NCBI GenBank assembly: GCA_947464275.1
Contig: CANHVU010000003.1
Span: forward strand, 62,001-126,000
Length of the DNA stretch: 64,000 nucleotides
DNA from: Bacteroidota bacterium
GTDB taxonomy: Bacteria > Bacteroidota > Bacteroidia > UKL13-3
Direction of reading: 5' to 3'
The translations under genes were made by a program, and so were the position numbers. A model generated the notes under the pieces. That model searched no databases. It was not told the origin of the DNA and saw only the letters and a program-made list of their open reading frames with translations. Shown one piece after another: positions 1 to 64,000 of this stretch (its first letter is position 1; each line of letters starts with the position of its first letter).

Positions 1-657
1 AATATTTCAGTTCAATTCTTTACAGACAGAGTAAGACGTATTAATGCTTATTTTAAAAACTTAGCAAATAGTTTTGAAATAATGGTAGATGGAATGGAGC
101 CTGAGCAATTTTTAAAATTCAGGATGAGTTTATTGCCTGCAAGTGGTTTTCAGAGTGCCCAATACCGCATGATTGAAATGTATGCTACTAGTTTTGAGAG
201 ATTAGTGGCTAAAGATAAGCGTGAAGAGTTAAAAGATAAAAGTATAGAAGAGCAGTTTAAATATATTTATTGGCAAGCAGGAGCTACTGAAACTGATACC
301 GGAAATAAAACCCTAACCTTAACCAAATTTGAACAAAAATATGGTGACGAGTTATTGCGTTTAGCTAAAACAAATAAAGCATGTAACCTTTGGGCCATTT
401 ATGAGTCGTTAAATGAAACTGATAAACAAAATCAGGATTTAATAGCTGAACTACGTAATTTAGATTTAAATGTAAATGTAAATTGGCCTTTAATGCACTA
501 TAAATCAGCAGTAAAATATTTGCAAAAACCTAAAGAGGACGTGGCTGCAACAGGCGGAACCAATTGGCAAAAATACTTGCCTCCACGTTTTCAGTTACGA
601 ATATTTTATCCTGAACTTTTTACTCAAGATGAATTAACGAATTGGGGTAAATTTTAA
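1..657 (+). CDS. Tryptophan 2,3-dioxygenase-like protein, 5' truncated by window edge
   Basis: Frame 1 is open from base 1 (NISVQFFTDRVRRINAYF...). The FRMSLLPASGFQSAQYRMIE motif is typical of the tryptophan 2,3-dioxygenase family. Confidence 0.75.
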   Translation, partial: NISVQFFTDRVRRINAYFKNLANSFEIMVDGMEPEQFLKFRMSLLPASGFQSAQYRMIEMYATSFERLVAKDKREELKDKSIEEQFKYIYWQAGATETDTGNKTLTLTKFEQKYGDELLRLAKTNKACNLWAIYESLNETDKQNQDLIAELRNLDLNVNVNWPLMHYKSAVKYLQKPKEDVAATGGTNWQKYLPPRFQLRIFYPELFTQDELTNWGKF

Positions 658-756
658 AATGAACCATGCACTTTTAAAAGTAAAATTGTTTTACACTACT
701 ATATTTTGTTAGAAACTGTTTTTTACCTTTATTTGAGCAATTAACTATAAAAACTT

Positions 757-951
757 ATGCGTAAAATATTTATATCATTATCAATTATTGCATTGATAGC
801 AAGTTGTACTAATGATGCACCTTTAAATACACAAGAACAAAAATCAGTTGATAGCCTTGTAAACAATGAACAAGCAGCTAGTGATTCTTTAATGAAAGCT
901 ATTCAAGCAGAAATTGGTGCTGATAGTTTAGCTGAGGATAGCCTTAACTAA
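757..951 (+). CDS. Small putative lipoprotein
   Basis: 64 aa; hydrophobic N-terminus followed by IASC lipobox; Asp/Ser-rich remainder. Confidence 0.6.
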   Translation: MRKIFISLSIIALIASCTNDAPLNTQEQKSVDSLVNNEQAASDSLMKAIQAEIGADSLAEDSLN

Positions 952-1084
952 TTTTAGAGTTGATAATTGATTATGAAAGTAAATTTAGTGGTTAACTATT
1001 ACCATTCTTAGTTATTTCACGTTTCTAATTGGTTATTAAATTTAAAAAACTATAATTATTGAATTAAAAAACATAAACTAATTA

Positions 1085-1762
1085 ATGTTATCGGTAATAA
1101 TTCCAGTATATAACGAAGTTAACAATATAGATTTATTAATAGAGAGAGTTCTTGCAGTAAATATATTAAAAGAAATTATTATTGTTGATGATGGCTCAAC
1201 TGATGGTACTCGTGCTAAACTTGAAAAATATGCATCAATGCCTAATTTTAAAGTTGTTTTGCATAAAACAAATCAAGGAAAAGGAGCAGCTATAAGGACT
1301 GGTATTTTAGAGGTATCTGGAACTGTTACAATTATTCAAGATGCAGATTTAGAATATAATCCAGAAGAATACCTCTTAATTGTTCCGCCTGTAATGAATG
1401 GTGAAACCAAAGTAATGTATGGTTCAAGATTTTTAAAAACTAATAATGTTCATTCTTATTGGTATTTTTATGCTGGAGGGCAAGTGGTTACTTGGTTTAC
1501 CAATGTTTTGTTTGGTCAAAAGTTAACAGATGAACCAACTTGTTATAAAGTGTTTGATAGTGAATTGTTAAAGTCAATACCTTTACAATGTACAGGTTTT
1601 GAGTTTTGCCCAGAAATTACAGCAAAAGTGGCTAAACTAGGTCATAAAATCCCCGAAATTCCCATCAGTTATTCGCCAAGAACCTTAGATGAAGGGAAAA
1701 AAATAAATTGGAAAGATGGTGTAATTGCTATTTGGACATTAATCAAGTATAGAATTGTGTAA
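1085..1762 (+). CDS. Family 2 glycosyltransferase (dolichol-phosphate mannosyltransferase-like)
   Basis: SVIIPVYNE, IIVDDGSTDGT, NQGKGAAIRTG and QDADLEY motifs. Confidence 0.9.
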   Translation: MLSVIIPVYNEVNNIDLLIERVLAVNILKEIIIVDDGSTDGTRAKLEKYASMPNFKVVLHKTNQGKGAAIRTGILEVSGTVTIIQDADLEYNPEEYLLIVPPVMNGETKVMYGSRFLKTNNVHSYWYFYAGGQVVTWFTNVLFGQKLTDEPTCYKVFDSELLKSIPLQCTGFEFCPEITAKVAKLGHKIPEIPISYSPRTLDEGKKINWKDGVIAIWTLIKYRIV

Positions 1763-2334
1763 TGGAAACTAAAAGTTTTAATAAATTAGATGAATTTATA
1801 GCCAATTGGAGGCTATCAAAAGTTAAAAAATATGTAACCAAAGGAGATACTGTTTTAGATTTTGGTTGCGGTTATCAAGCATATTTTTTAAATAATATCA
1901 AAAATGAAATTTTAAAAGGAGTGGGTATTGATTCAGATATTGAGGCGCATTCAATAAATGAAAATATTGAACTAGTTCAATTTAATTATCAAGCTAGACT
2001 GCCTTTTGAAGATAATACCTTTGATAAAATATTTTTATTGGCTGTATATGAACATATACCATTAGATAAAACCATTCCATTACTTTTAGAATTGAAAAGA
2101 ATTTTAAAGCCTAATGGTAAAATTATATTAACCATTCCAACGCCTAATGGCAAGCCAGTTTTAGAGTTTATGGCATATAAATTACGTGTAATTTCGATAG
2201 TGCAAATATCTGATCATGTAAAATATTATGCTAAAGAAGATATGTTAGAAGACTCGAAAAAGGCTGGACTTAAACTTACCTTTCATGAATATTTTCAATT
2301 AGGATGGAATAGTCTTCAGGTATTAGAAAAATAA
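1762..2334 (+). CDS. Class I SAM-dependent methyltransferase
   Basis: VLDFGCGYQAYF motif I and LLLELKRILKPNGKIILTIPTP; start overlaps the GT2 stop. Confidence 0.85.
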   Translation: METKSFNKLDEFIANWRLSKVKKYVTKGDTVLDFGCGYQAYFLNNIKNEILKGVGIDSDIEAHSINENIELVQFNYQARLPFEDNTFDKIFLLAVYEHIPLDKTIPLLLELKRILKPNGKIILTIPTPNGKPVLEFMAYKLRVISIVQISDHVKYYAKEDMLEDSKKAGLKLTFHEYFQLGWNSLQVLEK

Positions 2335-2362
2335 ATTTTTATAGAACTTAACAAAGTTATAG

Positions 2363-5323
2363 ATGGAAAACATTGCTAAAATTGATACTAGGATTTCAAT
2401 TATATTACAGTTAGAAAAAAAAAATGCAACGCATTTCGAAAACTTTTTTTCTCAAATTGCTAAATCAAAAAGTGATTTAGAATGTATAATCGTTAATAAT
2501 AACGGAACAGAAGACTTTATTTCGAACAATAAAGTTTTTGCTGAACTAATTGGTAAAAATAAAGGTATTGTAATTAATGAAAAAACTTCATTAGGCAATG
2601 CATACTCATTGGCATTAAACAAAGCTACTGGAGCCATTAGTATAATTATTAACGACATTTCTACTATTAACCTAAGTAGTATTTTATCATGGATTACCTC
2701 AAATAAAAAAGGCCTTCAAAACAATGAAATTTATGTTGGCTCACATGGAATTAAGAATAGTAATGGTAAAGTAAGTATCAATTTTGCTTCTAAACTATAT
2801 AACTCAGCTTTAAGGTTTTTTACCCCATTGAATTTAAAAGATCATTCAGCAAATGTGTTGATTTTAAATACAACAAATGCTCAAGTTGTTTTTAAAAGTA
2901 AAATGACCTCAGCTAATTCGCAATTAGAAATTTTAAGTTTAGCAACTTACAACGGAATTGCATTGAATGAATTTGCATTAAGTGCTGAAAAAAATGTTCC
3001 AAATAAGCAAATTTTCAATGTTTTAGCTATACCATTTATTGCCATTGCATTGCGTTTTAAATATTTTGTTACAAGTGCTATTGCTGAGTTAAAATCAGGA
3101 ACTAATCCATCATTAGCAAGTGGGAATCATCCTATTTATCGCCTACTGTTTTTCAGCTTAATTATACTTGCCACTTTTGCCATGCCATACTTAAGTAAAG
3201 ATTTTGGGATGACTTGGGATGAAAAGCAACATAACGATTATTCGATGTTATCTTCTAATTGGATGCTAACTATGGGAGCTGACTCTTCGGCAATTATTGA
3301 TTCGAAGAGCAGTGCAGATTTTATACGTCAGTGTTATAGATACTATGGAGAACAAAGTAATTTGGTGGCTGCTATGGTTTACCGTACTTTTGATTTACCA
3401 CCCTTCGAAACACGACATTTTATTATATCATTATATGGTTTATTAGGTTTAATAGGGATTGCGCTTGCTTCCAAAGAATTGGGAGGCTGGAGAGCAGGTG
3501 TTTTAGGTATATTATTTACCTTTTTTAATCCAGGATGGTTGGGAAACTCTATGAATAATCCAACTGATATTCCTTTTGCTACTGGTTTTGCATTGTCATT
3601 ATACTTTTTCTTTAAGATTTTAAAAGCGCTTCCTAAGCCTAAATTTAGCCATTTAGTTTGGCTTGGTATTGCTATTGGAATAGGAATTGGTGGTCGTATT
3701 GGTGCATTTTTGTTAATTGCTTATTTTGCTCTGTTCTTAGGTGTAAATTGGCTTTCACTATTTAAAAATAAAACAAATAATAACTTTAAACTCATTTGGC
3801 CTTATGCTAAAATATTAATAGCTGTGGCCGTATTTGGTTACTTGTTTGGTGTTTTACTTTGGCCATATGCTTTAGAAAATCCATTCAAAAATCCATTCAT
3901 TGCTTTTTCTAAAGCTTCAGACAATGTTTCTTTTTATACCAATAATGTGGAGATTTTTGAAGGTAAACGACTATACATGAGAGACCAAGCACCATGGTAT
4001 TACGTTATTCGATTTTTAACAATGGGTAATCCATTATATTTATTACTAGGCTTTGTTTTGGGTGTAGTATTAATAAAATGGATGAATAGTAAAATCAAAT
4101 TTGGTTATATTGGATTGTTAATTTTCATGATTATTTTTCCTATTGCCTATGCAGAATATGCTAATTTGAATTACTATAATGGATGGAGACATTACCTATT
4201 TATTTTACCAAGTTTAATCACACTATCAGCTATTACTTTTGATTTTTTACTGGGTCAAAGCAATAAAATTATTCGCATAGTAACAGCAGTTGTTATTATA
4301 GCATTATTTGTAAAGCCAACCTATTGGATAATAAAAAACCACCCAAATGAGTATGTTTACTTCAATGAATTAGTTGGTGGAATTGATGGTGCGTATGGGA
4401 ATTATGAAACCGATTATTATTCAAATTCTTGTCGCGAAGCAGGAGAGTGGATTGCAAAGCAACATCCAAATGAAAAACTAGTGGTTTGTATAAATAATGA
4501 ACCACTAACAGCTTCTTATTATGCCAATAAAATTAATCCAAACTTGCAGTTCCAATGGGTGAGAGAGTATGAAGAGCAAAAACCTAATTGGGATTATTTA
4601 ATCTTGACATCAAGAACTTATTCGAAAAATGAATTATTAAATGGTGCATTTCCTCCTAAAGGAACTGTTTATACAGTAATGGCAGATAATGTTCCTTTAG
4701 CTTGTGTTGTTAAGCGTGAAGTTTCTTATATGCCTTTAGGATATAAATCAATGGATGCTCAAAAATATGATTCTGCTGTTTATTATTTCAAAAAGGCTGT
4801 TGAATGGGAGCCAAAAAGCGAAGAAGCTCACAGAATGTATGGATTTGCTTGTATGGTTAGTAATAATTTTGAAGAGGCTTTAAAGCAATACGATGAAGCA
4901 ATAAGCATTTTTCCTGAAAATTATTCTGCATACTCAAACAAAGGATTATTGTATTTTAATAAAAAAGAATATCAAAAATGTATCGAGGCTTGTGTTAAAG
5001 CTACTACTTATAAAAACAATACTACTGAAGCATATTATTATTCTGCCTTAGCTTATTTAAACATGAATGATTATAATGGAGCAATTGATAGGTTAGAAAC
5101 GGCTTTGAAATTTAATGGACAATCGCCTGAAATATTTTATTATTTGGGTAAATCATATGAGGCTGTTAAAAATAATACACTTGCCGCGACCAACTTTGAA
5201 TATTGTTTGGGTATGAATCCTAATTTTAAACAAGCATGGTATGATTTAGCAAATCAATATAAAATTTTAGGCAATGAAAATGGTTATGAACAATGTATGC
5301 AGCGATTCAACTCTTTACAATAA
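2363..5323 (+). CDS. Large membrane protein: GT2-like degenerate N-terminus, GT-C (GT39-like) membrane domain, C-terminal TPRs
   Basis: N-terminal GT-A-like pattern with motifs replaced; multiple TM helices with TWDEKQH luminal loop; TPR-like repeats (SEEAHRMYGFACMVSNNFEEALKQYDEAISIFPEN...). Confidence 0.75.
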   Translation: MENIAKIDTRISIILQLEKKNATHFENFFSQIAKSKSDLECIIVNNNGTEDFISNNKVFAELIGKNKGIVINEKTSLGNAYSLALNKATGAISIIINDISTINLSSILSWITSNKKGLQNNEIYVGSHGIKNSNGKVSINFASKLYNSALRFFTPLNLKDHSANVLILNTTNAQVVFKSKMTSANSQLEILSLATYNGIALNEFALSAEKNVPNKQIFNVLAIPFIAIALRFKYFVTSAIAELKSGTNPSLASGNHPIYRLLFFSLIILATFAMPYLSKDFGMTWDEKQHNDYSMLSSNWMLTMGADSSAIIDSKSSADFIRQCYRYYGEQSNLVAAMVYRTFDLPPFETRHFIISLYGLLGLIGIALASKELGGWRAGVLGILFTFFNPGWLGNSMNNPTDIPFATGFALSLYFFFKILKALPKPKFSHLVWLGIAIGIGIGGRIGAFLLIAYFALFLGVNWLSLFKNKTNNNFKLIWPYAKILIAVAVFGYLFGVLLWPYALENPFKNPFIAFSKASDNVSFYTNNVEIFEGKRLYMRDQAPWYYVIRFLTMGNPLYLLLGFVLGVVLIKWMNSKIKFGYIGLLIFMIIFPIAYAEYANLNYYNGWRHYLFILPSLITLSAITFDFLLGQSNKIIRIVTAVVIIALFVKPTYWIIKNHPNEYVYFNELVGGIDGAYGNYETDYYSNSCREAGEWIAKQHPNEKLVVCINNEPLTASYYANKINPNLQFQWVREYEEQKPNWDYLILTSRTYSKNELLNGAFPPKGTVYTVMADNVPLACVVKREVSYMPLGYKSMDAQKYDSAVYYFKKAVEWEPKSEEAHRMYGFACMVSNNFEEALKQYDEAISIFPENYSAYSNKGLLYFNKKEYQKCIEACVKATTYKNNTTEAYYYSALAYLNMNDYNGAIDRLETALKFNGQSPEIFYYLGKSYEAVKNNTLAATNFEYCLGMNPNFKQAWYDLANQYKILGNENGYEQCMQRFNSLQ

Positions 5324-5534
5324 CATTTATCAAAATCCCGCTGAAGGTCAATTAAATATTTTATGATTGGATAATTCAGACTTTAAGATAGAAATATACA
5401 ACACCATTGGGCAATTAGAACTAGCAGTTAATAATTCAAATAGAACTGATATTTCTGCTTTAGAAAAAGGTATTTACTTTATAAAAATTCAGTTAAAGAA
5501 TAGTTCAAAAATCATCAAGTTTGTGAAGCAATAA
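5322..5534 (+). pseudogene. Orphan T9SS type A C-terminal sorting domain remnant
   Basis: Frame of 5322 reads NIYQNPAEGQLNIL*LDNSDFKIEIYNTIGQLELAVNNSNRTDISALEKGIYFIKIQLKNSSKIIKFVKQ*, a typical T9SS CTD with one internal TGA at 5364-5366 and no associated gene body. Confidence 0.75.
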
Positions 5535-5545
5535 ATGGTTAAATA

Positions 5546-6181
5546 ATGAATGAAACTTTAAAGGATAATTTTGTAAAATTAGTTTCAAGATACACCCAAA
5601 ATAGTTTATTGATAAATGAACTTTGGAATGAAATAGAACAGCATTATACTGAACCTACTAGGCACTACCATAATTTAATACATATTGCTGCGGTTTACAA
5701 TAAACTATCAGCAATTAAAGGACTTTTGGCTGATTGGGACATGATTCAATTTTCGGTATTTTACCACGATATTTTTTACAATACCAACAAAAACGACAAT
5801 GAACTAAACAGTGCATTATTGGCAAAAAGTAGTTTGCAAAAGTTGGCTATTGAAGACTCAAGAATTGGTACCGTTTTTAGCCAAATTTTAGCTACACAAA
5901 CTCACCAAAATACTAACGATATTGATACCAATTATTTTACCGATGCTGATTTAAGCATTTTGGGTGAAAGTTGGGAAAATTACCAAGTTTACTCCAAACA
6001 AATTAGAGCAGAATACGTTCAATATGCCGATGAGGTGTATGTTCCAGGTAGGATAAAAGTTTTGAATCATTTTTTAGAAATGGAGCGTATTTTTAAAACT
6101 CCCCAATTCCATAATTTATTTGAAATGAAGGCAAAGCAAAACTTAGAAAATGAAATAAAATTACTGAAACAAAATTTATAG
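5546..6181 (+). CDS. HD-superfamily predicted metal-dependent phosphohydrolase
   Basis: RHYHNLIHI and FSVFYHDIFYN (HD) motifs. Confidence 0.7.
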   Translation: MNETLKDNFVKLVSRYTQNSLLINELWNEIEQHYTEPTRHYHNLIHIAAVYNKLSAIKGLLADWDMIQFSVFYHDIFYNTNKNDNELNSALLAKSSLQKLAIEDSRIGTVFSQILATQTHQNTNDIDTNYFTDADLSILGESWENYQVYSKQIRAEYVQYADEVYVPGRIKVLNHFLEMERIFKTPQFHNLFEMKAKQNLENEIKLLKQNL

Positions 6182-6212
6182 CCTTTAATTTATTACTTTT
6201 GGCTCTTATTTT

Positions 6213-6791
6213 ATGATTTTATTAGAAAACACCATTGTTTCGGAAGATATTTTAGAGAAAAATTTCATTTGCAATTTATCTGCTTGTAAAGGAGCATGTT
6301 GCATTGAAGGCGATTCAGGCGCACCAATAACCCAAGATGAGTTGGAAATTTTAGAAGCAGAATTGAAAAATATAAAACCTTATTTAACTGCTGTTTCGCT
6401 TGAGGCTATTAAAACTCAAAACTTTTGGGAAAAAGATACTGATGGCGATTTGGTAACAACTTGTTTGCCAACTGGCGAATGCAATTTTTCGTTACGCGAT
6501 GAAGCAGGAATGTTAAAATGTGGTATTGAGCAAGCTTACCGCGATGGAAAAGCAAGTATTCAAAAACCTTTATCGTGCCATTTATACCCAATTAGAATTA
6601 GCAATGTGGGCGAATTTGAAGCATTGAATTACCACCGTTGGGATATTTGTAAACCAGCATGCAAACTAGGCGAAGAGCATCAAGTGGCAGTTTATCAGTT
6701 TTTAAAAGAACCTCTCATACGTAAGTTCGGAGCTGATTGGTATAATGAGTTAGACGAAATTGCAAAGCAATGGAAAGCAGAAACTAATTAA
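6213..6791 (+). CDS. DUF3109 family Cys-rich protein
   Basis: CNLSACKGACCIEGDSGAP and CHLYPIRI motifs. Confidence 0.8.
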   Translation: MILLENTIVSEDILEKNFICNLSACKGACCIEGDSGAPITQDELEILEAELKNIKPYLTAVSLEAIKTQNFWEKDTDGDLVTTCLPTGECNFSLRDEAGMLKCGIEQAYRDGKASIQKPLSCHLYPIRISNVGEFEALNYHRWDICKPACKLGEEHQVAVYQFLKEPLIRKFGADWYNELDEIAKQWKAETN

Positions 6792-6799
6792 CAAATTAC

Positions 6800-7414
6800 A
6801 TGCAAGTAGTTTTAAAAAGTTTAACCAAAAAATATAACAAGCAAGTTATTTTTACCAATCTCGATTACACTTTTGAGGCCAACCAAACTTATGCTTTGGT
6901 GGGGCATAATGGAAGTGGAAAATCAACTTTGATTCAAATAATTTATAACTATAATACCATAAGCAAAGGCGAAATAAACTACAATTTAAACAATGAATTG
7001 GTAGAAGAAAATGCCCAACGATTTATGGCTTTTGCTGCTCCTTATGTTGATTTGCCAGAAGAATTAACTTTGCAGGAAATAATTGATTTTCATTTTAGTA
7101 TTAAACAAAAACGAATCAATTTAGACATTGGACAATTGTTAACAGATGCTAATTTAAGCGAGCATACTGATAAAATGATTAAGCATTTTTCGAGCGGAAT
7201 GAAGCAGCGAGCAAAGTTGATTTTAGCTTTTGCTACTCAAGCTGATTTGTTACTTTTAGACGAGCCATGTAGTAATTTTGATCATGCAGGAATAACTTGG
7301 TATCAACAATGCATCAATTTGCTTTTGGGTAAATGCACCATCATTGTGGCCAGTAATCAACTTTATGAATACGAGTTTTGCCAACACACATTAGATATTT
7401 TAAAATATAAATGA
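6800..7414 (+). CDS. ABC transporter ATP-binding protein (CcmA-like size)
   Basis: Walker A GHNGSGKST, signature FSSGMKQR, Walker B LLLLDEPCSN. Confidence 0.9.
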   Translation: MQVVLKSLTKKYNKQVIFTNLDYTFEANQTYALVGHNGSGKSTLIQIIYNYNTISKGEINYNLNNELVEENAQRFMAFAAPYVDLPEELTLQEIIDFHFSIKQKRINLDIGQLLTDANLSEHTDKMIKHFSSGMKQRAKLILAFATQADLLLLDEPCSNFDHAGITWYQQCINLLLGKCTIIVASNQLYEYEFCQHTLDILKYK

Positions 7415-8457
7415 CAGCAATAAAACTTACACAATTTAGCCATGGTGCTGGGTGTGGTTGTAAAATAGCTCCTGATAAATTGGAGCAAATTTTAAGCAAT
7501 AATAAATCAACAGATGTGTTTGCCAATTTATTAGTTGGCAATCAAACCAACGATGATGCAGCAGTGTGGGATTTGGAAAATGGACAAGCATTAATCAGTA
7601 CGGTAGATTTTTTTATGCCTATTGTTGATGATGCTTTTAACTTTGGAAGAATTGCTGCTACCAATGCTTTAAGCGATGTTTATGCCATGGGAGGTAAGCC
7701 AATTTTCGCCAATGCTATTTTGGGCTGGCCTATTGATAAATTGCCTTTGGAGTTGGCTTCAAAAGTAATTGAAGGCGCGCAATCAGTTTGTAAGCAAGCT
7801 AATATTCCTATTGCTGGTGGGCATAGTATTGATAGTTTAGAACCCATGTTTGGTTTGGCGGTAAATGGATTAATTAACAAACAAAATATCAAACAAAACA
7901 GCGGAGCAAAAGCTGGTGATTTATTGTTTTTAACAAAACCTTTAGGAACAGGAATAATTGGAACTGCCATCAAACGTGGTTTGATTGAAGCTGAAGCTCA
8001 TGCTGAAATTTGCATTGAAAGTATGTGTACTTTAAATAGCATTGGTTATGATTTAGCAAAACTCAATGGCGTGTCTGCACTCACTGATGTTACGGGTTTT
8101 GGTCTATTGGGACATTTAATTGAAATGGCAGAAGGAGCTGATTTAACAGCAGAAATAAATTGGAAAAATGTTCCTTATTTTGAGTTTATTGATTCGTATT
8201 TACAAAAAAATATTATACCTGATAACACTTATAGAAATTGGAATGCTTACGAGAAAAAAGTTTTTGGATTAAATGACATGAAAGCATTTCAAATCTTAAA
8301 CGACCCTCAAACAAGTGGAGGTTTATTAATAAGTATTCACCCAGATTCAGTTAATGAATTAGAAGAAATATTTAAAACAAATAACTTATCATTATTTATA
8401 AATCCAATAGGCCGCTTTAAAAATGAAACGCCAAATAGGGTAGAGGTTCAACTTTAA
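7411..8457 (+). CDS. selD: Selenide, water dikinase (Cys form)
   Basis: GAGCGCKI N-terminus, NDDAAVW, ALSDVYAMGG, TDVTGFGLLGH and DPQTSGGLL motifs; ATGA overlap with the upstream ABC gene. Confidence 0.95.
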   Translation: MTAIKLTQFSHGAGCGCKIAPDKLEQILSNNKSTDVFANLLVGNQTNDDAAVWDLENGQALISTVDFFMPIVDDAFNFGRIAATNALSDVYAMGGKPIFANAILGWPIDKLPLELASKVIEGAQSVCKQANIPIAGGHSIDSLEPMFGLAVNGLINKQNIKQNSGAKAGDLLFLTKPLGTGIIGTAIKRGLIEAEAHAEICIESMCTLNSIGYDLAKLNGVSALTDVTGFGLLGHLIEMAEGADLTAEINWKNVPYFEFIDSYLQKNIIPDNTYRNWNAYEKKVFGLNDMKAFQILNDPQTSGGLLISIHPDSVNELEEIFKTNNLSLFINPIGRFKNETPNRVEVQL

Positions 8458-9377
8458 TTAATAATAAATTCAACTCGCCTATTTTGTGAGTTTGAATCAT
8501 TGATTGGTTTTGTTCCTCCAAAACCCTTTGCTGTTAGTCTGTTCTTGTCAATACCTAATTTACAGAGTTGTAGCAATACAGCTAAGGCTCTTTCCTCTGA
8601 TAGTTTTTGGTTTAAATGCGTATCGCCATTAGTATCGGTATGTCCTTCAATACTCACATTTAGCGAGGGAAATCGTTTTAAAAAACTCGCTAACAAAGCC
8701 AATTCTTCTTCAGATTTGCCAATCATTTCACTTGTACTTTGTTTAAATAAAATATTTTTCGGTATGTATTTAGCTATTGTATCGGCAATAGGTTTGTTTA
8801 AAATAGGTTTGATTTGCTTTGAAACAACTGTAATGTTTTTTAATGGAACTATTGAATCCAATTTTATTGGTTTAATTTCTCGTTTATTGGTAGTGATATC
8901 TAGTAGATTATCTTTATTAATAATTTCTATTGAATAAGAACTTGGTTTTTTCCATTTAAATTCCAATTTACCTTCCAACATTCCATTGAAATAATCAATT
9001 CTAATATCATAAATTTTATCTTTTTCAAAATAATAATTAGTAGCATAAAAAACCTTATTATTTAAATTCCATGCATCTATTATTTTTTTATCATTTATCC
9101 ATAACCGAACACCATCATCAACCACAAAGCCAATTTTGTATTTACCCGATTCAGGTGCTACTATTTTTCCAAAACATTTAACTGAAAAATATTCACTATT
9201 TAAGTTTTCTATTTCACTATTATAGTCCCAATAAAAATTTACATCAGGACTATATTTTGTAGTTACTTTAGTATTAAATTCAGCTCCATTATAATACTCA
9301 ATTATAAAACCTTTTTGCCCAAATATTGATGATAATAAAACCAATTTTAGCAATATGATCAAATAAAATTTTAACAT
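8454..9377 (-). CDS. PA14 domain plus OmpA-family C-terminal domain protein
   Basis: Signal peptide; GFIIEYYNG...FVVDDGVRLWINDKKIIDAW (PA14); NVSIEGHTDTNGD...LSEERALAVLLQL (OmpA). Confidence 0.85.
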   Translation of the reverse strand: MLKFYLIILLKLVLLSSIFGQKGFIIEYYNGAEFNTKVTTKYSPDVNFYWDYNSEIENLNSEYFSVKCFGKIVAPESGKYKIGFVVDDGVRLWINDKKIIDAWNLNNKVFYATNYYFEKDKIYDIRIDYFNGMLEGKLEFKWKKPSSYSIEIINKDNLLDITTNKREIKPIKLDSIVPLKNITVVSKQIKPILNKPIADTIAKYIPKNILFKQSTSEMIGKSEEELALLASFLKRFPSLNVSIEGHTDTNGDTHLNQKLSEERALAVLLQLCKLGIDKNRLTAKGFGGTKPINDSNSQNRRVEFIIN

Positions 9378-9378
9378 T

Positions 9379-10053
9379 TTAAAAAATAAAATAGCCTAAT
9401 TTGAATCCTATAAGTGGTGAAAATCCATTAAAAGAATAATCCCAAAAAATATTATCGTAATTCCTTAGATTGTTTAGATTATTGCTTGCTTCAGCATTGG
9501 AATAACTGCTGCCTATCCAGCCATTAAAAACAAATTTACCTTTTGAAAAAGTTTGTCCTAAATACAAGCTGCCTGTGGTTTGAATACAATTTGCATCAAA
9601 TTTACCTATTCTATATTCATAAAAAGTTACACCATCATCAATAAATGAAAAATAACCATAATCATTGAGTACAAAATCAAATCTGTTGTGTTGTAATTCT
9701 CCACCAATAAATAAATGATTGTCAGTCTCAGTTTCAAAGTAATATTTAACACCTACATTAAATCCCTTACCATTTATTTCATCATTGTTTCGTTTGCTTT
9801 GGTCTGCAGTGCTACCTATGCTATTTTCTTTGGATTTACCGCCACCTTGATTTACTAATCCTGTATAATATTGTCCTCCAACAAAGATGTGAATTTTTGA
9901 ATTAATGGAATATTCAAAATCAGCTTTAAATCCATTAATAGCTAGGTATAATGGCTGTATATTGAAAGAGAGTTTTGATGAGTCGAAACTATTTTGAGCA
10001 CAAGCTGAATTAATGATAAGAAATGCTACAATTGCTAAGTATTTTTTCATCAT
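9379..10053 (-). CDS. Putative outer-membrane beta-barrel protein
   Basis: Signal peptide; alternating beta-strand pattern; C-terminal phenylalanine (FKLGYFIF). Confidence 0.6.
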   Translation of the reverse strand: MMKKYLAIVAFLIINSACAQNSFDSSKLSFNIQPLYLAINGFKADFEYSINSKIHIFVGGQYYTGLVNQGGGKSKENSIGSTADQSKRNNDEINGKGFNVGVKYYFETETDNHLFIGGELQHNRFDFVLNDYGYFSFIDDGVTFYEYRIGKFDANCIQTTGSLYLGQTFSKGKFVFNGWIGSSYSNAEASNNLNNLRNYDNIFWDYSFNGFSPLIGFKLGYFIF

Positions 10054-10055
10054 AA

Positions 10056-10814
10056 TTATTGAGCGTTAGTTTGAATTTTACTCATATGCCAAATGCTATC
10101 GTTCACAAAACCAAGTTGGGTTATTCCATCAGCACCAACCAAAATTAACGAAGAGTCAAGGGGGATAATATCATGCGCTGTAATCGTGTAGTTTTTTTTG
10201 CTTACTAAATTACTTGGGTTGGTTGCATCATACCATCTTAATAAATTATCGCATACAAAAAGATTATTGCCTAATAATCCCAATCCTTTTGGTTTGTTTA
10301 AGTTATAAACCGACATGGTAATTGGGTTAGATAAATTTGAAATATCATAGGTTATTAATTGATTAATGCTTCCCCAGCAGTTTCTTGTGGAGAAACTCCC
10401 TTCGCTATTAAGTGTAACAAATGCATAGTTTTTATTAGCTACCACTGGGTCGCATGCCCTGAAATGGGTTATTAAGGCCGTTTGTGATATTAATAAAGGA
10501 TTTGTAACATCATAAATGTGCATTCCGTTTTGTGAGCCAATAAAAATAGTTTTTTCATCGCGAGGAAATATGGTTTCTATATCAAACCCAATATTAGTTG
10601 AGCTAATTTTATTTGGTTTGTTCGCATTTTTTATATCAAATACGTTTAAATTTTGATGATCGACCGTGTAAAGATAATTGCCAATAATAGCAAAGCGAGC
10701 AGTAGAACCTGCCAAACCAACTCCATTACTTCCTAATGAACCTGTTGTGTCACTTTTACTACATGAACTCAATATAATAAATGATATGCTTATAAAAACG
10801 ATGTACTTTTTCAT
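10056..10814 (-). CDS. LVIVD repeat-containing lipoprotein
   Basis: Lipobox LSSCSK; repeated LFV/LYTVD...LNVFDIKNANKP type beta-propeller repeats. Confidence 0.7.
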   Translation of the reverse strand: MKKYIVFISISFIILSSCSKSDTTGSLGSNGVGLAGSTARFAIIGNYLYTVDHQNLNVFDIKNANKPNKISSTNIGFDIETIFPRDEKTIFIGSQNGMHIYDVTNPLLISQTALITHFRACDPVVANKNYAFVTLNSEGSFSTRNCWGSINQLITYDISNLSNPITMSVYNLNKPKGLGLLGNNLFVCDNLLRWYDATNPSNLVSKKNYTITAHDIIPLDSSLILVGADGITQLGFVNDSIWHMSKIQTNAQ

Positions 10815-10816
10815 GA

Positions 10817-11338
10817 CTAATTGGTTTTATTCCATTTTACTAAAACTAAATCTGCAGGCCTGTTTTGTTTTAAATGTTCAGGTTTTACTAATAAATTATC
10901 TGGTGGAACAGGTTCTGGAAAAACATCTACAAGACGCTCTGTAACGTTAATTTTATTAGGATTACTTAAATCAATTGTTACTAAATCTGTTGCGTTGTCA
11001 GCATACAAAAAATTTCCTTTAATTGCCATATCAAAACAGCCTAATATTTTAATAAAACCAATATTATTGGGTGCATATGGATCATGATTATCAATAACAT
11101 GAACACCCACACCTGCCTCACTAATAAATAAGTAATTATCCTTAGTATATATTTTAGCAGGCGTACCTAATGTTCGTGGCGAGCCAATTGATATGGAGTT
11201 TTCTAAATCAACCCTTTTCATAAAAACAGGATCATATTTAGTATACACTATTGGCTTTTCGCACTTAGAACTGCTTAAGCTAATAAATACCAATAAGCCT
11301 ATTGAAAGTTTAACGGATAAATGTTTAAATTTTGGCAT
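10817..11338 (-). CDS. LVIVD repeat-containing lipoprotein
   Basis: Hydrophobic leader then SSKC; NYLFISEAGVGVHVIDNHDPYAP and NFLYADNATDLVTIDLSNPNK repeats. Confidence 0.7.
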   Translation of the reverse strand: MPKFKHLSVKLSIGLLVFISLSSSKCEKPIVYTKYDPVFMKRVDLENSISIGSPRTLGTPAKIYTKDNYLFISEAGVGVHVIDNHDPYAPNNIGFIKILGCFDMAIKGNFLYADNATDLVTIDLSNPNKINVTERLVDVFPEPVPPDNLLVKPEHLKQNRPADLVLVKWNKTN

Positions 11339-11414
11339 GACAATTAATTTTATTAAATCAAATATTGCACAATTATTTTACAAGAACAATTAGGCAGAAA
11401 AAAATTATCAAAAA

Positions 11415-11825
11415 TTAACTTTTAAAAAAGGGGGCTAATGCTTCAACTAGTATTGCAGGTGCTTGTGTTAGCCTATTTGTTTTCATATCAATGTTTACCA
11501 ACTCCACTTCAGCTTTGGTTATCAATTCATTTTGTGGGTTATAAATTTCATAATGAAAATGAATTCTAACCTTTGGCATTTCTTTAATTGTAGTTACGAT
11601 AATTAATTCATCATCGTAGTATGCCGATTTTATATACTTACAATTTAGACTTAAAACGGGCATCATGATACCACTATCTTCAAAACTTTTGTACGACAAT
11701 CCGATTTGTCGCAAAGCGTCAGTACGCCCTATTTCTAGGTATTGAGCATAATTTCCATGGTAAACTACACCCATTTTATCGGTTTCTGCATAGCGCACTC
11801 TTACTGTTGTTTTACTGGTAAACAT
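11415..11825 (-). CDS. YbgC/4HBT-type acyl-CoA thioesterase
   Basis: VRYAETDKMGVVYHGNYAQYLEIGRTDALR. Confidence 0.9.
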   Translation of the reverse strand: MFTSKTTVRVRYAETDKMGVVYHGNYAQYLEIGRTDALRQIGLSYKSFEDSGIMMPVLSLNCKYIKSAYYDDELIIVTTIKEMPKVRIHFHYEIYNPQNELITKAEVELVNIDMKTNRLTQAPAILVEALAPFFKS

Positions 11826-11835
11826 ATGGTGGTTT

Positions 11836-13734
11836 TTATTGAATAATTTTAAATTCTGTTCTTCTATTTTTACTTCTGTTTGCTTCCGTACTGTTATCTA
11901 CAAGCGGTTGATTATCGGCATATCCTTTAAATGATAATCTTGTCATTTCAATTTTATTGGTAATTAAATAATCGTAGACAGCTTTTGCACGGTTATTTGA
12001 AAGGATAAGGTTATCTTGTTTTTTACCTTGATTATCGGTATGCCCTCCAATTTCTATTTTCAGTTTTGGATTTACTTGTAAAAATTGCACCAGTTTATCC
12101 AATTCAGTAACTGATTCAGGTTTTAAATCAAATTTTCCTGTTTCAAAAAATATATTCTTTAATACCACTTTGGCCCCTGCTGAAATTGGTATCAATGGCA
12201 CATCTAAAAATAATGGATTGGTATTATTCTGTTCTTTTAAACTAAAGTTTTCGGAATAAAACATATAACCAGCCAAGCTAACATTTAAAGCATAGTTTTT
12301 ATTGCCTTGCAAGCTTAATAAAAATTCCCCAGTGGTTTTATTGGAGCGCGATTCAATTACTGTTTTTTTTGTCGCCAAGTCAATTAATTCTAATTTAGCA
12401 GCTAACTTATTTTTTTTAATTGCATCATAAACTACCCCTTTAACATAACCTGTTTGATCAGGGCGTGCTTGTTTGTATAATTCAAATTGGTAAATATCTA
12501 ATCCGCCAAATCCACCTTTTTTAGCTGATGAAATAAATGCATTAATACCATCGCTGGTAATGCAAAAACTTTGTTCATCTTCATTGGTATTAATTGGATA
12601 GCCAATATTAACAGGTGTTTGCCAACGACCATTAACCGTTCTTTTACTACTGAAAATATCCAAGCCGCCCATTCCGGGGTGTCCGCTACTTACAAAAAAC
12701 AAAGTTTTATCGTCTAAGGCTATAAATGGATATTGTTCCTCACCTTCGGTATTAATTTCTGGCCCTAAGTTTACAGGAGGAGCCCAACGACCATTATTAT
12801 AACTTGTCATCCAAATATCGCTGCCACCAAATCCACCTGGCCTATCACTAGCAAAGTAAACGCTCTTACCGTTAAAAGATACACTTGGCTGAGTTTCCCA
12901 TCTGCGGGTATTAACAGGCGAGCCTAAATTTTTGGGTTCGCTCCATTGATCCCCATTAAGCACACTTAATAAAATATCGCAGCTATTCTCTACTTCGCCA
13001 CAATAGGTATAAAATATATATTGGCCATCAGCACTAATAGAGGCAGTGCCTTCGTTCTTGTCGCTATTAATGGGAGTGCCAATAGATTTAGCCTTTGAGT
13101 AACCTTTGCCGTCTTTTTTACTTATATAAAAATCTTCATTACCAGTTCTTCTATCTCCAATATTTCTTGTAAATAAAAGTGTTTGCCCATCGGCTGTTAG
13201 AACTGGAAAATAGTCATCGTAAATTGAATTTACATTTGAACCTAAACTGATAGGATTATAAGGAACTGGATTTTTTACAGCATTTGCTGCAAAATCTATA
13301 TTTTTTTCTAACTTTAATCCAACTGGCTTGCGGGCAAACCAATCGGGGAACTGAATGAATTTTTTAATATTTATTTGAGCACTATCGTATTTTCCATTTG
13401 CATACATATAACTTGCCATACCTAAATAACTTAATGGAAAATTAGGGTTTATAGTTACGAGTTTATTATATAGCTCTTGTGCCTTTTCTTCTTGTTCATT
13501 TTTTTCATACAAATCGGCTAAAAGCATGTGTGCATCAATGTAATTTGCATCTATTTCAAGTGCTTTTTTACATAATGAAATGGCTTCACCATAATTTTGA
13601 AGAGTAAAGTTTTGAAGTGCTTGATTAAATATTTTATCAGCTTTTTTGTTTTGGGTGGAAGTAAATGGTTTATCCTGCGCTAAAACCGATAAATTCATTA
13701 ATAAAACGAATATAAAAAGGGTGCTTTTAAACAT
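11836..13734 (-). CDS. TPR-PD40/WD40-like-carboxypeptidase regulatory-OmpA domain protein (PorE-like)
   Basis: Signal peptide, N-terminal TPRs, PD40-like repeats (FTRNIGDRRTGNEDFYIS, FASDRPGGFGGSDIWMT), CarboxypepD_reg-like segment, IEIGGHTDNQG OmpA domain. Confidence 0.8.
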   Translation of the reverse strand: MFKSTLFIFVLLMNLSVLAQDKPFTSTQNKKADKIFNQALQNFTLQNYGEAISLCKKALEIDANYIDAHMLLADLYEKNEQEEKAQELYNKLVTINPNFPLSYLGMASYMYANGKYDSAQINIKKFIQFPDWFARKPVGLKLEKNIDFAANAVKNPVPYNPISLGSNVNSIYDDYFPVLTADGQTLLFTRNIGDRRTGNEDFYISKKDGKGYSKAKSIGTPINSDKNEGTASISADGQYIFYTYCGEVENSCDILLSVLNGDQWSEPKNLGSPVNTRRWETQPSVSFNGKSVYFASDRPGGFGGSDIWMTSYNNGRWAPPVNLGPEINTEGEEQYPFIALDDKTLFFVSSGHPGMGGLDIFSSKRTVNGRWQTPVNIGYPINTNEDEQSFCITSDGINAFISSAKKGGFGGLDIYQFELYKQARPDQTGYVKGVVYDAIKKNKLAAKLELIDLATKKTVIESRSNKTTGEFLLSLQGNKNYALNVSLAGYMFYSENFSLKEQNNTNPLFLDVPLIPISAGAKVVLKNIFFETGKFDLKPESVTELDKLVQFLQVNPKLKIEIGGHTDNQGKKQDNLILSNNRAKAVYDYLITNKIEMTRLSFKGYADNQPLVDNSTEANRSKNRRTEFKIIQ

Positions 13735-13821
13735 GCAAGCAATATATTCAATAATTGTGCTAAAAAAATGATGTTAATTTTAGGTGGATTTTTTTAATAA
13801 AATTATTAAAAATTTTACCGC

Positions 13822-14247
13822 TTAAGTATTTTGTTCTATTCCATTTTGTATTGCTGCTTTTAGAATATCCATATTAATATCCTTCAATTTTTTAAATTTG
13901 ATACAATAACCACTTACACTTGCTTTGCCAATATCTTTACCAAAAGTATTGTTCAAGTAAGTTTTATCTTTAATACCCATAATATAAACTGAAATCCCTG
14001 TAGTATTGGCACTCAAACCTATTTGATAAAATGCTCTCGTTTTTCCATCAGCATATGTAATGGTAAGTGTTCCGTACCCAATATTAGGATTAGAAACTAC
14101 TTTATTTTCACTGTTTTTACCATCTAAGAACCAAAGCTTGCAGGCTGGCATCATTTCCAAAATTAGTTGATGCAGTGTTTGCAAATCGCTACATTTTGCC
14201 TCAGTTTGACTTAATATATATTCATTTATTTGTTCTTGAATATTCAT
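13822..14247 (-). CDS. DUF1801-like protein
   Basis: Overall pattern (GYGTLTITYADGKTRAFYQIGLSANTTGISVYI). Confidence 0.6.
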   Translation of the reverse strand: MNIQEQINEYILSQTEAKCSDLQTLHQLILEMMPACKLWFLDGKNSENKVVSNPNIGYGTLTITYADGKTRAFYQIGLSANTTGISVYIMGIKDKTYLNNTFGKDIGKASVSGYCIKFKKLKDINMDILKAAIQNGIEQNT

Positions 14248-14412
14248 GTAAATTGTGATTAAATACCTTAACTATTTGTTTAATAGTGTTGGTTAAAGTT
14301 ATGTTTCCTTTTAACAAAAGTGTTTTATTTTAAAGGTGCAAAGCGTTACCATTATTGCGTTTAAAACTTAAAGGTATACTCACTATTTTTTTGTATAATT
14401 TATTTTAGACTA

Positions 14413-14919
14413 TTAATTTATTGATATTACTTTTTCGTATGCTTTTCGGGGTGCTCCCATTAACAACACCTCACCACAATACACATAACCCAGTTTATCA
14501 AAAATTTTGAGCATGGGTATATTGTCAAAATTAGTATCCACCTTAATACTATAAACATTTTCTTTCACACACAAATCCTCTATCATCTTAAATAAATTTG
14601 TAGCAACTCCTTTTCTTTTTACTGCATTTAATGTTGCCACTCGGTGTATTACCACATAATCGCCATTGGTTAGCCATTTTCCTTTTATATCATTGTAAGC
14701 TGGTTCAATGCCAAATATAATAGCCGCATATGCTATTATCAAATTATTATCAACTAGCACATACCCATATCCATTCGAAATATCATTATGAACAACTTGT
14801 TCATTTGGATAACCATTTTGCCATTGGTCGCTGCCATCCAGCTTCCTTTGCAGAATAGCTTGCTGTAATATTTCCCAAATAGCAGGTATTTCTATAAAAG
14901 TGGCCTTTCTTAAATTCAT
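14413..14919 (-). CDS. GNAT family N-acetyltransferase
   Basis: IHRVATLNAVKRKGVATNLFKMIEDLC motif. Confidence 0.8.
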   Translation of the reverse strand: MNLRKATFIEIPAIWEILQQAILQRKLDGSDQWQNGYPNEQVVHNDISNGYGYVLVDNNLIIAYAAIIFGIEPAYNDIKGKWLTNGDYVVIHRVATLNAVKRKGVATNLFKMIEDLCVKENVYSIKVDTNFDNIPMLKIFDKLGYVYCGEVLLMGAPRKAYEKVISIN

Positions 14920-14950
14920 ATTATTCTATTATTTTAAGTATTGGGTTGAA

Positions 14951-15319
14951 TTATTTTTTTGTTTGATGAATAATTTGGCTCAAATCTTCAGGTATTTGCA
15001 TTGGCTTCAACGGAGGAACATTTGCACCACCTGTATTACCAATTGGAATTTCTCCAACAAATGATTTTACACCACCAAAAACCAAACGTGGTATTTGGCC
15101 AAAAACTTCTTTAATATTTTTTGTACTAATTCCAAAGCCCAACATTTTATAATGAACAATAGTATGAGCCAAAGGATAAGGTTGCCCTAAAATGTGCGCT
15201 CTTTCAAGATGTTGCCAACACAAATGGTAGTGTTTTAACTTAAAAGCAATAGCCGCATTGTTAAGTTCTCTTTTAAAATATGGAACAAGTTTCTCGGGAA
15301 TTTTTGTATTAATTTTCAT
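14951..15319 (-). CDS. DUF3703 family protein
   Basis: HLCWQHLERAHILGQPYPLAHTIVHYKML. Confidence 0.75.
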   Translation of the reverse strand: MKINTKIPEKLVPYFKRELNNAAIAFKLKHYHLCWQHLERAHILGQPYPLAHTIVHYKMLGFGISTKNIKEVFGQIPRLVFGGVKSFVGEIPIGNTGGANVPPLKPMQIPEDLSQIIHQTKK

Positions 15320-15435
15320 GGTTAATTTAAAACACTTTTATATAGTTAATTTATAAATTTGAAGGACTCAGTGCAATTCAATTATTGCCGAATAAAACCA
15401 ATTTGTAAAAAATAAACAAAGTAATTTTATTGAAT

Positions 15436-15834
15436 TCAATTTGTAATTACCACTTTGCTTGAGGTTGGAGTTTTCACCAACCTACTCATTAAATTGGTCG
15501 GTGAAAATACCGACCAAAGGCAAATTTGCTCTCCAAATTGAGCATTGATTTGAACTGTATCCTTTTGAATTGGGTCAATTTCATTGTCATTGTCAAAATC
15601 AAATGAACGATTGATAGTAATGGAAAGCTCATTAAATTTTATGGTTGTAAATTTGTCACTTTCTTCTTCCTCATTTGTAAGTGCTAATGGGTTACCTGTT
15701 TGATCAGAAATACTGGTAATTTCACTATCTATACTGTCTATTTGGGTTGCTTCACCTTTGTTTGACAAAGAATTGTTACACGAACAAAGTATTGTTATTG
15801 TTATAATGCTAATTATGTTTTGTAGTGTTTTCAT
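15436..15834 (-). CDS. Putative lipoprotein whose 3' end reads through REP-like hairpins
   Basis: Lipobox LCSCNN; last ~30 codons coincide with two hairpins at 15463-15517. Confidence 0.5.
   Translation of the reverse strand: MKTLQNIISIITITILCSCNNSLSNKGEATQIDSIDSEITSISDQTGNPLALTNEEEESDKFTTIKFNELSITINRSFDFDNDNEIDPIQKDTVQINAQFGEQICLWSVFSPTNLMSRLVKTPTSSKVVITN
15463..15482 (-). repeat. REP-like hairpin unit GGTTGGTGAAAACTCCAACC (minus orientation)
   Basis: GGTTGG...CCAACC inverted repeat, same family as 15494-15517 and 33913-33936. Confidence 0.65.
15494..15517 (+). repeat. REP-like hairpin unit TTGGTCGGTGAAAATACCGACCAA
   Basis: Perfect 9-bp stem, 6-nt loop. Confidence 0.7.
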
Positions 15835-16006
15835 AATATTTTTTCTAAAGTCATAGTGTGAATCCTATATACATAGGGCTTATTCAAAAACGTTCGGTAA
15901 ACATGCTAATAAAAGATAAAAAAACAAAATGAATTATTAAAATGCATTTTTTTACTAGTATTAAATATTAGATAAGTCATAATTGAACTTTACCAATTTA
16001 TATTCT

Positions 16007-16588
16007 TTATTTTTTGTATTGGTAATGTCCAATTATTTTGAAGTTAAACAAACAGTCCTCCAGTACTTGTCCACCGCCAATATTATGAACTATTAAAAAT
16101 CTTTCACCATTTAAAGATTTCTTATTCACTATTATCCCAATATGTGTAACTGAACCTCCAAGATTCCAACATACAATATCACCCGGTAAATAATCAGTTG
16201 AATTAGTTGATATTGGTTTGGAAGTCCCTTTTCTATTAAAAAATGTCATTAAGTTAGGAACACGCCTGTGGTCAATGTTTTTATCAGGCGTATTTAACCC
16301 CCAATTGGTTGGGTATTTTGAAAAATTTGTTTTCATATCCTCATGAACCTCTTTTTGTAAATCAATTCCCAATTTTCTATAAGCCCTAATTACCACATCA
16401 GTGCATACTCCTTTGCCATTTGGAACATCACCATTTGGATAGTCAATTTGAATGTAAGTTGGATCGTAACTAACATTTTGTTTCGTTAATGTAAATGCAG
16501 AGTCTGCCAATTTTTTATAAAAATTAGCTTGTCCTGAAGCAATAGAAACAGCAGAAATAAATAATAGGATGAAAATTGTTTTTGTCAT
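16007..16588 (-). CDS. DUF1287 family protein (secreted)
   Basis: Signal peptide MTKTIFILLFISAVSIASGQ; GVCTDVVIRAYRKLGID; PGDIVCWNLGG. ATG at 16588 preferred over the TTG at 16609. Confidence 0.8.
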   Translation of the reverse strand: MTKTIFILLFISAVSIASGQANFYKKLADSAFTLTKQNVSYDPTYIQIDYPNGDVPNGKGVCTDVVIRAYRKLGIDLQKEVHEDMKTNFSKYPTNWGLNTPDKNIDHRRVPNLMTFFNRKGTSKPISTNSTDYLPGDIVCWNLGGSVTHIGIIVNKKSLNGERFLIVHNIGGGQVLEDCLFNFKIIGHYQYKK

Positions 16589-16612
16589 AATTGGAGTATA
16601 TAACGCCAATTC

Positions 16613-16628
16613 GTGAAATATATTTCAC
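16613..16628. promoter_or_regulatory. 16-bp perfect palindrome GTGAAATATATTTCAC
   Basis: Direct reading; located just upstream of the DUF1287 gene. Confidence 0.45.
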
Positions 16629-16630
16629 AA

Positions 16631-16656
16631 AAAAAGCCTCCACTTGGAGGCTTTTT
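16631..16656 (-). terminator. Rho-independent terminator-like hairpin
   Basis: AAAAAGCCTCC-ACTT-GGAGGCTTTTT. Confidence 0.75.
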
Positions 16657-16885
16657 GGTAATAATGATTAATTATGTTTTAAAACTTAACAAATAATCAA
16701 AAAGCTCATATTACGCTGTAATTTGTTAAAAAAACATGCTGAACGACATCAGCACAAAATTATTTTCAAAAAACACCTTGCTGCCCATGGAGGTTAAATA
16801 TTTTTATTTTCTTACTGTTTGTTTACCAATTTCTCGTTTTAATATCAATACTTTTAATTTTATTGTCGTTTATGTTTTGGAAAAA

Positions 16886-17021
16886 CGTTATGGTACTACA
16901 GCGAGTTTGGGACTAAATTAAGACCATTCTTCGGATTTTCATCCCGAAGCTTCGGAACCCAAATACAAAACCATTTTTTCATTAAGCCCAATGCCCAAAT
17001 CCGTTGTAGTGTCTGTTAGTC
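16886..17021. repeat. Long imperfect palindrome (attC-like candidate)
   Basis: Left arm TACTACAGCGAGTTTGGG (16894-16911) pairs with right arm CCCAAATCCGTTGTAGTG (16994-17011), 14/18; nested perfect palindrome CCGAAGCTTCGG (16944-16955). Confidence 0.5.
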
Positions 17022-17030
17022 GTTCGGTTT

Positions 17031-17615
17031 TTATGAAACATAAACGTTTATGAATATTGTTTGGTTATCATCATAGAAAGCAATGTTTAAATAATGATCT
17101 TCTTCGCCTTTAATTTGTCTTATAAAACTTGCCGTAAATTTCTTTTCTGTCTTGTTTCCTAAAGTATAAAAGAATTCCTCAAACCCTATATTTTGTCCAT
17201 TTTCAGTAAACTGATTGTCTGACTTGAGTTGTGTTAAAAGTTTTTGGTAATCTTCTTTTGATAATTTTATTTGTGAGCTTGAACAATAATCTCCCTGAAA
17301 ATCTGGATATGAAGATTTTTTAGAAACAAATTTGGCTGATTTTGGAATCTCTCTTAACGTAACTGTTTTGAATTCTTCTTCATAAAAACTTTCAGATGGA
17401 AAAAAGGCGTCAAAAGTCTGATATGCTGAAAATAAGAAAAGTAGAAATATATAGATTATATTTATTCGTTTGCTTTTCGCTGGAGTTAGTTTTCCACTTT
17501 TTAGAAGTTTACGTTTTATAGGCAAATAAATTAAGTAAATTATTCCACCGCATATTCCGACAAAAATAGAAGTAAAAACGAAAGCAATAAATCCCATTAT
17601 TAAATTAAATTCCAT
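17031..17615 (-). CDS. Hypothetical membrane protein
   Basis: Two N-terminal hydrophobic helices; no recognised family. Confidence 0.55.
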   Translation of the reverse strand: MEFNLIMGFIAFVFTSIFVGICGGIIYLIYLPIKRKLLKSGKLTPAKSKRINIIYIFLLFLFSAYQTFDAFFPSESFYEEEFKTVTLREIPKSAKFVSKKSSYPDFQGDYCSSSQIKLSKEDYQKLLTQLKSDNQFTENGQNIGFEEFFYTLGNKTEKKFTASFIRQIKGEEDHYLNIAFYDDNQTIFINVYVS

Positions 17616-18026
17616 TTTATAAATTAATTTTTAATACTGTTTCTTTTCTGTTAAACTGACGGCTAACTTATATATATGTCCATTAAAATGAGACCATCTC
17701 TATATTTGATTAGATAGGCACAACTAGATAATTTTTTTCCTATTTACAAACATATTTATTATTAGCACTAAAACAAGCCGAATTTAACAGCACATTTATT
17801 TCTAGTTCTTAAAAAATTGGTGATTGGTTATCATTGTTTTTACTTTAAAAAACTCATTGCTCAAAGCAAAATCTTCAATATTTATATTATTATTTTAAAT
17901 GATGATTGGTTTGCTGTAAAAATATTCCTGCATAACTGTTTGGGAAAAGTGATGAGCAAATTAGTTTAATTATCTTTTATTGCATGGCAGTTTAAGTACT
18001 TTTTACTTTAACTATTTTTATATGTT

Positions 18027-18034
18027 TATATTTG
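18027..18034 (+). promoter_or_regulatory. Bacteroidetes-type -7 element TATATTTG
   Basis: Exact TAnnTTTG consensus 5 nt before the ATG at 18039. Confidence 0.5.
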
Positions 18035-18038
18035 CCCA

Positions 18039-18443
18039 ATGGAATTAACCTTAACCACACCTGCCATTTTATTTCCTGCCATTAGCTTACTTATGCTTGC
18101 TTATACCAATAGGTTTTTGGCATTGGCTAATTTAATCAGAAACTTACATGCTAAATTTATACAAAATGGCGAAAATGAAAAAGTGGTAATAGCACAACTT
18201 AAAAACTTAAGACTTAGAATAAAGTTAATAAAGTACATGCAGGGCTTAGGCGTCTTAAGCATATTTCTGTGTGTATTATGCATGATATTTTTATACATAA
18301 ACTATGCACTAGTTGCCCAATTAATTTTTGGACTCAGTTTGCTTATATTTTTAGCATCGCTTTCTCTTTCATTAATCGAAATAAATATTTCAACCAATGC
18401 ACTTGAATTTGAATTGAGCGATATGGAAGAAAAATATTTCTAA
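18039..18443 (+). CDS. DUF2721 family membrane protein
   Basis: PAILFPAISLLMLAYTNRFLALANLIRNLH. Confidence 0.75.
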   Translation: MELTLTTPAILFPAISLLMLAYTNRFLALANLIRNLHAKFIQNGENEKVVIAQLKNLRLRIKLIKYMQGLGVLSIFLCVLCMIFLYINYALVAQLIFGLSLLIFLASLSLSLIEINISTNALEFELSDMEEKYF

Positions 18444-18444
18444 T

Positions 18445-19413
18445 TTACTCGTATAAGCCTTGCGCTAAATAGTTAGTTACATAATCCTTTACAGCCTCTT
18501 CAATGGGTGTAAATGGTTTTGTATAGCCAATAGCTTTTAATTTATCCATATTGGCTTCAGTAAAGTATTGGTATTTATCTCTAATATCTTCAGGAATAGG
18601 AATGTATTCAATATTTGGTTCTAATTGTAATGCACTAAAAATAGCTTTCACCAAGTCGTTCCAAGTACGCGCTTTACCCGTTCCTAAATTATATATACCC
18701 GAATTTTTGCGTGTTTCCATTAAAAATAAACAAACATCGCAAAGGTCTTTAACATAAATAAAATCGCGCATTTGTTCCCCATCGTTATAATCTGCCCTGT
18801 GCGACTTAAATAAATTCACCTTACCATTTTCCTTGATTTGGTTAAATGCATGGAAAATAACCGATGCCATTCGGCCTTTATGGTATTCGTTAGGGCCATA
18901 CACGTTAAAAAACTTTAGCCCTGCCCAAAAATAAGGTTGCTTAGTTTGGTTTACAGCCCATTTATCAAAATCATTTTTCGATTTACCATATAAATTCAAT
19001 GGATTTAAAGTGTTTAATTTGGTTACATCGTCATCATAACCATTTTCGCCCTCGCCATATGTAGCAGCACTTGATGCATAAACCATTCCTATTCCTTCGC
19101 TCACGCAAATATCCCATAGCGATTTACTGAAATCGTAATTAAGTTCTTTAAAAATAGCTGCATCGGTTTCGGTGGTATCAGTGCGCGCGCCAATATGAAA
19201 TACAAACTGAACTTGATTGGCATTTTTGGCAAGCCAAGCAAAAAAGTCTTTTCTATTTACTTTTGCCGAATATTTTTTACCTATTAAATTAGCCGCACGG
19301 TTTGGCCAAGTATCAAAGTCGTCAACTAAAATTAAATCATTAAAATTATGTTGGTTTAATTTGGCTACCAAACATGAACCTATAAACCCTTCAGCACCTG
19401 TAATTACTATCAT
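18445..19413 (-). CDS. hldD: ADP-glyceromanno-heptose 6-epimerase-like NAD-dependent epimerase
   Basis: ITGAEGFIGS, SSAATYGEGENGYDDD, KFFNVYGPNEYHKGRMASVIFHAFNQI, DYNDGEQMRDFIYVKD. Confidence 0.9.
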   Translation of the reverse strand: MIVITGAEGFIGSCLVAKLNQHNFNDLILVDDFDTWPNRAANLIGKKYSAKVNRKDFFAWLAKNANQVQFVFHIGARTDTTETDAAIFKELNYDFSKSLWDICVSEGIGMVYASSAATYGEGENGYDDDVTKLNTLNPLNLYGKSKNDFDKWAVNQTKQPYFWAGLKFFNVYGPNEYHKGRMASVIFHAFNQIKENGKVNLFKSHRADYNDGEQMRDFIYVKDLCDVCLFLMETRKNSGIYNLGTGKARTWNDLVKAIFSALQLEPNIEYIPIPEDIRDKYQYFTEANMDKLKAIGYTKPFTPIEEAVKDYVTNYLAQGLYE

Positions 19414-19558
19414 TTATTGTTTTGTAAAAATACTTTTGTTTTAACTAAATAAAAGTATTTGGGAATTAATATTCTAAAAAATTTATGGCAAATAACTTTA
19501 TTGAATTGATAAATTCAAATCAAATGTTTTTATTGTGCCACTGCAAATATATAACTAG

Positions 19559-20593
19559 ATGAGAAACTATACCATAAGTTGGCGTTATACAAGTATAATT
19601 ATTGGACTATTATTGCTTTTTGCTTTGTATAAAATTACTTCCGACTTGTTTTTAAGTAATACCAATCCCGATTTAAACAAAACAGCATATATTTATATTC
19701 AATCAAACCAAAGTTTTGATAGGCTCATTTTAAATTTGCAAAAAGATAATCTGCTTGACAATGTTGAATCGTTTGAAAGAGTAGCTAAATTATTGAATTT
19801 GGATAAAAATATAAAGCCGGGACGTTACAAGATAATACCGCGCTTAAGTAATATTCAATTGATTAGGATTTTAAAATTGGGTAGGCAAGAACCCGTTAAC
19901 TTAATAATTAACTATGCAAGAAGAAAAAGCAACTTAGCAGCTACCATTAGTAAACAAATAGAATTAGATAGCAACAAGCTCATGGCATTAATGAGTGATA
20001 GTATTTTATTGCAAAAAGTAAATATGGATAGCAATAATATTATCAGCTTGTTTATACCCAATACCTATAATATGTATTGGAATATTAATAGTACTCGTTT
20101 TATGGAACGTATGTTTAAAGAGTATAACAGCTTTTGGAATAGCAGCAGAACTACCAAATCCATATTGTTAAAAATGAGTCCGCTACAAGTTGCTACATTG
20201 GCCTCTATAGTAATGAGCGAAACCAATAAAGTAGATGAAATGCCAATAATAGCTAGGGCATATTTGAACAGGCTTAAAATTGGAATGCCTTTACAAGCAG
20301 ACCCAACTATTATTTTTGCCTTGAACGATACAGCCGTAAATCGAGTTTTGAGTATCCATACAGCTATTAATAATCCATATAATACCTATTTAAATAAAGG
20401 TTTACCACCAGGTCCAATATGCATGTCATCGGCTGCTGCCATTGATGCAGTGTTGAATGCGCCAAATCATAATTATATTTATTTTTGTGCAAAAGAAGAC
20501 TTTAGCGGGTATCATAATTTTGCTGAAACATTTAGCCAACATCAAATAAATGCACGCAAATATCAAAACGAATTAAATAGGAGAGGGTATTAG
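19559..20593 (+). CDS. mltG: Endolytic transglycosylase MltG (YceG-like)
   Basis: LASIVMSETNKVDEMPIIARAYLNRLKIGMPLQADPTIIFAL; NTYLNKGLPPGPICMSSAAAIDAVLNAPNHNYIYFCA. Confidence 0.92.
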   Translation: MRNYTISWRYTSIIIGLLLLFALYKITSDLFLSNTNPDLNKTAYIYIQSNQSFDRLILNLQKDNLLDNVESFERVAKLLNLDKNIKPGRYKIIPRLSNIQLIRILKLGRQEPVNLIINYARRKSNLAATISKQIELDSNKLMALMSDSILLQKVNMDSNNIISLFIPNTYNMYWNINSTRFMERMFKEYNSFWNSSRTTKSILLKMSPLQVATLASIVMSETNKVDEMPIIARAYLNRLKIGMPLQADPTIIFALNDTAVNRVLSIHTAINNPYNTYLNKGLPPGPICMSSAAAIDAVLNAPNHNYIYFCAKEDFSGYHNFAETFSQHQINARKYQNELNRRGY

Positions 20594-22036
20594 TTATAAT
20601 TTTATACAAACATTCTTCTGTTCTGTAAAAAACCTTAAAGCTTCCCAACCACCTTCGCGGCCAACACCACTTTGTTTCATTCCTCCAAAAGGAGTTCTTA
20701 AATCGCGCAGTAACCAACAGTTAATCCAAATAATTCCACTTTTAACCTGCGCGGCCATGTAATGAGCGGTATTTAAATTTTCTGTCCAAATGGTAGCAGC
20801 TAAGCCATATTGCGTGCTATTAGCCATTTTCAAAACTTCTTCTTTGGTTTCAAATGGAGTTAAGGTAACTACAGGGCCAAAAATTTCTTCTTGGTTAGTT
20901 CTACAGTTATACGCCAAACCTTCTATAATGGTTGGTTCCATAAAATAACCTTCCGCATTTTCACCATCTAGTTGTATTTTATGGCCTCCATATAAAATGG
21001 TTCCACCTTCTTGTTTGGCTAAATCAACATAACTCAACACTTTATCAAAGTGCATTTTACTTGCTATAGCGCCCACTTTAGTATCATCGAGTAGAGGATT
21101 TCCCACTTTCATGGTTTTGGTTTTTTCAATAAATGCTGCTTTGAACTTTTCGTAAATTGGTTTTTCAATAAAAATACGTGAGCCACATAGGCAAATTTCA
21201 CCTTGATTGGTAAAAGATGAACGAACACTTTCACTCACCGCTTTCTCAAAATCACAATCCGCAAAAATGATATTCGGATTTTTTCCTCCTAATTCCAACG
21301 ATAGTTTTTTAAACATGGGTGCAGCAACTCTAGCTATTTCAGCACCAGTTTTGGTTCCACCTGTAAATGAAATAACCGAAATTCCGGGATGCGAAACAAT
21401 AGCAGAACCTACTTTTCCGCCCAAACCATGAACAATGTTTAAAACGCCTTTTGGCATTCCTGCTTGTATGCATAATTCAGAAAATAAGTAAGCTGTCATT
21501 GGCGTAACTTCGCTTGGTTTTGCAACTACACAATTACCTGCAGCTAGGGCAGGGGCTATTTTCCAAGTAAATAAATACAAAGGTAAATTCCAAGGACTGA
21601 TACAACCTACCACTCCAATTGGAGTGCGCAAAGTATAGTTAATGGCGTGGCTTCCCATAGAGTGCGACTCGCTAGCATAATGCTCAATTGCGGTAGCAAA
21701 AAAATGAATATTTTGAACTGCTCTTGGTATTTCGCCAAGCTTGGCTAACCAAACAGGCTTACCTTGATCTATGCTTTCAGCAATGGCTAATTGTTCGATA
21801 TTTTCTTCCATTAGCGCAGCCAATTTCAAAAGAATTTTACTTCTTCCATCGGCACTCATATTGCTCCATTCAGGGAAGGCTGCGTTTGCTGCTTGGTAAG
21901 CTAATTCTACATCAGTTTCATCACTATCAGGGCAAAGTGAATATACTTTTCCTGTGGCAGGATTTATATTGTCTAAATAACTTTTTGCATTAGGTTCTAC
22001 TAACGCTCCATTAATATAATTGGCTATTTTTTGCAT
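20594..22036 (-). CDS. Aldehyde dehydrogenase (aminomuconate-semialdehyde dehydrogenase/ALDH8-like)
   Basis: SPWNLPLYLFTWKIAPALAAGNCVVAKPSE, LELGGKNPNIIF, SSFTNQGEICLCGSRIF. Confidence 0.85.
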   Translation of the reverse strand: MQKIANYINGALVEPNAKSYLDNINPATGKVYSLCPDSDETDVELAYQAANAAFPEWSNMSADGRSKILLKLAALMEENIEQLAIAESIDQGKPVWLAKLGEIPRAVQNIHFFATAIEHYASESHSMGSHAINYTLRTPIGVVGCISPWNLPLYLFTWKIAPALAAGNCVVAKPSEVTPMTAYLFSELCIQAGMPKGVLNIVHGLGGKVGSAIVSHPGISVISFTGGTKTGAEIARVAAPMFKKLSLELGGKNPNIIFADCDFEKAVSESVRSSFTNQGEICLCGSRIFIEKPIYEKFKAAFIEKTKTMKVGNPLLDDTKVGAIASKMHFDKVLSYVDLAKQEGGTILYGGHKIQLDGENAEGYFMEPTIIEGLAYNCRTNQEEIFGPVVTLTPFETKEEVLKMANSTQYGLAATIWTENLNTAHYMAAQVKSGIIWINCWLLRDLRTPFGGMKQSGVGREGGWEALRFFTEQKNVCIKL

Positions 22037-22054
22037 AAAATTTTTTTGAATAAA

Positions 22055-23383
22055 TTATCTCAAACACTCTGCTGGATCTTGCATGGCTGCGCGCTTAGCA
22101 GGCAGTATACCAAACACCAATCCAACGCTTATTGAAATGGTAAAACTTAAAAATACACTTATTGGTGAAACAATGGTTTCAATATCGGTAGCTGCTTGAA
22201 TAATTAAACTAATGGCAATGCCTAAGAAAATACCGATAATACCTCCACTTACGCTAATGGTTACACTTTCGGCCATAAATTGCATTACAATATCGCGCTT
22301 ACTTGCTCCAATACTCATGCGTAAACCAATTTCTTTAACACGCTCCAAAACGCTTGCAAGCATAATATTCATAATGCCAATTCCACCCACTAACAGCGAA
22401 ATTGAGGCTATAATTCCTAATACGGTATTGAATAATTTTTTGGTTTTTTGTTCTTGTTTTAAAAGCAACTCTGGTACAATGATTTCAAAATCATTTACTC
22501 CATTGTGCCTGCGTAATAAAATGCGTTGCAATACATCTACAGTTGCTTCAATTTCAGAACTTTTTGCCACCTTAACCACTAATCTGTCTAACTGATGGTA
22601 GTTATTATCTGTTGTATTTTGATTATTTCCTTCTTCTTGGTTTTGCGAAGCTTTTAAGCCCGAAATAGTTACTAAGCCACGGTTTTTATAACGCAATAAA
22701 AATGTTTTTACGGGAGTATAAATTTCTAAGTCTACATTACGGATAGAAAGCTTTTGCATATTGCCTTCATCCACGTTTTTATTGTTTAAAACACCCACAA
22801 TTTTCAACCAATTATTGCCGCATTTTATTTCTTTACCAATTGGATCTTCGGTATTGAAAAATTTGGTGGCTACTTTGGAGCCAATAATACAAACTGGTTG
22901 CGCATTTATCAATTGGAAATCGCTAAAAAAGTTGCCACTCAATAGCGAAAAATCAAGCAAATGAAAATAATCGTTACTTACTCCAACTAGCTTGCCGCCA
23001 AGCTTAATTCCTGATCTAATAAATAAAGTTTGTTGTTCTATTTCGCTGCTAACTACTTCTACATCGGCCAAAACTTGCCTAATGTTTTCAGCATCATGCA
23101 TACTTAAACCTGGGCTAAACTTTTTTTGTTCAATACCACTTTCTTTCAATTGTTTTTCTTCTTCTTTGGTTTTAATAATGGGTTTTATAACAATATTATT
23201 AGAACCAACTTGTTTAATTTGTTCTAAAATTTGTTTTTCGGCACCATTCCCAATGGCAAGCATTGCTATAACTGCAGCCACTCCAAATATAATTCCAAGC
23301 GAAGTTAATAAGGCCCTAAACTTATTGGTTAGCAGGGCTTCCATGCCGTTTTTAAAGTTGAAAATAATACGTTGTAAATGCAT
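22055..23383 (-). CDS. MacB/FtsX-type ABC transporter permease
   Basis: N-terminal MEALLTNKFRALLTSLGIIFGVAAVIAMLAIGNGAE; C-terminal GIGIMNIMLASVLERVKEIGLRMSIGA. Confidence 0.9.
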   Translation of the reverse strand: MHLQRIIFNFKNGMEALLTNKFRALLTSLGIIFGVAAVIAMLAIGNGAEKQILEQIKQVGSNNIVIKPIIKTKEEEKQLKESGIEQKKFSPGLSMHDAENIRQVLADVEVVSSEIEQQTLFIRSGIKLGGKLVGVSNDYFHLLDFSLLSGNFFSDFQLINAQPVCIIGSKVATKFFNTEDPIGKEIKCGNNWLKIVGVLNNKNVDEGNMQKLSIRNVDLEIYTPVKTFLLRYKNRGLVTISGLKASQNQEEGNNQNTTDNNYHQLDRLVVKVAKSSEIEATVDVLQRILLRRHNGVNDFEIIVPELLLKQEQKTKKLFNTVLGIIASISLLVGGIGIMNIMLASVLERVKEIGLRMSIGASKRDIVMQFMAESVTISVSGGIIGIFLGIAISLIIQAATDIETIVSPISVFLSFTISISVGLVFGILPAKRAAMQDPAECLR

Positions 23384-23396
23384 GGAAATTAATTAA

Positions 23397-24161
23397 TTAT
23401 CTATCTTTACTGTTGAATTTTCTATAACCGCTATCGTTACTTCCTAAAGTAGGATTTTTGTTGTTTTGGTTGTTGTTATTTGGTTTGCGGTTATTGTTAT
23501 TATTGTTGTTTCTGTGGTTATTATTATTGTTGTTTCTAAAATTACGATTGTTGTTATTTCTGTGATTGTTGTTTTGGTTATTGTTCATTCTACGCATTTG
23601 TTGCGCTTTAAAATCAATATCCTCCGAATCGTTAATTTGAATTTTACCATCACTTAGTTGTTCTAAGTGAGCCATTATTTGTTCATCGCCAATTACTTCA
23701 TCGTTCCAATTGCGGCAATTGGTTTTCATAAAACTTCCAATGGCATTGATATACGAGGTTTTAAAAGGCCCTTCGGGCAATTCAGTAACCTTGTTAATCA
23801 TGTTTTGAATATTTTTGCCATAAAACCTGTACGAAATTTTGCTTTGCGGATATTTCATTGGTTCTGGCTTCACAAAAACTGTTTCTCTAGTCGGTTTTGG
23901 ATAAGGCGAATCAAGCTCTAATTTAAAATCAGAAATAATGAATAAATGATCGTAAAGTTTGTGCTTGTAGTCAGCAATATCGCGCAAGTGGGGGTTAAGC
24001 TGACCCATTAAGGTTAATATTTCGTCAGCTACTTTTTTGCGTTTTTCAATGTCTTCTATTTGGGTAGCATAATCTACCATTTTTTGAATACTGCGTCCGT
24101 ATTCCGAAAGTATTAATTTATTTCGTTCGGTATTGTATTCTAATGTTGCTTCTTTTATCAT
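23397..24161 (-). CDS. DUF4290 family protein with Asn-rich C-terminal tail
   Basis: LEYNTERNKLILSEYGRSIQKMVDYA...; poly-Asn/Arg tail. Confidence 0.85.
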   Translation of the reverse strand: MIKEATLEYNTERNKLILSEYGRSIQKMVDYATQIEDIEKRKKVADEILTLMGQLNPHLRDIADYKHKLYDHLFIISDFKLELDSPYPKPTRETVFVKPEPMKYPQSKISYRFYGKNIQNMINKVTELPEGPFKTSYINAIGSFMKTNCRNWNDEVIGDEQIMAHLEQLSDGKIQINDSEDIDFKAQQMRRMNNNQNNNHRNNNNRNFRNNNNNNHRNNNNNNNRKPNNNNQNNKNPTLGSNDSGYRKFNSKDR

Positions 24162-24413
24162 AAAGGCGCAAGATAATTTTTTTGATTTAATATTTAAAAG
24201 AGATTTTTTGGGTGGAAAATGGTGTTTTATTAGCCTTAGACAATCAATTTCATCTTTCGAGCGTGTGTCTAATTGGCGTCCTGCCTTTATCTTAATAAAT
24301 CAGCCGGAGGCTTTTCAATATATTCATCCGCAAGATTCAAGCGAATGCTGTGCTTAAGCCAGTTATTACAAATATCTTCGCTTTATACAAATGCTTCTGT
24401 TTTTGAATAAAAA

Positions 24414-27400
24414 CTACCTAATTAATGTAATATTTCCTTTAAGTTGCTTTACTATATCATCGTTATTGGTATAATCAACAATATAGTAATAAACATCTTC
24501 TTGGCAAGGGTTTCCATCAAAAGTTCCATCCCAGCCTTTGTTTACATTATTGCTGGTAAAAATTAATTGGCCCCAACGGTTATAAATACTTAAAACTGCT
24601 CCTTTTGAGTTATTGTACAATACTCTAAACTCTTCGTTTAATCCATTTTGATTAGGAGTAAATGCATTAGGAATAAAAATATTATTACTACCTTTAATAT
24701 GCAATAATTTGGAGGTTGTATCGCTACAAATGCGGTTAATGGCTTTTAATTGAATGCGATAAAACCCTTCATCTAAAAAATGATAGATTGGATTTTGTAT
24801 GTTACTAAATATAGTATTTTCAAAAGTCCATAAATAATTATTAGCAAATTTACTATTTGATACAAATTGAACAGACTTATCAATATTGGGATTCAATGGC
24901 ATTGTGTAAAACTCAGCTATGGGCTGAGGTACTACTTCAATTGTTTTTTCACTGTTACTGCTACAAAAATTTCTAGAAATAATATACTTAATTTTAAAAA
25001 TCCCAATAACATTAGGTGTAAATAACTTATTAAATATGTGTTCTCCTGCAAATACGCCAATGGAATCAATTGGGGTAATTGTAACAGGTTTTGAAAATTG
25101 ACAAACCAAAGTATCACTTGGTTCAAAATATGCATTTGGAATAGGGGTGAAGTATACTTTAAAAGAATCTAATAAAACACCACATTTGTTTTTTGAAGAC
25201 AAAACGAGCCACTTATTTCCTTCAGTTGTTGGTTTGGCTTTAAAGGTAGTTTGAAGTAATTTGTAATTACCAAATGTACCAAAATCATTTTGAACCCAAA
25301 AAACAGAATCATAATTTATGGCAGCCCCTTTAACTTTTAATTCTAAGTCATTACACATAACTGTATCCTTTCCAGCTTTTATTAACGGCCTCGAATTTAG
25401 AATTATTTGGGTTGTATCAGTGTTAAAGCAGCCATTAAAATCTTCATATTTTATCCAATAACTTCCATTAGTTGGAACTAAAATAGAATCAGTTTTTACA
25501 CCTGTATTCCATAAATAAGATTTAAATTTACTTATTCCAATTTTCCCAATTTCTGTGCACAAATAGGTTGTTTTAGGTAGATTCACTTTGCTATTTGGGT
25601 ACAAACTTATTTTTGCAATTTGAGAAATTACACTATCACATTGGCTTCTAACAATTACTGAATAATTGGCAGAATCGCTAGCATTAACAGCATTAAAATA
25701 TAAAGAATCTGCATTTGAGCCTAGTATGATATTGTTATTTTTCAACCATTGGTAAGTTACCAAACCAGTTCCAGTTCCTTTTACTTTCAAAACCACTTTA
25801 GAGTTAAGGCATTGTAAAACGCTTTGAGGTTGAAGTATTATTTTTGTGTTAGGAACAATTGAAATTCTTGCGGTAGCAGAAGCTACACTATCGCAATTAC
25901 TTTTTACATTAACAGAATAAATTCCAGTATCAGCGTAATTTATATTATTTATTATTAAAGAATCGTTGGTTTGTCCTAAAAGAATAGTATTCCCTTTTTT
26001 CCATTGATAAGATATTACACCTGATCCAGTAGCTTTTACAGTTAAAAAAGCTGTTGTATTTATACATTGTGAAACAGATTGTGGTTGAGTATTTATTGTG
26101 GTGTTTTTGTACAATCTTAAATAAACAGTGTCGCTGAAAATAGATGTACATTTACCAATAGCTTTTATTTGATAAAAACCAGTATCAGAGTTAGTGATAT
26201 TGTTAATTACTAGCGAATCTTTATTGGCTCCAATAACTAAATTTCCATTTTTATACCATTTGTAAATGATATTAGTATCATTTGTAACCCTTGATTTAAA
26301 AATAGCTTTAGTGCCTGAACATTGTAAAATACTAATAGGCTGCGTGGTAAATATTGGAAAGAAAACTTTAAGTTTAACACTATTTGATAAAACGCTATCG
26401 CAAAATGAGGAAACTAAAACCGAATAATCAGCAGTATCGAAATAATTAACAATTGGGATTACAAGTGAATCCGCATTAGCACCAATAATATCTTGTCCAT
26501 TCTTTTTCCATTTATAAGCTACATTTCCGTAACCATCAGCATTTACCTTAAATTTTACTGTACTATCTTTACATGCCGAAACATTAACTGGCTGAGTTAA
26601 TATGGTAGTACTTTTAAATATAATAAGCTTAGCAAAAGAAGAAATTACTGTATCGCACAAACTCCAAATTTTTACTGAATAATCACCCGAATCGGAATAA
26701 TTTAAATTATTTAAAACCAATGAATCTTTAGTTTGTCCAATCAAATCAATGTTTCCTTTTTTCCATTGATAACTCAATATTCCAGGCCCAATTGCTTTTA
26801 CTTTAAAAACTGCTTTACTATTCTTACATTGAGAAATAGATTGAGGTTGTGAATTAATAATAGTTGTATACGCTATGGTTAATTTTACAGTATCACTATT
26901 GGTATAGCTACATTTACCAGTTACTTTTAAATAATAAAACCCTGTATCTAAATTTCCAATATTATTAATTACCAAGGAATCTTTATTGGCCCCAGGAATA
27001 AGTATGCCTCTTTTAAACCATTGATAAACCATATTAGTATCGCTCGTTACAGTTGTTTTAAAAACAGCCCTTGTGCCGGGGCATTGTAATAAACTAACAG
27101 GTTGAATTACAAAAACTGGCTTTATTATTTTGAGGGTTGCAATATTAGAAATTACACTATCGCAATTGGCAATTACCAAAACAGAATAATTTGCGGTATC
27201 GCTATAACTGGCATTTGGAATTACAAGAGAATCGGTGGTAGCACCAATAATATTTACCCCATTTTTTTTCCATTGATATGAAAAGGTGAGTGTACTATTT
27301 ACCGTTACTTTAAATTTTGCTATGCTATCCAAGCAAACTGAAATGTTTTTGGGTTGACTAGTAATGTTTAACTTCAATGTAACTGTAAAACTATCTTTTT

Positions 27401-28565
27401 GTACACAACCATTTACATCTGTGGTGGTTAACAAGTATTTTGTAGTACTTGGCGGAGAAACTACAGGGTTTAAACAATTGCTGCAACTAAGCCCTGTTGA
27501 AGGTGTCCAATTATAATTAATTGGCTGAAAAAATGAACTTACTGTAGCCGTATTTTGAAGTGGAAATGGAGTGCCTCCACATACCAGCGTATCATTTTGT
27601 AAATTTAATTTTAAATCAGAAATTCTTATTACAGTCGTCAATGTATCAGCACAACCAAAAGTAGGGTAAGGTTTTGTTATTAATTTGAATTTATTGTAAA
27701 TGGTAGGGGTTGAAATATTTAAAATTTGCGAACTTCCTAATAGATTGGTAAAAGAAGAATCATACCATTTATAATCGGTAAATCCACTTGGCCCAATAAG
27801 TGTGGAAATAGGATTTCCTTTACATGAAATGGTGGAAATTTTATATTGATCACAATTTACATCCACATAACCATAGCCAAAATGCGCTGTATGCGTACAA
27901 TCACCACTTGCAAAATCTACAGCAATTGTTTTGCCACCATAACCAGATAAATCTAAATTAGCAGATGACCAACTTTTATAATACACGTCTGAAGAACCAA
28001 CACGAAAAAAACCGGGTAATGCAGAGGTGGCAACAAAATTAAAATTTACACAAGGAAGTAAAGTATTTGTTGCTGAATCAAAAGCATTTACACTAAAACG
28101 AGGTTGATCCCAATCATTATGTCCAGGATTTTGAAAAACAACAGCATATTTAAAAATTAATTTGTAATCATTTACACCAGCAGGAATTCTTATATAATAA
28201 CGGGCTCTTTCAGCCTGAGCTCCAGTATTATCATTTCCTAATTTTAATGAATAATTTCCACCATCGGGAGCTACAACTGGAAATCCTCCATAAGGATCAA
28301 CACCGGAGCCTGACATTAAATTATGTCGATTTAAAATGGCTGCAGTCGGGTTGTTAGCAACAATTGGACAACAAAAACCGGTGTAGAATAACCAATTATC
28401 TAAATTTCCGTTTTCAAAATTAATATTTGGTGGGCAAAACACGGTTTGGGCATTTGATTTGGAAATGCTGTTTAATACAAACAAAATGGCAAGCGCAAAA
28501 TGAATATTTTTCCTTTTAAAAATAAATGTTGGATAAAAATGTATTCTTAAATTTCTTATTGCCAT
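24414..28565 (-). CDS. Large secreted Ig-repeat protein with gliding-motility-associated (type B T9SS) C-terminal domain
   Basis: At least seven Ig-like repeats (QP..xxQC...YQWKKG...DSLVINN...); C-terminus NIFIPNAFTPNQNGLNEEFRV...IYNRWGQLIF...GWDGTFDG...YYYIVDYTN. Confidence 0.88.
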   Translation of the reverse strand: MAIRNLRIHFYPTFIFKRKNIHFALAILFVLNSISKSNAQTVFCPPNINFENGNLDNWLFYTGFCCPIVANNPTAAILNRHNLMSGSGVDPYGGFPVVAPDGGNYSLKLGNDNTGAQAERARYYIRIPAGVNDYKLIFKYAVVFQNPGHNDWDQPRFSVNAFDSATNTLLPCVNFNFVATSALPGFFRVGSSDVYYKSWSSANLDLSGYGGKTIAVDFASGDCTHTAHFGYGYVDVNCDQYKISTISCKGNPISTLIGPSGFTDYKWYDSSFTNLLGSSQILNISTPTIYNKFKLITKPYPTFGCADTLTTVIRISDLKLNLQNDTLVCGGTPFPLQNTATVSSFFQPINYNWTPSTGLSCSNCLNPVVSPPSTTKYLLTTTDVNGCVQKDSFTVTLKLNITSQPKNISVCLDSIAKFKVTVNSTLTFSYQWKKNGVNIIGATTDSLVIPNASYSDTANYSVLVIANCDSVISNIATLKIIKPVFVIQPVSLLQCPGTRAVFKTTVTSDTNMVYQWFKRGILIPGANKDSLVINNIGNLDTGFYYLKVTGKCSYTNSDTVKLTIAYTTIINSQPQSISQCKNSKAVFKVKAIGPGILSYQWKKGNIDLIGQTKDSLVLNNLNYSDSGDYSVKIWSLCDTVISSFAKLIIFKSTTILTQPVNVSACKDSTVKFKVNADGYGNVAYKWKKNGQDIIGANADSLVIPIVNYFDTADYSVLVSSFCDSVLSNSVKLKVFFPIFTTQPISILQCSGTKAIFKSRVTNDTNIIYKWYKNGNLVIGANKDSLVINNITNSDTGFYQIKAIGKCTSIFSDTVYLRLYKNTTINTQPQSVSQCINTTAFLTVKATGSGVISYQWKKGNTILLGQTNDSLIINNINYADTGIYSVNVKSNCDSVASATARISIVPNTKIILQPQSVLQCLNSKVVLKVKGTGTGLVTYQWLKNNNIILGSNADSLYFNAVNASDSANYSVIVRSQCDSVISQIAKISLYPNSKVNLPKTTYLCTEIGKIGISKFKSYLWNTGVKTDSILVPTNGSYWIKYEDFNGCFNTDTTQIILNSRPLIKAGKDTVMCNDLELKVKGAAINYDSVFWVQNDFGTFGNYKLLQTTFKAKPTTEGNKWLVLSSKNKCGVLLDSFKVYFTPIPNAYFEPSDTLVCQFSKPVTITPIDSIGVFAGEHIFNKLFTPNVIGIFKIKYIISRNFCSSNSEKTIEVVPQPIAEFYTMPLNPNIDKSVQFVSNSKFANNYLWTFENTIFSNIQNPIYHFLDEGFYRIQLKAINRICSDTTSKLLHIKGSNNIFIPNAFTPNQNGLNEEFRVLYNNSKGAVLSIYNRWGQLIFTSNNVNKGWDGTFDGNPCQEDVYYYIVDYTNNDDIVKQLKGNITLIR

Positions 28566-28703
28566 TAATAGTTATCGTGTAACTTCTTAAAGTTATTTTT
28601 CAAATGTATTGTTTAGTTATTAGTAATTCAAGCTAAAGCTATAATCTGCATATTTTAAATATATCTTATAATTAACATTATGTTAAGTAATAATTTAAAA
28701 TAT

Positions 28704-28739
28704 AAAAAAACCGACTATTTATTATCTAGTCGGTTTTTG
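28704..28739 (-). terminator. Rho-independent terminator
   Basis: AAAACCGACTA...TAGTCGGTTTTT hairpin downstream of the TPR gene. Confidence 0.8.
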
Positions 28740-28760
28740 TGGTTATTAATAATTTGGGCA

Positions 28761-30164
28761 CTACCCTTTTTTCTTGCTATTGATTATTACTTCTTCTTTC
28801 TTAGCGCGGTATTCATTTGATTTGCTTTCATTTTTCATACCTGCATAAATTAATTGTAAACTATAATAAGCATCTTTAAGATATGCGTATTTAATTGCTT
28901 TATCTTCAGCTGTTTTTTCAGATTTTACTTCAGCAATTTCAATTACTTTTTCAAATTGAGCAATTGCTACGCTAAAAATACTGTCTTGAACTTTTTTATA
29001 TGCATTGAATTTTTTGTCGTATTCTGTTTGCGTTTTAGCATCTATGGCATTAATTTTTTCAGCAATTGCAGTTGTTTTGTTATTTGTTAACGCACCTAAA
29101 TTATAGTATGCATCAATCATATCAGGGTTTAAGTCAATAGCTTTAAAGTAATCAGCCTCAGCCTTTGATTGGTATTGAGCTGCTTTTTTATTTAACTCTA
29201 TTACTTTTGTGCTTAAATCTTTAGCCTGTGCCTCTAATTGCTTTTTAGTAGCAACATTTTTTTCGATCTTAGCTTTTTTATTTATTGCAGCTGCCTCCTC
29301 TTTGTATTTTTTAATTTCTTTCGTAAATCCGGTTGCAGCATTATCGTATAAATTTCCTCTAGTATAAATTAAATCAGGGTCTTCAGGTTTTTGTTCATTT
29401 GCAAGTTCAACCTTTTGCATTAATATATCTAGCTTGTTTTGAGCTATATAAATATTAATCTCTTGTCCAATTAAATCTTTCTTTTCTGGAAATAAAGTTC
29501 TGCCTTTTTCTAAGTAACTAATTGCTGTATTTGTATCGCCTTCTTCAAGGTATATATTAGTTAAATAAGCGTAAATCAAATGATCTTGGTAGTCTAATTC
29601 AATTAAACGCTTCAAATATTTTTTTTGATCTTCCTTGATTTTTTCTTTATTGGCAAAATAGAATTGATTGAAAACAATTGACTTTTCAGTTAAATTGTTG
29701 GTTTTCATATCACCATTTTTATCATAAGGCAATAAGTCAATAACCAATTGATAATATGATTGGATTTTTTTGTAATCACTTCTTTGGCTAGCTTCGTATG
29801 CAGCACTATTACAAGCAAATGCAGCATTAACTATATTATATTCAATTTGCTCTTTGTAAATTTCTTTTTTATCTAACTCTAAGCAACGTTTTGCAGCCAA
29901 AGCCCATTTCTCTGCAGCATCAATATCTAATTTTCTAACTTTTTCATCTTTCGATGTAGCAATGGTATCATAAATTGCAGCTCTGTAATAAAGCATTTTA
30001 ACATTATCTTTGGTATCTGGATGTTCAAATGCGGCATCAATGGCTTTTTTAGCATCTTCCATTTCTGCATTGTTAAAGTATAGAGCAGCTGACTCTACTT
30101 GACTTTTTTGTGCCCAACCACTAATGGTTATTAAGCACATTAAAACTAAAAGCGTTTTTTTCAT
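28761..30164 (-). CDS. Tetratricopeptide repeat protein, secreted
   Basis: Signal peptide; TPR motifs (ADYFKAIDLNPDMIDAYYNLGAL). Confidence 0.85.
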   Translation of the reverse strand: MKKTLLVLMCLITISGWAQKSQVESAALYFNNAEMEDAKKAIDAAFEHPDTKDNVKMLYYRAAIYDTIATSKDEKVRKLDIDAAEKWALAAKRCLELDKKEIYKEQIEYNIVNAAFACNSAAYEASQRSDYKKIQSYYQLVIDLLPYDKNGDMKTNNLTEKSIVFNQFYFANKEKIKEDQKKYLKRLIELDYQDHLIYAYLTNIYLEEGDTNTAISYLEKGRTLFPEKKDLIGQEINIYIAQNKLDILMQKVELANEQKPEDPDLIYTRGNLYDNAATGFTKEIKKYKEEAAAINKKAKIEKNVATKKQLEAQAKDLSTKVIELNKKAAQYQSKAEADYFKAIDLNPDMIDAYYNLGALTNNKTTAIAEKINAIDAKTQTEYDKKFNAYKKVQDSIFSVAIAQFEKVIEIAEVKSEKTAEDKAIKYAYLKDAYYSLQLIYAGMKNESKSNEYRAKKEEVIINSKKKG

Positions 30165-30283
30165 GGTATATCTATGTTATGTGTTATTAAATAAGGTTTA
30201 CAAATTGCCTGCCAAAAGTAACAGTAAATTGTATATAAGCAAAAGTCAGCCTAAAATTTAATATGGTTGCTTTTGCTTATTTT

Positions 30284-31543
30284 TTATGCCAATACTAATT
30301 GCAATGAGCGCCTATTACGTTGTTCCAACAATATTTTTTTGCCTTCGGTAAATTTATTGGCTTCAGCCGATTCGTAATTACTAATGGTTAAAAGCTCTAA
30401 ATTGTTGTTCGATTTTACCCTGTAATTCTGCTCCAATTCGTTGATTAAATCATTGCATTTGTGCTCATTATAGTCAACACAAACGGTAAAACTAATAGCA
30501 GAATTTTGCATTACATTTATCTTTACTCCATAACTAGCAAATAATGAAAAAATACTGCTCAGATTTTCTTCTACTATAAAGCTAAAATCTTTACTAGCTA
30601 TAGAAATCAGCATTTGATTTTGCTTGAAAATATAAGTTGGAACCAAGTCTTCTTTTTCTCGAGGAACCCCTACTGTTGTTCCTTCATCGCCAGGATTGAT
30701 AAACGATTTTACATATAAAGGAATTTCTTTGTTTAAAAGTGGTTGAATGGTTTTTGGGTGAATTACCGTAGCGCCATAAAAGGCCATTTCAATGGCTTTA
30801 TTATAACTCAAACCTGAAATTTTTACTGCTTCAGCAAAACGTTTTGGATCGGCATTCATAACTCCGGCTACATCTTTCCATATGGTTACACTTTCGGCAT
30901 CTAAACAAAAAGCAAAAATTGCTGCACTGTAATCAGAACCTTCTCGGCCCAATGTTACCGTGGTATTAACCGAACTGCGACCAATAAAACCTTGGGTAAT
31001 AACCATCTTTTTTTGTACAATTGGTTTTAAGGTTTTGGCTATTTTTTCGTTGGTTAAACTCCAATTTACCTTTCCTTCGCGGTAAGTATTATCGGTGCTT
31101 ATAAAATTTTGAGCATCCATCCAACGGTTTTTTAAACCGGCTTCATTTAAGTAAGTACTTACTATTTTAGTTGATAATATTTCACCATAACTTACAATTT
31201 GATCGTAATGGTAATCGTAATTATTATCAGGCTCCGCCTCCAGCAAACATTCTAATTCAATAAAAATGTTTTCTATATCATCAAAAGCGTGGCTTTGTGT
31301 TTGTGGTAATAATTTATCAATAATATTATAATGAAATTGCTTTATTTCCTCCAAAGTTGAGTACTTAGCATCGGTTCTATTGAAATAAGCATCTACTAAT
31401 TTTTCTAACAAATTAGTAGTTTTTCCCATTGCTGAAATAACAATTAATACATTTTCGTTGGCAAAATTGCCTAACACCTTTGCGACATTTCTGACCGCAT
31501 CTGCATCTTTTACCGATGCACCCCCAAATTTAAAAACTTTCAT
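30284..31543 (-). CDS. lysC: Aspartate kinase
   Basis: MKVFKFGGASV, TLGREGSDYSAAIFA, ACT-like C-terminus. Confidence 0.9.
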   Translation of the reverse strand: MKVFKFGGASVKDADAVRNVAKVLGNFANENVLIVISAMGKTTNLLEKLVDAYFNRTDAKYSTLEEIKQFHYNIIDKLLPQTQSHAFDDIENIFIELECLLEAEPDNNYDYHYDQIVSYGEILSTKIVSTYLNEAGLKNRWMDAQNFISTDNTYREGKVNWSLTNEKIAKTLKPIVQKKMVITQGFIGRSSVNTTVTLGREGSDYSAAIFAFCLDAESVTIWKDVAGVMNADPKRFAEAVKISGLSYNKAIEMAFYGATVIHPKTIQPLLNKEIPLYVKSFINPGDEGTTVGVPREKEDLVPTYIFKQNQMLISIASKDFSFIVEENLSSIFSLFASYGVKINVMQNSAISFTVCVDYNEHKCNDLINELEQNYRVKSNNNLELLTISNYESAEANKFTEGKKILLEQRNRRSLQLVLA

Positions 31544-31633
31544 TGATACTGATAAAATACTTGTGTTGCAAAATAAAACTAATATTTGATTTACCTATGT
31601 GGCTGTAGGTTTTGGATTTCTACATTAACTAAA

Positions 31634-32236
31634 TTAATACAAACTTGTCTTTATGTTTAAATCTCTTGTCCTGTCGATTGCAATGCCTTTTGGAATGAAA
31701 ACATCTACTTTTTCACTTAAACCAACCCAGATAATTCTATATTCTTTTTGCCATTTATCTTCAATAGATTTCAAAAAATGATTCCTATTTAGTCCTTTTG
31801 TATACTGACAAAAGCCATCTTTTCCAATTAAACCTATTTGTTCATTCAAAGAATTAAAAAGTTTTACATAATCAATAATTTCAACGCAAAACATTTTCTT
31901 AAACTTAAGAGCAGCCTTTTGATGGAAATTAGTACTAAAACAAATTATTAGTGCATCTTCAAATTTTTGATAATGATAAATATTATGATTTATCATTCCA
32001 TTATAAAATATTTTATTATTCTCGGCATGAATTGTAACATTGTTACCAAATTCAAATACTCCTGGTATATATAAAGGATCTCCCTTTGATTCGATTTGAA
32101 GATTTTCATCAGGAGTATAAATTCCATTTCTATCTTTATTCCAATAATTACTTGCTAAAGATAATGTTACTGGACCTCCACCATTAATCCACGTTTCTAC
32201 ATGTGTTTCTTTGTTTAAATATAAATACAATTTCAT
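31634..32236 (-). CDS. Hypothetical protein
   Basis: Open 200-aa frame, same strand as neighbours; no recognised motif. Confidence 0.5.
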   Translation of the reverse strand: MKLYLYLNKETHVETWINGGGPVTLSLASNYWNKDRNGIYTPDENLQIESKGDPLYIPGVFEFGNNVTIHAENNKIFYNGMINHNIYHYQKFEDALIICFSTNFHQKAALKFKKMFCVEIIDYVKLFNSLNEQIGLIGKDGFCQYTKGLNRNHFLKSIEDKWQKEYRIIWVGLSEKVDVFIPKGIAIDRTRDLNIKTSLY

Positions 32237-32244
32237 TAGTACCC

Positions 32245-32733
32245 TTACCCCAACTCCTCAAAAAAGCCAGTTTGTTTGTTCTTTTTGCAGTTGTTCCAGT
32301 CGTAATAGCGACCATTCATGGCAATATAAATACCTGCAGGTAAGCTTTGTACAAAAGCCAAAGCGCTTCCAAGGTTAAATAATCCATCACTTGAGCCAAA
32401 TTTATACGGAATCATGGCTCCTGTAATCACCACAGTTTTACCTGGAATTTTATCAGCTAAATATTTAGCCGTTTCGGTCATGGTATCAGTTCCGTGGGTA
32501 ATTACTATTTTATTTTCATCGCAACGCTGGCAACTTTCCAAAATGATATTTCTATCCGTATCGGTCATTTCTAAACTATCAATTAACATCAATGTGCGCA
32601 CACTTAAATCTAATCGGCTGCGGCCAAGTTTCAGAATTTCATTGATATGTGAATCTTTAAAGAACAATTGTCCTGTTAATTCATTGTATTCTTTATCAAA
32701 AGTTCCGCCTGTTACAAATAGTCTAATTGCCAT
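32245..32733 (-). CDS. Asparaginase domain-containing protein (N-terminal domain only)
   Basis: VTGGTFDKEYNE and VITHGTDTMTETAKYL motifs; ends after ~162 aa. Confidence 0.8.
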   Translation of the reverse strand: MAIRLFVTGGTFDKEYNELTGQLFFKDSHINEILKLGRSRLDLSVRTLMLIDSLEMTDTDRNIILESCQRCDENKIVITHGTDTMTETAKYLADKIPGKTVVITGAMIPYKFGSSDGLFNLGSALAFVQSLPAGIYIAMNGRYYDWNNCKKNKQTGFFEELG

Positions 32734-32782
32734 AATTAATAATTAATTTACGCTGCAAGAATAAGGAATTGAATAAGGCTAT

Positions 32783-32790
32783 TATATTTG
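32783..32790 (+). promoter_or_regulatory. -7 element TATATTTG
   Basis: Exact TAnnTTTG consensus, inside the longest ORF call of the phosphatase. Confidence 0.45.
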
Positions 32791-32813
32791 AACCCAATAA
32801 ATTTTTTAAACAA

Positions 32814-33905
32814 TTGAAAAAAAATGTATTCAGTTTTGGAGTAATACTATTGGTGTTGCTTGCTATTGGCGGATCTTATTCGTTTACCCAAAAAGCTAAA
32901 AAGCCAAAAGTTAAAAAAGTGATTTTTATAATTGGCGATGGAATGGGGCTTGCTCAAATAAGCGGAGCCATGAGCGAAAGTACCGACCGCAATGCTTTTG
33001 AAAGATTTAAGGTAATTGGCATGAGCAAAACTTCATCGGCCGACAATTACGTAACCGATAGTGGTGCTGGTGCAACAGTTTTTGCCATTGGTAAAAAAAC
33101 TTTCAATTACGGAATTAGTGTGGGAACTGATTCATTGCCATATCCAAGTTTATTTGAAATGATGAAAAAGAAAAACATGGCAACTGGTGTGGTTGTTACT
33201 TCATCCATTACTCATGCCACTCCTGCTTGTTTTTATGCACATGTTTCATCGCGCAAAAGCGAAGATGATATTGCAGAATTTTTATTAAAAGGCAATTGCG
33301 ATATAGCTATTGGTGGTGGAACTAAGTTTATTACCGATAGAAAAGATAAAAAGAATTTAACTGAGTTATTGCAACTGAATGGCTTTATTGTAAAAACAGA
33401 TACCACCAATAATTTTGAGCCGTTTAGTGGCAATAAACAAGTTTACACCTTGGCTTACGATGGCATGAAACGTAAATTAGATGGCAGAAACGATTTTTTA
33501 AAACTTGCTTCTATGCATGCTATAAGTCAGTTGAATAACAACAAAAATGGTTATATGTTAATGATTGAGGGAAGTCAGGTAGATTGGGGCGGACATGCCA
33601 ATGATTACCAATACATGAAAACTGAATTATACGACCTAAACCAAACCATTAATGCTGTTTTAGATTATGCTGAAAAACAAGGTGATGTTTTAGTGGTTGT
33701 TACAGCCGACCATGAAACAGGAGGACTTTCATTGCATCCAAATAAAGACGATAAAAAACAATTTACAGCAAATTACTCAACTAGTGGTCATTCAGGAATA
33801 ATGGTTCCTGTTTTTGCCTTTGGCCCAGGAGCTGAATTGTTTGGTGGAATTTATGAAAACACTCAAATTCATTATAATTTCAAACAATTATTAGGCTTGG
33901 AATAA
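32814..33905 (+). CDS. Alkaline phosphatase (TTG start proposed)
   Basis: IIGDGMGLAQISG, NYVTDSGAGATVFA, VVTADHETGG; signal-peptide-like N-terminus from TTG 32814. Confidence 0.85.
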   Translation: MKKNVFSFGVILLVLLAIGGSYSFTQKAKKPKVKKVIFIIGDGMGLAQISGAMSESTDRNAFERFKVIGMSKTSSADNYVTDSGAGATVFAIGKKTFNYGISVGTDSLPYPSLFEMMKKKNMATGVVVTSSITHATPACFYAHVSSRKSEDDIAEFLLKGNCDIAIGGGTKFITDRKDKKNLTELLQLNGFIVKTDTTNNFEPFSGNKQVYTLAYDGMKRKLDGRNDFLKLASMHAISQLNNNKNGYMLMIEGSQVDWGGHANDYQYMKTELYDLNQTINAVLDYAEKQGDVLVVVTADHETGGLSLHPNKDDKKQFTANYSTSGHSGIMVPVFAFGPGAELFGGIYENTQIHYNFKQLLGLE

Positions 33906-33912
33906 TATAATA

Positions 33913-33936
33913 AAGGTTGGTGAGAACACCAACCTT
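33913..33936 (+). repeat. REP-like hairpin AAGGTTGGTG-AGAA-CACCAACCTT
   Basis: Perfect 10-bp stem; same family as 15463-15517. Confidence 0.7.
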
Positions 33937-33974
33937 GGACAAAAAATTTTGATGGGCAGGAGTTTCAACCTTAA

Positions 33975-34050
33975 GAGAGTTGGCCATATTGTAAGATGGG
34001 TACTTTCCATTAGCTGGCCATCAATAAGTTCAAGGAAGATTCCTACGGAA
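33975..34050 (+). repeat. Dispersed intergenic repeat, copy 1
   Basis: Shares TACTTTCCATTAGCT and flanking text with 45015-45105 (opposite orientation). Confidence 0.5.
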
Positions 34051-34075
34051 TGACTAGCAATAATTAACAAAAAAA

Positions 34076-34726
34076 ATGAAAGAAATAAAACAATTGATAA
34101 AAAACCTCTTGCTTATTGAATGGCGCGAGCGCTATGCTCTAAATGGAATTTTATTGTATGTTTTTTCGTCTATTTTTACAGTGTCGCTATCAGTTAAAAT
34201 GCTTAATTTACCTGCATGGAACGCCATTTTTTGGGTGTTGATTTTATTTAGTTCTATCAATGCCATTGCCAAAAGTTTTATAGCCGAATCAAAAGGTAAA
34301 ATGCTTTACTTTCATGGTTTGATTTTGCCAGAACATTTAATTTTAGCAAAATCAATTTACAGTGCCATTTTAAATTTGGTACTAAGTTTTATTGCCCTGT
34401 TGTTTTACAGCACTGTTTTAGGCAACCCAATTCACAGTTTAGGGTTTTATTGTTTGATATTGGTTTTAGCATCCATTGGTTTTGCTTTTACCTTTACTAT
34501 GATTTCGGCCATTGCACAAAAAAGCGGGAATGGTAACCTGCTCATGCCTATTTTAAGTTTCCCTATTATTATCCCATTTTTGCTTTTACTTATCAAATCA
34601 AGTAAAAAAGCCATGGATGGCATAGATGTAAGCCTAATTTATACCGATTTATTCCTTTTAGCTGCCATGAATATTTTGGTGGCTGCGTTGGCTTATGTAT
34701 TGTTTCCTTTTTTATGGAAAGAATAA
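34076..34726 (+). CDS. ccmB: Heme exporter protein B (CcmB)-like ABC permease
   Basis: LLIEWRERYALNGILLYVFSSIF; six hydrophobic segments; family-typical length. Confidence 0.85.
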   Translation: MKEIKQLIKNLLLIEWRERYALNGILLYVFSSIFTVSLSVKMLNLPAWNAIFWVLILFSSINAIAKSFIAESKGKMLYFHGLILPEHLILAKSIYSAILNLVLSFIALLFYSTVLGNPIHSLGFYCLILVLASIGFAFTFTMISAIAQKSGNGNLLMPILSFPIIIPFLLLLIKSSKKAMDGIDVSLIYTDLFLLAAMNILVAALAYVLFPFLWKE

Positions 34727-34741
34727 CTGCAAAATTCTAAT

Positions 34742-34778
34742 AAAAAAATCCGAAATTTAGAATTTAGGATTTTTTTTA
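34742..34778. terminator. Bidirectional terminator-like hairpin
   Basis: AAAAAAATCCGAAATT-TAG-AATTTAGGATTTTTTTT between convergent genes. Confidence 0.75.
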
Positions 34779-34780
34779 CC

Positions 34781-36556
34781 TTATAAATTATCAGCTTTTC
34801 GCTCTAATTCAGCTTCTTTTTCTTCCAATTTGCGTTCAATTTCTGCCTCTTTTTCTTCAATTTTACGTTCAAGTTCAGCTTCTTTTCTCTCAATTTTACT
34901 CTGTTTGCTATTCGAATTTTTATAAAATTCGACTTCATTTATTTCAAACCAAAATTTTTCTGGATTTTCATTTTTTTCAATCAACCCAAATACTTTTTGA
35001 GCAGTTTCATTAGCATAAAACTTTACATTTTCTTTTAAATAAAACTTAACTTTTACAGTCTGAAATTTAAACTTATAAAGTTTAGGAATAAAATAATGAC
35101 TTGGGAAAATTATTGAATCACCAACTAATTTATAATTCAAAACTATTTGAGCAAGTTTAGCTTTTGTTTTACTAACCATTACACCTTTAAATTGCTTATT
35201 AATGGTATATGTGGATTTGTTTTCCAGCGTGTTATCAATTTCATAATTAATTGGTACAAAAATCCCACTATCGCACAATTGAATTTTAAATTCATTTCTA
35301 CTAAAAAAATCTATTTGTTTTCCTGTGTTCAATTCATTAATTATTATTTTTAATGAATCATTTTGTGGCAAATTTTCATTCTCTATATCAGTAATATCAA
35401 CAGCTTGGAAATAGTTAGCCCCCATATTTACACCAACATAGATTAATAAGCCAATTCCCAAAAAAAACAAAAATACCAATCCAAATCCAGCATATCTAAA
35501 TTGTATATTAGCTTTAAATGCATATTTAGCAATAACTGCTAACAAAAATAAAACTGGTGTAAAAACAATTAAAAGAACTCCGGTAAGTAAAATACTTAAA
35601 TTTTCATCAAATGGAACGGTATTAGATAGAAAATCAAATAAATTAATATTAGTAAAGAAACTGAACATACCTGCAGTAAAAAAGAATGAAACAACTAAAA
35701 TACCTAATAAAAAAATGGCTATTAAAGCAATAATTAATTTAAAAACAGACCTAATGCCATCTAATTGAGCATTGTTTTGTTCAACATAATTTTGATTATT
35801 ATTTAGCTTAGTTTTTTGGAATTGGTTATTGGCTTCAGGAATGGTAATCCAAGCAATGATATAAATTAAAAAAGAAGTTCCCCATAAAAATAATCCTGCA
35901 AAAAATGCCAATCGCACTACCCAAATTTCAATTCCAAAATGTAATGCTAAACCACTGCAAACCCCTCCTATTGCTTTAGTTTCCTTGTTTCTAAAAAGTT
36001 TATGAACATTGTTATTTTCATTTTTAATAATCTTATCAGCATCTTCTCCAGTTGCTTTAGGTATTACAATCCATAAAACAATATAAGCCAAAACACCTGT
36101 TCCAAAAAAGAAGAAAGCGAACACAAATGCAATTCTAATAAAACTAGTATCCACGCTCAAATAATTGGCAATTCCACTACACACACCACCCAAACTTTGG
36201 TTAAATGGATTTCTTCTTAACTTAGGTTTTGATGAATTATCATTGGAAAAATCTGATTGATTAGGTTCTTGATTTGAATAACTTTTTTCAGATTTATGAC
36301 TGTTGGTTAATTCTTCAACGGTTCCAAGTGTTTTTATTACTTCATTGATATGATTTGCTTCAACAATTTCAGTTTGAGTTGCTGCTAATTGTATAGTTAA
36401 CAATTCAGCTATTCTAGCTTCTATATCAAACAAAATATCAGGTTCTGAATTAAAACTATTTTTTAATGCAGAAACATAATTATTCAATAAATGGTAAGCA
36501 TCGTTATTTAATGTAAAGGTTGTTTTGTTTAAATTTATTTTGATAGATTGTATCAT
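34781..36556 (-). CDS. Tandem PspC-domain membrane protein with repetitive charged C-terminus
   Basis: Two PspC-like units (LGGVCSGIANYLSVDTSFIRIAF; IGGVCSGLALHFGIEIWVVRLAF); tail ERKEAELERKIEEKEAEIERKLEEKEAELERK. Confidence 0.88.
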   Translation of the reverse strand: MIQSIKINLNKTTFTLNNDAYHLLNNYVSALKNSFNSEPDILFDIEARIAELLTIQLAATQTEIVEANHINEVIKTLGTVEELTNSHKSEKSYSNQEPNQSDFSNDNSSKPKLRRNPFNQSLGGVCSGIANYLSVDTSFIRIAFVFAFFFFGTGVLAYIVLWIVIPKATGEDADKIIKNENNNVHKLFRNKETKAIGGVCSGLALHFGIEIWVVRLAFFAGLFLWGTSFLIYIIAWITIPEANNQFQKTKLNNNQNYVEQNNAQLDGIRSVFKLIIALIAIFLLGILVVSFFFTAGMFSFFTNINLFDFLSNTVPFDENLSILLTGVLLIVFTPVLFLLAVIAKYAFKANIQFRYAGFGLVFLFFLGIGLLIYVGVNMGANYFQAVDITDIENENLPQNDSLKIIINELNTGKQIDFFSRNEFKIQLCDSGIFVPINYEIDNTLENKSTYTINKQFKGVMVSKTKAKLAQIVLNYKLVGDSIIFPSHYFIPKLYKFKFQTVKVKFYLKENVKFYANETAQKVFGLIEKNENPEKFWFEINEVEFYKNSNSKQSKIERKEAELERKIEEKEAEIERKLEEKEAELERKADNL

Positions 36557-36566
36557 AACTGCTCGT

Positions 36567-36893
36567 TTATTTTTTTGTGATTGTATTTACTGAGTTTACT
36601 AAATCAATCCATGATTGATTAATTTCCTTTAAAAACTGTTGCCCATTTTTAGTTAATTGATAGTATTTCCTGGGTGGTCCACTATTACTTTCAAACCAAT
36701 TATAATTTAATAAATCTTCATTTTTCAACCTAGTCAGTAAAGGGTATAATGTCCCTTCTACTACAATTAAATTTGCTTTTTTAAGTTCCAAAATAATATC
36801 GCTAGCGTATGCTTCACCCCTACTTATAATGGTAAGAATACAAAGTTCGAGTATTCCTTTTTTCATTTGTGCTTTACTATTCTCTATATCCAT
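36567..36893 (-). CDS. PadR family transcriptional regulator
   Basis: KGILELCILTIISRGEAYASDIILELKKANLIVVEGTLYPLLTRLKNEDLL. Confidence 0.93.
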   Translation of the reverse strand: MDIENSKAQMKKGILELCILTIISRGEAYASDIILELKKANLIVVEGTLYPLLTRLKNEDLLNYNWFESNSGPPRKYYQLTKNGQQFLKEINQSWIDLVNSVNTITKK

Positions 36894-37119
36894 TTGAAAA
36901 AAAATTACACCACAAACATATTATAATTTTAGTACTATGCAATACATAGTATCATTTAGTTTTACCTTTCAAATAAAAAAATCTTAATTAAAATAATTAT
37001 GTTTCAAATAGGGTTAAATGCTTCTTCATTAATTAATATTTTGATTGATGTATTTTAAAAATAATTTTTATGAAGGTTTGATAGAAATTATTATTTTGCC
37101 GAAAATAAAATTACATAAT

Positions 37120-37971
37120 ATGATATTAATTGCAGATAGTGGTTCTACAAAAACCGATTGGGTAATAATTAATAAAGATGGTACTGGCCGCAAGACTTTC
37201 CATACAATTGGGTATAACCCTTATTTTATTGACAGTGAAGCAATTTATTACTCACTGAGTGAAAATTTATTGAAGGATTTAGATGGAACTTCTATTTCTG
37301 AAGTTTATTTTTATGGAGCAGGTTGCTCTACACCTGAAAAAAAAGATATTGTTAGAAAAGCATTAACAAGAAGCTTTCCTTATGTACCAGATATCTTTGT
37401 AGGCCATGATTTATTAGCGTCAGCTCGCGCATTATTAGGTAAAGGAAAAGGTTTCGCAGCCATTTTAGGCACTGGCACCAATTCATGTTTATATGACGGA
37501 TTTGATGTTTTTCATAATATTGATTCTTTAGGCTATTTAATGGGTGATGAAGGAAGCGGAAGTTATATTGGTAAAAAGATATTGCGCGACTTTATGAGAG
37601 GTAATCTTCAGCCTGAATTACAAGCTAGATTTAAAGAGCGCTTTCAAATTGAAGATAATGAACAAATTTTCACTACTTTATACCAAACTCAATTCCCTAA
37701 TAGGTATTTGGCTAGTTTTTGCAAGTTTGCAGATGAATATGTTTCACATCCATACATAAAGAATAAAGTACGTGATGGATTTAGAGATTTCTTTAAAAAT
37801 TTAGTGTCGAAATACCCCAATTATAAAGAATACACTTTTAATTGTGTAGGATCCGTAGGATTTGTATTTAAAGAAATTTTAGAAGAAGTTGCTTTAAGTT
37901 ATGATATGAAAATTGGAAAAGTAATTAAGTCGCCAATGGACGATTTGATACAATTCCATTTAAATGCATAA
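37120..37971 (+). CDS. BadF/BadG-type ATPase (N-acetylglucosamine kinase-like)
   Basis: MILIADSGSTKTDWVI, AAILGTGTNSC, GYLMGDEGSGSYIGK. Confidence 0.88.
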   Translation: MILIADSGSTKTDWVIINKDGTGRKTFHTIGYNPYFIDSEAIYYSLSENLLKDLDGTSISEVYFYGAGCSTPEKKDIVRKALTRSFPYVPDIFVGHDLLASARALLGKGKGFAAILGTGTNSCLYDGFDVFHNIDSLGYLMGDEGSGSYIGKKILRDFMRGNLQPELQARFKERFQIEDNEQIFTTLYQTQFPNRYLASFCKFADEYVSHPYIKNKVRDGFRDFFKNLVSKYPNYKEYTFNCVGSVGFVFKEILEEVALSYDMKIGKVIKSPMDDLIQFHLNA

Positions 37972-37990
37972 CTAATTATTATGTTTTTTT

Positions 37991-38015
37991 AAAGCCGCTT
38001 ATGCGGCTTTTTTTA
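37991..38015 (+). terminator. Rho-independent terminator
   Basis: AAAGCCGC-TTAT-GCGGCTTTTTTT. Confidence 0.85.
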
Positions 38016-38205
38016 TGCCCTTTAGTGTAAGTATTTATTATAATCTACATTTAAAATTTTTAATTTATATCAATATTTACAATTGTTTTATAGTAAAATT
38101 TAGACCAAAAATAGCGATAAAATTTATCCGTAAATATCAAAAAATCAAATAAATATCCATACAAATATAAATACAAAAACTAACTATACAAGAACTCTTT
38201 AAAAC

Positions 38206-38235
38206 ACAAATGTAAACCACGTACTTTACATTTGT
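38206..38235. promoter_or_regulatory. Dyad operator 1 ACAAATGTAAA-N8-TTTACATTTGT
   Basis: Perfect 11-bp inverted repeat, overlaps TACATTTG (-7-like). Confidence 0.7.
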
Positions 38236-38247
38236 ATTTTACTAAAC

Positions 38248-38275
38248 CATTTGTAAATTCGCAGCTTTACAAATG
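38248..38275. promoter_or_regulatory. Dyad operator 2 CATTTGTAAA-N8-TTTACAAATG
   Basis: Perfect 10-bp inverted repeat with the same TGTAAA-N8-TTTACA core. Confidence 0.7.
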
Positions 38276-38297
38276 TATTATATATCTGATTGCCAAT

Positions 38298-38756
38298 ATG
38301 GATGAACTTAACAAACGTGTATACGAGGTAATGGAGCGTTTCTGCGGCTCTAAATCAATATTTGCTACTGAATTGGGCGTTGGCTTACCTGTAATTACCC
38401 ATATTTCATCAGGCAGAAATAAGCCTGGAGTGGATATTTTACAAAAAATACTTCACACCTACCCTTCTGTTAATGCTACTTGGCTGATGATTGGAAAAGG
38501 AGAGATGATAAAAACTGTAAAACCATCATTAGATATTGATAATGAAATCAATAATATCAAAAATTTAGCTAACCAGTTGGAGCAATTTAAGGAAAATACG
38601 GCTTCGGTTATTAGTTACCATAAACTATTTATGGATGAATTAAGGCACTTTACCGAACTTGATAGCGTTTTACTAAAAACTCAATTCGGTATGAATGAAA
38701 TTCAGCAAAAAATTGGTGAACAATTATTGAATTTAAAATTGAAAGTTGAAAAATAG
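38298..38756 (+). CDS. XRE-like helix-turn-helix regulator with C-terminal coiled coil
   Basis: SIFATELGVGLPVITHISSGRNKPGVDILQKILHTYPSVNATWLMIGKGEM. Confidence 0.8.
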   Translation: MDELNKRVYEVMERFCGSKSIFATELGVGLPVITHISSGRNKPGVDILQKILHTYPSVNATWLMIGKGEMIKTVKPSLDIDNEINNIKNLANQLEQFKENTASVISYHKLFMDELRHFTELDSVLLKTQFGMNEIQQKIGEQLLNLKLKVEK

Positions 38757-38983
38757 ATATAATATCATATATTCTTGATAAATATATAATTATAAAAAAT
38801 AATTTTATGTTTTTAGTTAAACTAAAAATTGGATAAATTACTATCTGATTTTCCTTATTAAAAAATCAAGTCTTATATTATTATAAAATTAATATAGTTT
38901 TACTTATCCTCCATCTTTTTATAACCCCTGAGAATGGGCTAAAAAAATCATAAAAACTTTTGAGTGAATATAAATGTTAATTG

Positions 38984-38991
38984 TATGTTTG
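38984..38991 (+). promoter_or_regulatory. -7 element TATGTTTG with upstream TTTTG (38958-38962)
   Basis: Matches TTTG-N~21-TAnnTTTG architecture upstream of the NifU-like gene. Confidence 0.6.
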
Positions 38992-39025
38992 CATATCAAA
39001 CTTAATTAGACTAAATAAAAATAAG

Positions 39026-39601
39026 ATGACTGAAAATACTGAATATTGGAATATATATGCTGAACAAACTCCTAATCCTGAAACGATGAAGTTTGTTTTC
39101 AATAAAATGATTTTACCTGATGAGGCCGAAGATTATCCTACAAAAGAAAAAGCAAATGCCTCTCCTCTAGCTAAAAGTTTATTTGAATTTAGCTTTGTAA
39201 ATGGTGTTTTTGTAATGAATAATTTTGTAACCATTACCCGTGCTCCAGAAACTGAATGGCATGAAATTACTCCAATTGTAAAAGAGTTTTTAAAGGCTTA
39301 CGTAGAGGCTGGTGAACCAATAAGCTACAAATCTGATAAATCAAATATTGAAGGTGCTGATAACATTATTGTTGCTCAAATTTTAGATATTTTAGATACT
39401 TATATAAAACCAGCAGTAGAAAATGATGGCGGCATGATTTCATTTAAATCATTTAACGAGGAAAATGGCTTGGTAACTGTTGAATTGAAAGGTTCTTGCA
39501 GCGGTTGCCCATCTTCGACTGTAACTTTAAAACGTGGCATTGAGGGTTTATTAACCCGCATGGTTCCTCAAGTTAAAGAAGTGGTAGCTGAAAGCCTTTA
39601 A
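39026..39601 (+). CDS. NifU-like/Nfu scaffold protein
   Basis: Nfu N-domain TPNPETMKFVFN and C-domain KGSCSGCPSSTVTLKRGIEGLL. Confidence 0.92.
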   Translation: MTENTEYWNIYAEQTPNPETMKFVFNKMILPDEAEDYPTKEKANASPLAKSLFEFSFVNGVFVMNNFVTITRAPETEWHEITPIVKEFLKAYVEAGEPISYKSDKSNIEGADNIIVAQILDILDTYIKPAVENDGGMISFKSFNEENGLVTVELKGSCSGCPSSTVTLKRGIEGLLTRMVPQVKEVVAESL

Positions 39602-39627
39602 AAAAAAATATTTTTTTGATTACATAT

Positions 39628-39660
39628 AAAAGCTGATTCATTTTTGAGTTGGCTTTTTTT
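39628..39660 (+). terminator. Terminator hairpin
   Basis: AAAAGCTGATTC...GAGTTGGCTTTTTTT with G-U wobbles. Confidence 0.65.
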
Positions 39661-39689
39661 ATTTAAATAATACAAACAAAGACTTCTGT

Positions 39690-39945
39690 TATTTGAGCAA
39701 TACTTTTACTTTTTCGTTTAAAATTTAACGCCAATTCTTATTATAACTAATTTCTGCCATTTCATGTCTATTTTGTTTTGAATATGAATGCTTAAGTTAA
39801 CTAAATTTGCCTCCTGATTTGGTTTATTATTTACTGATATAATAGCCTTTTCAGATTTAACTATCAATGTTTTTGGCTTGACCTAATTTATTTATAAAAT
39901 CAATGCTTTAAAGCGAAAGCGACATTGTTTTGGGAGATGTAAATA
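39690..39945 (-). pseudogene. Decayed copy of TPR-coding region of the adjacent multiheme cytochrome gene
   Basis: 39728-39945 aligns almost co-linearly with 40769-40990; shared GCGAAAGCGACA(T/C)TG and TAAAATCAAT.CTTT. Confidence 0.7.
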
Positions 39946-40033
39946 TTACAAAGGTTCACATAAACTATTTGAAAAATTTACAGATTTTCATTTCAAAATA
40001 TAAAAATAAACTACTCTCTAATTTTGTTATAAA

Positions 40034-40411
40034 TTATGTTTTTGTTTTTCGTGAAAGATTCAGATTGATAACAAATAATATGCACAGTAGGAATATACAA
40101 AGAAAATTATAGTTCGTAGTATCCCAATTAATATTTTTTTCTAACATTGAGATTAATAGTGATCCTCCAGAAACCAAACCTAAAAATGCAATTATAAGGA
40201 AACTAATTAATTTGGTAATCCTGCTAAGCCATTTGCTAGAAAATTTCCAACTTGTTTCATATGCCAACCACATGAGTAAAATTAGTGCGTATAAATTAAG
40301 ATATCCTCCGTCCATGTAACGATATTTTATTCCATAAAGGGATATCGATAATCCATAAATATAAATTATTATGGCTATTACTGTTAAAGTTTTACGTCTG
40401 TCTTCTATCAT
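40034..40411 (-). CDS. Small multi-TM hypothetical protein
   Basis: 125 aa with about four hydrophobic helices. Confidence 0.5.
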   Translation of the reverse strand: MIEDRRKTLTVIAIIIYIYGLSISLYGIKYRYMDGGYLNLYALILLMWLAYETSWKFSSKWLSRITKLISFLIIAFLGLVSGGSLLISMLEKNINWDTTNYNFLCIFLLCILFVINLNLSRKTKT

Positions 40412-40613
40412 TAATTTTCGGTCTTTAAAAATGAAGTATACCTAATTGTTAGATTTTAATATTAATAGTAACTTTTTTATTTAAACTATTAAAGGGATAC
40501 ATTCTTAACTGTGAGACTTGTTTATGGTTGTTGAAATTTCATATCCACTTATTTGTGGTTAAATTCTCTGTTTTTAGATTGTGAGTCTTTGAGATAGAAT
40601 TTGTTATTATAAA

Positions 40614-42575
40614 CTAATAATTCAATTTGCCTATCAACGCCTTTACTTCATCGTTTTTAGGATTCACCACCAAAATACGTTTTAATAATTTCAAGGATTC
40701 AGTTTTATTATTTTCCAAATTATAAACCGCTGCTAAATTTAAAAGTGCTTGTTCATTATCTGGGTTCAAAGCCAACGCTCTGTTATAATTAATTTTAGCC
40801 AAAGCAAGGTCATTTTGTTTTAAATAAGCAAAGCCTAAATTAACCAAACTTCCCTCCTGCTTTGGATTATTGGTTAGGTTATTGTTTAATAATAAAATGG
40901 CTTCATCTAACTTATTAAGCATTATTTTTACTTGTGCTAGTTTGTCAATAAAATCAATACTTTGAGGCGAAAGCGACACTGCTTTTTGGAAAAACAATTC
41001 AGCTCTAACAAAATCGTTTTTGGCTTGAAAAGCTTGCCCAACTCGGTAACACATCCACGCACTTTTTTGCTCATCTATATTTATAAACGAAGTCTTGGCT
41101 ATAATGGCATCATAATCGTTTTGTAGGTAGTGTAATTGCACTTGTGCATCTAACCAATTTTGTTGGTTATCATCTGTTTTAAAATAAGTTTTGGCTTGTG
41201 CTAAAGCTTCTTTTTGTCCATTAAATTTTTCTACATAATTTATTAGCGCCTTCACTTTTGACAGTTCGGTAGTTTCCTTATTATTAATACAATATAAACC
41301 TGCAAATTCTTTTACTTTATCTATTTCATTTTGTTTTACCGCTTTAACAGGCTTTTTTATCCAATGGTCGTGAACGGTAACATGCGGAATATCAATTGTT
41401 CCTGAGCGCGGCATGTGGCAATTGCTACAATCATTATTGTTAACCATTCTATTTTTTTCTGGTTCGCTACACAACGTTTGATTGGTATTGGAATGACATT
41501 TAATACAGGCGTTGTTAAATATTTGTGTGCCCGTTTTTTTTACACTTACATGCGGATTATGACATGTAATACAAGTTAAATTTAAGGTTTCAAAGTTTTT
41601 GCCTTCTGTTTTATTTTGTTTGTTACTTTCAATAAAACACTTACTTAGTTGCAGTCGTTGAGCATGGCTAGCCATAATAAATTGATCGTCTTGGCCTTTG
41701 TATTTAGGCATATATACTTCCCAAAAATCGCTTAACACCATGCCAGGTTTAAAATCTTTAAAGGTTTTTCCTTCTTTTAAAATGGCGTTTCCTTGTAAAT
41801 GGCAGCGTTGACAAACATCTATTTGGCGTTCCCAAGGCAATTTTTTAGGATTAACAATGGTGTAATCAATTTCGTGAGCAGTATCAACCAAATGGCCTGC
41901 AAGCTTTTCTTTCAAATGCACTTCGCCTGGACCATGGCAACGTTCACAATCAATTCCATTTGGAATACTGGTAAATTTATTGGCCGTAAAATCGGTTACA
42001 CTAGGAAAACCATTATGACAACTCATGCACTCAAACTCAATAGTGCGACTAAAACGGCTATTGTTTCCATTTTCAAAACCGGGAGGTAAATCCCACTTTT
42101 TTTCTTGTGCATACCAAGTAAGTGGCATCTGATACAAATAGCCATTAATATTCATCAAATGTGAATTGGTATGTTGACCCGAACCAATTACATAATGAAC
42201 CTTTTCAATACGTTTATATACAGTATCTTTTCCATTCATTCTGTATTCCAGAATAAACATATTATTGTTTTTCCAAAATGGATGGTAATACAGGTTTTTA
42301 AATTTATCGTAAACTACGTGGTGTTTGCTAAAGTCTGCACTCGATTTTTGTTTGGTGGCCAAATCAAAACTTTTACCCATGCCAGTTTCTATAAAAGTAT
42401 TGTAAATATCAGCATGACAACTTCTACATTGCTGCATGCCTACATACTTAACCGAGTCGTTGTGATTTAAATATTTAGTATCGACTTTTTTGTCTAAATC
42501 CTGACCACAATTTAAATTCATCACCAAAACAATTGCAGCAATAGGTATGAATAAGAAAACTAATAAATGTCTCAA
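40614..42575 (-). CDS. Multiheme c-type cytochrome with C-terminal TPR domain
   Basis: Seven CXXCH motifs (CRSCH, CMSCH, CERCH, CQRCH, CITCH, CIKCH, CSNCH) then TPRs. Confidence 0.9.
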   Translation of the reverse strand: MRHLLVFLFIPIAAIVLVMNLNCGQDLDKKVDTKYLNHNDSVKYVGMQQCRSCHADIYNTFIETGMGKSFDLATKQKSSADFSKHHVVYDKFKNLYYHPFWKNNNMFILEYRMNGKDTVYKRIEKVHYVIGSGQHTNSHLMNINGYLYQMPLTWYAQEKKWDLPPGFENGNNSRFSRTIEFECMSCHNGFPSVTDFTANKFTSIPNGIDCERCHGPGEVHLKEKLAGHLVDTAHEIDYTIVNPKKLPWERQIDVCQRCHLQGNAILKEGKTFKDFKPGMVLSDFWEVYMPKYKGQDDQFIMASHAQRLQLSKCFIESNKQNKTEGKNFETLNLTCITCHNPHVSVKKTGTQIFNNACIKCHSNTNQTLCSEPEKNRMVNNNDCSNCHMPRSGTIDIPHVTVHDHWIKKPVKAVKQNEIDKVKEFAGLYCINNKETTELSKVKALINYVEKFNGQKEALAQAKTYFKTDDNQQNWLDAQVQLHYLQNDYDAIIAKTSFINIDEQKSAWMCYRVGQAFQAKNDFVRAELFFQKAVSLSPQSIDFIDKLAQVKIMLNKLDEAILLLNNNLTNNPKQEGSLVNLGFAYLKQNDLALAKINYNRALALNPDNEQALLNLAAVYNLENNKTESLKLLKRILVVNPKNDEVKALIGKLNY

Positions 42576-42584
42576 TTTTATAAA

Positions 42585-43175
42585 TTATATTAATTGATCT
42601 AATGGGGTTCTTGGTTTTATAGCTAAGGCTTTGTATTCACTAACCGAATAAGAAGTAATTTGTTTAAATTGGTTACTTAAGTATTGAACACTGCTGTAGC
42701 CCATTTGATAAGAAATTTCGCTTAAAGTCATTTCATTATAACTGAGTAACTCCTTTACCCTTTCTATTTTTACCAAAATAATAAACTTTTCTAGTGTAGT
42801 ATTGGTTTTTTCACTGAATAATTTACTTAAAAATGAGTACGGCTGCTCTAATTTATCACTTAAGTAATCTGAATTTCTAATAATTGTATTTAGATTATTT
42901 CCATAATAAATCATTTCCAAAACAGCCACTTTAATGGCTTCAAGTAAGGCCATTTCTTTATCATATATTAAATCGAAATTATGTTCTTGAAGTTTTTTTT
43001 GCAGAGCAATAAAATCTATGGTTCCGTTTTTATTATTGATTTGCGCTGCGCCTAAATACACTTTTTCAACTTCAATATTAGGCGTATTTTCAAGTACATT
43101 TTGAACCAAAGAAATACACCTGGAACTCACCATGTTTCTTATCTGCAAAATTGTACTTTTACCTAACTTTCCCAT
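42585..43175 (-). CDS. AraC-family regulator with HMA-like N-terminus
   Basis: IRNMVSSRCISLVQNVLEN; C-terminal HTH ERVKELLSYNEMTLSEISYQMGYSSVQYLSNQFKQIT. Confidence 0.85.
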   Translation of the reverse strand: MGKLGKSTILQIRNMVSSRCISLVQNVLENTPNIEVEKVYLGAAQINNKNGTIDFIALQKKLQEHNFDLIYDKEMALLEAIKVAVLEMIYYGNNLNTIIRNSDYLSDKLEQPYSFLSKLFSEKTNTTLEKFIILVKIERVKELLSYNEMTLSEISYQMGYSSVQYLSNQFKQITSYSVSEYKALAIKPRTPLDQLI

Positions 43176-43306
43176 TTATTAATTGATACTTACAATAATG
43201 CGAATAATTAAACATTTTTGCTACTCAAAAAAAAATTTTGTAATAACTAAAATCACAAAAGCAATTAATGGTAAATAGTTATTTTGCAAACTTTCATTTA
43301 AAACAT

Positions 43307-44845
43307 ATGAACAAACGTACACAATTACAAGAGCTACGCGACCAAGCACAATTAGGTGGTGGAGCAGATAGAATAGCATCTCAACATAAAAAAGGAAAAT
43401 TAACAGCTAGAGAGCGCTTACATTTTTTATTTGATGAAGGAAGTTTTGAAGAAATTGGTGCGTTTGTAATGCATCGTTCTAAAGATTTTGGAATGGAAAA
43501 CCAACAGTTTTTAGGCGATGGGGTAATTACTGGTTATGGAACTATAAACGGTAGATTAGTATATGCTTTCTCTCAAGATTTCACAGTGTTTGGTGGTTCG
43601 TTATCTGAAACCCATGCTGAAAAAATTTGTAAATTAATGGATTTAGCCATGAAAAATGGTGCACCATTAATTGGCTTAAACGATAGTGGTGGAGCTCGTA
43701 TTCAAGAGGGTGTGGTTTCGTTAGGTGGCTATGCCGATATTTTTTATAGAAATACCATGGCGAGTGGAGTAATTCCACAAATTTCAGCAATCATGGGGCC
43801 ATGCGCTGGTGGAGCAGTTTACAGTCCTGCTATTACCGATTTTATTATGATGGTTGAAAATACAAGCTATATGTTTGTAACAGGTCCAAATGTGGTAAAA
43901 ACAGTAACGCATGAAGAAGTAAGTAGCGAAGATTTAGGTGGCGCTTCGGTGCATTCAACCAAAAGTGGAGTAGCTCATTTTACTGCTGCTAACGAAATTG
44001 ATTGTATCAATCAATTGAAAAAATTAATTAGCTATATTCCAGAAAATTGTGAAGAAAAAACACCTGATTTTGCATACGAAGCAACAGATGAAATTAGATC
44101 AAAACTAGCGGATATTATTCCAGAAAATGCAAACCAACCTTACGATATACGCGAGGTAATTAGCGAGGTAATAGATGAAGAAAGTTTTTATGAGGTTCAT
44201 AAAAATTATGCTGAAAATATAGTTGTTGGTTTTGCACGATTAGCAGGTAGAAGCATTGGTATTGTTGCAAATCAGCCAGCTTATTTAGCAGGAGTGTTAG
44301 ATATTCATTCATCGCAAAAAGCTGCTCGTTTTGTGCGTTTTTGTGATAGTTTCAATATTCCTTTATTGGTTTTTGAAGATGTGCCAGGGTTTTTACCAGG
44401 AACCGACCAAGAATGGAATGCCATTATTACCAATGGAGCCAAACTTTTATATGCATTTTGCGAAGCAACAGTGCCACGCATAACTGTAATTACGCGTAAA
44501 GCTTATGGTGGAGCGTACGATGTAATGAACTCAAAACACATTGGTGCAGATATGAACTTTGCTTGGCCAACTGCCGAAATTGCGGTTATGGGAGCTAAAG
44601 GTGCTGCTGAAATTATTTTCAAAAAAGATATTGATAAGGCCGAAGACCATGTGGCTGCATTGGCTGCAAAAGAAAAAGAATATGCCGATTTATTTGCTAA
44701 TCCATACCGCGCAGCGGAACGTGGATTTGTAGATGAGGTTATTTTCCCAGAGGAAACACGAAAAAAGCTGATTAAAGCGTTTAAGATGTTAGAAAATAAA
44801 GTGGTGAATTTACCTAGAAAAAAACATGGTAATATTCCTCTTTAA
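43307..44845 (+). CDS. Acyl-CoA (propionyl/methylmalonyl-type) carboxylase carboxyltransferase subunit
   Basis: [60 protein letters not shown]. Confidence 0.95.
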
Positions 44846-45014
44846 ATTTGCGATTTAGGAGGTGTGATTTGTGATATAACCTTATTTATTAAGAAAATGT
44901 ATTTCGAAGTGCTCAATTTTAACGGTCGTTATGCTTGTTAGATAGCTATTAGACCAAACCAATGAAGTTGGGCGTGGTAGTAATGATAAATTGGAAATAT
45001 CAATATATTTTGGA

Positions 45015-45105
45015 ATCATCAGCAGTCACGCAGCGCATCTCCTTAATTTGTCAACTAAGTTAGCTAATGGAAAGTAATCATTTATAGCCAAGAAGATGCT
45101 TACAG
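45015..45105 (-). repeat. Dispersed intergenic repeat, copy 2 (opposite orientation)
   Basis: Reverse complement contains TTGGCTATAAATGATTACTTTCCATTAGCT...AAATTAAGGAGATGCG, matching copy 1. Confidence 0.5.
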
Positions 45106-45290
45106 TATGACTTTGTTTTAGTGTATTGCTATTTTTACTTTTAAAACTTTTTTAGTAAACCATGAAAAATTCAAAAAAAGAAAATGTGTTGCAAACTGTT
45201 GATGATAAAAAATTGACTTTAACAAAAAAACTAAGCCTTGCCGAAGGCAAGAAATTTGCATTTCATTTAATCGATAAATTAAATAAAGAC

Positions 45291-46946
45291 ATGAAAAAAA
45301 TTAAATCAATTATACTCATTTTAGCACTTGCTACATCATTCAATTTATCTGCTCAAAATGGAATAGTAGTTGATGATTTTATTTATACCAATAAAAAACA
45401 AACTGAAAAAAAAGTAAATAGCATGGTAAGTGCTGTTACTGTTTTTGCCAGTCAGGCGCAGGTTACTCGTGTAGCTAAGGTTTCGGGCGAAGCAGGTGTA
45501 TTTAATATTGTTTTTGAACAACTATCTCCATATATAAATATGAATAGTTTAGAAGCAAAAACAGATGCTAATTTAACCATACTGTCGGTAAGCAATAGAA
45601 ACGATTATTTGAATAAAGGCGAAAAGCCTGCTGATATTATTGTATTAGAAGATTCCTTAAATAAAATACAATCAGAATTAGAAGATTTTAAAGCCGATAA
45701 AGAATCAATTGTACATCAAAAAGATTTGATGCTTGCCAATAAAAATGTAGGCAGTAATCAAGTGGGTGTTAAGGCTGATGAATTGGACGATTTAATGGAA
45801 TTATACAAAAAAAAATTGGATGATTTTAAAGTGAATTGGTTTAGGTTGACACGTTTAGAAGATAAATATAACAAAGCGAAATTTAGTATTGAGCAACAAT
45901 TGGCAGCCTACAACAATGGTAAATTAACCTTAAACAATGAAGTAATATTAACGGTAAAAGCTGAAAATAATTTTCAAAATGCACAAGTGGAATTAACTTA
46001 TTTGGTAGGAAATGTTAGTTGGTCGCCCTACTACGACATAAGAGTAAAAGACAATAAAAGCAATGTGCAATTCTTTTTAAAGGCCAATATTTACCAAAGT
46101 ACAGGCGAAGACTGGAACAATGTAAAATTAAAACTAACCACAGCTAATCCTGCCGAAGGAGGTGTAAAGCCTGAATTACAAACTAATTGGTTAGGATATC
46201 AAAACTATAGAAATGATGGATTAAAAGAAGTGGTAATAAGGTCAAAATCAATGTTAATAGATGCTAATTATCCTACACAAGGTTATGGAGTAAATTCAAG
46301 TGCAAGTATGCCAAATATTAGAAAAAGTTTTTCCCAAAACATGTTTAATACAGAGTTTGAAACAAATATAGCTTATTCTATACCAAGCGATAATCAAAAT
46401 CACCAAGTGGATTTAACTAGTTTTGCGCAAAGCGCTATTTATGGTTACTCAGTAGTTCCAAAACTGAACAAAGAAGTATTTGTAACTGCCCAAGTTTTAG
46501 CAAATGATTTAATCAATCAAATTAGTGGTGAAGCCAATGTGTATTACGATGGAACTTTTACAGGAAAAACATTGATTAGTCCAACCGCAAACGATACTTT
46601 ATTGCTTACTTTAGGTAAAGACAAACGCATACAGGTAGAAAGAAAAAAGCTAAAAGAGTTCTGCTCTAATTCATTTTTTGGAGGTACCAAAACCGAAAGT
46701 ATAACATGGGAAATTACCATTAAAAATACGCGTAAAGAAGCAGTTATTTTAATCATTGAAGATCAAATTCCGGTAAGTACCGATAAAGAAATTGAAGTAA
46801 AACTAACCGATAAAGGGTATGCTAATTTAGATGAAGTTACAGGTAAGTTAACTTGGAAATTAGATTTAGCACCCGAAAAAAGCCAAACTATTAAATTTAG
46901 TTTTGATGTAAAACATTCTAAAGCCAAGCAATTGACAGGATTTTAG
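45291..46946 (+). CDS. DUF4139 (MuiA-like) secreted protein
   Basis: Signal peptide MKKIKSIILILALATSFNLSAQ; DUF4140-like N-domain; YLVGNVSWSPYYDIRV, STGEDWNNVKLKLTTANP. Confidence 0.85.
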   Translation: MKKIKSIILILALATSFNLSAQNGIVVDDFIYTNKKQTEKKVNSMVSAVTVFASQAQVTRVAKVSGEAGVFNIVFEQLSPYINMNSLEAKTDANLTILSVSNRNDYLNKGEKPADIIVLEDSLNKIQSELEDFKADKESIVHQKDLMLANKNVGSNQVGVKADELDDLMELYKKKLDDFKVNWFRLTRLEDKYNKAKFSIEQQLAAYNNGKLTLNNEVILTVKAENNFQNAQVELTYLVGNVSWSPYYDIRVKDNKSNVQFFLKANIYQSTGEDWNNVKLKLTTANPAEGGVKPELQTNWLGYQNYRNDGLKEVVIRSKSMLIDANYPTQGYGVNSSASMPNIRKSFSQNMFNTEFETNIAYSIPSDNQNHQVDLTSFAQSAIYGYSVVPKLNKEVFVTAQVLANDLINQISGEANVYYDGTFTGKTLISPTANDTLLLTLGKDKRIQVERKKLKEFCSNSFFGGTKTESITWEITIKNTRKEAVILIIEDQIPVSTDKEIEVKLTDKGYANLDEVTGKLTWKLDLAPEKSQTIKFSFDVKHSKAKQLTGF

Positions 46947-47050
46947 CTAAAGTCAATTGAATCTTGATAATTGCGAGAATTTGACTTTTAAGTGATTCAA
47001 GCTTAAGCTTCCAATTTTAATAATGGATAATTAAACTGAATAATTGGTTT

Positions 47051-47455
47051 TTAATCATTCAGGAATCTATTCAAATATTCAGGCCTCATTACCCAGCAAG
47101 TTTTTGTTTTCCCGAAAAACTTATACCTGTTTTTTGCAATGACATCATAAAAGAAATCATTAATGGAAGTAGGTATGAATTTAAAAATAGATAACAATTT
47201 AAATGGGTATTTTAGATTTGAACTAATTAAAAGTGCTGCTTTAGATTTTATGTAAAATACACTATTTTCATAAACAATAATTGAATCAACGTTTAAATTA
47301 AAGCCATTTTTTGTAAAAAATTGAATGGCAAAATCACTCTGCAAACTACAAAATTGATACTTTGGTTCAACTTCATTAGTTAAAACAACCTGTACAAAAT
47401 TATTGCATAAATTACACGCGCCATCAAAAAAAATAATGGATTGCGAGCTAGTCAT
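47051..47455 (-). CDS. DCC family (DUF393) thiol-disulfide oxidoreductase-like
   Basis: IIFFDGACNLCNNFVQ. Confidence 0.85.
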   Translation of the reverse strand: MTSSQSIIFFDGACNLCNNFVQVVLTNEVEPKYQFCSLQSDFAIQFFTKNGFNLNVDSIIVYENSVFYIKSKAALLISSNLKYPFKLLSIFKFIPTSINDFFYDVIAKNRYKFFGKTKTCWVMRPEYLNRFLND

Positions 47456-47457
47456 AA

Positions 47458-47859
47458 CTATTTTTTATTTATTAAATTAATGTCGAACTTAATTGGTGAA
47501 AATAAATAAAGCATTAAAACACGTGCATATCTGTATGTAAATGGTATTGATAAAAACATTGACAAGAAAATTGGAATAATATAACCCCAAAAACCAGCAT
47601 CATGGCCACTTAAAATATAAACAATAGCGCCAACAACTAACATCATTCCAGTGGTAATTGCATAGCTAACGTACATAGCACCCCAAAAAAAACCTGGTTC
47701 TACTTCAAAAGTCAAATCGCAAACTGGACAAGTATCAAACATTTGTGTAAATCCATTTAATTTGAATACACTAAACTTAAACATTTTACCACTTTGACAT
47801 TGAGGACATTTTGCTTTTAATATAGATAAACCTTTATTGGGTTCGTATTTATTACACAT
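47458..47859 (-). CDS. DUF983 family membrane protein
   Basis: KCPQCQSGKMF...CPVCDLTFEVEPGFFWGAMYVSYA. Confidence 0.85.
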   Translation of the reverse strand: MCNKYEPNKGLSILKAKCPQCQSGKMFKFSVFKLNGFTQMFDTCPVCDLTFEVEPGFFWGAMYVSYAITTGMMLVVGAIVYILSGHDAGFWGYIIPIFLSMFLSIPFTYRYARVLMLYLFSPIKFDINLINKK

Positions 47860-47864
47860 ATTTA

Positions 47865-48125
47865 TTATTTAGAGTTAATAGTCAATTTCTTTTTAGCTCT
47901 AACATTTTTAATGTATAAAAATAAAAATACCATCGCCAATATGTAAGGAAATACAAATAAGTAAATAATTCCATTATTAAGTGTATTTCCTACACTTGTT
48001 TCTCCATCTGCTCTTGCTGAAGCTAATGACTGTTTGCACATAGGGCATTGAGCATCAATTTTTAATGGTAATGAAATAATAAAACCAAAAACTAATATTA
48101 AAAATGTAATTGTTTTCCTTTTCAT
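47865..48125 (-). CDS. Small CxxC membrane protein
   Basis: Signal/TM, AQCPMCKQSLASA, second TM. Confidence 0.65.
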   Translation of the reverse strand: MKRKTITFLILVFGFIISLPLKIDAQCPMCKQSLASARADGETSVGNTLNNGIIYLFVFPYILAMVFLFLYIKNVRAKKKLTINSK

Positions 48126-48217
48126 AGAACAAATGTATGTTTAAATGTCTTGTACTTTTCAATGACTTTTGTCTTTGATTAACACCGAAACAAAAATTAT
48201 CAATTTGAAATTTTTTG

Positions 48218-48676
48218 TTATTCTAAAATATATTCTTCGGCTTCTAGGCCATCATTTTCTAGCCTAATAATAGTTTGATGTTTATGAGTTCCAATAATTA
48301 TTGCCTCAGCAATAAAAAGACCGTCCGCTTCCTCTACTAACACGTCATCAATTTTGTCATTAATTAAATTTTGCCAAGCGTTGGTTTTACTTGCATTACG
48401 TGTTTGATATTGCAAACTACCAGAAAACTCCACTTGTAAGTTATGGTTTAAAAGCTCAATATCCAATGTGGCTATTGGTAAAATCATTTCACTGATTTCT
48501 TCTGCTTTTTGAAGAATCAACTTACTATTGTCGGTAAACTGTAGCTCTATATACTCCACAAAACTAAATATATCTTGCGGGTTGGCCTTATTAACCCAAA
48601 AGTGGTATAAAACATTGCCTAGTATCTTACCTTCAGCACTTTTGAGTAACTTTAGGTGTTCTGGATTGTAATACAT
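48218..48676 (-). CDS. Hypothetical protein
   Basis: 152-aa frame, in operon-like order with purC. Confidence 0.6.
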   Translation of the reverse strand: MYYNPEHLKLLKSAEGKILGNVLYHFWVNKANPQDIFSFVEYIELQFTDNSKLILQKAEEISEMILPIATLDIELLNHNLQVEFSGSLQYQTRNASKTNAWQNLINDKIDDVLVEEADGLFIAEAIIIGTHKHQTIIRLENDGLEAEEYILE

Positions 48677-48678
48677 AA

Positions 48679-49629
48679 TTACATAGCTAGTTTGTCTAAT
48701 TCTGATAGGATAGCTTTTTCCATTTGATCTTCAAAATTATCATAACCATTTTTAATAAATTCTAAGCCTGTAATGCTTTGATACAACTCAACATAGCGAT
48801 TGGTAATACTATCAATTAAATCATCAGGGAATGTTGGTGCTGTAGCTCCCTCCTGCCCTTGAAAACCTTGGCTGATTAACCATTGACGCACAAACTCTTT
48901 CGATAATTGGCGTTGTTGCTGGTCTTTAGCTTGAATTTCTTGATAAGTATCTGCATAAAAATAACGTGATGAATCAGGAGTGTGAACTTCATCCATTAAC
49001 ATAATTACACCATCTTTGTTGCCAAATTCATATTTGGTATCCACTAAAATTAAACCTTGCTTTAAAGCAAACTCAGTTCCAAATGCATACAATTCACGGG
49101 TATATTTTTCGATTTGAGCAAAATCTTCAACACTTACCAAACCTTGAGCAATAATTTCCTCTTTGCTAATATCTGTATCATGACCGCTTGTAGCCTTTAT
49201 TGTTGGGGTAATAATTGGTTCAGGAAACTTATCATTTTCGCGCATTCCTTCAGGCATTGAAACACCACAAATAGTGCGTTTTCCACTTTTATATTCGCGC
49301 CAAGCGTGACCAGTTAAATATCCGCGAATTACTATCTCAACTTGGTAAGGTACACATCTATGTCCAATAGTTACATTGGTATGTGGCGATGAAATAATCC
49401 AATTGGGAACTATGTGTTTAGTTAAATCAAAAAAGAATGCCGCAGTTTGATTAAGTACTTGTCCTTTATAGGGAATTGCCTTTGTCATTACCACATCAAA
49501 TGCCGAAATTCTATCAGTAGCAACCATAACCAAAACATCGTCATTTATATTATAAACGTCTCGAACTTTACCTCTGTAAAAGTTTTTTTGTTTTGGAAAA
49601 AAAAAGTTTGTTGCAATTATAGCTTTCAT
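48679..49629 (-). CDS. purC: Phosphoribosylaminoimidazole-succinocarboxamide synthase
   Basis: YRGKVRDVYNINDDVLVMVATDRISAFD; KQGLILVDTKYEFG. Confidence 0.95.
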   Translation of the reverse strand: MKAIIATNFFFPKQKNFYRGKVRDVYNINDDVLVMVATDRISAFDVVMTKAIPYKGQVLNQTAAFFFDLTKHIVPNWIISSPHTNVTIGHRCVPYQVEIVIRGYLTGHAWREYKSGKRTICGVSMPEGMRENDKFPEPIITPTIKATSGHDTDISKEEIIAQGLVSVEDFAQIEKYTRELYAFGTEFALKQGLILVDTKYEFGNKDGVIMLMDEVHTPDSSRYFYADTYQEIQAKDQQQRQLSKEFVRQWLISQGFQGQEGATAPTFPDDLIDSITNRYVELYQSITGLEFIKNGYDNFEDQMEKAILSELDKLAM

Positions 49630-49730
49630 ATGTTTATAGTAAATTAGGAAGCCGCAATAATACAATATTAACTATGTAATTTGACCACTGTTTATAAACA
49701 AATGATGTCAAAGGCAAACTATCTTTTGGT

Positions 49731-50264
49731 TTAGAACATTAAATCAAATTCTTGCTTAACAAAAACTATAGCTTTATGGGTAGGTGTATCGTTTAAATTT
49801 ATAATTTCTTCAAAAATGGCTTTACTAAGGTCTATACCCACACAGTTAGGGCCTAAATTAGCATAAGAAGTATTAATTAAATTAATCATTTCTTCTTTCA
49901 CTACCCTAATCATTTGCCAGCACTGTGCTGAAACATACAATTGCTGTGAAATATTATGACTAAACTCTTGGTTAATACTAGCTATCAAATCCATTTTTAA
50001 TTGTGAAGCACTGATACCAGGTTGATGAATACGAATAACCAAACTTTCAGGACTAATACGCTCAATAAACAAAATCATGCGTTCATAAGCTTGCAATTTT
50101 AATGGCAATAAAGTCTTTTCTTGTTCTTTTCTTAAGTCAATCATTCGCTTTTGGTACTTGTCATCAAAAAATGCTTTTTGTTGATAGTAAACCACTAAGA
50201 ATATTACCAAAGCAGGTAATAAGTATTTTAAAAAATCTAAAAAAAATGCAAAACTTTCGTTCAT
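49731..50264 (-). CDS. Hypothetical membrane-anchored protein
   Basis: One N-terminal TM then soluble domain (LKLQAYERMILFIERISP). Confidence 0.65.
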   Translation of the reverse strand: MNESFAFFLDFLKYLLPALVIFLVVYYQQKAFFDDKYQKRMIDLRKEQEKTLLPLKLQAYERMILFIERISPESLVIRIHQPGISASQLKMDLIASINQEFSHNISQQLYVSAQCWQMIRVVKEEMINLINTSYANLGPNCVGIDLSKAIFEEIINLNDTPTHKAIVFVKQEFDLMF

Positions 50265-50278
50265 GTGTAATATTTTAA

Positions 50279-51295
50279 TTAATTATTTGCTTTAGCATCC
50301 TCAGTTTGGTATTCTAAAGCATTATCTAAATCAATGTTTTCAATCTTAATTTCTTGGATAGCTTCATTTTGATCAGCAAAAATTTCTATTTCTAACTCAT
50401 CTTCTACAATCAACTTTTCTTCCAAAACTTCCTCTAATTGATTCTCAGTTGATTCGTTTTTATCTATAATAAAACTTTCTTCAAATACCTCGTTCAAATG
50501 CACTTCTTCTAATTCGTCTACTCTTTCTTGAGTTATGAAAAAGTCTTTTGGTGTATTTTTGAGCAATTCAATTGCTTTTTCGGAGGCTTGCTGCTCGGCT
50601 TGTTTTTTATTGGTATGTTCCGCTTCACCAAACACTTTTTTGTTTACAATTACCGAAACTTTGAATATTTTTTGTTTTCCGTGAGCCAGCTCATCAACTT
50701 TAAAATCTAGGTTCATGCCCGATTTTTGAGTATATTCAATGAGCCTGCCTTTAAAGTTTTTTTCAGTTTGTTGCAATTTATCTACATCAATGTGCAAACG
50801 AAGCAGCTTTTCAATGATAAAGTATTTTGATTTTTTAAAACCTTTGTCTAAGAATATTGCACCAATAAACGCTTCTAAGGCATTACCAAAAATGCTATTC
50901 CTAACATTAATATTTTGCATACTTTTTCTATCGTACTCAACCAATTCGCTCAAACCAATTTTAAGAGCCAAATCGTTTAAACTAACTCTGCTAACAATCT
51001 TTGATCGTAACTCTGTTAAAAAACCCTCGTCTTTGTATGGATATTTTTTAAATAAATATTCGGCAATTACAGAGTTTAAAACAGCATCGCCCAAAAATTC
51101 CAATCGTTCATTGCTATCTTTACTACCGCTATTATGAATTTTACTAGCAATAGAATGATGCCTTAACGACTGCTTATAGCAACTTAGGTTTAAAGGTGTA
51201 ATACCTGTAATCTGTTTTATCCTTGTAAATAAAACACGATCTTTAGAAAAATAGTATTTAAAATTAGAAAAAAAGGTAATCAAATTATTCCTCAA
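50279..51295 (-). CDS. rnc: Ribonuclease III with long acidic C-terminal tail
   Basis: NERLEFLGDAVL signature, FGNALEAFIGAIFLDKG, dsRBD, acidic tail. Confidence 0.93.
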   Translation of the reverse strand: MRNNLITFFSNFKYYFSKDRVLFTRIKQITGITPLNLSCYKQSLRHHSIASKIHNSGSKDSNERLEFLGDAVLNSVIAEYLFKKYPYKDEGFLTELRSKIVSRVSLNDLALKIGLSELVEYDRKSMQNINVRNSIFGNALEAFIGAIFLDKGFKKSKYFIIEKLLRLHIDVDKLQQTEKNFKGRLIEYTQKSGMNLDFKVDELAHGKQKIFKVSVIVNKKVFGEAEHTNKKQAEQQASEKAIELLKNTPKDFFITQERVDELEEVHLNEVFEESFIIDKNESTENQLEEVLEEKLIVEDELEIEIFADQNEAIQEIKIENIDLDNALEYQTEDAKANN

Positions 51296-52538
51296 ATTTC
51301 TTTATAATAATCGAGGCGTTGTGGCCACCAAAACCAAATGTATTACTTAAAACTGCTTTTACCTCGCGGTGTTGGGCTTTATTAAAAGTTAAATTTAATT
51401 TTGTGTCAAATGCTGGATCGTCTGTAAAGTGATTGATAGTTGGAGGAATGATACCTTTATTAATAGCTAACAAACTGGCAATTGCCTCAATAGCACCAGC
51501 TCCACCTAATAAATGACCAGTCATTGACTTAGTAGAACTAATATTAATATTGAATGCATGTTCACCAAAAACAGTTTGAATAGCTTTTATTTCTTGCGGA
51601 TCACCTAGTGGAGTCGATGTGCCGTGTACATTCACGTAATCAATTTCGGTTGGTTGCATACCTGCATCTAACAATGCAGCTTTCATAACATTAGCAGCAC
51701 CAATTCCTTCTGGATGAGGGGCTGTCATATGATAAGCATCGGCAGTTGCTCCATAACCAACTATTTCGCCATAAATTTTAGCACCACGAGCTTTGGCATG
51801 CTCTAATTCTTCAAGCATTAATGCACCAGCACCTTCACCTAACACAAATCCATCTCTATCTAAATCGAATGGACGTGAGGCAGTTTCTGGACTATCGTTT
51901 CTTTCAGAAAGCGCTTTCATTGAGTTAAAACCACCCATTGCAGCTTCGTTTACTACAGCCTCAGAACCACCAGTTAAAACCATATCGGCTCTATTTGATT
52001 GGATGTACATAAATGCATCTCCAATAGCGTTGGTACTTGAAGCACAAGCAGAAACAACTGCAAAGTTTGGACCTCTAAATCCGTATTTTATTGAAATTAA
52101 GCCCGCTGCTATATCAGCAATCATCATCGGAATGAAAAAAGGGCTAAAGCGTGGGGTTCCATCGCCTTTTGCAAACGAAGTAACTTCGTCTAGGAAAGTT
52201 TTTAATCCACCAATTCCAGAAGCCCAAATTACCCCAACTCTATCTTTGTTAACTGTCTCTAAGTCAAGTCCGCTGTCTTTAACGGCTTCGTCAGAAGTTA
52301 CCATAGCAAATTGGGTAAATCTGTCCATTCTCCTAGCATCTTTTTTATCAAGAAACTGGTTTGGATCAAAGTTTTTTACTTCGCAAGCAAATTTTGTTTT
52401 GAAATGGGTGGTATCAAATTGGGTAATTGGCGCACTGCCACTTACCCCATTTGATAATCCATTCCAATACTCCTGCAAACTGTTACCTATTGGAGTTATA
52501 GCTCCAAGGCCAGTAATTACTACTCTGCGTTTATGCAT
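51285..52538 (-). CDS. fabF: Beta-ketoacyl-ACP synthase II
   Basis: RVVITGLGAITPIGN, VVSACASSTNAIGDA, NVHGTSTPLGD, TKSMTGHLLGGAGA. Confidence 0.97.
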   Translation of the reverse strand: MHKRRVVITGLGAITPIGNSLQEYWNGLSNGVSGSAPITQFDTTHFKTKFACEVKNFDPNQFLDKKDARRMDRFTQFAMVTSDEAVKDSGLDLETVNKDRVGVIWASGIGGLKTFLDEVTSFAKGDGTPRFSPFFIPMMIADIAAGLISIKYGFRGPNFAVVSACASSTNAIGDAFMYIQSNRADMVLTGGSEAVVNEAAMGGFNSMKALSERNDSPETASRPFDLDRDGFVLGEGAGALMLEELEHAKARGAKIYGEIVGYGATADAYHMTAPHPEGIGAANVMKAALLDAGMQPTEIDYVNVHGTSTPLGDPQEIKAIQTVFGEHAFNINISSTKSMTGHLLGGAGAIEAIASLLAINKGIIPPTINHFTDDPAFDTKLNLTFNKAQHREVKAVLSNTFGFGGHNASIIIKKFEE

Positions 52539-52593
52539 GTAAGATTAGTTTTGGGAGATGTTTGTTTTAATTTTTTTTGTAAAAATTAGCTGA

Positions 52594-52833
52594 TTATGAT
52601 TTTACATTTTGTTCAATGTAACTAACAGCTTGTCCAACTGTACCAATTTTTTCAGCTTGATCATCAGGAATTGCAATATTAAATTCTTTTTCAAATTCCA
52701 TAATTAGCTCTACAGTATCTAATGAATCTGCGCCTAAATCGTTTGTAAAACTTGCTTCGTCTGTAATTTCAGCTTCTTCAACACCAAGTTTGTCCATGAT
52801 GATGGTTTTTACTTTTCCTTTAATTTCTGACAT
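52594..52833 (-). CDS. acpP: Acyl carrier protein
   Basis: [22 protein letters not shown]. Confidence 0.97.
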
Positions 52834-53088
52834 TTTTGTATTGTTTAAATTTTTAGATGTGGGTGCAAATAAAGCAGTTTTTATTAAAAAAATAAATTTT
52901 TATCTATTTCGGTAATTACTTAAGCTCGTTTTGCGAATGAATTTTGTTTTTATATATTGTGTTTTTTTCAATATTTATATTGTAATAATTTGATATTCAA
53001 TACTATTTATTTTAACATTTTACTTATCAAATTTGTGAATAATATTTATTCTTATAATACAATTTAACTTTCCTTTAGCAATAAATAT

Positions 53089-53733
53089 TTACATTTTTAT
53101 ACCGTATGCTAAATCGCCTGCATCACCTAAACCCGGAACTATATAACTATTTTCGTTTAAATCCTTATCAACTGCAGCCGTTATTATACTAGCTTTAGGC
53201 ATAAAACGGTTTATATAAACCAAACCTTGCTCACTAGCTATTAGACTAGCAATAATAACCTTAGCAGGAACCCCATGTTTGCAAATGGCTTGATAAGCCA
53301 AATACATGCTTCTGCCTGTGGCTAACATTGGGTCTATTAATATTACTGTTTTATCTTGCAAATTGGGAGATGCCATGTATTCAACTACAATTTCAAATTC
53401 GCCTGGAGCGCTATGCTTTCTATAAGCCGATACAAATGCAGAATCTGATTGATCAAAAAAATCTAGAAAACCTTCATGCATAATTAACCCAGCGCGTAAG
53501 ATGCTGCAAACTATAGGTTGATTATTAATTACATTCACCTCTGCATTTGCCAATGGAGTAGTTACAGTTTTGGTTTCGTAGTTTAATTGCTTACTTACCT
53601 CGTAAGCCAATATTTGAGCTATTCTGAATAAATTTTTTCTGAACCGAAGCGCATCTTTTTGTATTTCTTTATCTCTAATTTGAGCTAAAAAATGCTGAAC
53701 AATGGAGTTTTTTTCAGAAAGATTGATTAACAT
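53089..53733 (-). CDS. upp: Uracil phosphoribosyltransferase
   Basis: SILRAGLIMHEG, VILIDPMLATGRSM. Confidence 0.93.
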   Translation of the reverse strand: MLINLSEKNSIVQHFLAQIRDKEIQKDALRFRKNLFRIAQILAYEVSKQLNYETKTVTTPLANAEVNVINNQPIVCSILRAGLIMHEGFLDFFDQSDSAFVSAYRKHSAPGEFEIVVEYMASPNLQDKTVILIDPMLATGRSMYLAYQAICKHGVPAKVIIASLIASEQGLVYINRFMPKASIITAAVDKDLNENSYIVPGLGDAGDLAYGIKM

Positions 53734-53755
53734 AAATAGAGGTAATTAATGTAGT

Positions 53756-54952
53756 TTACTTTTTTAACGATGGTGTTTTGTAAATTTTAACTGTATCAAT
53801 TTTAGAATTGTTAATGTTTGTATTTTTTACACTTGATTTGAAAGCCTTTATTTGAAATTTCAAACTATCTTGCTTAGTCAATGTTCTAATTTTCATAACA
53901 CTGTCAATCGCATTTTGAAATTTGTTGATGCGCATTTTACTCGCATCATTTAAGCCCATTGTAATTGGGTCTATTAAGTCCGTAGAATATATTCTTACAC
54001 CAAAATCAACTGAACCTTTTAACATAGGTGCTGCTGCAATTTGGCTATATTTTTTCAAAAAAACTAAATCTCTGGTATTGTAATTTTGACTTGCAATATT
54101 CTCAATTAGTCTACCCGTTTCCACTTCCCAAATTTTTATACTACCATCATTACACCCAGTTGCACAATATTTACTATCAAAACTGAAAGCTACAGCTGTT
54201 ACTTTCCAACAATCAACGGGTAGTTTTTTTAATTCTTTGCCCGTTTTTACCTCCCAAATTCGAGCACTTTTATCATTACTTCCACTTAGTAAATACTGTT
54301 GATTAGGGCTAATTTCTATGGCATTTATCATATCAGAATGACCAACAAATGAACGTTGAACCTGACCATTTGCAACATTAATAACCTTAATAATTGGCTC
54401 TCTTCCTGCAACAAATACTGTTCTTGGATCATTACTCATAACCATTGCATTTACTGCACTGCCAGTATTCAACTCTCTTAATTTTTTCTGTGTTTCTAAA
54501 CTCCAAATAATAATTTTACCATCATCATCGCCACTAAAAACTACTTTACCACTATTATCAAACATAATCGAATTAATATTTGAAACATGGCCATCATTGG
54601 CTACTAACATTTTTGTCTTTTTGAAAGTACTGTCAAATACATTAACTACAAAATCGTTTGAAGCGCTTGCAAGTAAATTTCCTTGTTTATTAAATTTTAA
54701 AGCATTTATAGGTGCTCTATGTGCATCATTTATCGATTTAATTAGTTTAAATGTGGTATCGTTGCAATTGTAAATATTGATAGTATTATCCCAACCTGCA
54801 GATGCCAATAAATTAAATTTAAAAGAAACAGCCAATGCATTAACATCATTAGTGTGTCCTGGTAAAATTAACTGATGCGAAGCAAGTTGTTTTTGAGCAA
54901 AAGCACCTTGCAATCCAAAAATAAAAAGTACAAATGGAATTAATTTCTTCAT
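53756..54952 (-). CDS. WD40 repeat protein, secreted
   Basis: Signal peptide; repeated GH..(D)VNALA...LLASAGWDNTINIY-type repeats. Confidence 0.9.
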   Translation of the reverse strand: MKKLIPFVLFIFGLQGAFAQKQLASHQLILPGHTNDVNALAVSFKFNLLASAGWDNTINIYNCNDTTFKLIKSINDAHRAPINALKFNKQGNLLASASNDFVVNVFDSTFKKTKMLVANDGHVSNINSIMFDNSGKVVFSGDDDGKIIIWSLETQKKLRELNTGSAVNAMVMSNDPRTVFVAGREPIIKVINVANGQVQRSFVGHSDMINAIEISPNQQYLLSGSNDKSARIWEVKTGKELKKLPVDCWKVTAVAFSFDSKYCATGCNDGSIKIWEVETGRLIENIASQNYNTRDLVFLKKYSQIAAAPMLKGSVDFGVRIYSTDLIDPITMGLNDASKMRINKFQNAIDSVMKIRTLTKQDSLKFQIKAFKSSVKNTNINNSKIDTVKIYKTPSLKK

Positions 54953-55031
54953 TTTAGCTTAAAAAAATATTTGTCGCAATCTAATGTTTTATAAGTAAAT
55001 TCAAATAGGATTGTTACAAAAAGTCCAAATT

Positions 55032-55685
55032 TTAAATAGGCAAACCTTTTTGCCACTTAGGATATGATTTACAAAATTCGGTTAATTTACAATTATCACA
55101 CTTGGGTGATCTTGCGGTGCAAGTGTATCTTCCATGCAAAATCAACCAATGATGAGCTACAGCCACATATTCTTCTGGTATATATTTAATTAGCTCTTTT
55201 TCGGTTTGAAGTGGTGTTTTTGAATTGGTAGTTAAACCCAAACGATTACTTACTCTAAAAACGTGCGTATCAACGGCCATGCTTGGTTGGTTATAAACCA
55301 CCGAAGTAATTACATTGGCTGTTTTACGGCCTACTCCTGGCAGTTTTGTGAGAGTTTCTGTTGTTTCGGGAACTTTTCCGTTAAAATCGTTTACCAGCAT
55401 TTGAGCCATACCAATTAAGTGTTTGCTTTTATTACTTGGATAGCTAACTGATTTTATATAATAAAAAACTTCATCAAACTCAGCTTCGGCTAATTTTTGT
55501 GGAGTTGGAAAAGCTTTAAACAATGCTGGTGTAATCATATTGATACGTTTATCGGTACACTGAGCTGAAAGAATTACTGCTATTAAAAGTTGGAAAGGAT
55601 TTTCATAATGCAGTTCTGTTTCTGCAATTGGCTGATTAGTTTTAAAATAGTTTATAATTTGCTCAAATCGATCTTGCTTTCTCAT
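55032..55685 (-). CDS. nth: Endonuclease III
   Basis: LPGVGRKTANVI, VDTHVFRVSNRLGL, CTARSPKCDNCKLTEFC cluster. Confidence 0.95.
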   Translation of the reverse strand: MRKQDRFEQIINYFKTNQPIAETELHYENPFQLLIAVILSAQCTDKRINMITPALFKAFPTPQKLAEAEFDEVFYYIKSVSYPSNKSKHLIGMAQMLVNDFNGKVPETTETLTKLPGVGRKTANVITSVVYNQPSMAVDTHVFRVSNRLGLTTNSKTPLQTEKELIKYIPEEYVAVAHHWLILHGRYTCTARSPKCDNCKLTEFCKSYPKWQKGLPI

Positions 55686-55776
55686 AAAATGGGTTTGTTT
55701 TATTTCTACAATATTATGCTCAAAATGTTTAAACAATAATTGTATTGATTATTATTGCTCCAAAATAAATAAAAAC

Positions 55777-56301
55777 ATGAAACTATTTTCAACCATTGCC
55801 TTTATTTTAGTATTTACTATTGTAGGTTTTTCGCAAAACAATGCCGATTCGTTAATGAATGCTTTTACGCCTGAAAAAAAATCGGCTAAAATATTTACCC
55901 AAAAAGCCATTCAATTTAACTCAAACGATAGTATAAATCCTGATTACGAAATAAAAGCAGGTAATAAATTATTATTTGAGTACGAATTTAGAAGCAAAGA
56001 ATACCTTCAAATAGCCGATGACGAAATATTAGAAAGGTTAATTTTTACCATTAACCTAAAAGCAAATAGTTTTTACTTTAAATCATCTAACTTAAAAAAC
56101 ATACCTATATTATATACTCAAAGTTGTTTTTGCCGCGATGCAGGAACCTATAAAATAAAAAACGGAACATTTATAGGTACAAAAGTTAACAGCACTACTT
56201 GGAAAGTAAAAGTTAAATTTAGCTATATAGCCCGTAACTCTAATTTAGTGGTAAAAAAAGCATACACTTTAACCTACAAAATAGCTAAAAATAATGACTG
56301 A
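55777..56301 (+). CDS. Hypothetical secreted protein
   Basis: Signal peptide; 174 aa. Confidence 0.65.
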   Translation: MKLFSTIAFILVFTIVGFSQNNADSLMNAFTPEKKSAKIFTQKAIQFNSNDSINPDYEIKAGNKLLFEYEFRSKEYLQIADDEILERLIFTINLKANSFYFKSSNLKNIPILYTQSCFCRDAGTYKIKNGTFIGTKVNSTTWKVKVKFSYIARNSNLVVKKAYTLTYKIAKNND

Positions 56302-56776
56302 TATTTTTGAAATAAAACCTGCTACCAAAAATGATGCAGGAATCATTTTAGAATTAATAAAAGATATAGCCGAATATGAAAAATTATCGGACCAAGTAGA
56401 AGCAACTGAAGAAAGTATTGTAAAATATTTATTTAGAGAAAAAGCTTTTGCGGAATGTTTGATTGGTTTTGAAAACCAAGTTCCAATTGGTTTTGCCTTG
56501 TTTTTCCATAACTACAGTACCTTTGTAAGCAAGCCCGGTATTTACTTGGAAGATTTATTTGTTAAAGAAAAATACAGAGGAAAAGGTTATGGCAAAAAAT
56601 TGTTGTTAAGACTAGTAAAAATAGCTCATGAGCGCAACTGCGGCAGAGTAGAATGGAGTGTGTTAAATTGGAACAAACCAGCTATTGATTTTTATGAAAG
56701 CTTGGGTGCTACACCCATGAATGAATGGACAGTTTACCGATTAAACCAAGAAGCAATAAATAAGTTAGTATTATAA
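56294..56776 (+). CDS. GNAT family N-acetyltransferase
   Basis: IYLEDLFVKEKYRGKGYGKKLLLRLVKIA. Confidence 0.93.
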   Translation: MTDIFEIKPATKNDAGIILELIKDIAEYEKLSDQVEATEESIVKYLFREKAFAECLIGFENQVPIGFALFFHNYSTFVSKPGIYLEDLFVKEKYRGKGYGKKLLLRLVKIAHERNCGRVEWSVLNWNKPAIDFYESLGATPMNEWTVYRLNQEAINKLVL

Positions 56777-57256
56777 ATGATTGTAAATATATATACCGAT
56801 GGTTCAGCAAGAGGAAACCCCGGAAATGGCGGTTATGGAATAGTATTAACCAGCGGACAGTTTAGAAAAGAACTTTCGGCTGGCTACCGATTAACTACCA
56901 ATAACCGAATGGAATTATTGGCTGTTATTATAGCATTGCAACAACTTAAAAAACCTAACACACAAGTTAACATTTACACCGATAGTAAATACGTATGCGA
57001 TGCCATTGAAAAAAAATGGGTTTTTGGATGGAAACAAAAAAACTTTGCTGGTAAAAAAAATGGTGATTTATGGAATGAGTTTTTAAAAATATATGCCCAA
57101 CACCAAGTAAAAATGCATTGGGTAAAAGGCCATGCCGGACATCCGGGGAATGAACGCTGCGACCAACTAGCCACAGCAGCTGCCGATGATAGAGCCAACC
57201 TAATGATTGACCATGTGTATGAACAAGAACAAAAAGCCGAAAAAGGTTTAGTTTAA
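56777..57256 (+). CDS. rnhA: Ribonuclease HI
   Basis: IYTDGSARGNPGNGGYG, NNRMELLAVI, YTDSKYVCDAI, WVKGHAGHPGNERCD. Confidence 0.96.
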   Translation: MIVNIYTDGSARGNPGNGGYGIVLTSGQFRKELSAGYRLTTNNRMELLAVIIALQQLKKPNTQVNIYTDSKYVCDAIEKKWVFGWKQKNFAGKKNGDLWNEFLKIYAQHQVKMHWVKGHAGHPGNERCDQLATAAADDRANLMIDHVYEQEQKAEKGLV

Positions 57257-57277
57257 AATATTGAATTATAAATAACC

Positions 57278-57700
57278 ATGAAAGAAATTACCAAAACCTA
57301 CACCAATGATGAAATAACCATTGTTTGGAAACCAAACACCTGCATTCATTCACGCATTTGTTTTTCAGGATTAGGAAAAGTATTCAATCCATCAGAGCGT
57401 CCTTGGGTAAAACCAGAAAATGCTTCTTCGGAAGAGTTAATGGCGCAAATAGATAAATGTCCAAGTGGGGCTTTGAGTTACTATAAAAAAAATGAAGCCA
57501 AAACTGAAAATGTAGAAGTGGAAACCATAGCCGAAGTTTCGGAAAATGGACCATTATTAGTTTATGGAAACTTAAAAGTGAAAAAAAATGATGGAACCAT
57601 TGAACAAAAAAACAAAGTAACTGCTTTTTGTCGTTGTGGTGCCTCTGGCAATAAACCATACTGCGATGGCAGTCACCGCAAAATTGATTTTAAAGGATAA
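57278..57700 (+). CDS. Fused mono-cluster 4Fe-4S-like (Fer4_19) and CDGSH iron-sulfur protein
   Basis: CIHSRICFSGLGKVFNPSERPWV...CPSGAL; CRCGASGNKPYCDGSHRKIDF. Confidence 0.9.
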   Translation: MKEITKTYTNDEITIVWKPNTCIHSRICFSGLGKVFNPSERPWVKPENASSEELMAQIDKCPSGALSYYKKNEAKTENVEVETIAEVSENGPLLVYGNLKVKKNDGTIEQKNKVTAFCRCGASGNKPYCDGSHRKIDFKG

Positions 57701-57708
57701 AGCGTATT

Positions 57709-58602
57709 TTGGAAAATAAAAAATACTTAATTAGTGTAGTTGGGCCAACAGCTGTGGGCAAAACAGCCTTGGCAATTGAATTAGCTAAACACTATAAAAC
57801 AGTAATTCTTTCGGCTGATAGCAGGCAATTTTATAAAGAAATAAGTATTGGTACAGCTAAACCGAGCCAAGATGAATTAAACGCAGTAAAACACTATTTT
57901 ATTGATAATAAAAGTGTAACTGAAACTTATTCGGCAGGCGATTTTGAACGCGATGCAATGGATTTATTATCAAATCTGTTCCAAGAAAACAATCTTGTAA
58001 TTTTGGTTGGAGGAAGCGGCTTATACATAAAAGCCTTATGGGAAGGTTTAGATGAAATGCCTCCAGTTGATGAAGCATTGAGGCAAGAACTAATCAATAA
58101 TTTTGAGCAAAAAGGTATAACCTGTTTGCAAGAAAAACTGAAGGAATTAGATGCTGATAAATTACAAAATATGGATGCCCAAAACCCGCAACGGTTAATG
58201 AGAGCCATAGAAATTGCTAGTCAAAATGTTACCTTGAACAAAAATAAACCCAAGCGTCCTTTTGAATTAATAAAAATTTGTTTGAATAAAGACCGTGAAC
58301 AACTTTATGATACCATTAACAAACGAGTTGATATAATGATAAACAACGGTTTGTTAAAAGAATGCGAACAAATGGTAGATTTTCGAAATCATTATGCACT
58401 AAAAACGGTAGGTTATACCGAAGTTTTTGAGTTTTTTGATGGTATTCATTCATTGCCAAAGGCTATAGAATTAATTAAACAACATAGCCGAAATTATGCT
58501 AAAAGACAAATAACTTGGTTTAAGCGCGAAACTGATTTACAGTGGTTTGAACCCAATGAAACTACAAAAATTATTGAATTTATAAATAATAAAATGGCGT
58601 AA
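57709..58602 (+). CDS. miaA: tRNA dimethylallyltransferase (TTG start)
   Basis: VVGPTAVGKTALAIELA, SADSRQFYKEISIGTAKPS, GGSGLYIKAL, AKRQITWFKRE. Confidence 0.95.
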   Translation: MENKKYLISVVGPTAVGKTALAIELAKHYKTVILSADSRQFYKEISIGTAKPSQDELNAVKHYFIDNKSVTETYSAGDFERDAMDLLSNLFQENNLVILVGGSGLYIKALWEGLDEMPPVDEALRQELINNFEQKGITCLQEKLKELDADKLQNMDAQNPQRLMRAIEIASQNVTLNKNKPKRPFELIKICLNKDREQLYDTINKRVDIMINNGLLKECEQMVDFRNHYALKTVGYTEVFEFFDGIHSLPKAIELIKQHSRNYAKRQITWFKRETDLQWFEPNETTKIIEFINNKMA

Positions 58603-58664
58603 AAAAAGTTTGTTATTTTTTTGTACTTTTGCGGTTCAAAAAATAATCCACTTTCTTTTAAACT

Positions 58665-59402
58665 ATGATTGAATTTTTAAGCTCTCCAGAAGCTTGGTTA
58701 AGTTTATTTACTTTAACCATCCTAGAAATTGTACTTGGTGTAGATAACATCATTTTTATTTCTATCATTACAGGAAAACTACCTAAATTACAACAACTTA
58801 AAGCCAGAAGATTAGGATTATTTTTAGCCTTATTTATTCGTATTATTTTACTAGCATTTATAAGTAAAATTGTTCATGAACTAACTGATGATATCATAAC
58901 TTTATCGGGCATTGGCTTTAGCTGGAGAGATATCATTTTATTGGCTGGAGGTGTATTTTTATTATACAAAAGCAGCATTGAACTTTACGAAAAACTTGAA
59001 AAAGGACATGATGAAACAGAAGGTAAGTCAAAATACAACTCGTTTTGGAATGTAGTAATGCAAGTTATTGTTATTGATATTGTTTTCTCTTTCGATAGTA
59101 TTTTAACTGCGGTTGCAATATCTGATCATATTGAAATTATGGTAACTGCGGTTATTTTATCAATGATTGTAATGATGATTTTTGCTCAAAAAGTGGGTGA
59201 CTTTATCAACGATAACCCATCAATGAAAATTTTAGCTTTAGCTTTCCTATTAATGATTGGTGGCTTATTAACAGTAGAAGCTTTCGAAATTCATGTAGAG
59301 AAATCGTATATTTATTTTGCTTTGGCATTTAGTATTTTAGTAGAAATGTTAAACTTACGTTATCGCAAAAATGTAAGTAAAGGTAAATTTGATAATCACT
59401 AA
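58665..59402 (+). CDS. TerC family integral membrane protein
   Basis: LEIVLGVDNIIFISIITGKLP, IDIVFSFDSILTAVAIS. Confidence 0.93.
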   Translation: MIEFLSSPEAWLSLFTLTILEIVLGVDNIIFISIITGKLPKLQQLKARRLGLFLALFIRIILLAFISKIVHELTDDIITLSGIGFSWRDIILLAGGVFLLYKSSIELYEKLEKGHDETEGKSKYNSFWNVVMQVIVIDIVFSFDSILTAVAISDHIEIMVTAVILSMIVMMIFAQKVGDFINDNPSMKILALAFLLMIGGLLTVEAFEIHVEKSYIYFALAFSILVEMLNLRYRKNVSKGKFDNH

Positions 59403-59418
59403 TTAAAGCAATTAAACC

Positions 59419-60276
59419 ATGCAAATTATAAACGGAAACGAAGTAGCCAAACAAATAAAACTTGAAATAAAAGCCGAAGTAGAACAACTAGTAGCCAATG
59501 GTTCAAAAAAACCTCATTTGGCTGCCATTTTAGTTGGAAACGATGGTGCAAGTATGACCTACGTAGCCGCTAAAGCTAAGGACTGCGAACAAGTTGGTTT
59601 TAATTCTACCGTTTTACGTTTTGACGCTACCATAACCGAAGCAGAATTGCTAAATGAAGTTGAAAAAATTAATAATAACCCTGAAATAGATGGGCTAATA
59701 GTTCAGTTACCCTTACCAAAACATATTAATGAAAAAAAGGTAACTGAAACTATTAAATGGCAAAAAGATGTAGATGGTTTTCATCCATACAATGTTGGTT
59801 TAATGTTTAAAGGTTTACCTTGCTATTTACCTGCCACTCCATTTGGAATTATTAAATTATTAGAGCATTACAATATTGAAACTAACGGTAAAAATTGCGT
59901 TGTAATTGGCCGTAGCGATATTGTGGGTAAACCAATGAGTGCATTGATGCTTAATAAAAACTGTACGGTTACTATTTGCCACAGCAAAACGGTAGATATT
60001 AACTCCTTTACTCAAAAAGCAGATATTTTAATAGCTGCGGTTGGTATTCCAAACTATGTTAAAGCCGAAATGGTAAAACAAGGTGCAGTGGTTATTGATG
60101 TAGGTATAACCCGTGTAGACGATAGTACTGAAAAAGGTTATAAACTAGTGGGCGATGTTGATTTTGAAAATGTATCAAAAGTAGCTGGTTATATTACTCC
60201 TGTTCCTGGTGGTGTTGGCCCTATGACTCGTGTTGGTTTATTGCTAAATACTTTGCTTGCAGTAAAAGCTAAGTAA
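59419..60276 (+). CDS. folD: Methylenetetrahydrofolate dehydrogenase/cyclohydrolase
   Basis: YVAAKAKDCEQVG, DGLIVQLPLPKHI, VIGRSDIVGKPMSALML, TPVPGGVGPMTRVGLL. Confidence 0.96.
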   Translation: MQIINGNEVAKQIKLEIKAEVEQLVANGSKKPHLAAILVGNDGASMTYVAAKAKDCEQVGFNSTVLRFDATITEAELLNEVEKINNNPEIDGLIVQLPLPKHINEKKVTETIKWQKDVDGFHPYNVGLMFKGLPCYLPATPFGIIKLLEHYNIETNGKNCVVIGRSDIVGKPMSALMLNKNCTVTICHSKTVDINSFTQKADILIAAVGIPNYVKAEMVKQGAVVIDVGITRVDDSTEKGYKLVGDVDFENVSKVAGYITPVPGGVGPMTRVGLLLNTLLAVKAK

Positions 60277-60322
60277 TTTATTACCATTTTAATACAAAAA
60301 AAACTTTCAAACTTTTATTTTA

Positions 60323-61522
60323 ATGAAGAAAATCCTTTGGGCTTTGTGCATTTTTCCTGTTTTTTTAAAAGCTCAAAATATTCCTAAAATAGGTAACGAT
60401 ACCCTACTCGATATTGCAGCATGGAATATAGAATGGTTTGGCGATGCAACTAATGGGCCTAGTAATGAAACTTTACAATACAATAACGTAAAAGCAGTTA
60501 TTACCAAAACCGATATGGACATTTGGAGCTTAGAAGAAATGAGTAATCCAGCTTCGTTTACTGCATTAAGTAATGATTTACCCGCTTATGGAAGTGTAAA
60601 TAGTACTTTTAGTCAAACACAAAAAATGTGCTTATTCTACAAAAAAAACATGTTTAATTTTATAAATGCTGAACATATCTTAGCTACTAGTAATTACGAT
60701 TTTGCTAGTCGCCAACCGCTAATGGTCACACTTGCCACCAAAGGCGATAGTTTAATAATAGATACCATTTATTTTATAGTAGTTCATTTAAAAGCCAATA
60801 GTGATGCCACTGCTAGTGCCAAATTGGAATCTTATAATCGAAGAAAACGAGCTGCAGATGCTTTAAAAATATTTATTGAAACTACCTTAGCCTATAAAAA
60901 ATATTTTATTATGGGTGATTGGAATGATAGATTAGATTTTTCTATACATAATGGAACCGACATTACTCCATTTAAGCAATTATTAGATGCAAAATATAAC
61001 TTTATAACTAAACCCTTAGCTGATGCAGGAAAACGCAGTTATGCTTTTTCTGCCGGGTTTATAGACCATATGATGTTAGCACCCAGAATGGATTCGTTTT
61101 ATGTTAAACAAAGTGCTGGGGTAATGGATAATATGGGGCAATTTATTTCTAATTTTAGCAATAACACTACCGATCATTATCCTATTTATGGTAGATTTTT
61201 AATGAATAGAATTAAATATTCAACTCCAATAGATTCCATTCCAAGTGATACTTTACCAACTGATACTGTTCCAAATACTTCTGTTAAAACCGTTATCAAT
61301 TCAACTTTTAATATTTATCCTAATCCTAATAATGGTGCATTTTTTATTGAGTGCCATCAATTAATAAACCAAACCAATATGGAGATTTATAACACTTTGG
61401 GGCAATTGGTATTTAGCAAACCTATTGAAAGTAAAATAGACGAAATAAAACTAAGCAACTTTACATCAGGAATTTATTTTGTAAAAATAAACAGCAGTTA
61501 TTTTAAAATCAGGATTCAATAG
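60323..61522 (+). CDS. Secreted endonuclease/exonuclease/phosphatase family protein with T9SS type A CTD
   Basis: AAWNIEWFG, MGDWND, TDHYPIYGRF; C-terminal FNIYPNPNNGAFFIE...IYNTLGQLVF...GIYFVKI. Confidence 0.88.
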   Translation: MKKILWALCIFPVFLKAQNIPKIGNDTLLDIAAWNIEWFGDATNGPSNETLQYNNVKAVITKTDMDIWSLEEMSNPASFTALSNDLPAYGSVNSTFSQTQKMCLFYKKNMFNFINAEHILATSNYDFASRQPLMVTLATKGDSLIIDTIYFIVVHLKANSDATASAKLESYNRRKRAADALKIFIETTLAYKKYFIMGDWNDRLDFSIHNGTDITPFKQLLDAKYNFITKPLADAGKRSYAFSAGFIDHMMLAPRMDSFYVKQSAGVMDNMGQFISNFSNNTTDHYPIYGRFLMNRIKYSTPIDSIPSDTLPTDTVPNTSVKTVINSTFNIYPNPNNGAFFIECHQLINQTNMEIYNTLGQLVFSKPIESKIDEIKLSNFTSGIYFVKINSSYFKIRIQ

Positions 61523-61552
61523 TTTATTATTGTTTTAATAAATAATATTTTT

Positions 61553-61654
61553 ATGGATGATTTTACATTAATATTGGTTGTGCTAAGTTGCACTATTCCT
61601 TCGATTGTTGCAGTTGTTTTTTATAAAAAACGTAACAATAAAAAAGACAATTAG
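61553..61654 (+). CDS. 33-aa putative single-pass membrane peptide
   Basis: ATG...TAG: MDDFTLILVVLSCTIPSIVAVVFYKKRNNKKDN; stop is inside the terminator stem. Confidence 0.45.
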   Translation: MDDFTLILVVLSCTIPSIVAVVFYKKRNNKKDN

Positions 61655-61675
61655 GAAACCCTAATTGTCTTTTTT
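61640..61675. terminator. Strong bidirectional terminator
   Basis: AAAAAAGACAATTAGG-AAAC-CCTAATTGTCTTTTTT, 16-bp perfect stem between convergent genes. Confidence 0.88.
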
Positions 61676-61696
61676 ATTACATTATTATTAAACAAA

Positions 61697-63478
61697 CTAC
61701 ATTTTTTCAGGAACATTTATTCCCAATAATCCAAAACTCGATTTTAAAATATGAGCGGTTAAGTTAACTAACTGTATTCTAAAATTACGTTGTGATTCAT
61801 TTTCCTCTTTTAAAACAGAACATTCGTGGTAAAAATGGTTAAATGCTTTAGCTAAATCGTAAGCATAATTACAAATTATACCAGGACTCATGTCTTTTCC
61901 TGCATCGGCTATGGCTTGTGGGTATTGGTAAATAGCAAAAACTAATTTACGCTCAGGTTCTGTTATATTGGTTTTTGAAAAATCAAAATTAGTATAATCA
62001 ATACTTCCTGCATTGCGTAAAATAGACTTGATACGAGCATGAGTATATTGAATAAATGGACCAGTGTTTCCTTGAAAATCAATAGATTCTTCAGGATTAA
62101 ACATCATTTTCTTTTTAGGATCAACTTTAAGCAAATAATATTTTAAAGCTCCCATACCAATGGTTTCAAAAAGGTGTTGTAATTCCGCTTCAGGAATACC
62201 ATCTGTTTTACCTAAAGCCTTAGTAGTTTCTGTTGCGGTAGCAATCATTTCATCAATCAAATCGTCAGCATCAACCACAGTTCCTTCGCGGCTTTTCATT
62301 TTACCATGAGGTAATTCTACCATACCGTAGCTTAAATGGTAAATACCATCAGCAAAAGGCTTGTGTAAACGCTTACAAATTAATTGCAATACTTTAAAGT
62401 GGTAATCTTGCTCATTACCAACTACGTATACCGAGCGTTCACAATCAAAGTCTTTGTATTTTAACTCTGCTGTTCCAATATCTTGGGTAATGTAAACCGA
62501 AGTTCCATCGCCACGTAATAATAATTTTTGGTCTAATCCATCTGCTGTTAAATCAATCCAAACCGAACCATCATCTTTTTTGAAAAACGCACCCGATGTT
62601 AAACCTTGCTGAACAATGTCTTTACCTAAAATATAGGTATTTGATTCGTAGTAAAATTTATCAAACTGAACACCCAATTTTTTATAGGTTACATCAAAAC
62701 CTTGATATACCCAGCCATTCATGGTTTTCCAAATGTTTACAGTTTCTTCATCGTTTGCTTCCCATTTTTGTAATAACTGTTGAGCAGCCATTATAGATGG
62801 AGCTTTCTTTTCCGCTTCTTCTTTGGTTAAACCTTCTGCTATTAAACCTTCAATTTCTTGTTTGTAATACTTATCAAAAATTACATAGTATTTTCCTACT
62901 AAATGATCGCCTTTTAAACCTGCAGATTCAGGAGTTTCGCCATTGCCAAATTGCATCCAAGCATACATACTTTTACAAATATGTATTCCTCTATCGTTTA
63001 CTAAATTACAGGTGTAAACTTGGTGTCCATTTGCTTTTAAAATTTGAGCAACTGAATAACCTAATAGGTTGTTTCTTATATGACCTAAATGTAAAGGTTT
63101 ATTGGTATTTGGCGAAGAATATTCTACCAATATTTTTTGTCCGCTATGGGCAAAAGTAAAACCAAAATCTTTGTTATTATAAGCATTGTTTAAAAACTCA
63201 AACCAAAATTGGTTATTGATTGATAAATTTAAAAAACCTTTTATAACATTGAAACTAGCCAATTGGCTAAAATTAGTTTTTAGGTATTCACCAATTTCTT
63301 GAGCGGTTTGCTCAGGTCCTTTTTTGCTTTGCTTTAAAATAGAGAAAACCACATAGGTAAAATCGCCTTCAAATTCAGGTTTGGTATTTTCAACAACTAT
63401 TTGATTATCTATTACTTCTATTTGGTATAAATGTTTGAGCGCAGCAGCTATTTGGTGTTTAATTATTTCTTGAATCAT
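61697..63478 (-). CDS. argS: Arginyl-tRNA synthetase
   Basis: VEYSSPNTNKPLHLGHIRNNLLG, GMVELPHGKMKSREG. Confidence 0.97.
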   Translation of the reverse strand: MIQEIIKHQIAAALKHLYQIEVIDNQIVVENTKPEFEGDFTYVVFSILKQSKKGPEQTAQEIGEYLKTNFSQLASFNVIKGFLNLSINNQFWFEFLNNAYNNKDFGFTFAHSGQKILVEYSSPNTNKPLHLGHIRNNLLGYSVAQILKANGHQVYTCNLVNDRGIHICKSMYAWMQFGNGETPESAGLKGDHLVGKYYVIFDKYYKQEIEGLIAEGLTKEEAEKKAPSIMAAQQLLQKWEANDEETVNIWKTMNGWVYQGFDVTYKKLGVQFDKFYYESNTYILGKDIVQQGLTSGAFFKKDDGSVWIDLTADGLDQKLLLRGDGTSVYITQDIGTAELKYKDFDCERSVYVVGNEQDYHFKVLQLICKRLHKPFADGIYHLSYGMVELPHGKMKSREGTVVDADDLIDEMIATATETTKALGKTDGIPEAELQHLFETIGMGALKYYLLKVDPKKKMMFNPEESIDFQGNTGPFIQYTHARIKSILRNAGSIDYTNFDFSKTNITEPERKLVFAIYQYPQAIADAGKDMSPGIICNYAYDLAKAFNHFYHECSVLKEENESQRNFRIQLVNLTAHILKSSFGLLGINVPEKM

Positions 63479-63547
63479 GATTATCTATCTGCTACGAAAA
63501 TATTTTATTATTATGGTTTTTTATAGTATTAAATTAGTAAAAGGCAA

Positions 63548-63584
63548 AAAAAAAGTTGTTACAATATTTGTAACAACTTTTTTT
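63548..63584 (-). terminator. Rho-independent terminator
   Basis: AAAAAAAGTTGTTACAA-TAT-TTGTAACAACTTTTTTT, 17-bp perfect stem. Confidence 0.85.
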
Positions 63585-63601
63585 AAATTTTCTGGTATTA
63601 A

Positions 63602-64000
63602 CTAACACTCTGGTGTAGAAAACCTAACATCTATTTTGAGTTTATTAGTTGCAGGTACGTAAGTTGCTGTACCAGTTAAACCACTAATATTTGGTAAAGT
63701 TGTACTATTTTTAGTTACGGCAAATTCAGTATTATAGGTTTTACCTTCATAAACAGTACTAATTACATAAGTAACACCTTCTTTTAAATTTGCAAATGAT
63801 AAAGCCCCATTTACCATGTAATAATTTTGAGCAGTGCTAGCAGCTGCTGTTTTTTCTCTAACTGAAAAATATCCTGTGTACAATACATTGTTTTTCCTTT
63901 TTTGACAATAAACTAAAGTATTCACATCAACATTTAAAATAGGGCTTGTTGGCGGTGCTTGAGGAATTGTAACAATAATACTTCCTTGAGAACAAGGATT
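63602..64000 (-). CDS. Hypothetical protein, N-terminus beyond window
   Basis: Frame stays open to the window edge (NPCSQGSIIVTIPQAPPTSPILNVDVNTLVYC...). Confidence 0.6.
   Translation of the reverse strand, partial: NPCSQGSIIVTIPQAPPTSPILNVDVNTLVYCQKRKNNVLYTGYFSVREKTAAASTAQNYYMVNGALSFANLKEGVTYVISTVYEGKTYNTEFAVTKNSTTLPNISGLTGTATYVPATNKLKIDVRFSTPEC

Follow-up and report, generated by a model that had tools for sequence, protein, structure and literature searches.

Gene content of the locus

The window, meaning the whole stretch of 64,000 nucleotides that was analyzed, carries four tightly packed genes on its minus strand, numbered here in their reading direction together with the gap that precedes them.

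11339..11414, minus strand: 76-nt gap before ORF1, weak candidate for a promoter region (ATATTTGATTTAA)
10817..11338, minus strand: ORF1, LVIVD N-part lipoprotein, 173 aa (Pfam LVIVD; alignment to single-chain homologs)
10056..10814, minus strand: ORF2, LVIVD C-part lipoprotein, 252 aa (Pfam LVIVD; alignment to single-chain homologs)
9379..10053, minus strand: ORF3, small predicted outer-membrane beta-barrel of family B, 224 aa, C-terminal Phe (AlphaFold, Foldseek)
8454..9377, minus strand: ORF4, PA14 + OmpA-like peptidoglycan-binding protein, 307 aa (Pfam, motif)

All four ORFs start with ATG and are separated, from ORF1 to ORF4, by 2, 2 and 1 nt, which reproduces the coordinates and the 1–2-nt spacing of the original prediction. 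ORF1 (25.1 bits) and ORF2 (32.8 bits) both score above the gathering cut-off (20.2) of the LVIVD family in Pfam (PF08309) and are members of it; LVIVD repeats are units of about 42 aa found in cell-surface proteins (PMC2447325). In G000, G036 and G037, the gap 5' of ORF1 has in common ATATTTGATTTAA or a near match of it. Because the 76-nt gap lacks the Bacteroidetes -7 element TAnnTTTG in exact form, it is a weak candidate promoter region.

At the other end of the locus, the PA14-OmpA gene meets a convergent selD-like gene, and their stop codons lie in the 4 nt that the two genes share (8454-8457). Upstream of ORF1, positions 11836-13734 of the minus strand encode a TPR-PD40-OmpA protein that comes near the families PorE and CHU_0125 (310.5 and 318 bits) but falls short of both NCBIfam cut-offs (600 for PorE) by a wide margin. 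This gene and a 4HBT thioesterase gene keep their place upstream of the first three genes in G036 and G037. ORF4 itself scores 54.5 bits against the cut-off of 600 for PorE of type IX secretion.

ORF1 and ORF2 as parts of one predicted propeller

Many Bacteroidia encode the LVIVD propeller as one protein of about 420 aa. In the same family as the window genome, genera g3, g8 and g12 have single ORFs of 414-457 aa, the N-terminal part of which matches ORF1 and the C-terminal part ORF2, while genera g1 (that of the window), g2, g5, g9 and g11 have two adjacent genes. Among 64 genomes of the family, homologs of ORF1 were detected in 17 and of ORF2 in 18, and the two sets of genomes are almost identical. 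In genus g8, the single-chain LVIVD gene of one locus (L053, G035:C11) seems to be broken and is intact in G033 and G034.

A single-chain relative (L173) was modelled by AlphaFold, using alignment rows that included read-through split pairs. The model (pLDDT 82, pTM 0.78) has the strands of seven blades; two of these precede and five follow a disordered stretch (180-211) which corresponds to the split point. When aligned to it, ORF1 covers residues ~1-175 of the single-chain homologs, that is blades 1-2 and two long flanking strands, and ORF2 covers residues ~205-420, that is blades 3-7. The Foldseek matches to the model are propellers, with the eight-bladed lipoprotein BamB first and the seven-bladed 6-phosphogluconolactonase at low rmsd; as the TM scores are about 0.5, we claim only the fold class. 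From the alignment and the model, ORF1 and ORF2 are thus predicted to supply the first 2 and the last 5 blades of a single propeller lipoprotein with seven blades, as its N- and C-terminal parts. They had been described as two different LVIVD propellers, a view that we correct here: judged by the single-chain homologs, they are consecutive segments of one.

Two other explanations for the paired genes were set aside. Independent duplicated propellers are not our main reading, since ORF1 and ORF2 match different, consecutive parts of one homolog. A sequencing frameshift or a pseudogene is rejected on two grounds: ORF2 possesses a start, a signal peptide and a lipobox of its own, and the same split recurs in 113 loci.

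Constancy of the split site

In total we read 113 split and 46 single-chain loci; four of the former and one of the latter are duplicates, having been fetched two times. The N-part ends at model position 132-134 of 134 in 89 of the 113 split loci and the C-part starts at model position 1-2 in 105 of them. The single-chain proteins have a linker of ~60 residues at the split point, with which the signal peptide of ORF2 aligns. The two halves are adjacent in every one of the 113 split loci. Split pairs account for 77 of the best 80 relatives in named genomes, out of at least 588 that matched, and 75 of these 77 pairs have a spacing of -19 to +20 nt between N-part and C-part. At the level of the class, the N-part is also present in all 27 genomes in which the C-part is a separate match. 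The window pair shows the same arrangement, with N- and C-part adjacent on one strand and divided between blades 2 and 3.

Residues of both chains are conserved at 96-100% across 153 sequences, split and single: G78, H80 and P90 in ORF1, and E80, H117, C121, D122, P123, C146, C188 and D215 in ORF2. Since three Cys of an exported protein are near-invariant and either chain contributes conserved residues, a putative shared structural or binding site is suggested.

ORF1 has a signal peptide with a candidate lipobox (SSSK-C) and ORF2 has its own lipobox (ILSS-C). By the rule-of-thumb scan used for these calls, a lipobox is found in 111 of the 113 C-parts and in 89 of the 113 N-parts. Double lipidation is not universal, since many N-parts of Bacteroidales are without the lipobox Cys. 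The signal for surface-exposed lipoproteins (LES) is K-(D/E)2 or Q-A-(D/E)2 near +2 to +6 of the mature protein (PMC5080379). The window sequences that follow the Cys (C-EKPIVY and C-SKSDTT) lie outside this pattern, and C-SKED in the homologs of G046 and G047 fits it.

As either chain has a signal peptide, and in most cases a lipobox, of its own, the two proteins may also be independent, with ORF2 forming a closed five-bladed propeller and ORF1 a separate two-blade adaptor that merely binds nearby. Five-bladed propellers exist, five blades fall in the C-part of the model, and it is possible that the C-part folds alone as such a propeller. However, the single-chain homologs share the conserved residues of both parts, the model has seven blades, and the halves keep one fixed split site and constant adjacency. 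We therefore consider independent proteins unlikely, and prefer a single propeller divided over two genes.

A small barrel as the third gene

AlphaFold predicts ORF3 to be a beta-barrel (pLDDT 87.3, pTM 0.77), and the nearest solved structures in Foldseek are the small outer-membrane barrels OmpT, CarO, OmpA, OprF and NspA. The Pfam scan of ORF3 gave nothing above threshold. The outer-membrane barrel ending in Phe that had been proposed for this gene is in line with these results, the C-terminal Phe being present.

Outside a Flavobacteriaceae clade, a family-B barrel lies directly downstream of the pair in 50 of the 62 split loci, at a spacing of -80 to +18 nt in 49 of these. None of the 51 split loci inside that clade has it, which means that the pair can do without the barrel there. 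In a class-wide search, 8 of the 9 strongest barrel matches adjoin LVIVD genes. The small outer-membrane barrel is the conserved third gene of split loci. In several Flavobacteriaceae loci (L102, L108-L110 and relatives), the barrel-less pair has a constant place downstream of a gene for a DegQ-like protease; in most of them a glyceraldehyde-3-phosphate dehydrogenase-like gene is also found upstream of the pair, these genes being identified by eye. Another locus (L054, G050:C19) has a relative of barrel B at ~9590-10107, between an lpxD-like gene and unrelated genes. No LVIVD pair was detected there and a 96-aa ORF alone was called in the matched stretch; this relative is probably decaying after loss of the pair.

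Single-chain loci also contain barrels: a B2 or B barrel is present within the locus in 31 of 46, with B2 immediately downstream in 20. We considered whether B and B2 are homologous families and found no support for it (hhalign probability 3.4%). In 14 of the 46 loci, an upstream gene has relatives among proteins for which a barrel domain is predicted, and an ECF sigma-factor gene occurs in the locus in 8 of the 46, many of the fetched flanks being too short to tell. In some cases, the single-chain LVIVD gene lies behind an ECF sigma factor gene and a gene of that barrel-domain kind. It is in the single-chain clade that an anti-sigma-like gene context occurs; no such context was found next to split pairs. 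The sigma-factor context of the single-chain relatives hints at envelope sensing and is no proof for the split form. In three loci of genus g8 (L051-L053), the single-chain LVIVD gene is located between an ECF sigma factor operon and a gldC-like gene, the latter assigned by eye.

ORF4 as a local neighbour

The fusion of PA14 to a peptidoglycan-binding OmpA domain, as first proposed for ORF4, holds: both domains score well above the Pfam threshold (PA14 84 bits; OmpA 68.2 bits against a cut-off of 27.2) and the peptidoglycan-binding motif NxxLSxxRAxxV is intact in the translation (NQKLSEERALAV). These domains, and the 1-nt spacing between ORF4 and the barrel gene in the window and in G036, would suit a four-gene machine, with PA14-OmpA as the cell-wall anchor of the propeller-barrel unit, and ORF4 may be co-transcribed with the first three genes in the window.

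The neighbourhood of the genes argues against such a machine. The order of genes 1-3 recurs in Tannerellaceae, Dysgonomonadaceae, Prevotellaceae, Sphingobacteriaceae and others, far more than chance would give, which supports a conserved cluster of envelope genes for these three, but PA14-OmpA adjoins the trio only in the window genome and in its very close relative G036. It is absent beside the trio in G037, G051, G009 and G046; in G037, which is of the same genus, an unrelated gene follows the trio. Among all the loci read, no LVIVD locus other than those of the window and G036 has a PA14 match. Within the family, close PA14-OmpA relatives exist only in G036, where the gene is adjacent, and in G041, where the copy is on contig L262 beside pirin- and DnaB-like genes. 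Genomes that have both keep them far apart, as in G343, where PA14-OmpA (locus L272, read by eye) is about 0.5 Mb from the LVIVD gene. Such free-standing proteins have the same domain layout by sequence as ORF4, the difference being that theirs are unlinked to LVIVD genes. ORF4 is a local add-on and no part of the conserved system, and we regard the four-gene machine as very improbable.

Distribution and age of the split

The LVIVD family was found in 97 of 395 Bacteroidia genomes. In 27 of the 97, the C- and N-parts are separate matches. Reading of the loci showed at least four others to be split as well (G126, G159, G297, G365), and the rest are mostly single-chain by hand count. Both forms occur together in six genomes (G197, G259, G267, G284, G297 and G401), which suggests that split and single-chain proteins are two subfamilies of long standing, and not a single locus that has switched repeatedly between the forms. 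In a tree of 153 rows, 5 changes of the split/single label suffice, whereas shuffles require 38, and in a careful tree of 58 rows 2 suffice; the split is therefore old, and rare as an event. One clade for the single-chain form is compatible with the data of the 58-row tree (p-AU 0.163). For that reason, we do not take L218, a single chain followed by a B barrel which nests among split ones in the free tree, as proof of re-fusion.

Comparison with known systems

Propellers are usually single chains, because ring closure depends on the first and last blades meeting. In the literature searched, we found nothing on split propellers in Bacteroidota, and the original repeat paper (PMC2447325) was the one relevant match for LVIVD. 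Both window parts belong to the LVIVD family by score; a divided propeller with a fixed split site and a barrel is the feature of the window type.

BtuG of Bacteroides is a seven-bladed propeller lipoprotein that forms the lid of the barrel BtuB (PMC10404256), and the window likewise combines a seven-bladed propeller lipoprotein, as predicted, with an outer-membrane barrel. However, BtuB is a large TonB-dependent transporter with a plug, whereas the window has a predicted two-chain propeller and a plug-less barrel. A lid of the BtuG or SusD type would adjoin a TonB-dependent barrel with a plug; the adjacent 224-aa barrel gave no TonB-receptor match. Sec13 and Seh1 are open propellers completed in trans by a blade of their partner (PMC9646525); they are eukaryotic coat proteins that receive one donated blade, unlike the window propeller, which would be one chain divided 2 + 5.

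BamB of E. coli and BamI of B. thetaiotaomicron are outer-membrane propeller lipoproteins associated with barrels (PMC12578637). BamB tops the fold search, LVIVD genes often adjoin a barrel gene and the BAM of B. thetaiotaomicron includes BamI (PMC12578637), so the window propeller could be a similar accessory factor in outer-membrane protein assembly. Yet BamB and BamI have eight and six blades, as single chains of the BamA complex, BamI with an Ig-like domain (PMC12578637), whereas we find seven blades in the model and two chains. In addition, the BAM subunits of F. johnsoniae (BamA, D, G, H, M and P) are not described as propellers (PMC12611786), and a patchy distribution (97/395 Bacteroidia) is unlike that of a core assembly factor. 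A BAM-accessory role thus appears quite improbable.

The locus is therefore of a known kind, an outer-membrane propeller lipoprotein with a barrel, in a two-gene, phylum-wide divided form that was not found in the literature searched. The idea of an undescribed system stands for the pair with its barrel, which is absent from that literature, and fails for the fourth gene, which lies outside the conserved unit.

Proposed mechanism and significance

We propose that ORF1 and ORF2 would be exported separately and would assemble in trans into one closed seven-bladed beta-propeller, to which ORF1 would contribute 2 blades and ORF2 5 blades. Two lipid anchors would hold this composite propeller at the outer membrane, where it may dock on the small ORF3 barrel. 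The docked propeller would be a putative binding or sensing head using conserved His, Cys and Asp from both chains, which is the weakest step. Based on sequence comparison and models, we find this proposal as a whole somewhat probable; what has been demonstrated in its support is that the pair is homologous to single-chain proteins, is divided at one fixed site, is always adjacent and has a conserved barrel partner, and that the predicted fold of the single-chain form is seven-bladed. A bolder version is a long shot: the site of conserved His, Cys and Asp would be complete only when the two separately lipidated proteins meet, so that assembly would report lipoprotein sorting or ligand, with the link to sigma factors seen in single-chain relatives.

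The split is kept at one site across much of the phylum, and both pieces usually have lipoprotein signals, which suggests that the split itself is useful. Thanks to the tight spacing of the genes, cultured Flavobacteriaceae and Parabacteroides offer an easy test of this. For the window, PA14-OmpA is removed from the proposed machine and the two propellers become one; the family, which is large and without known function, gains the small barrel as a defined partner, together with a conserved site that is likewise defined.
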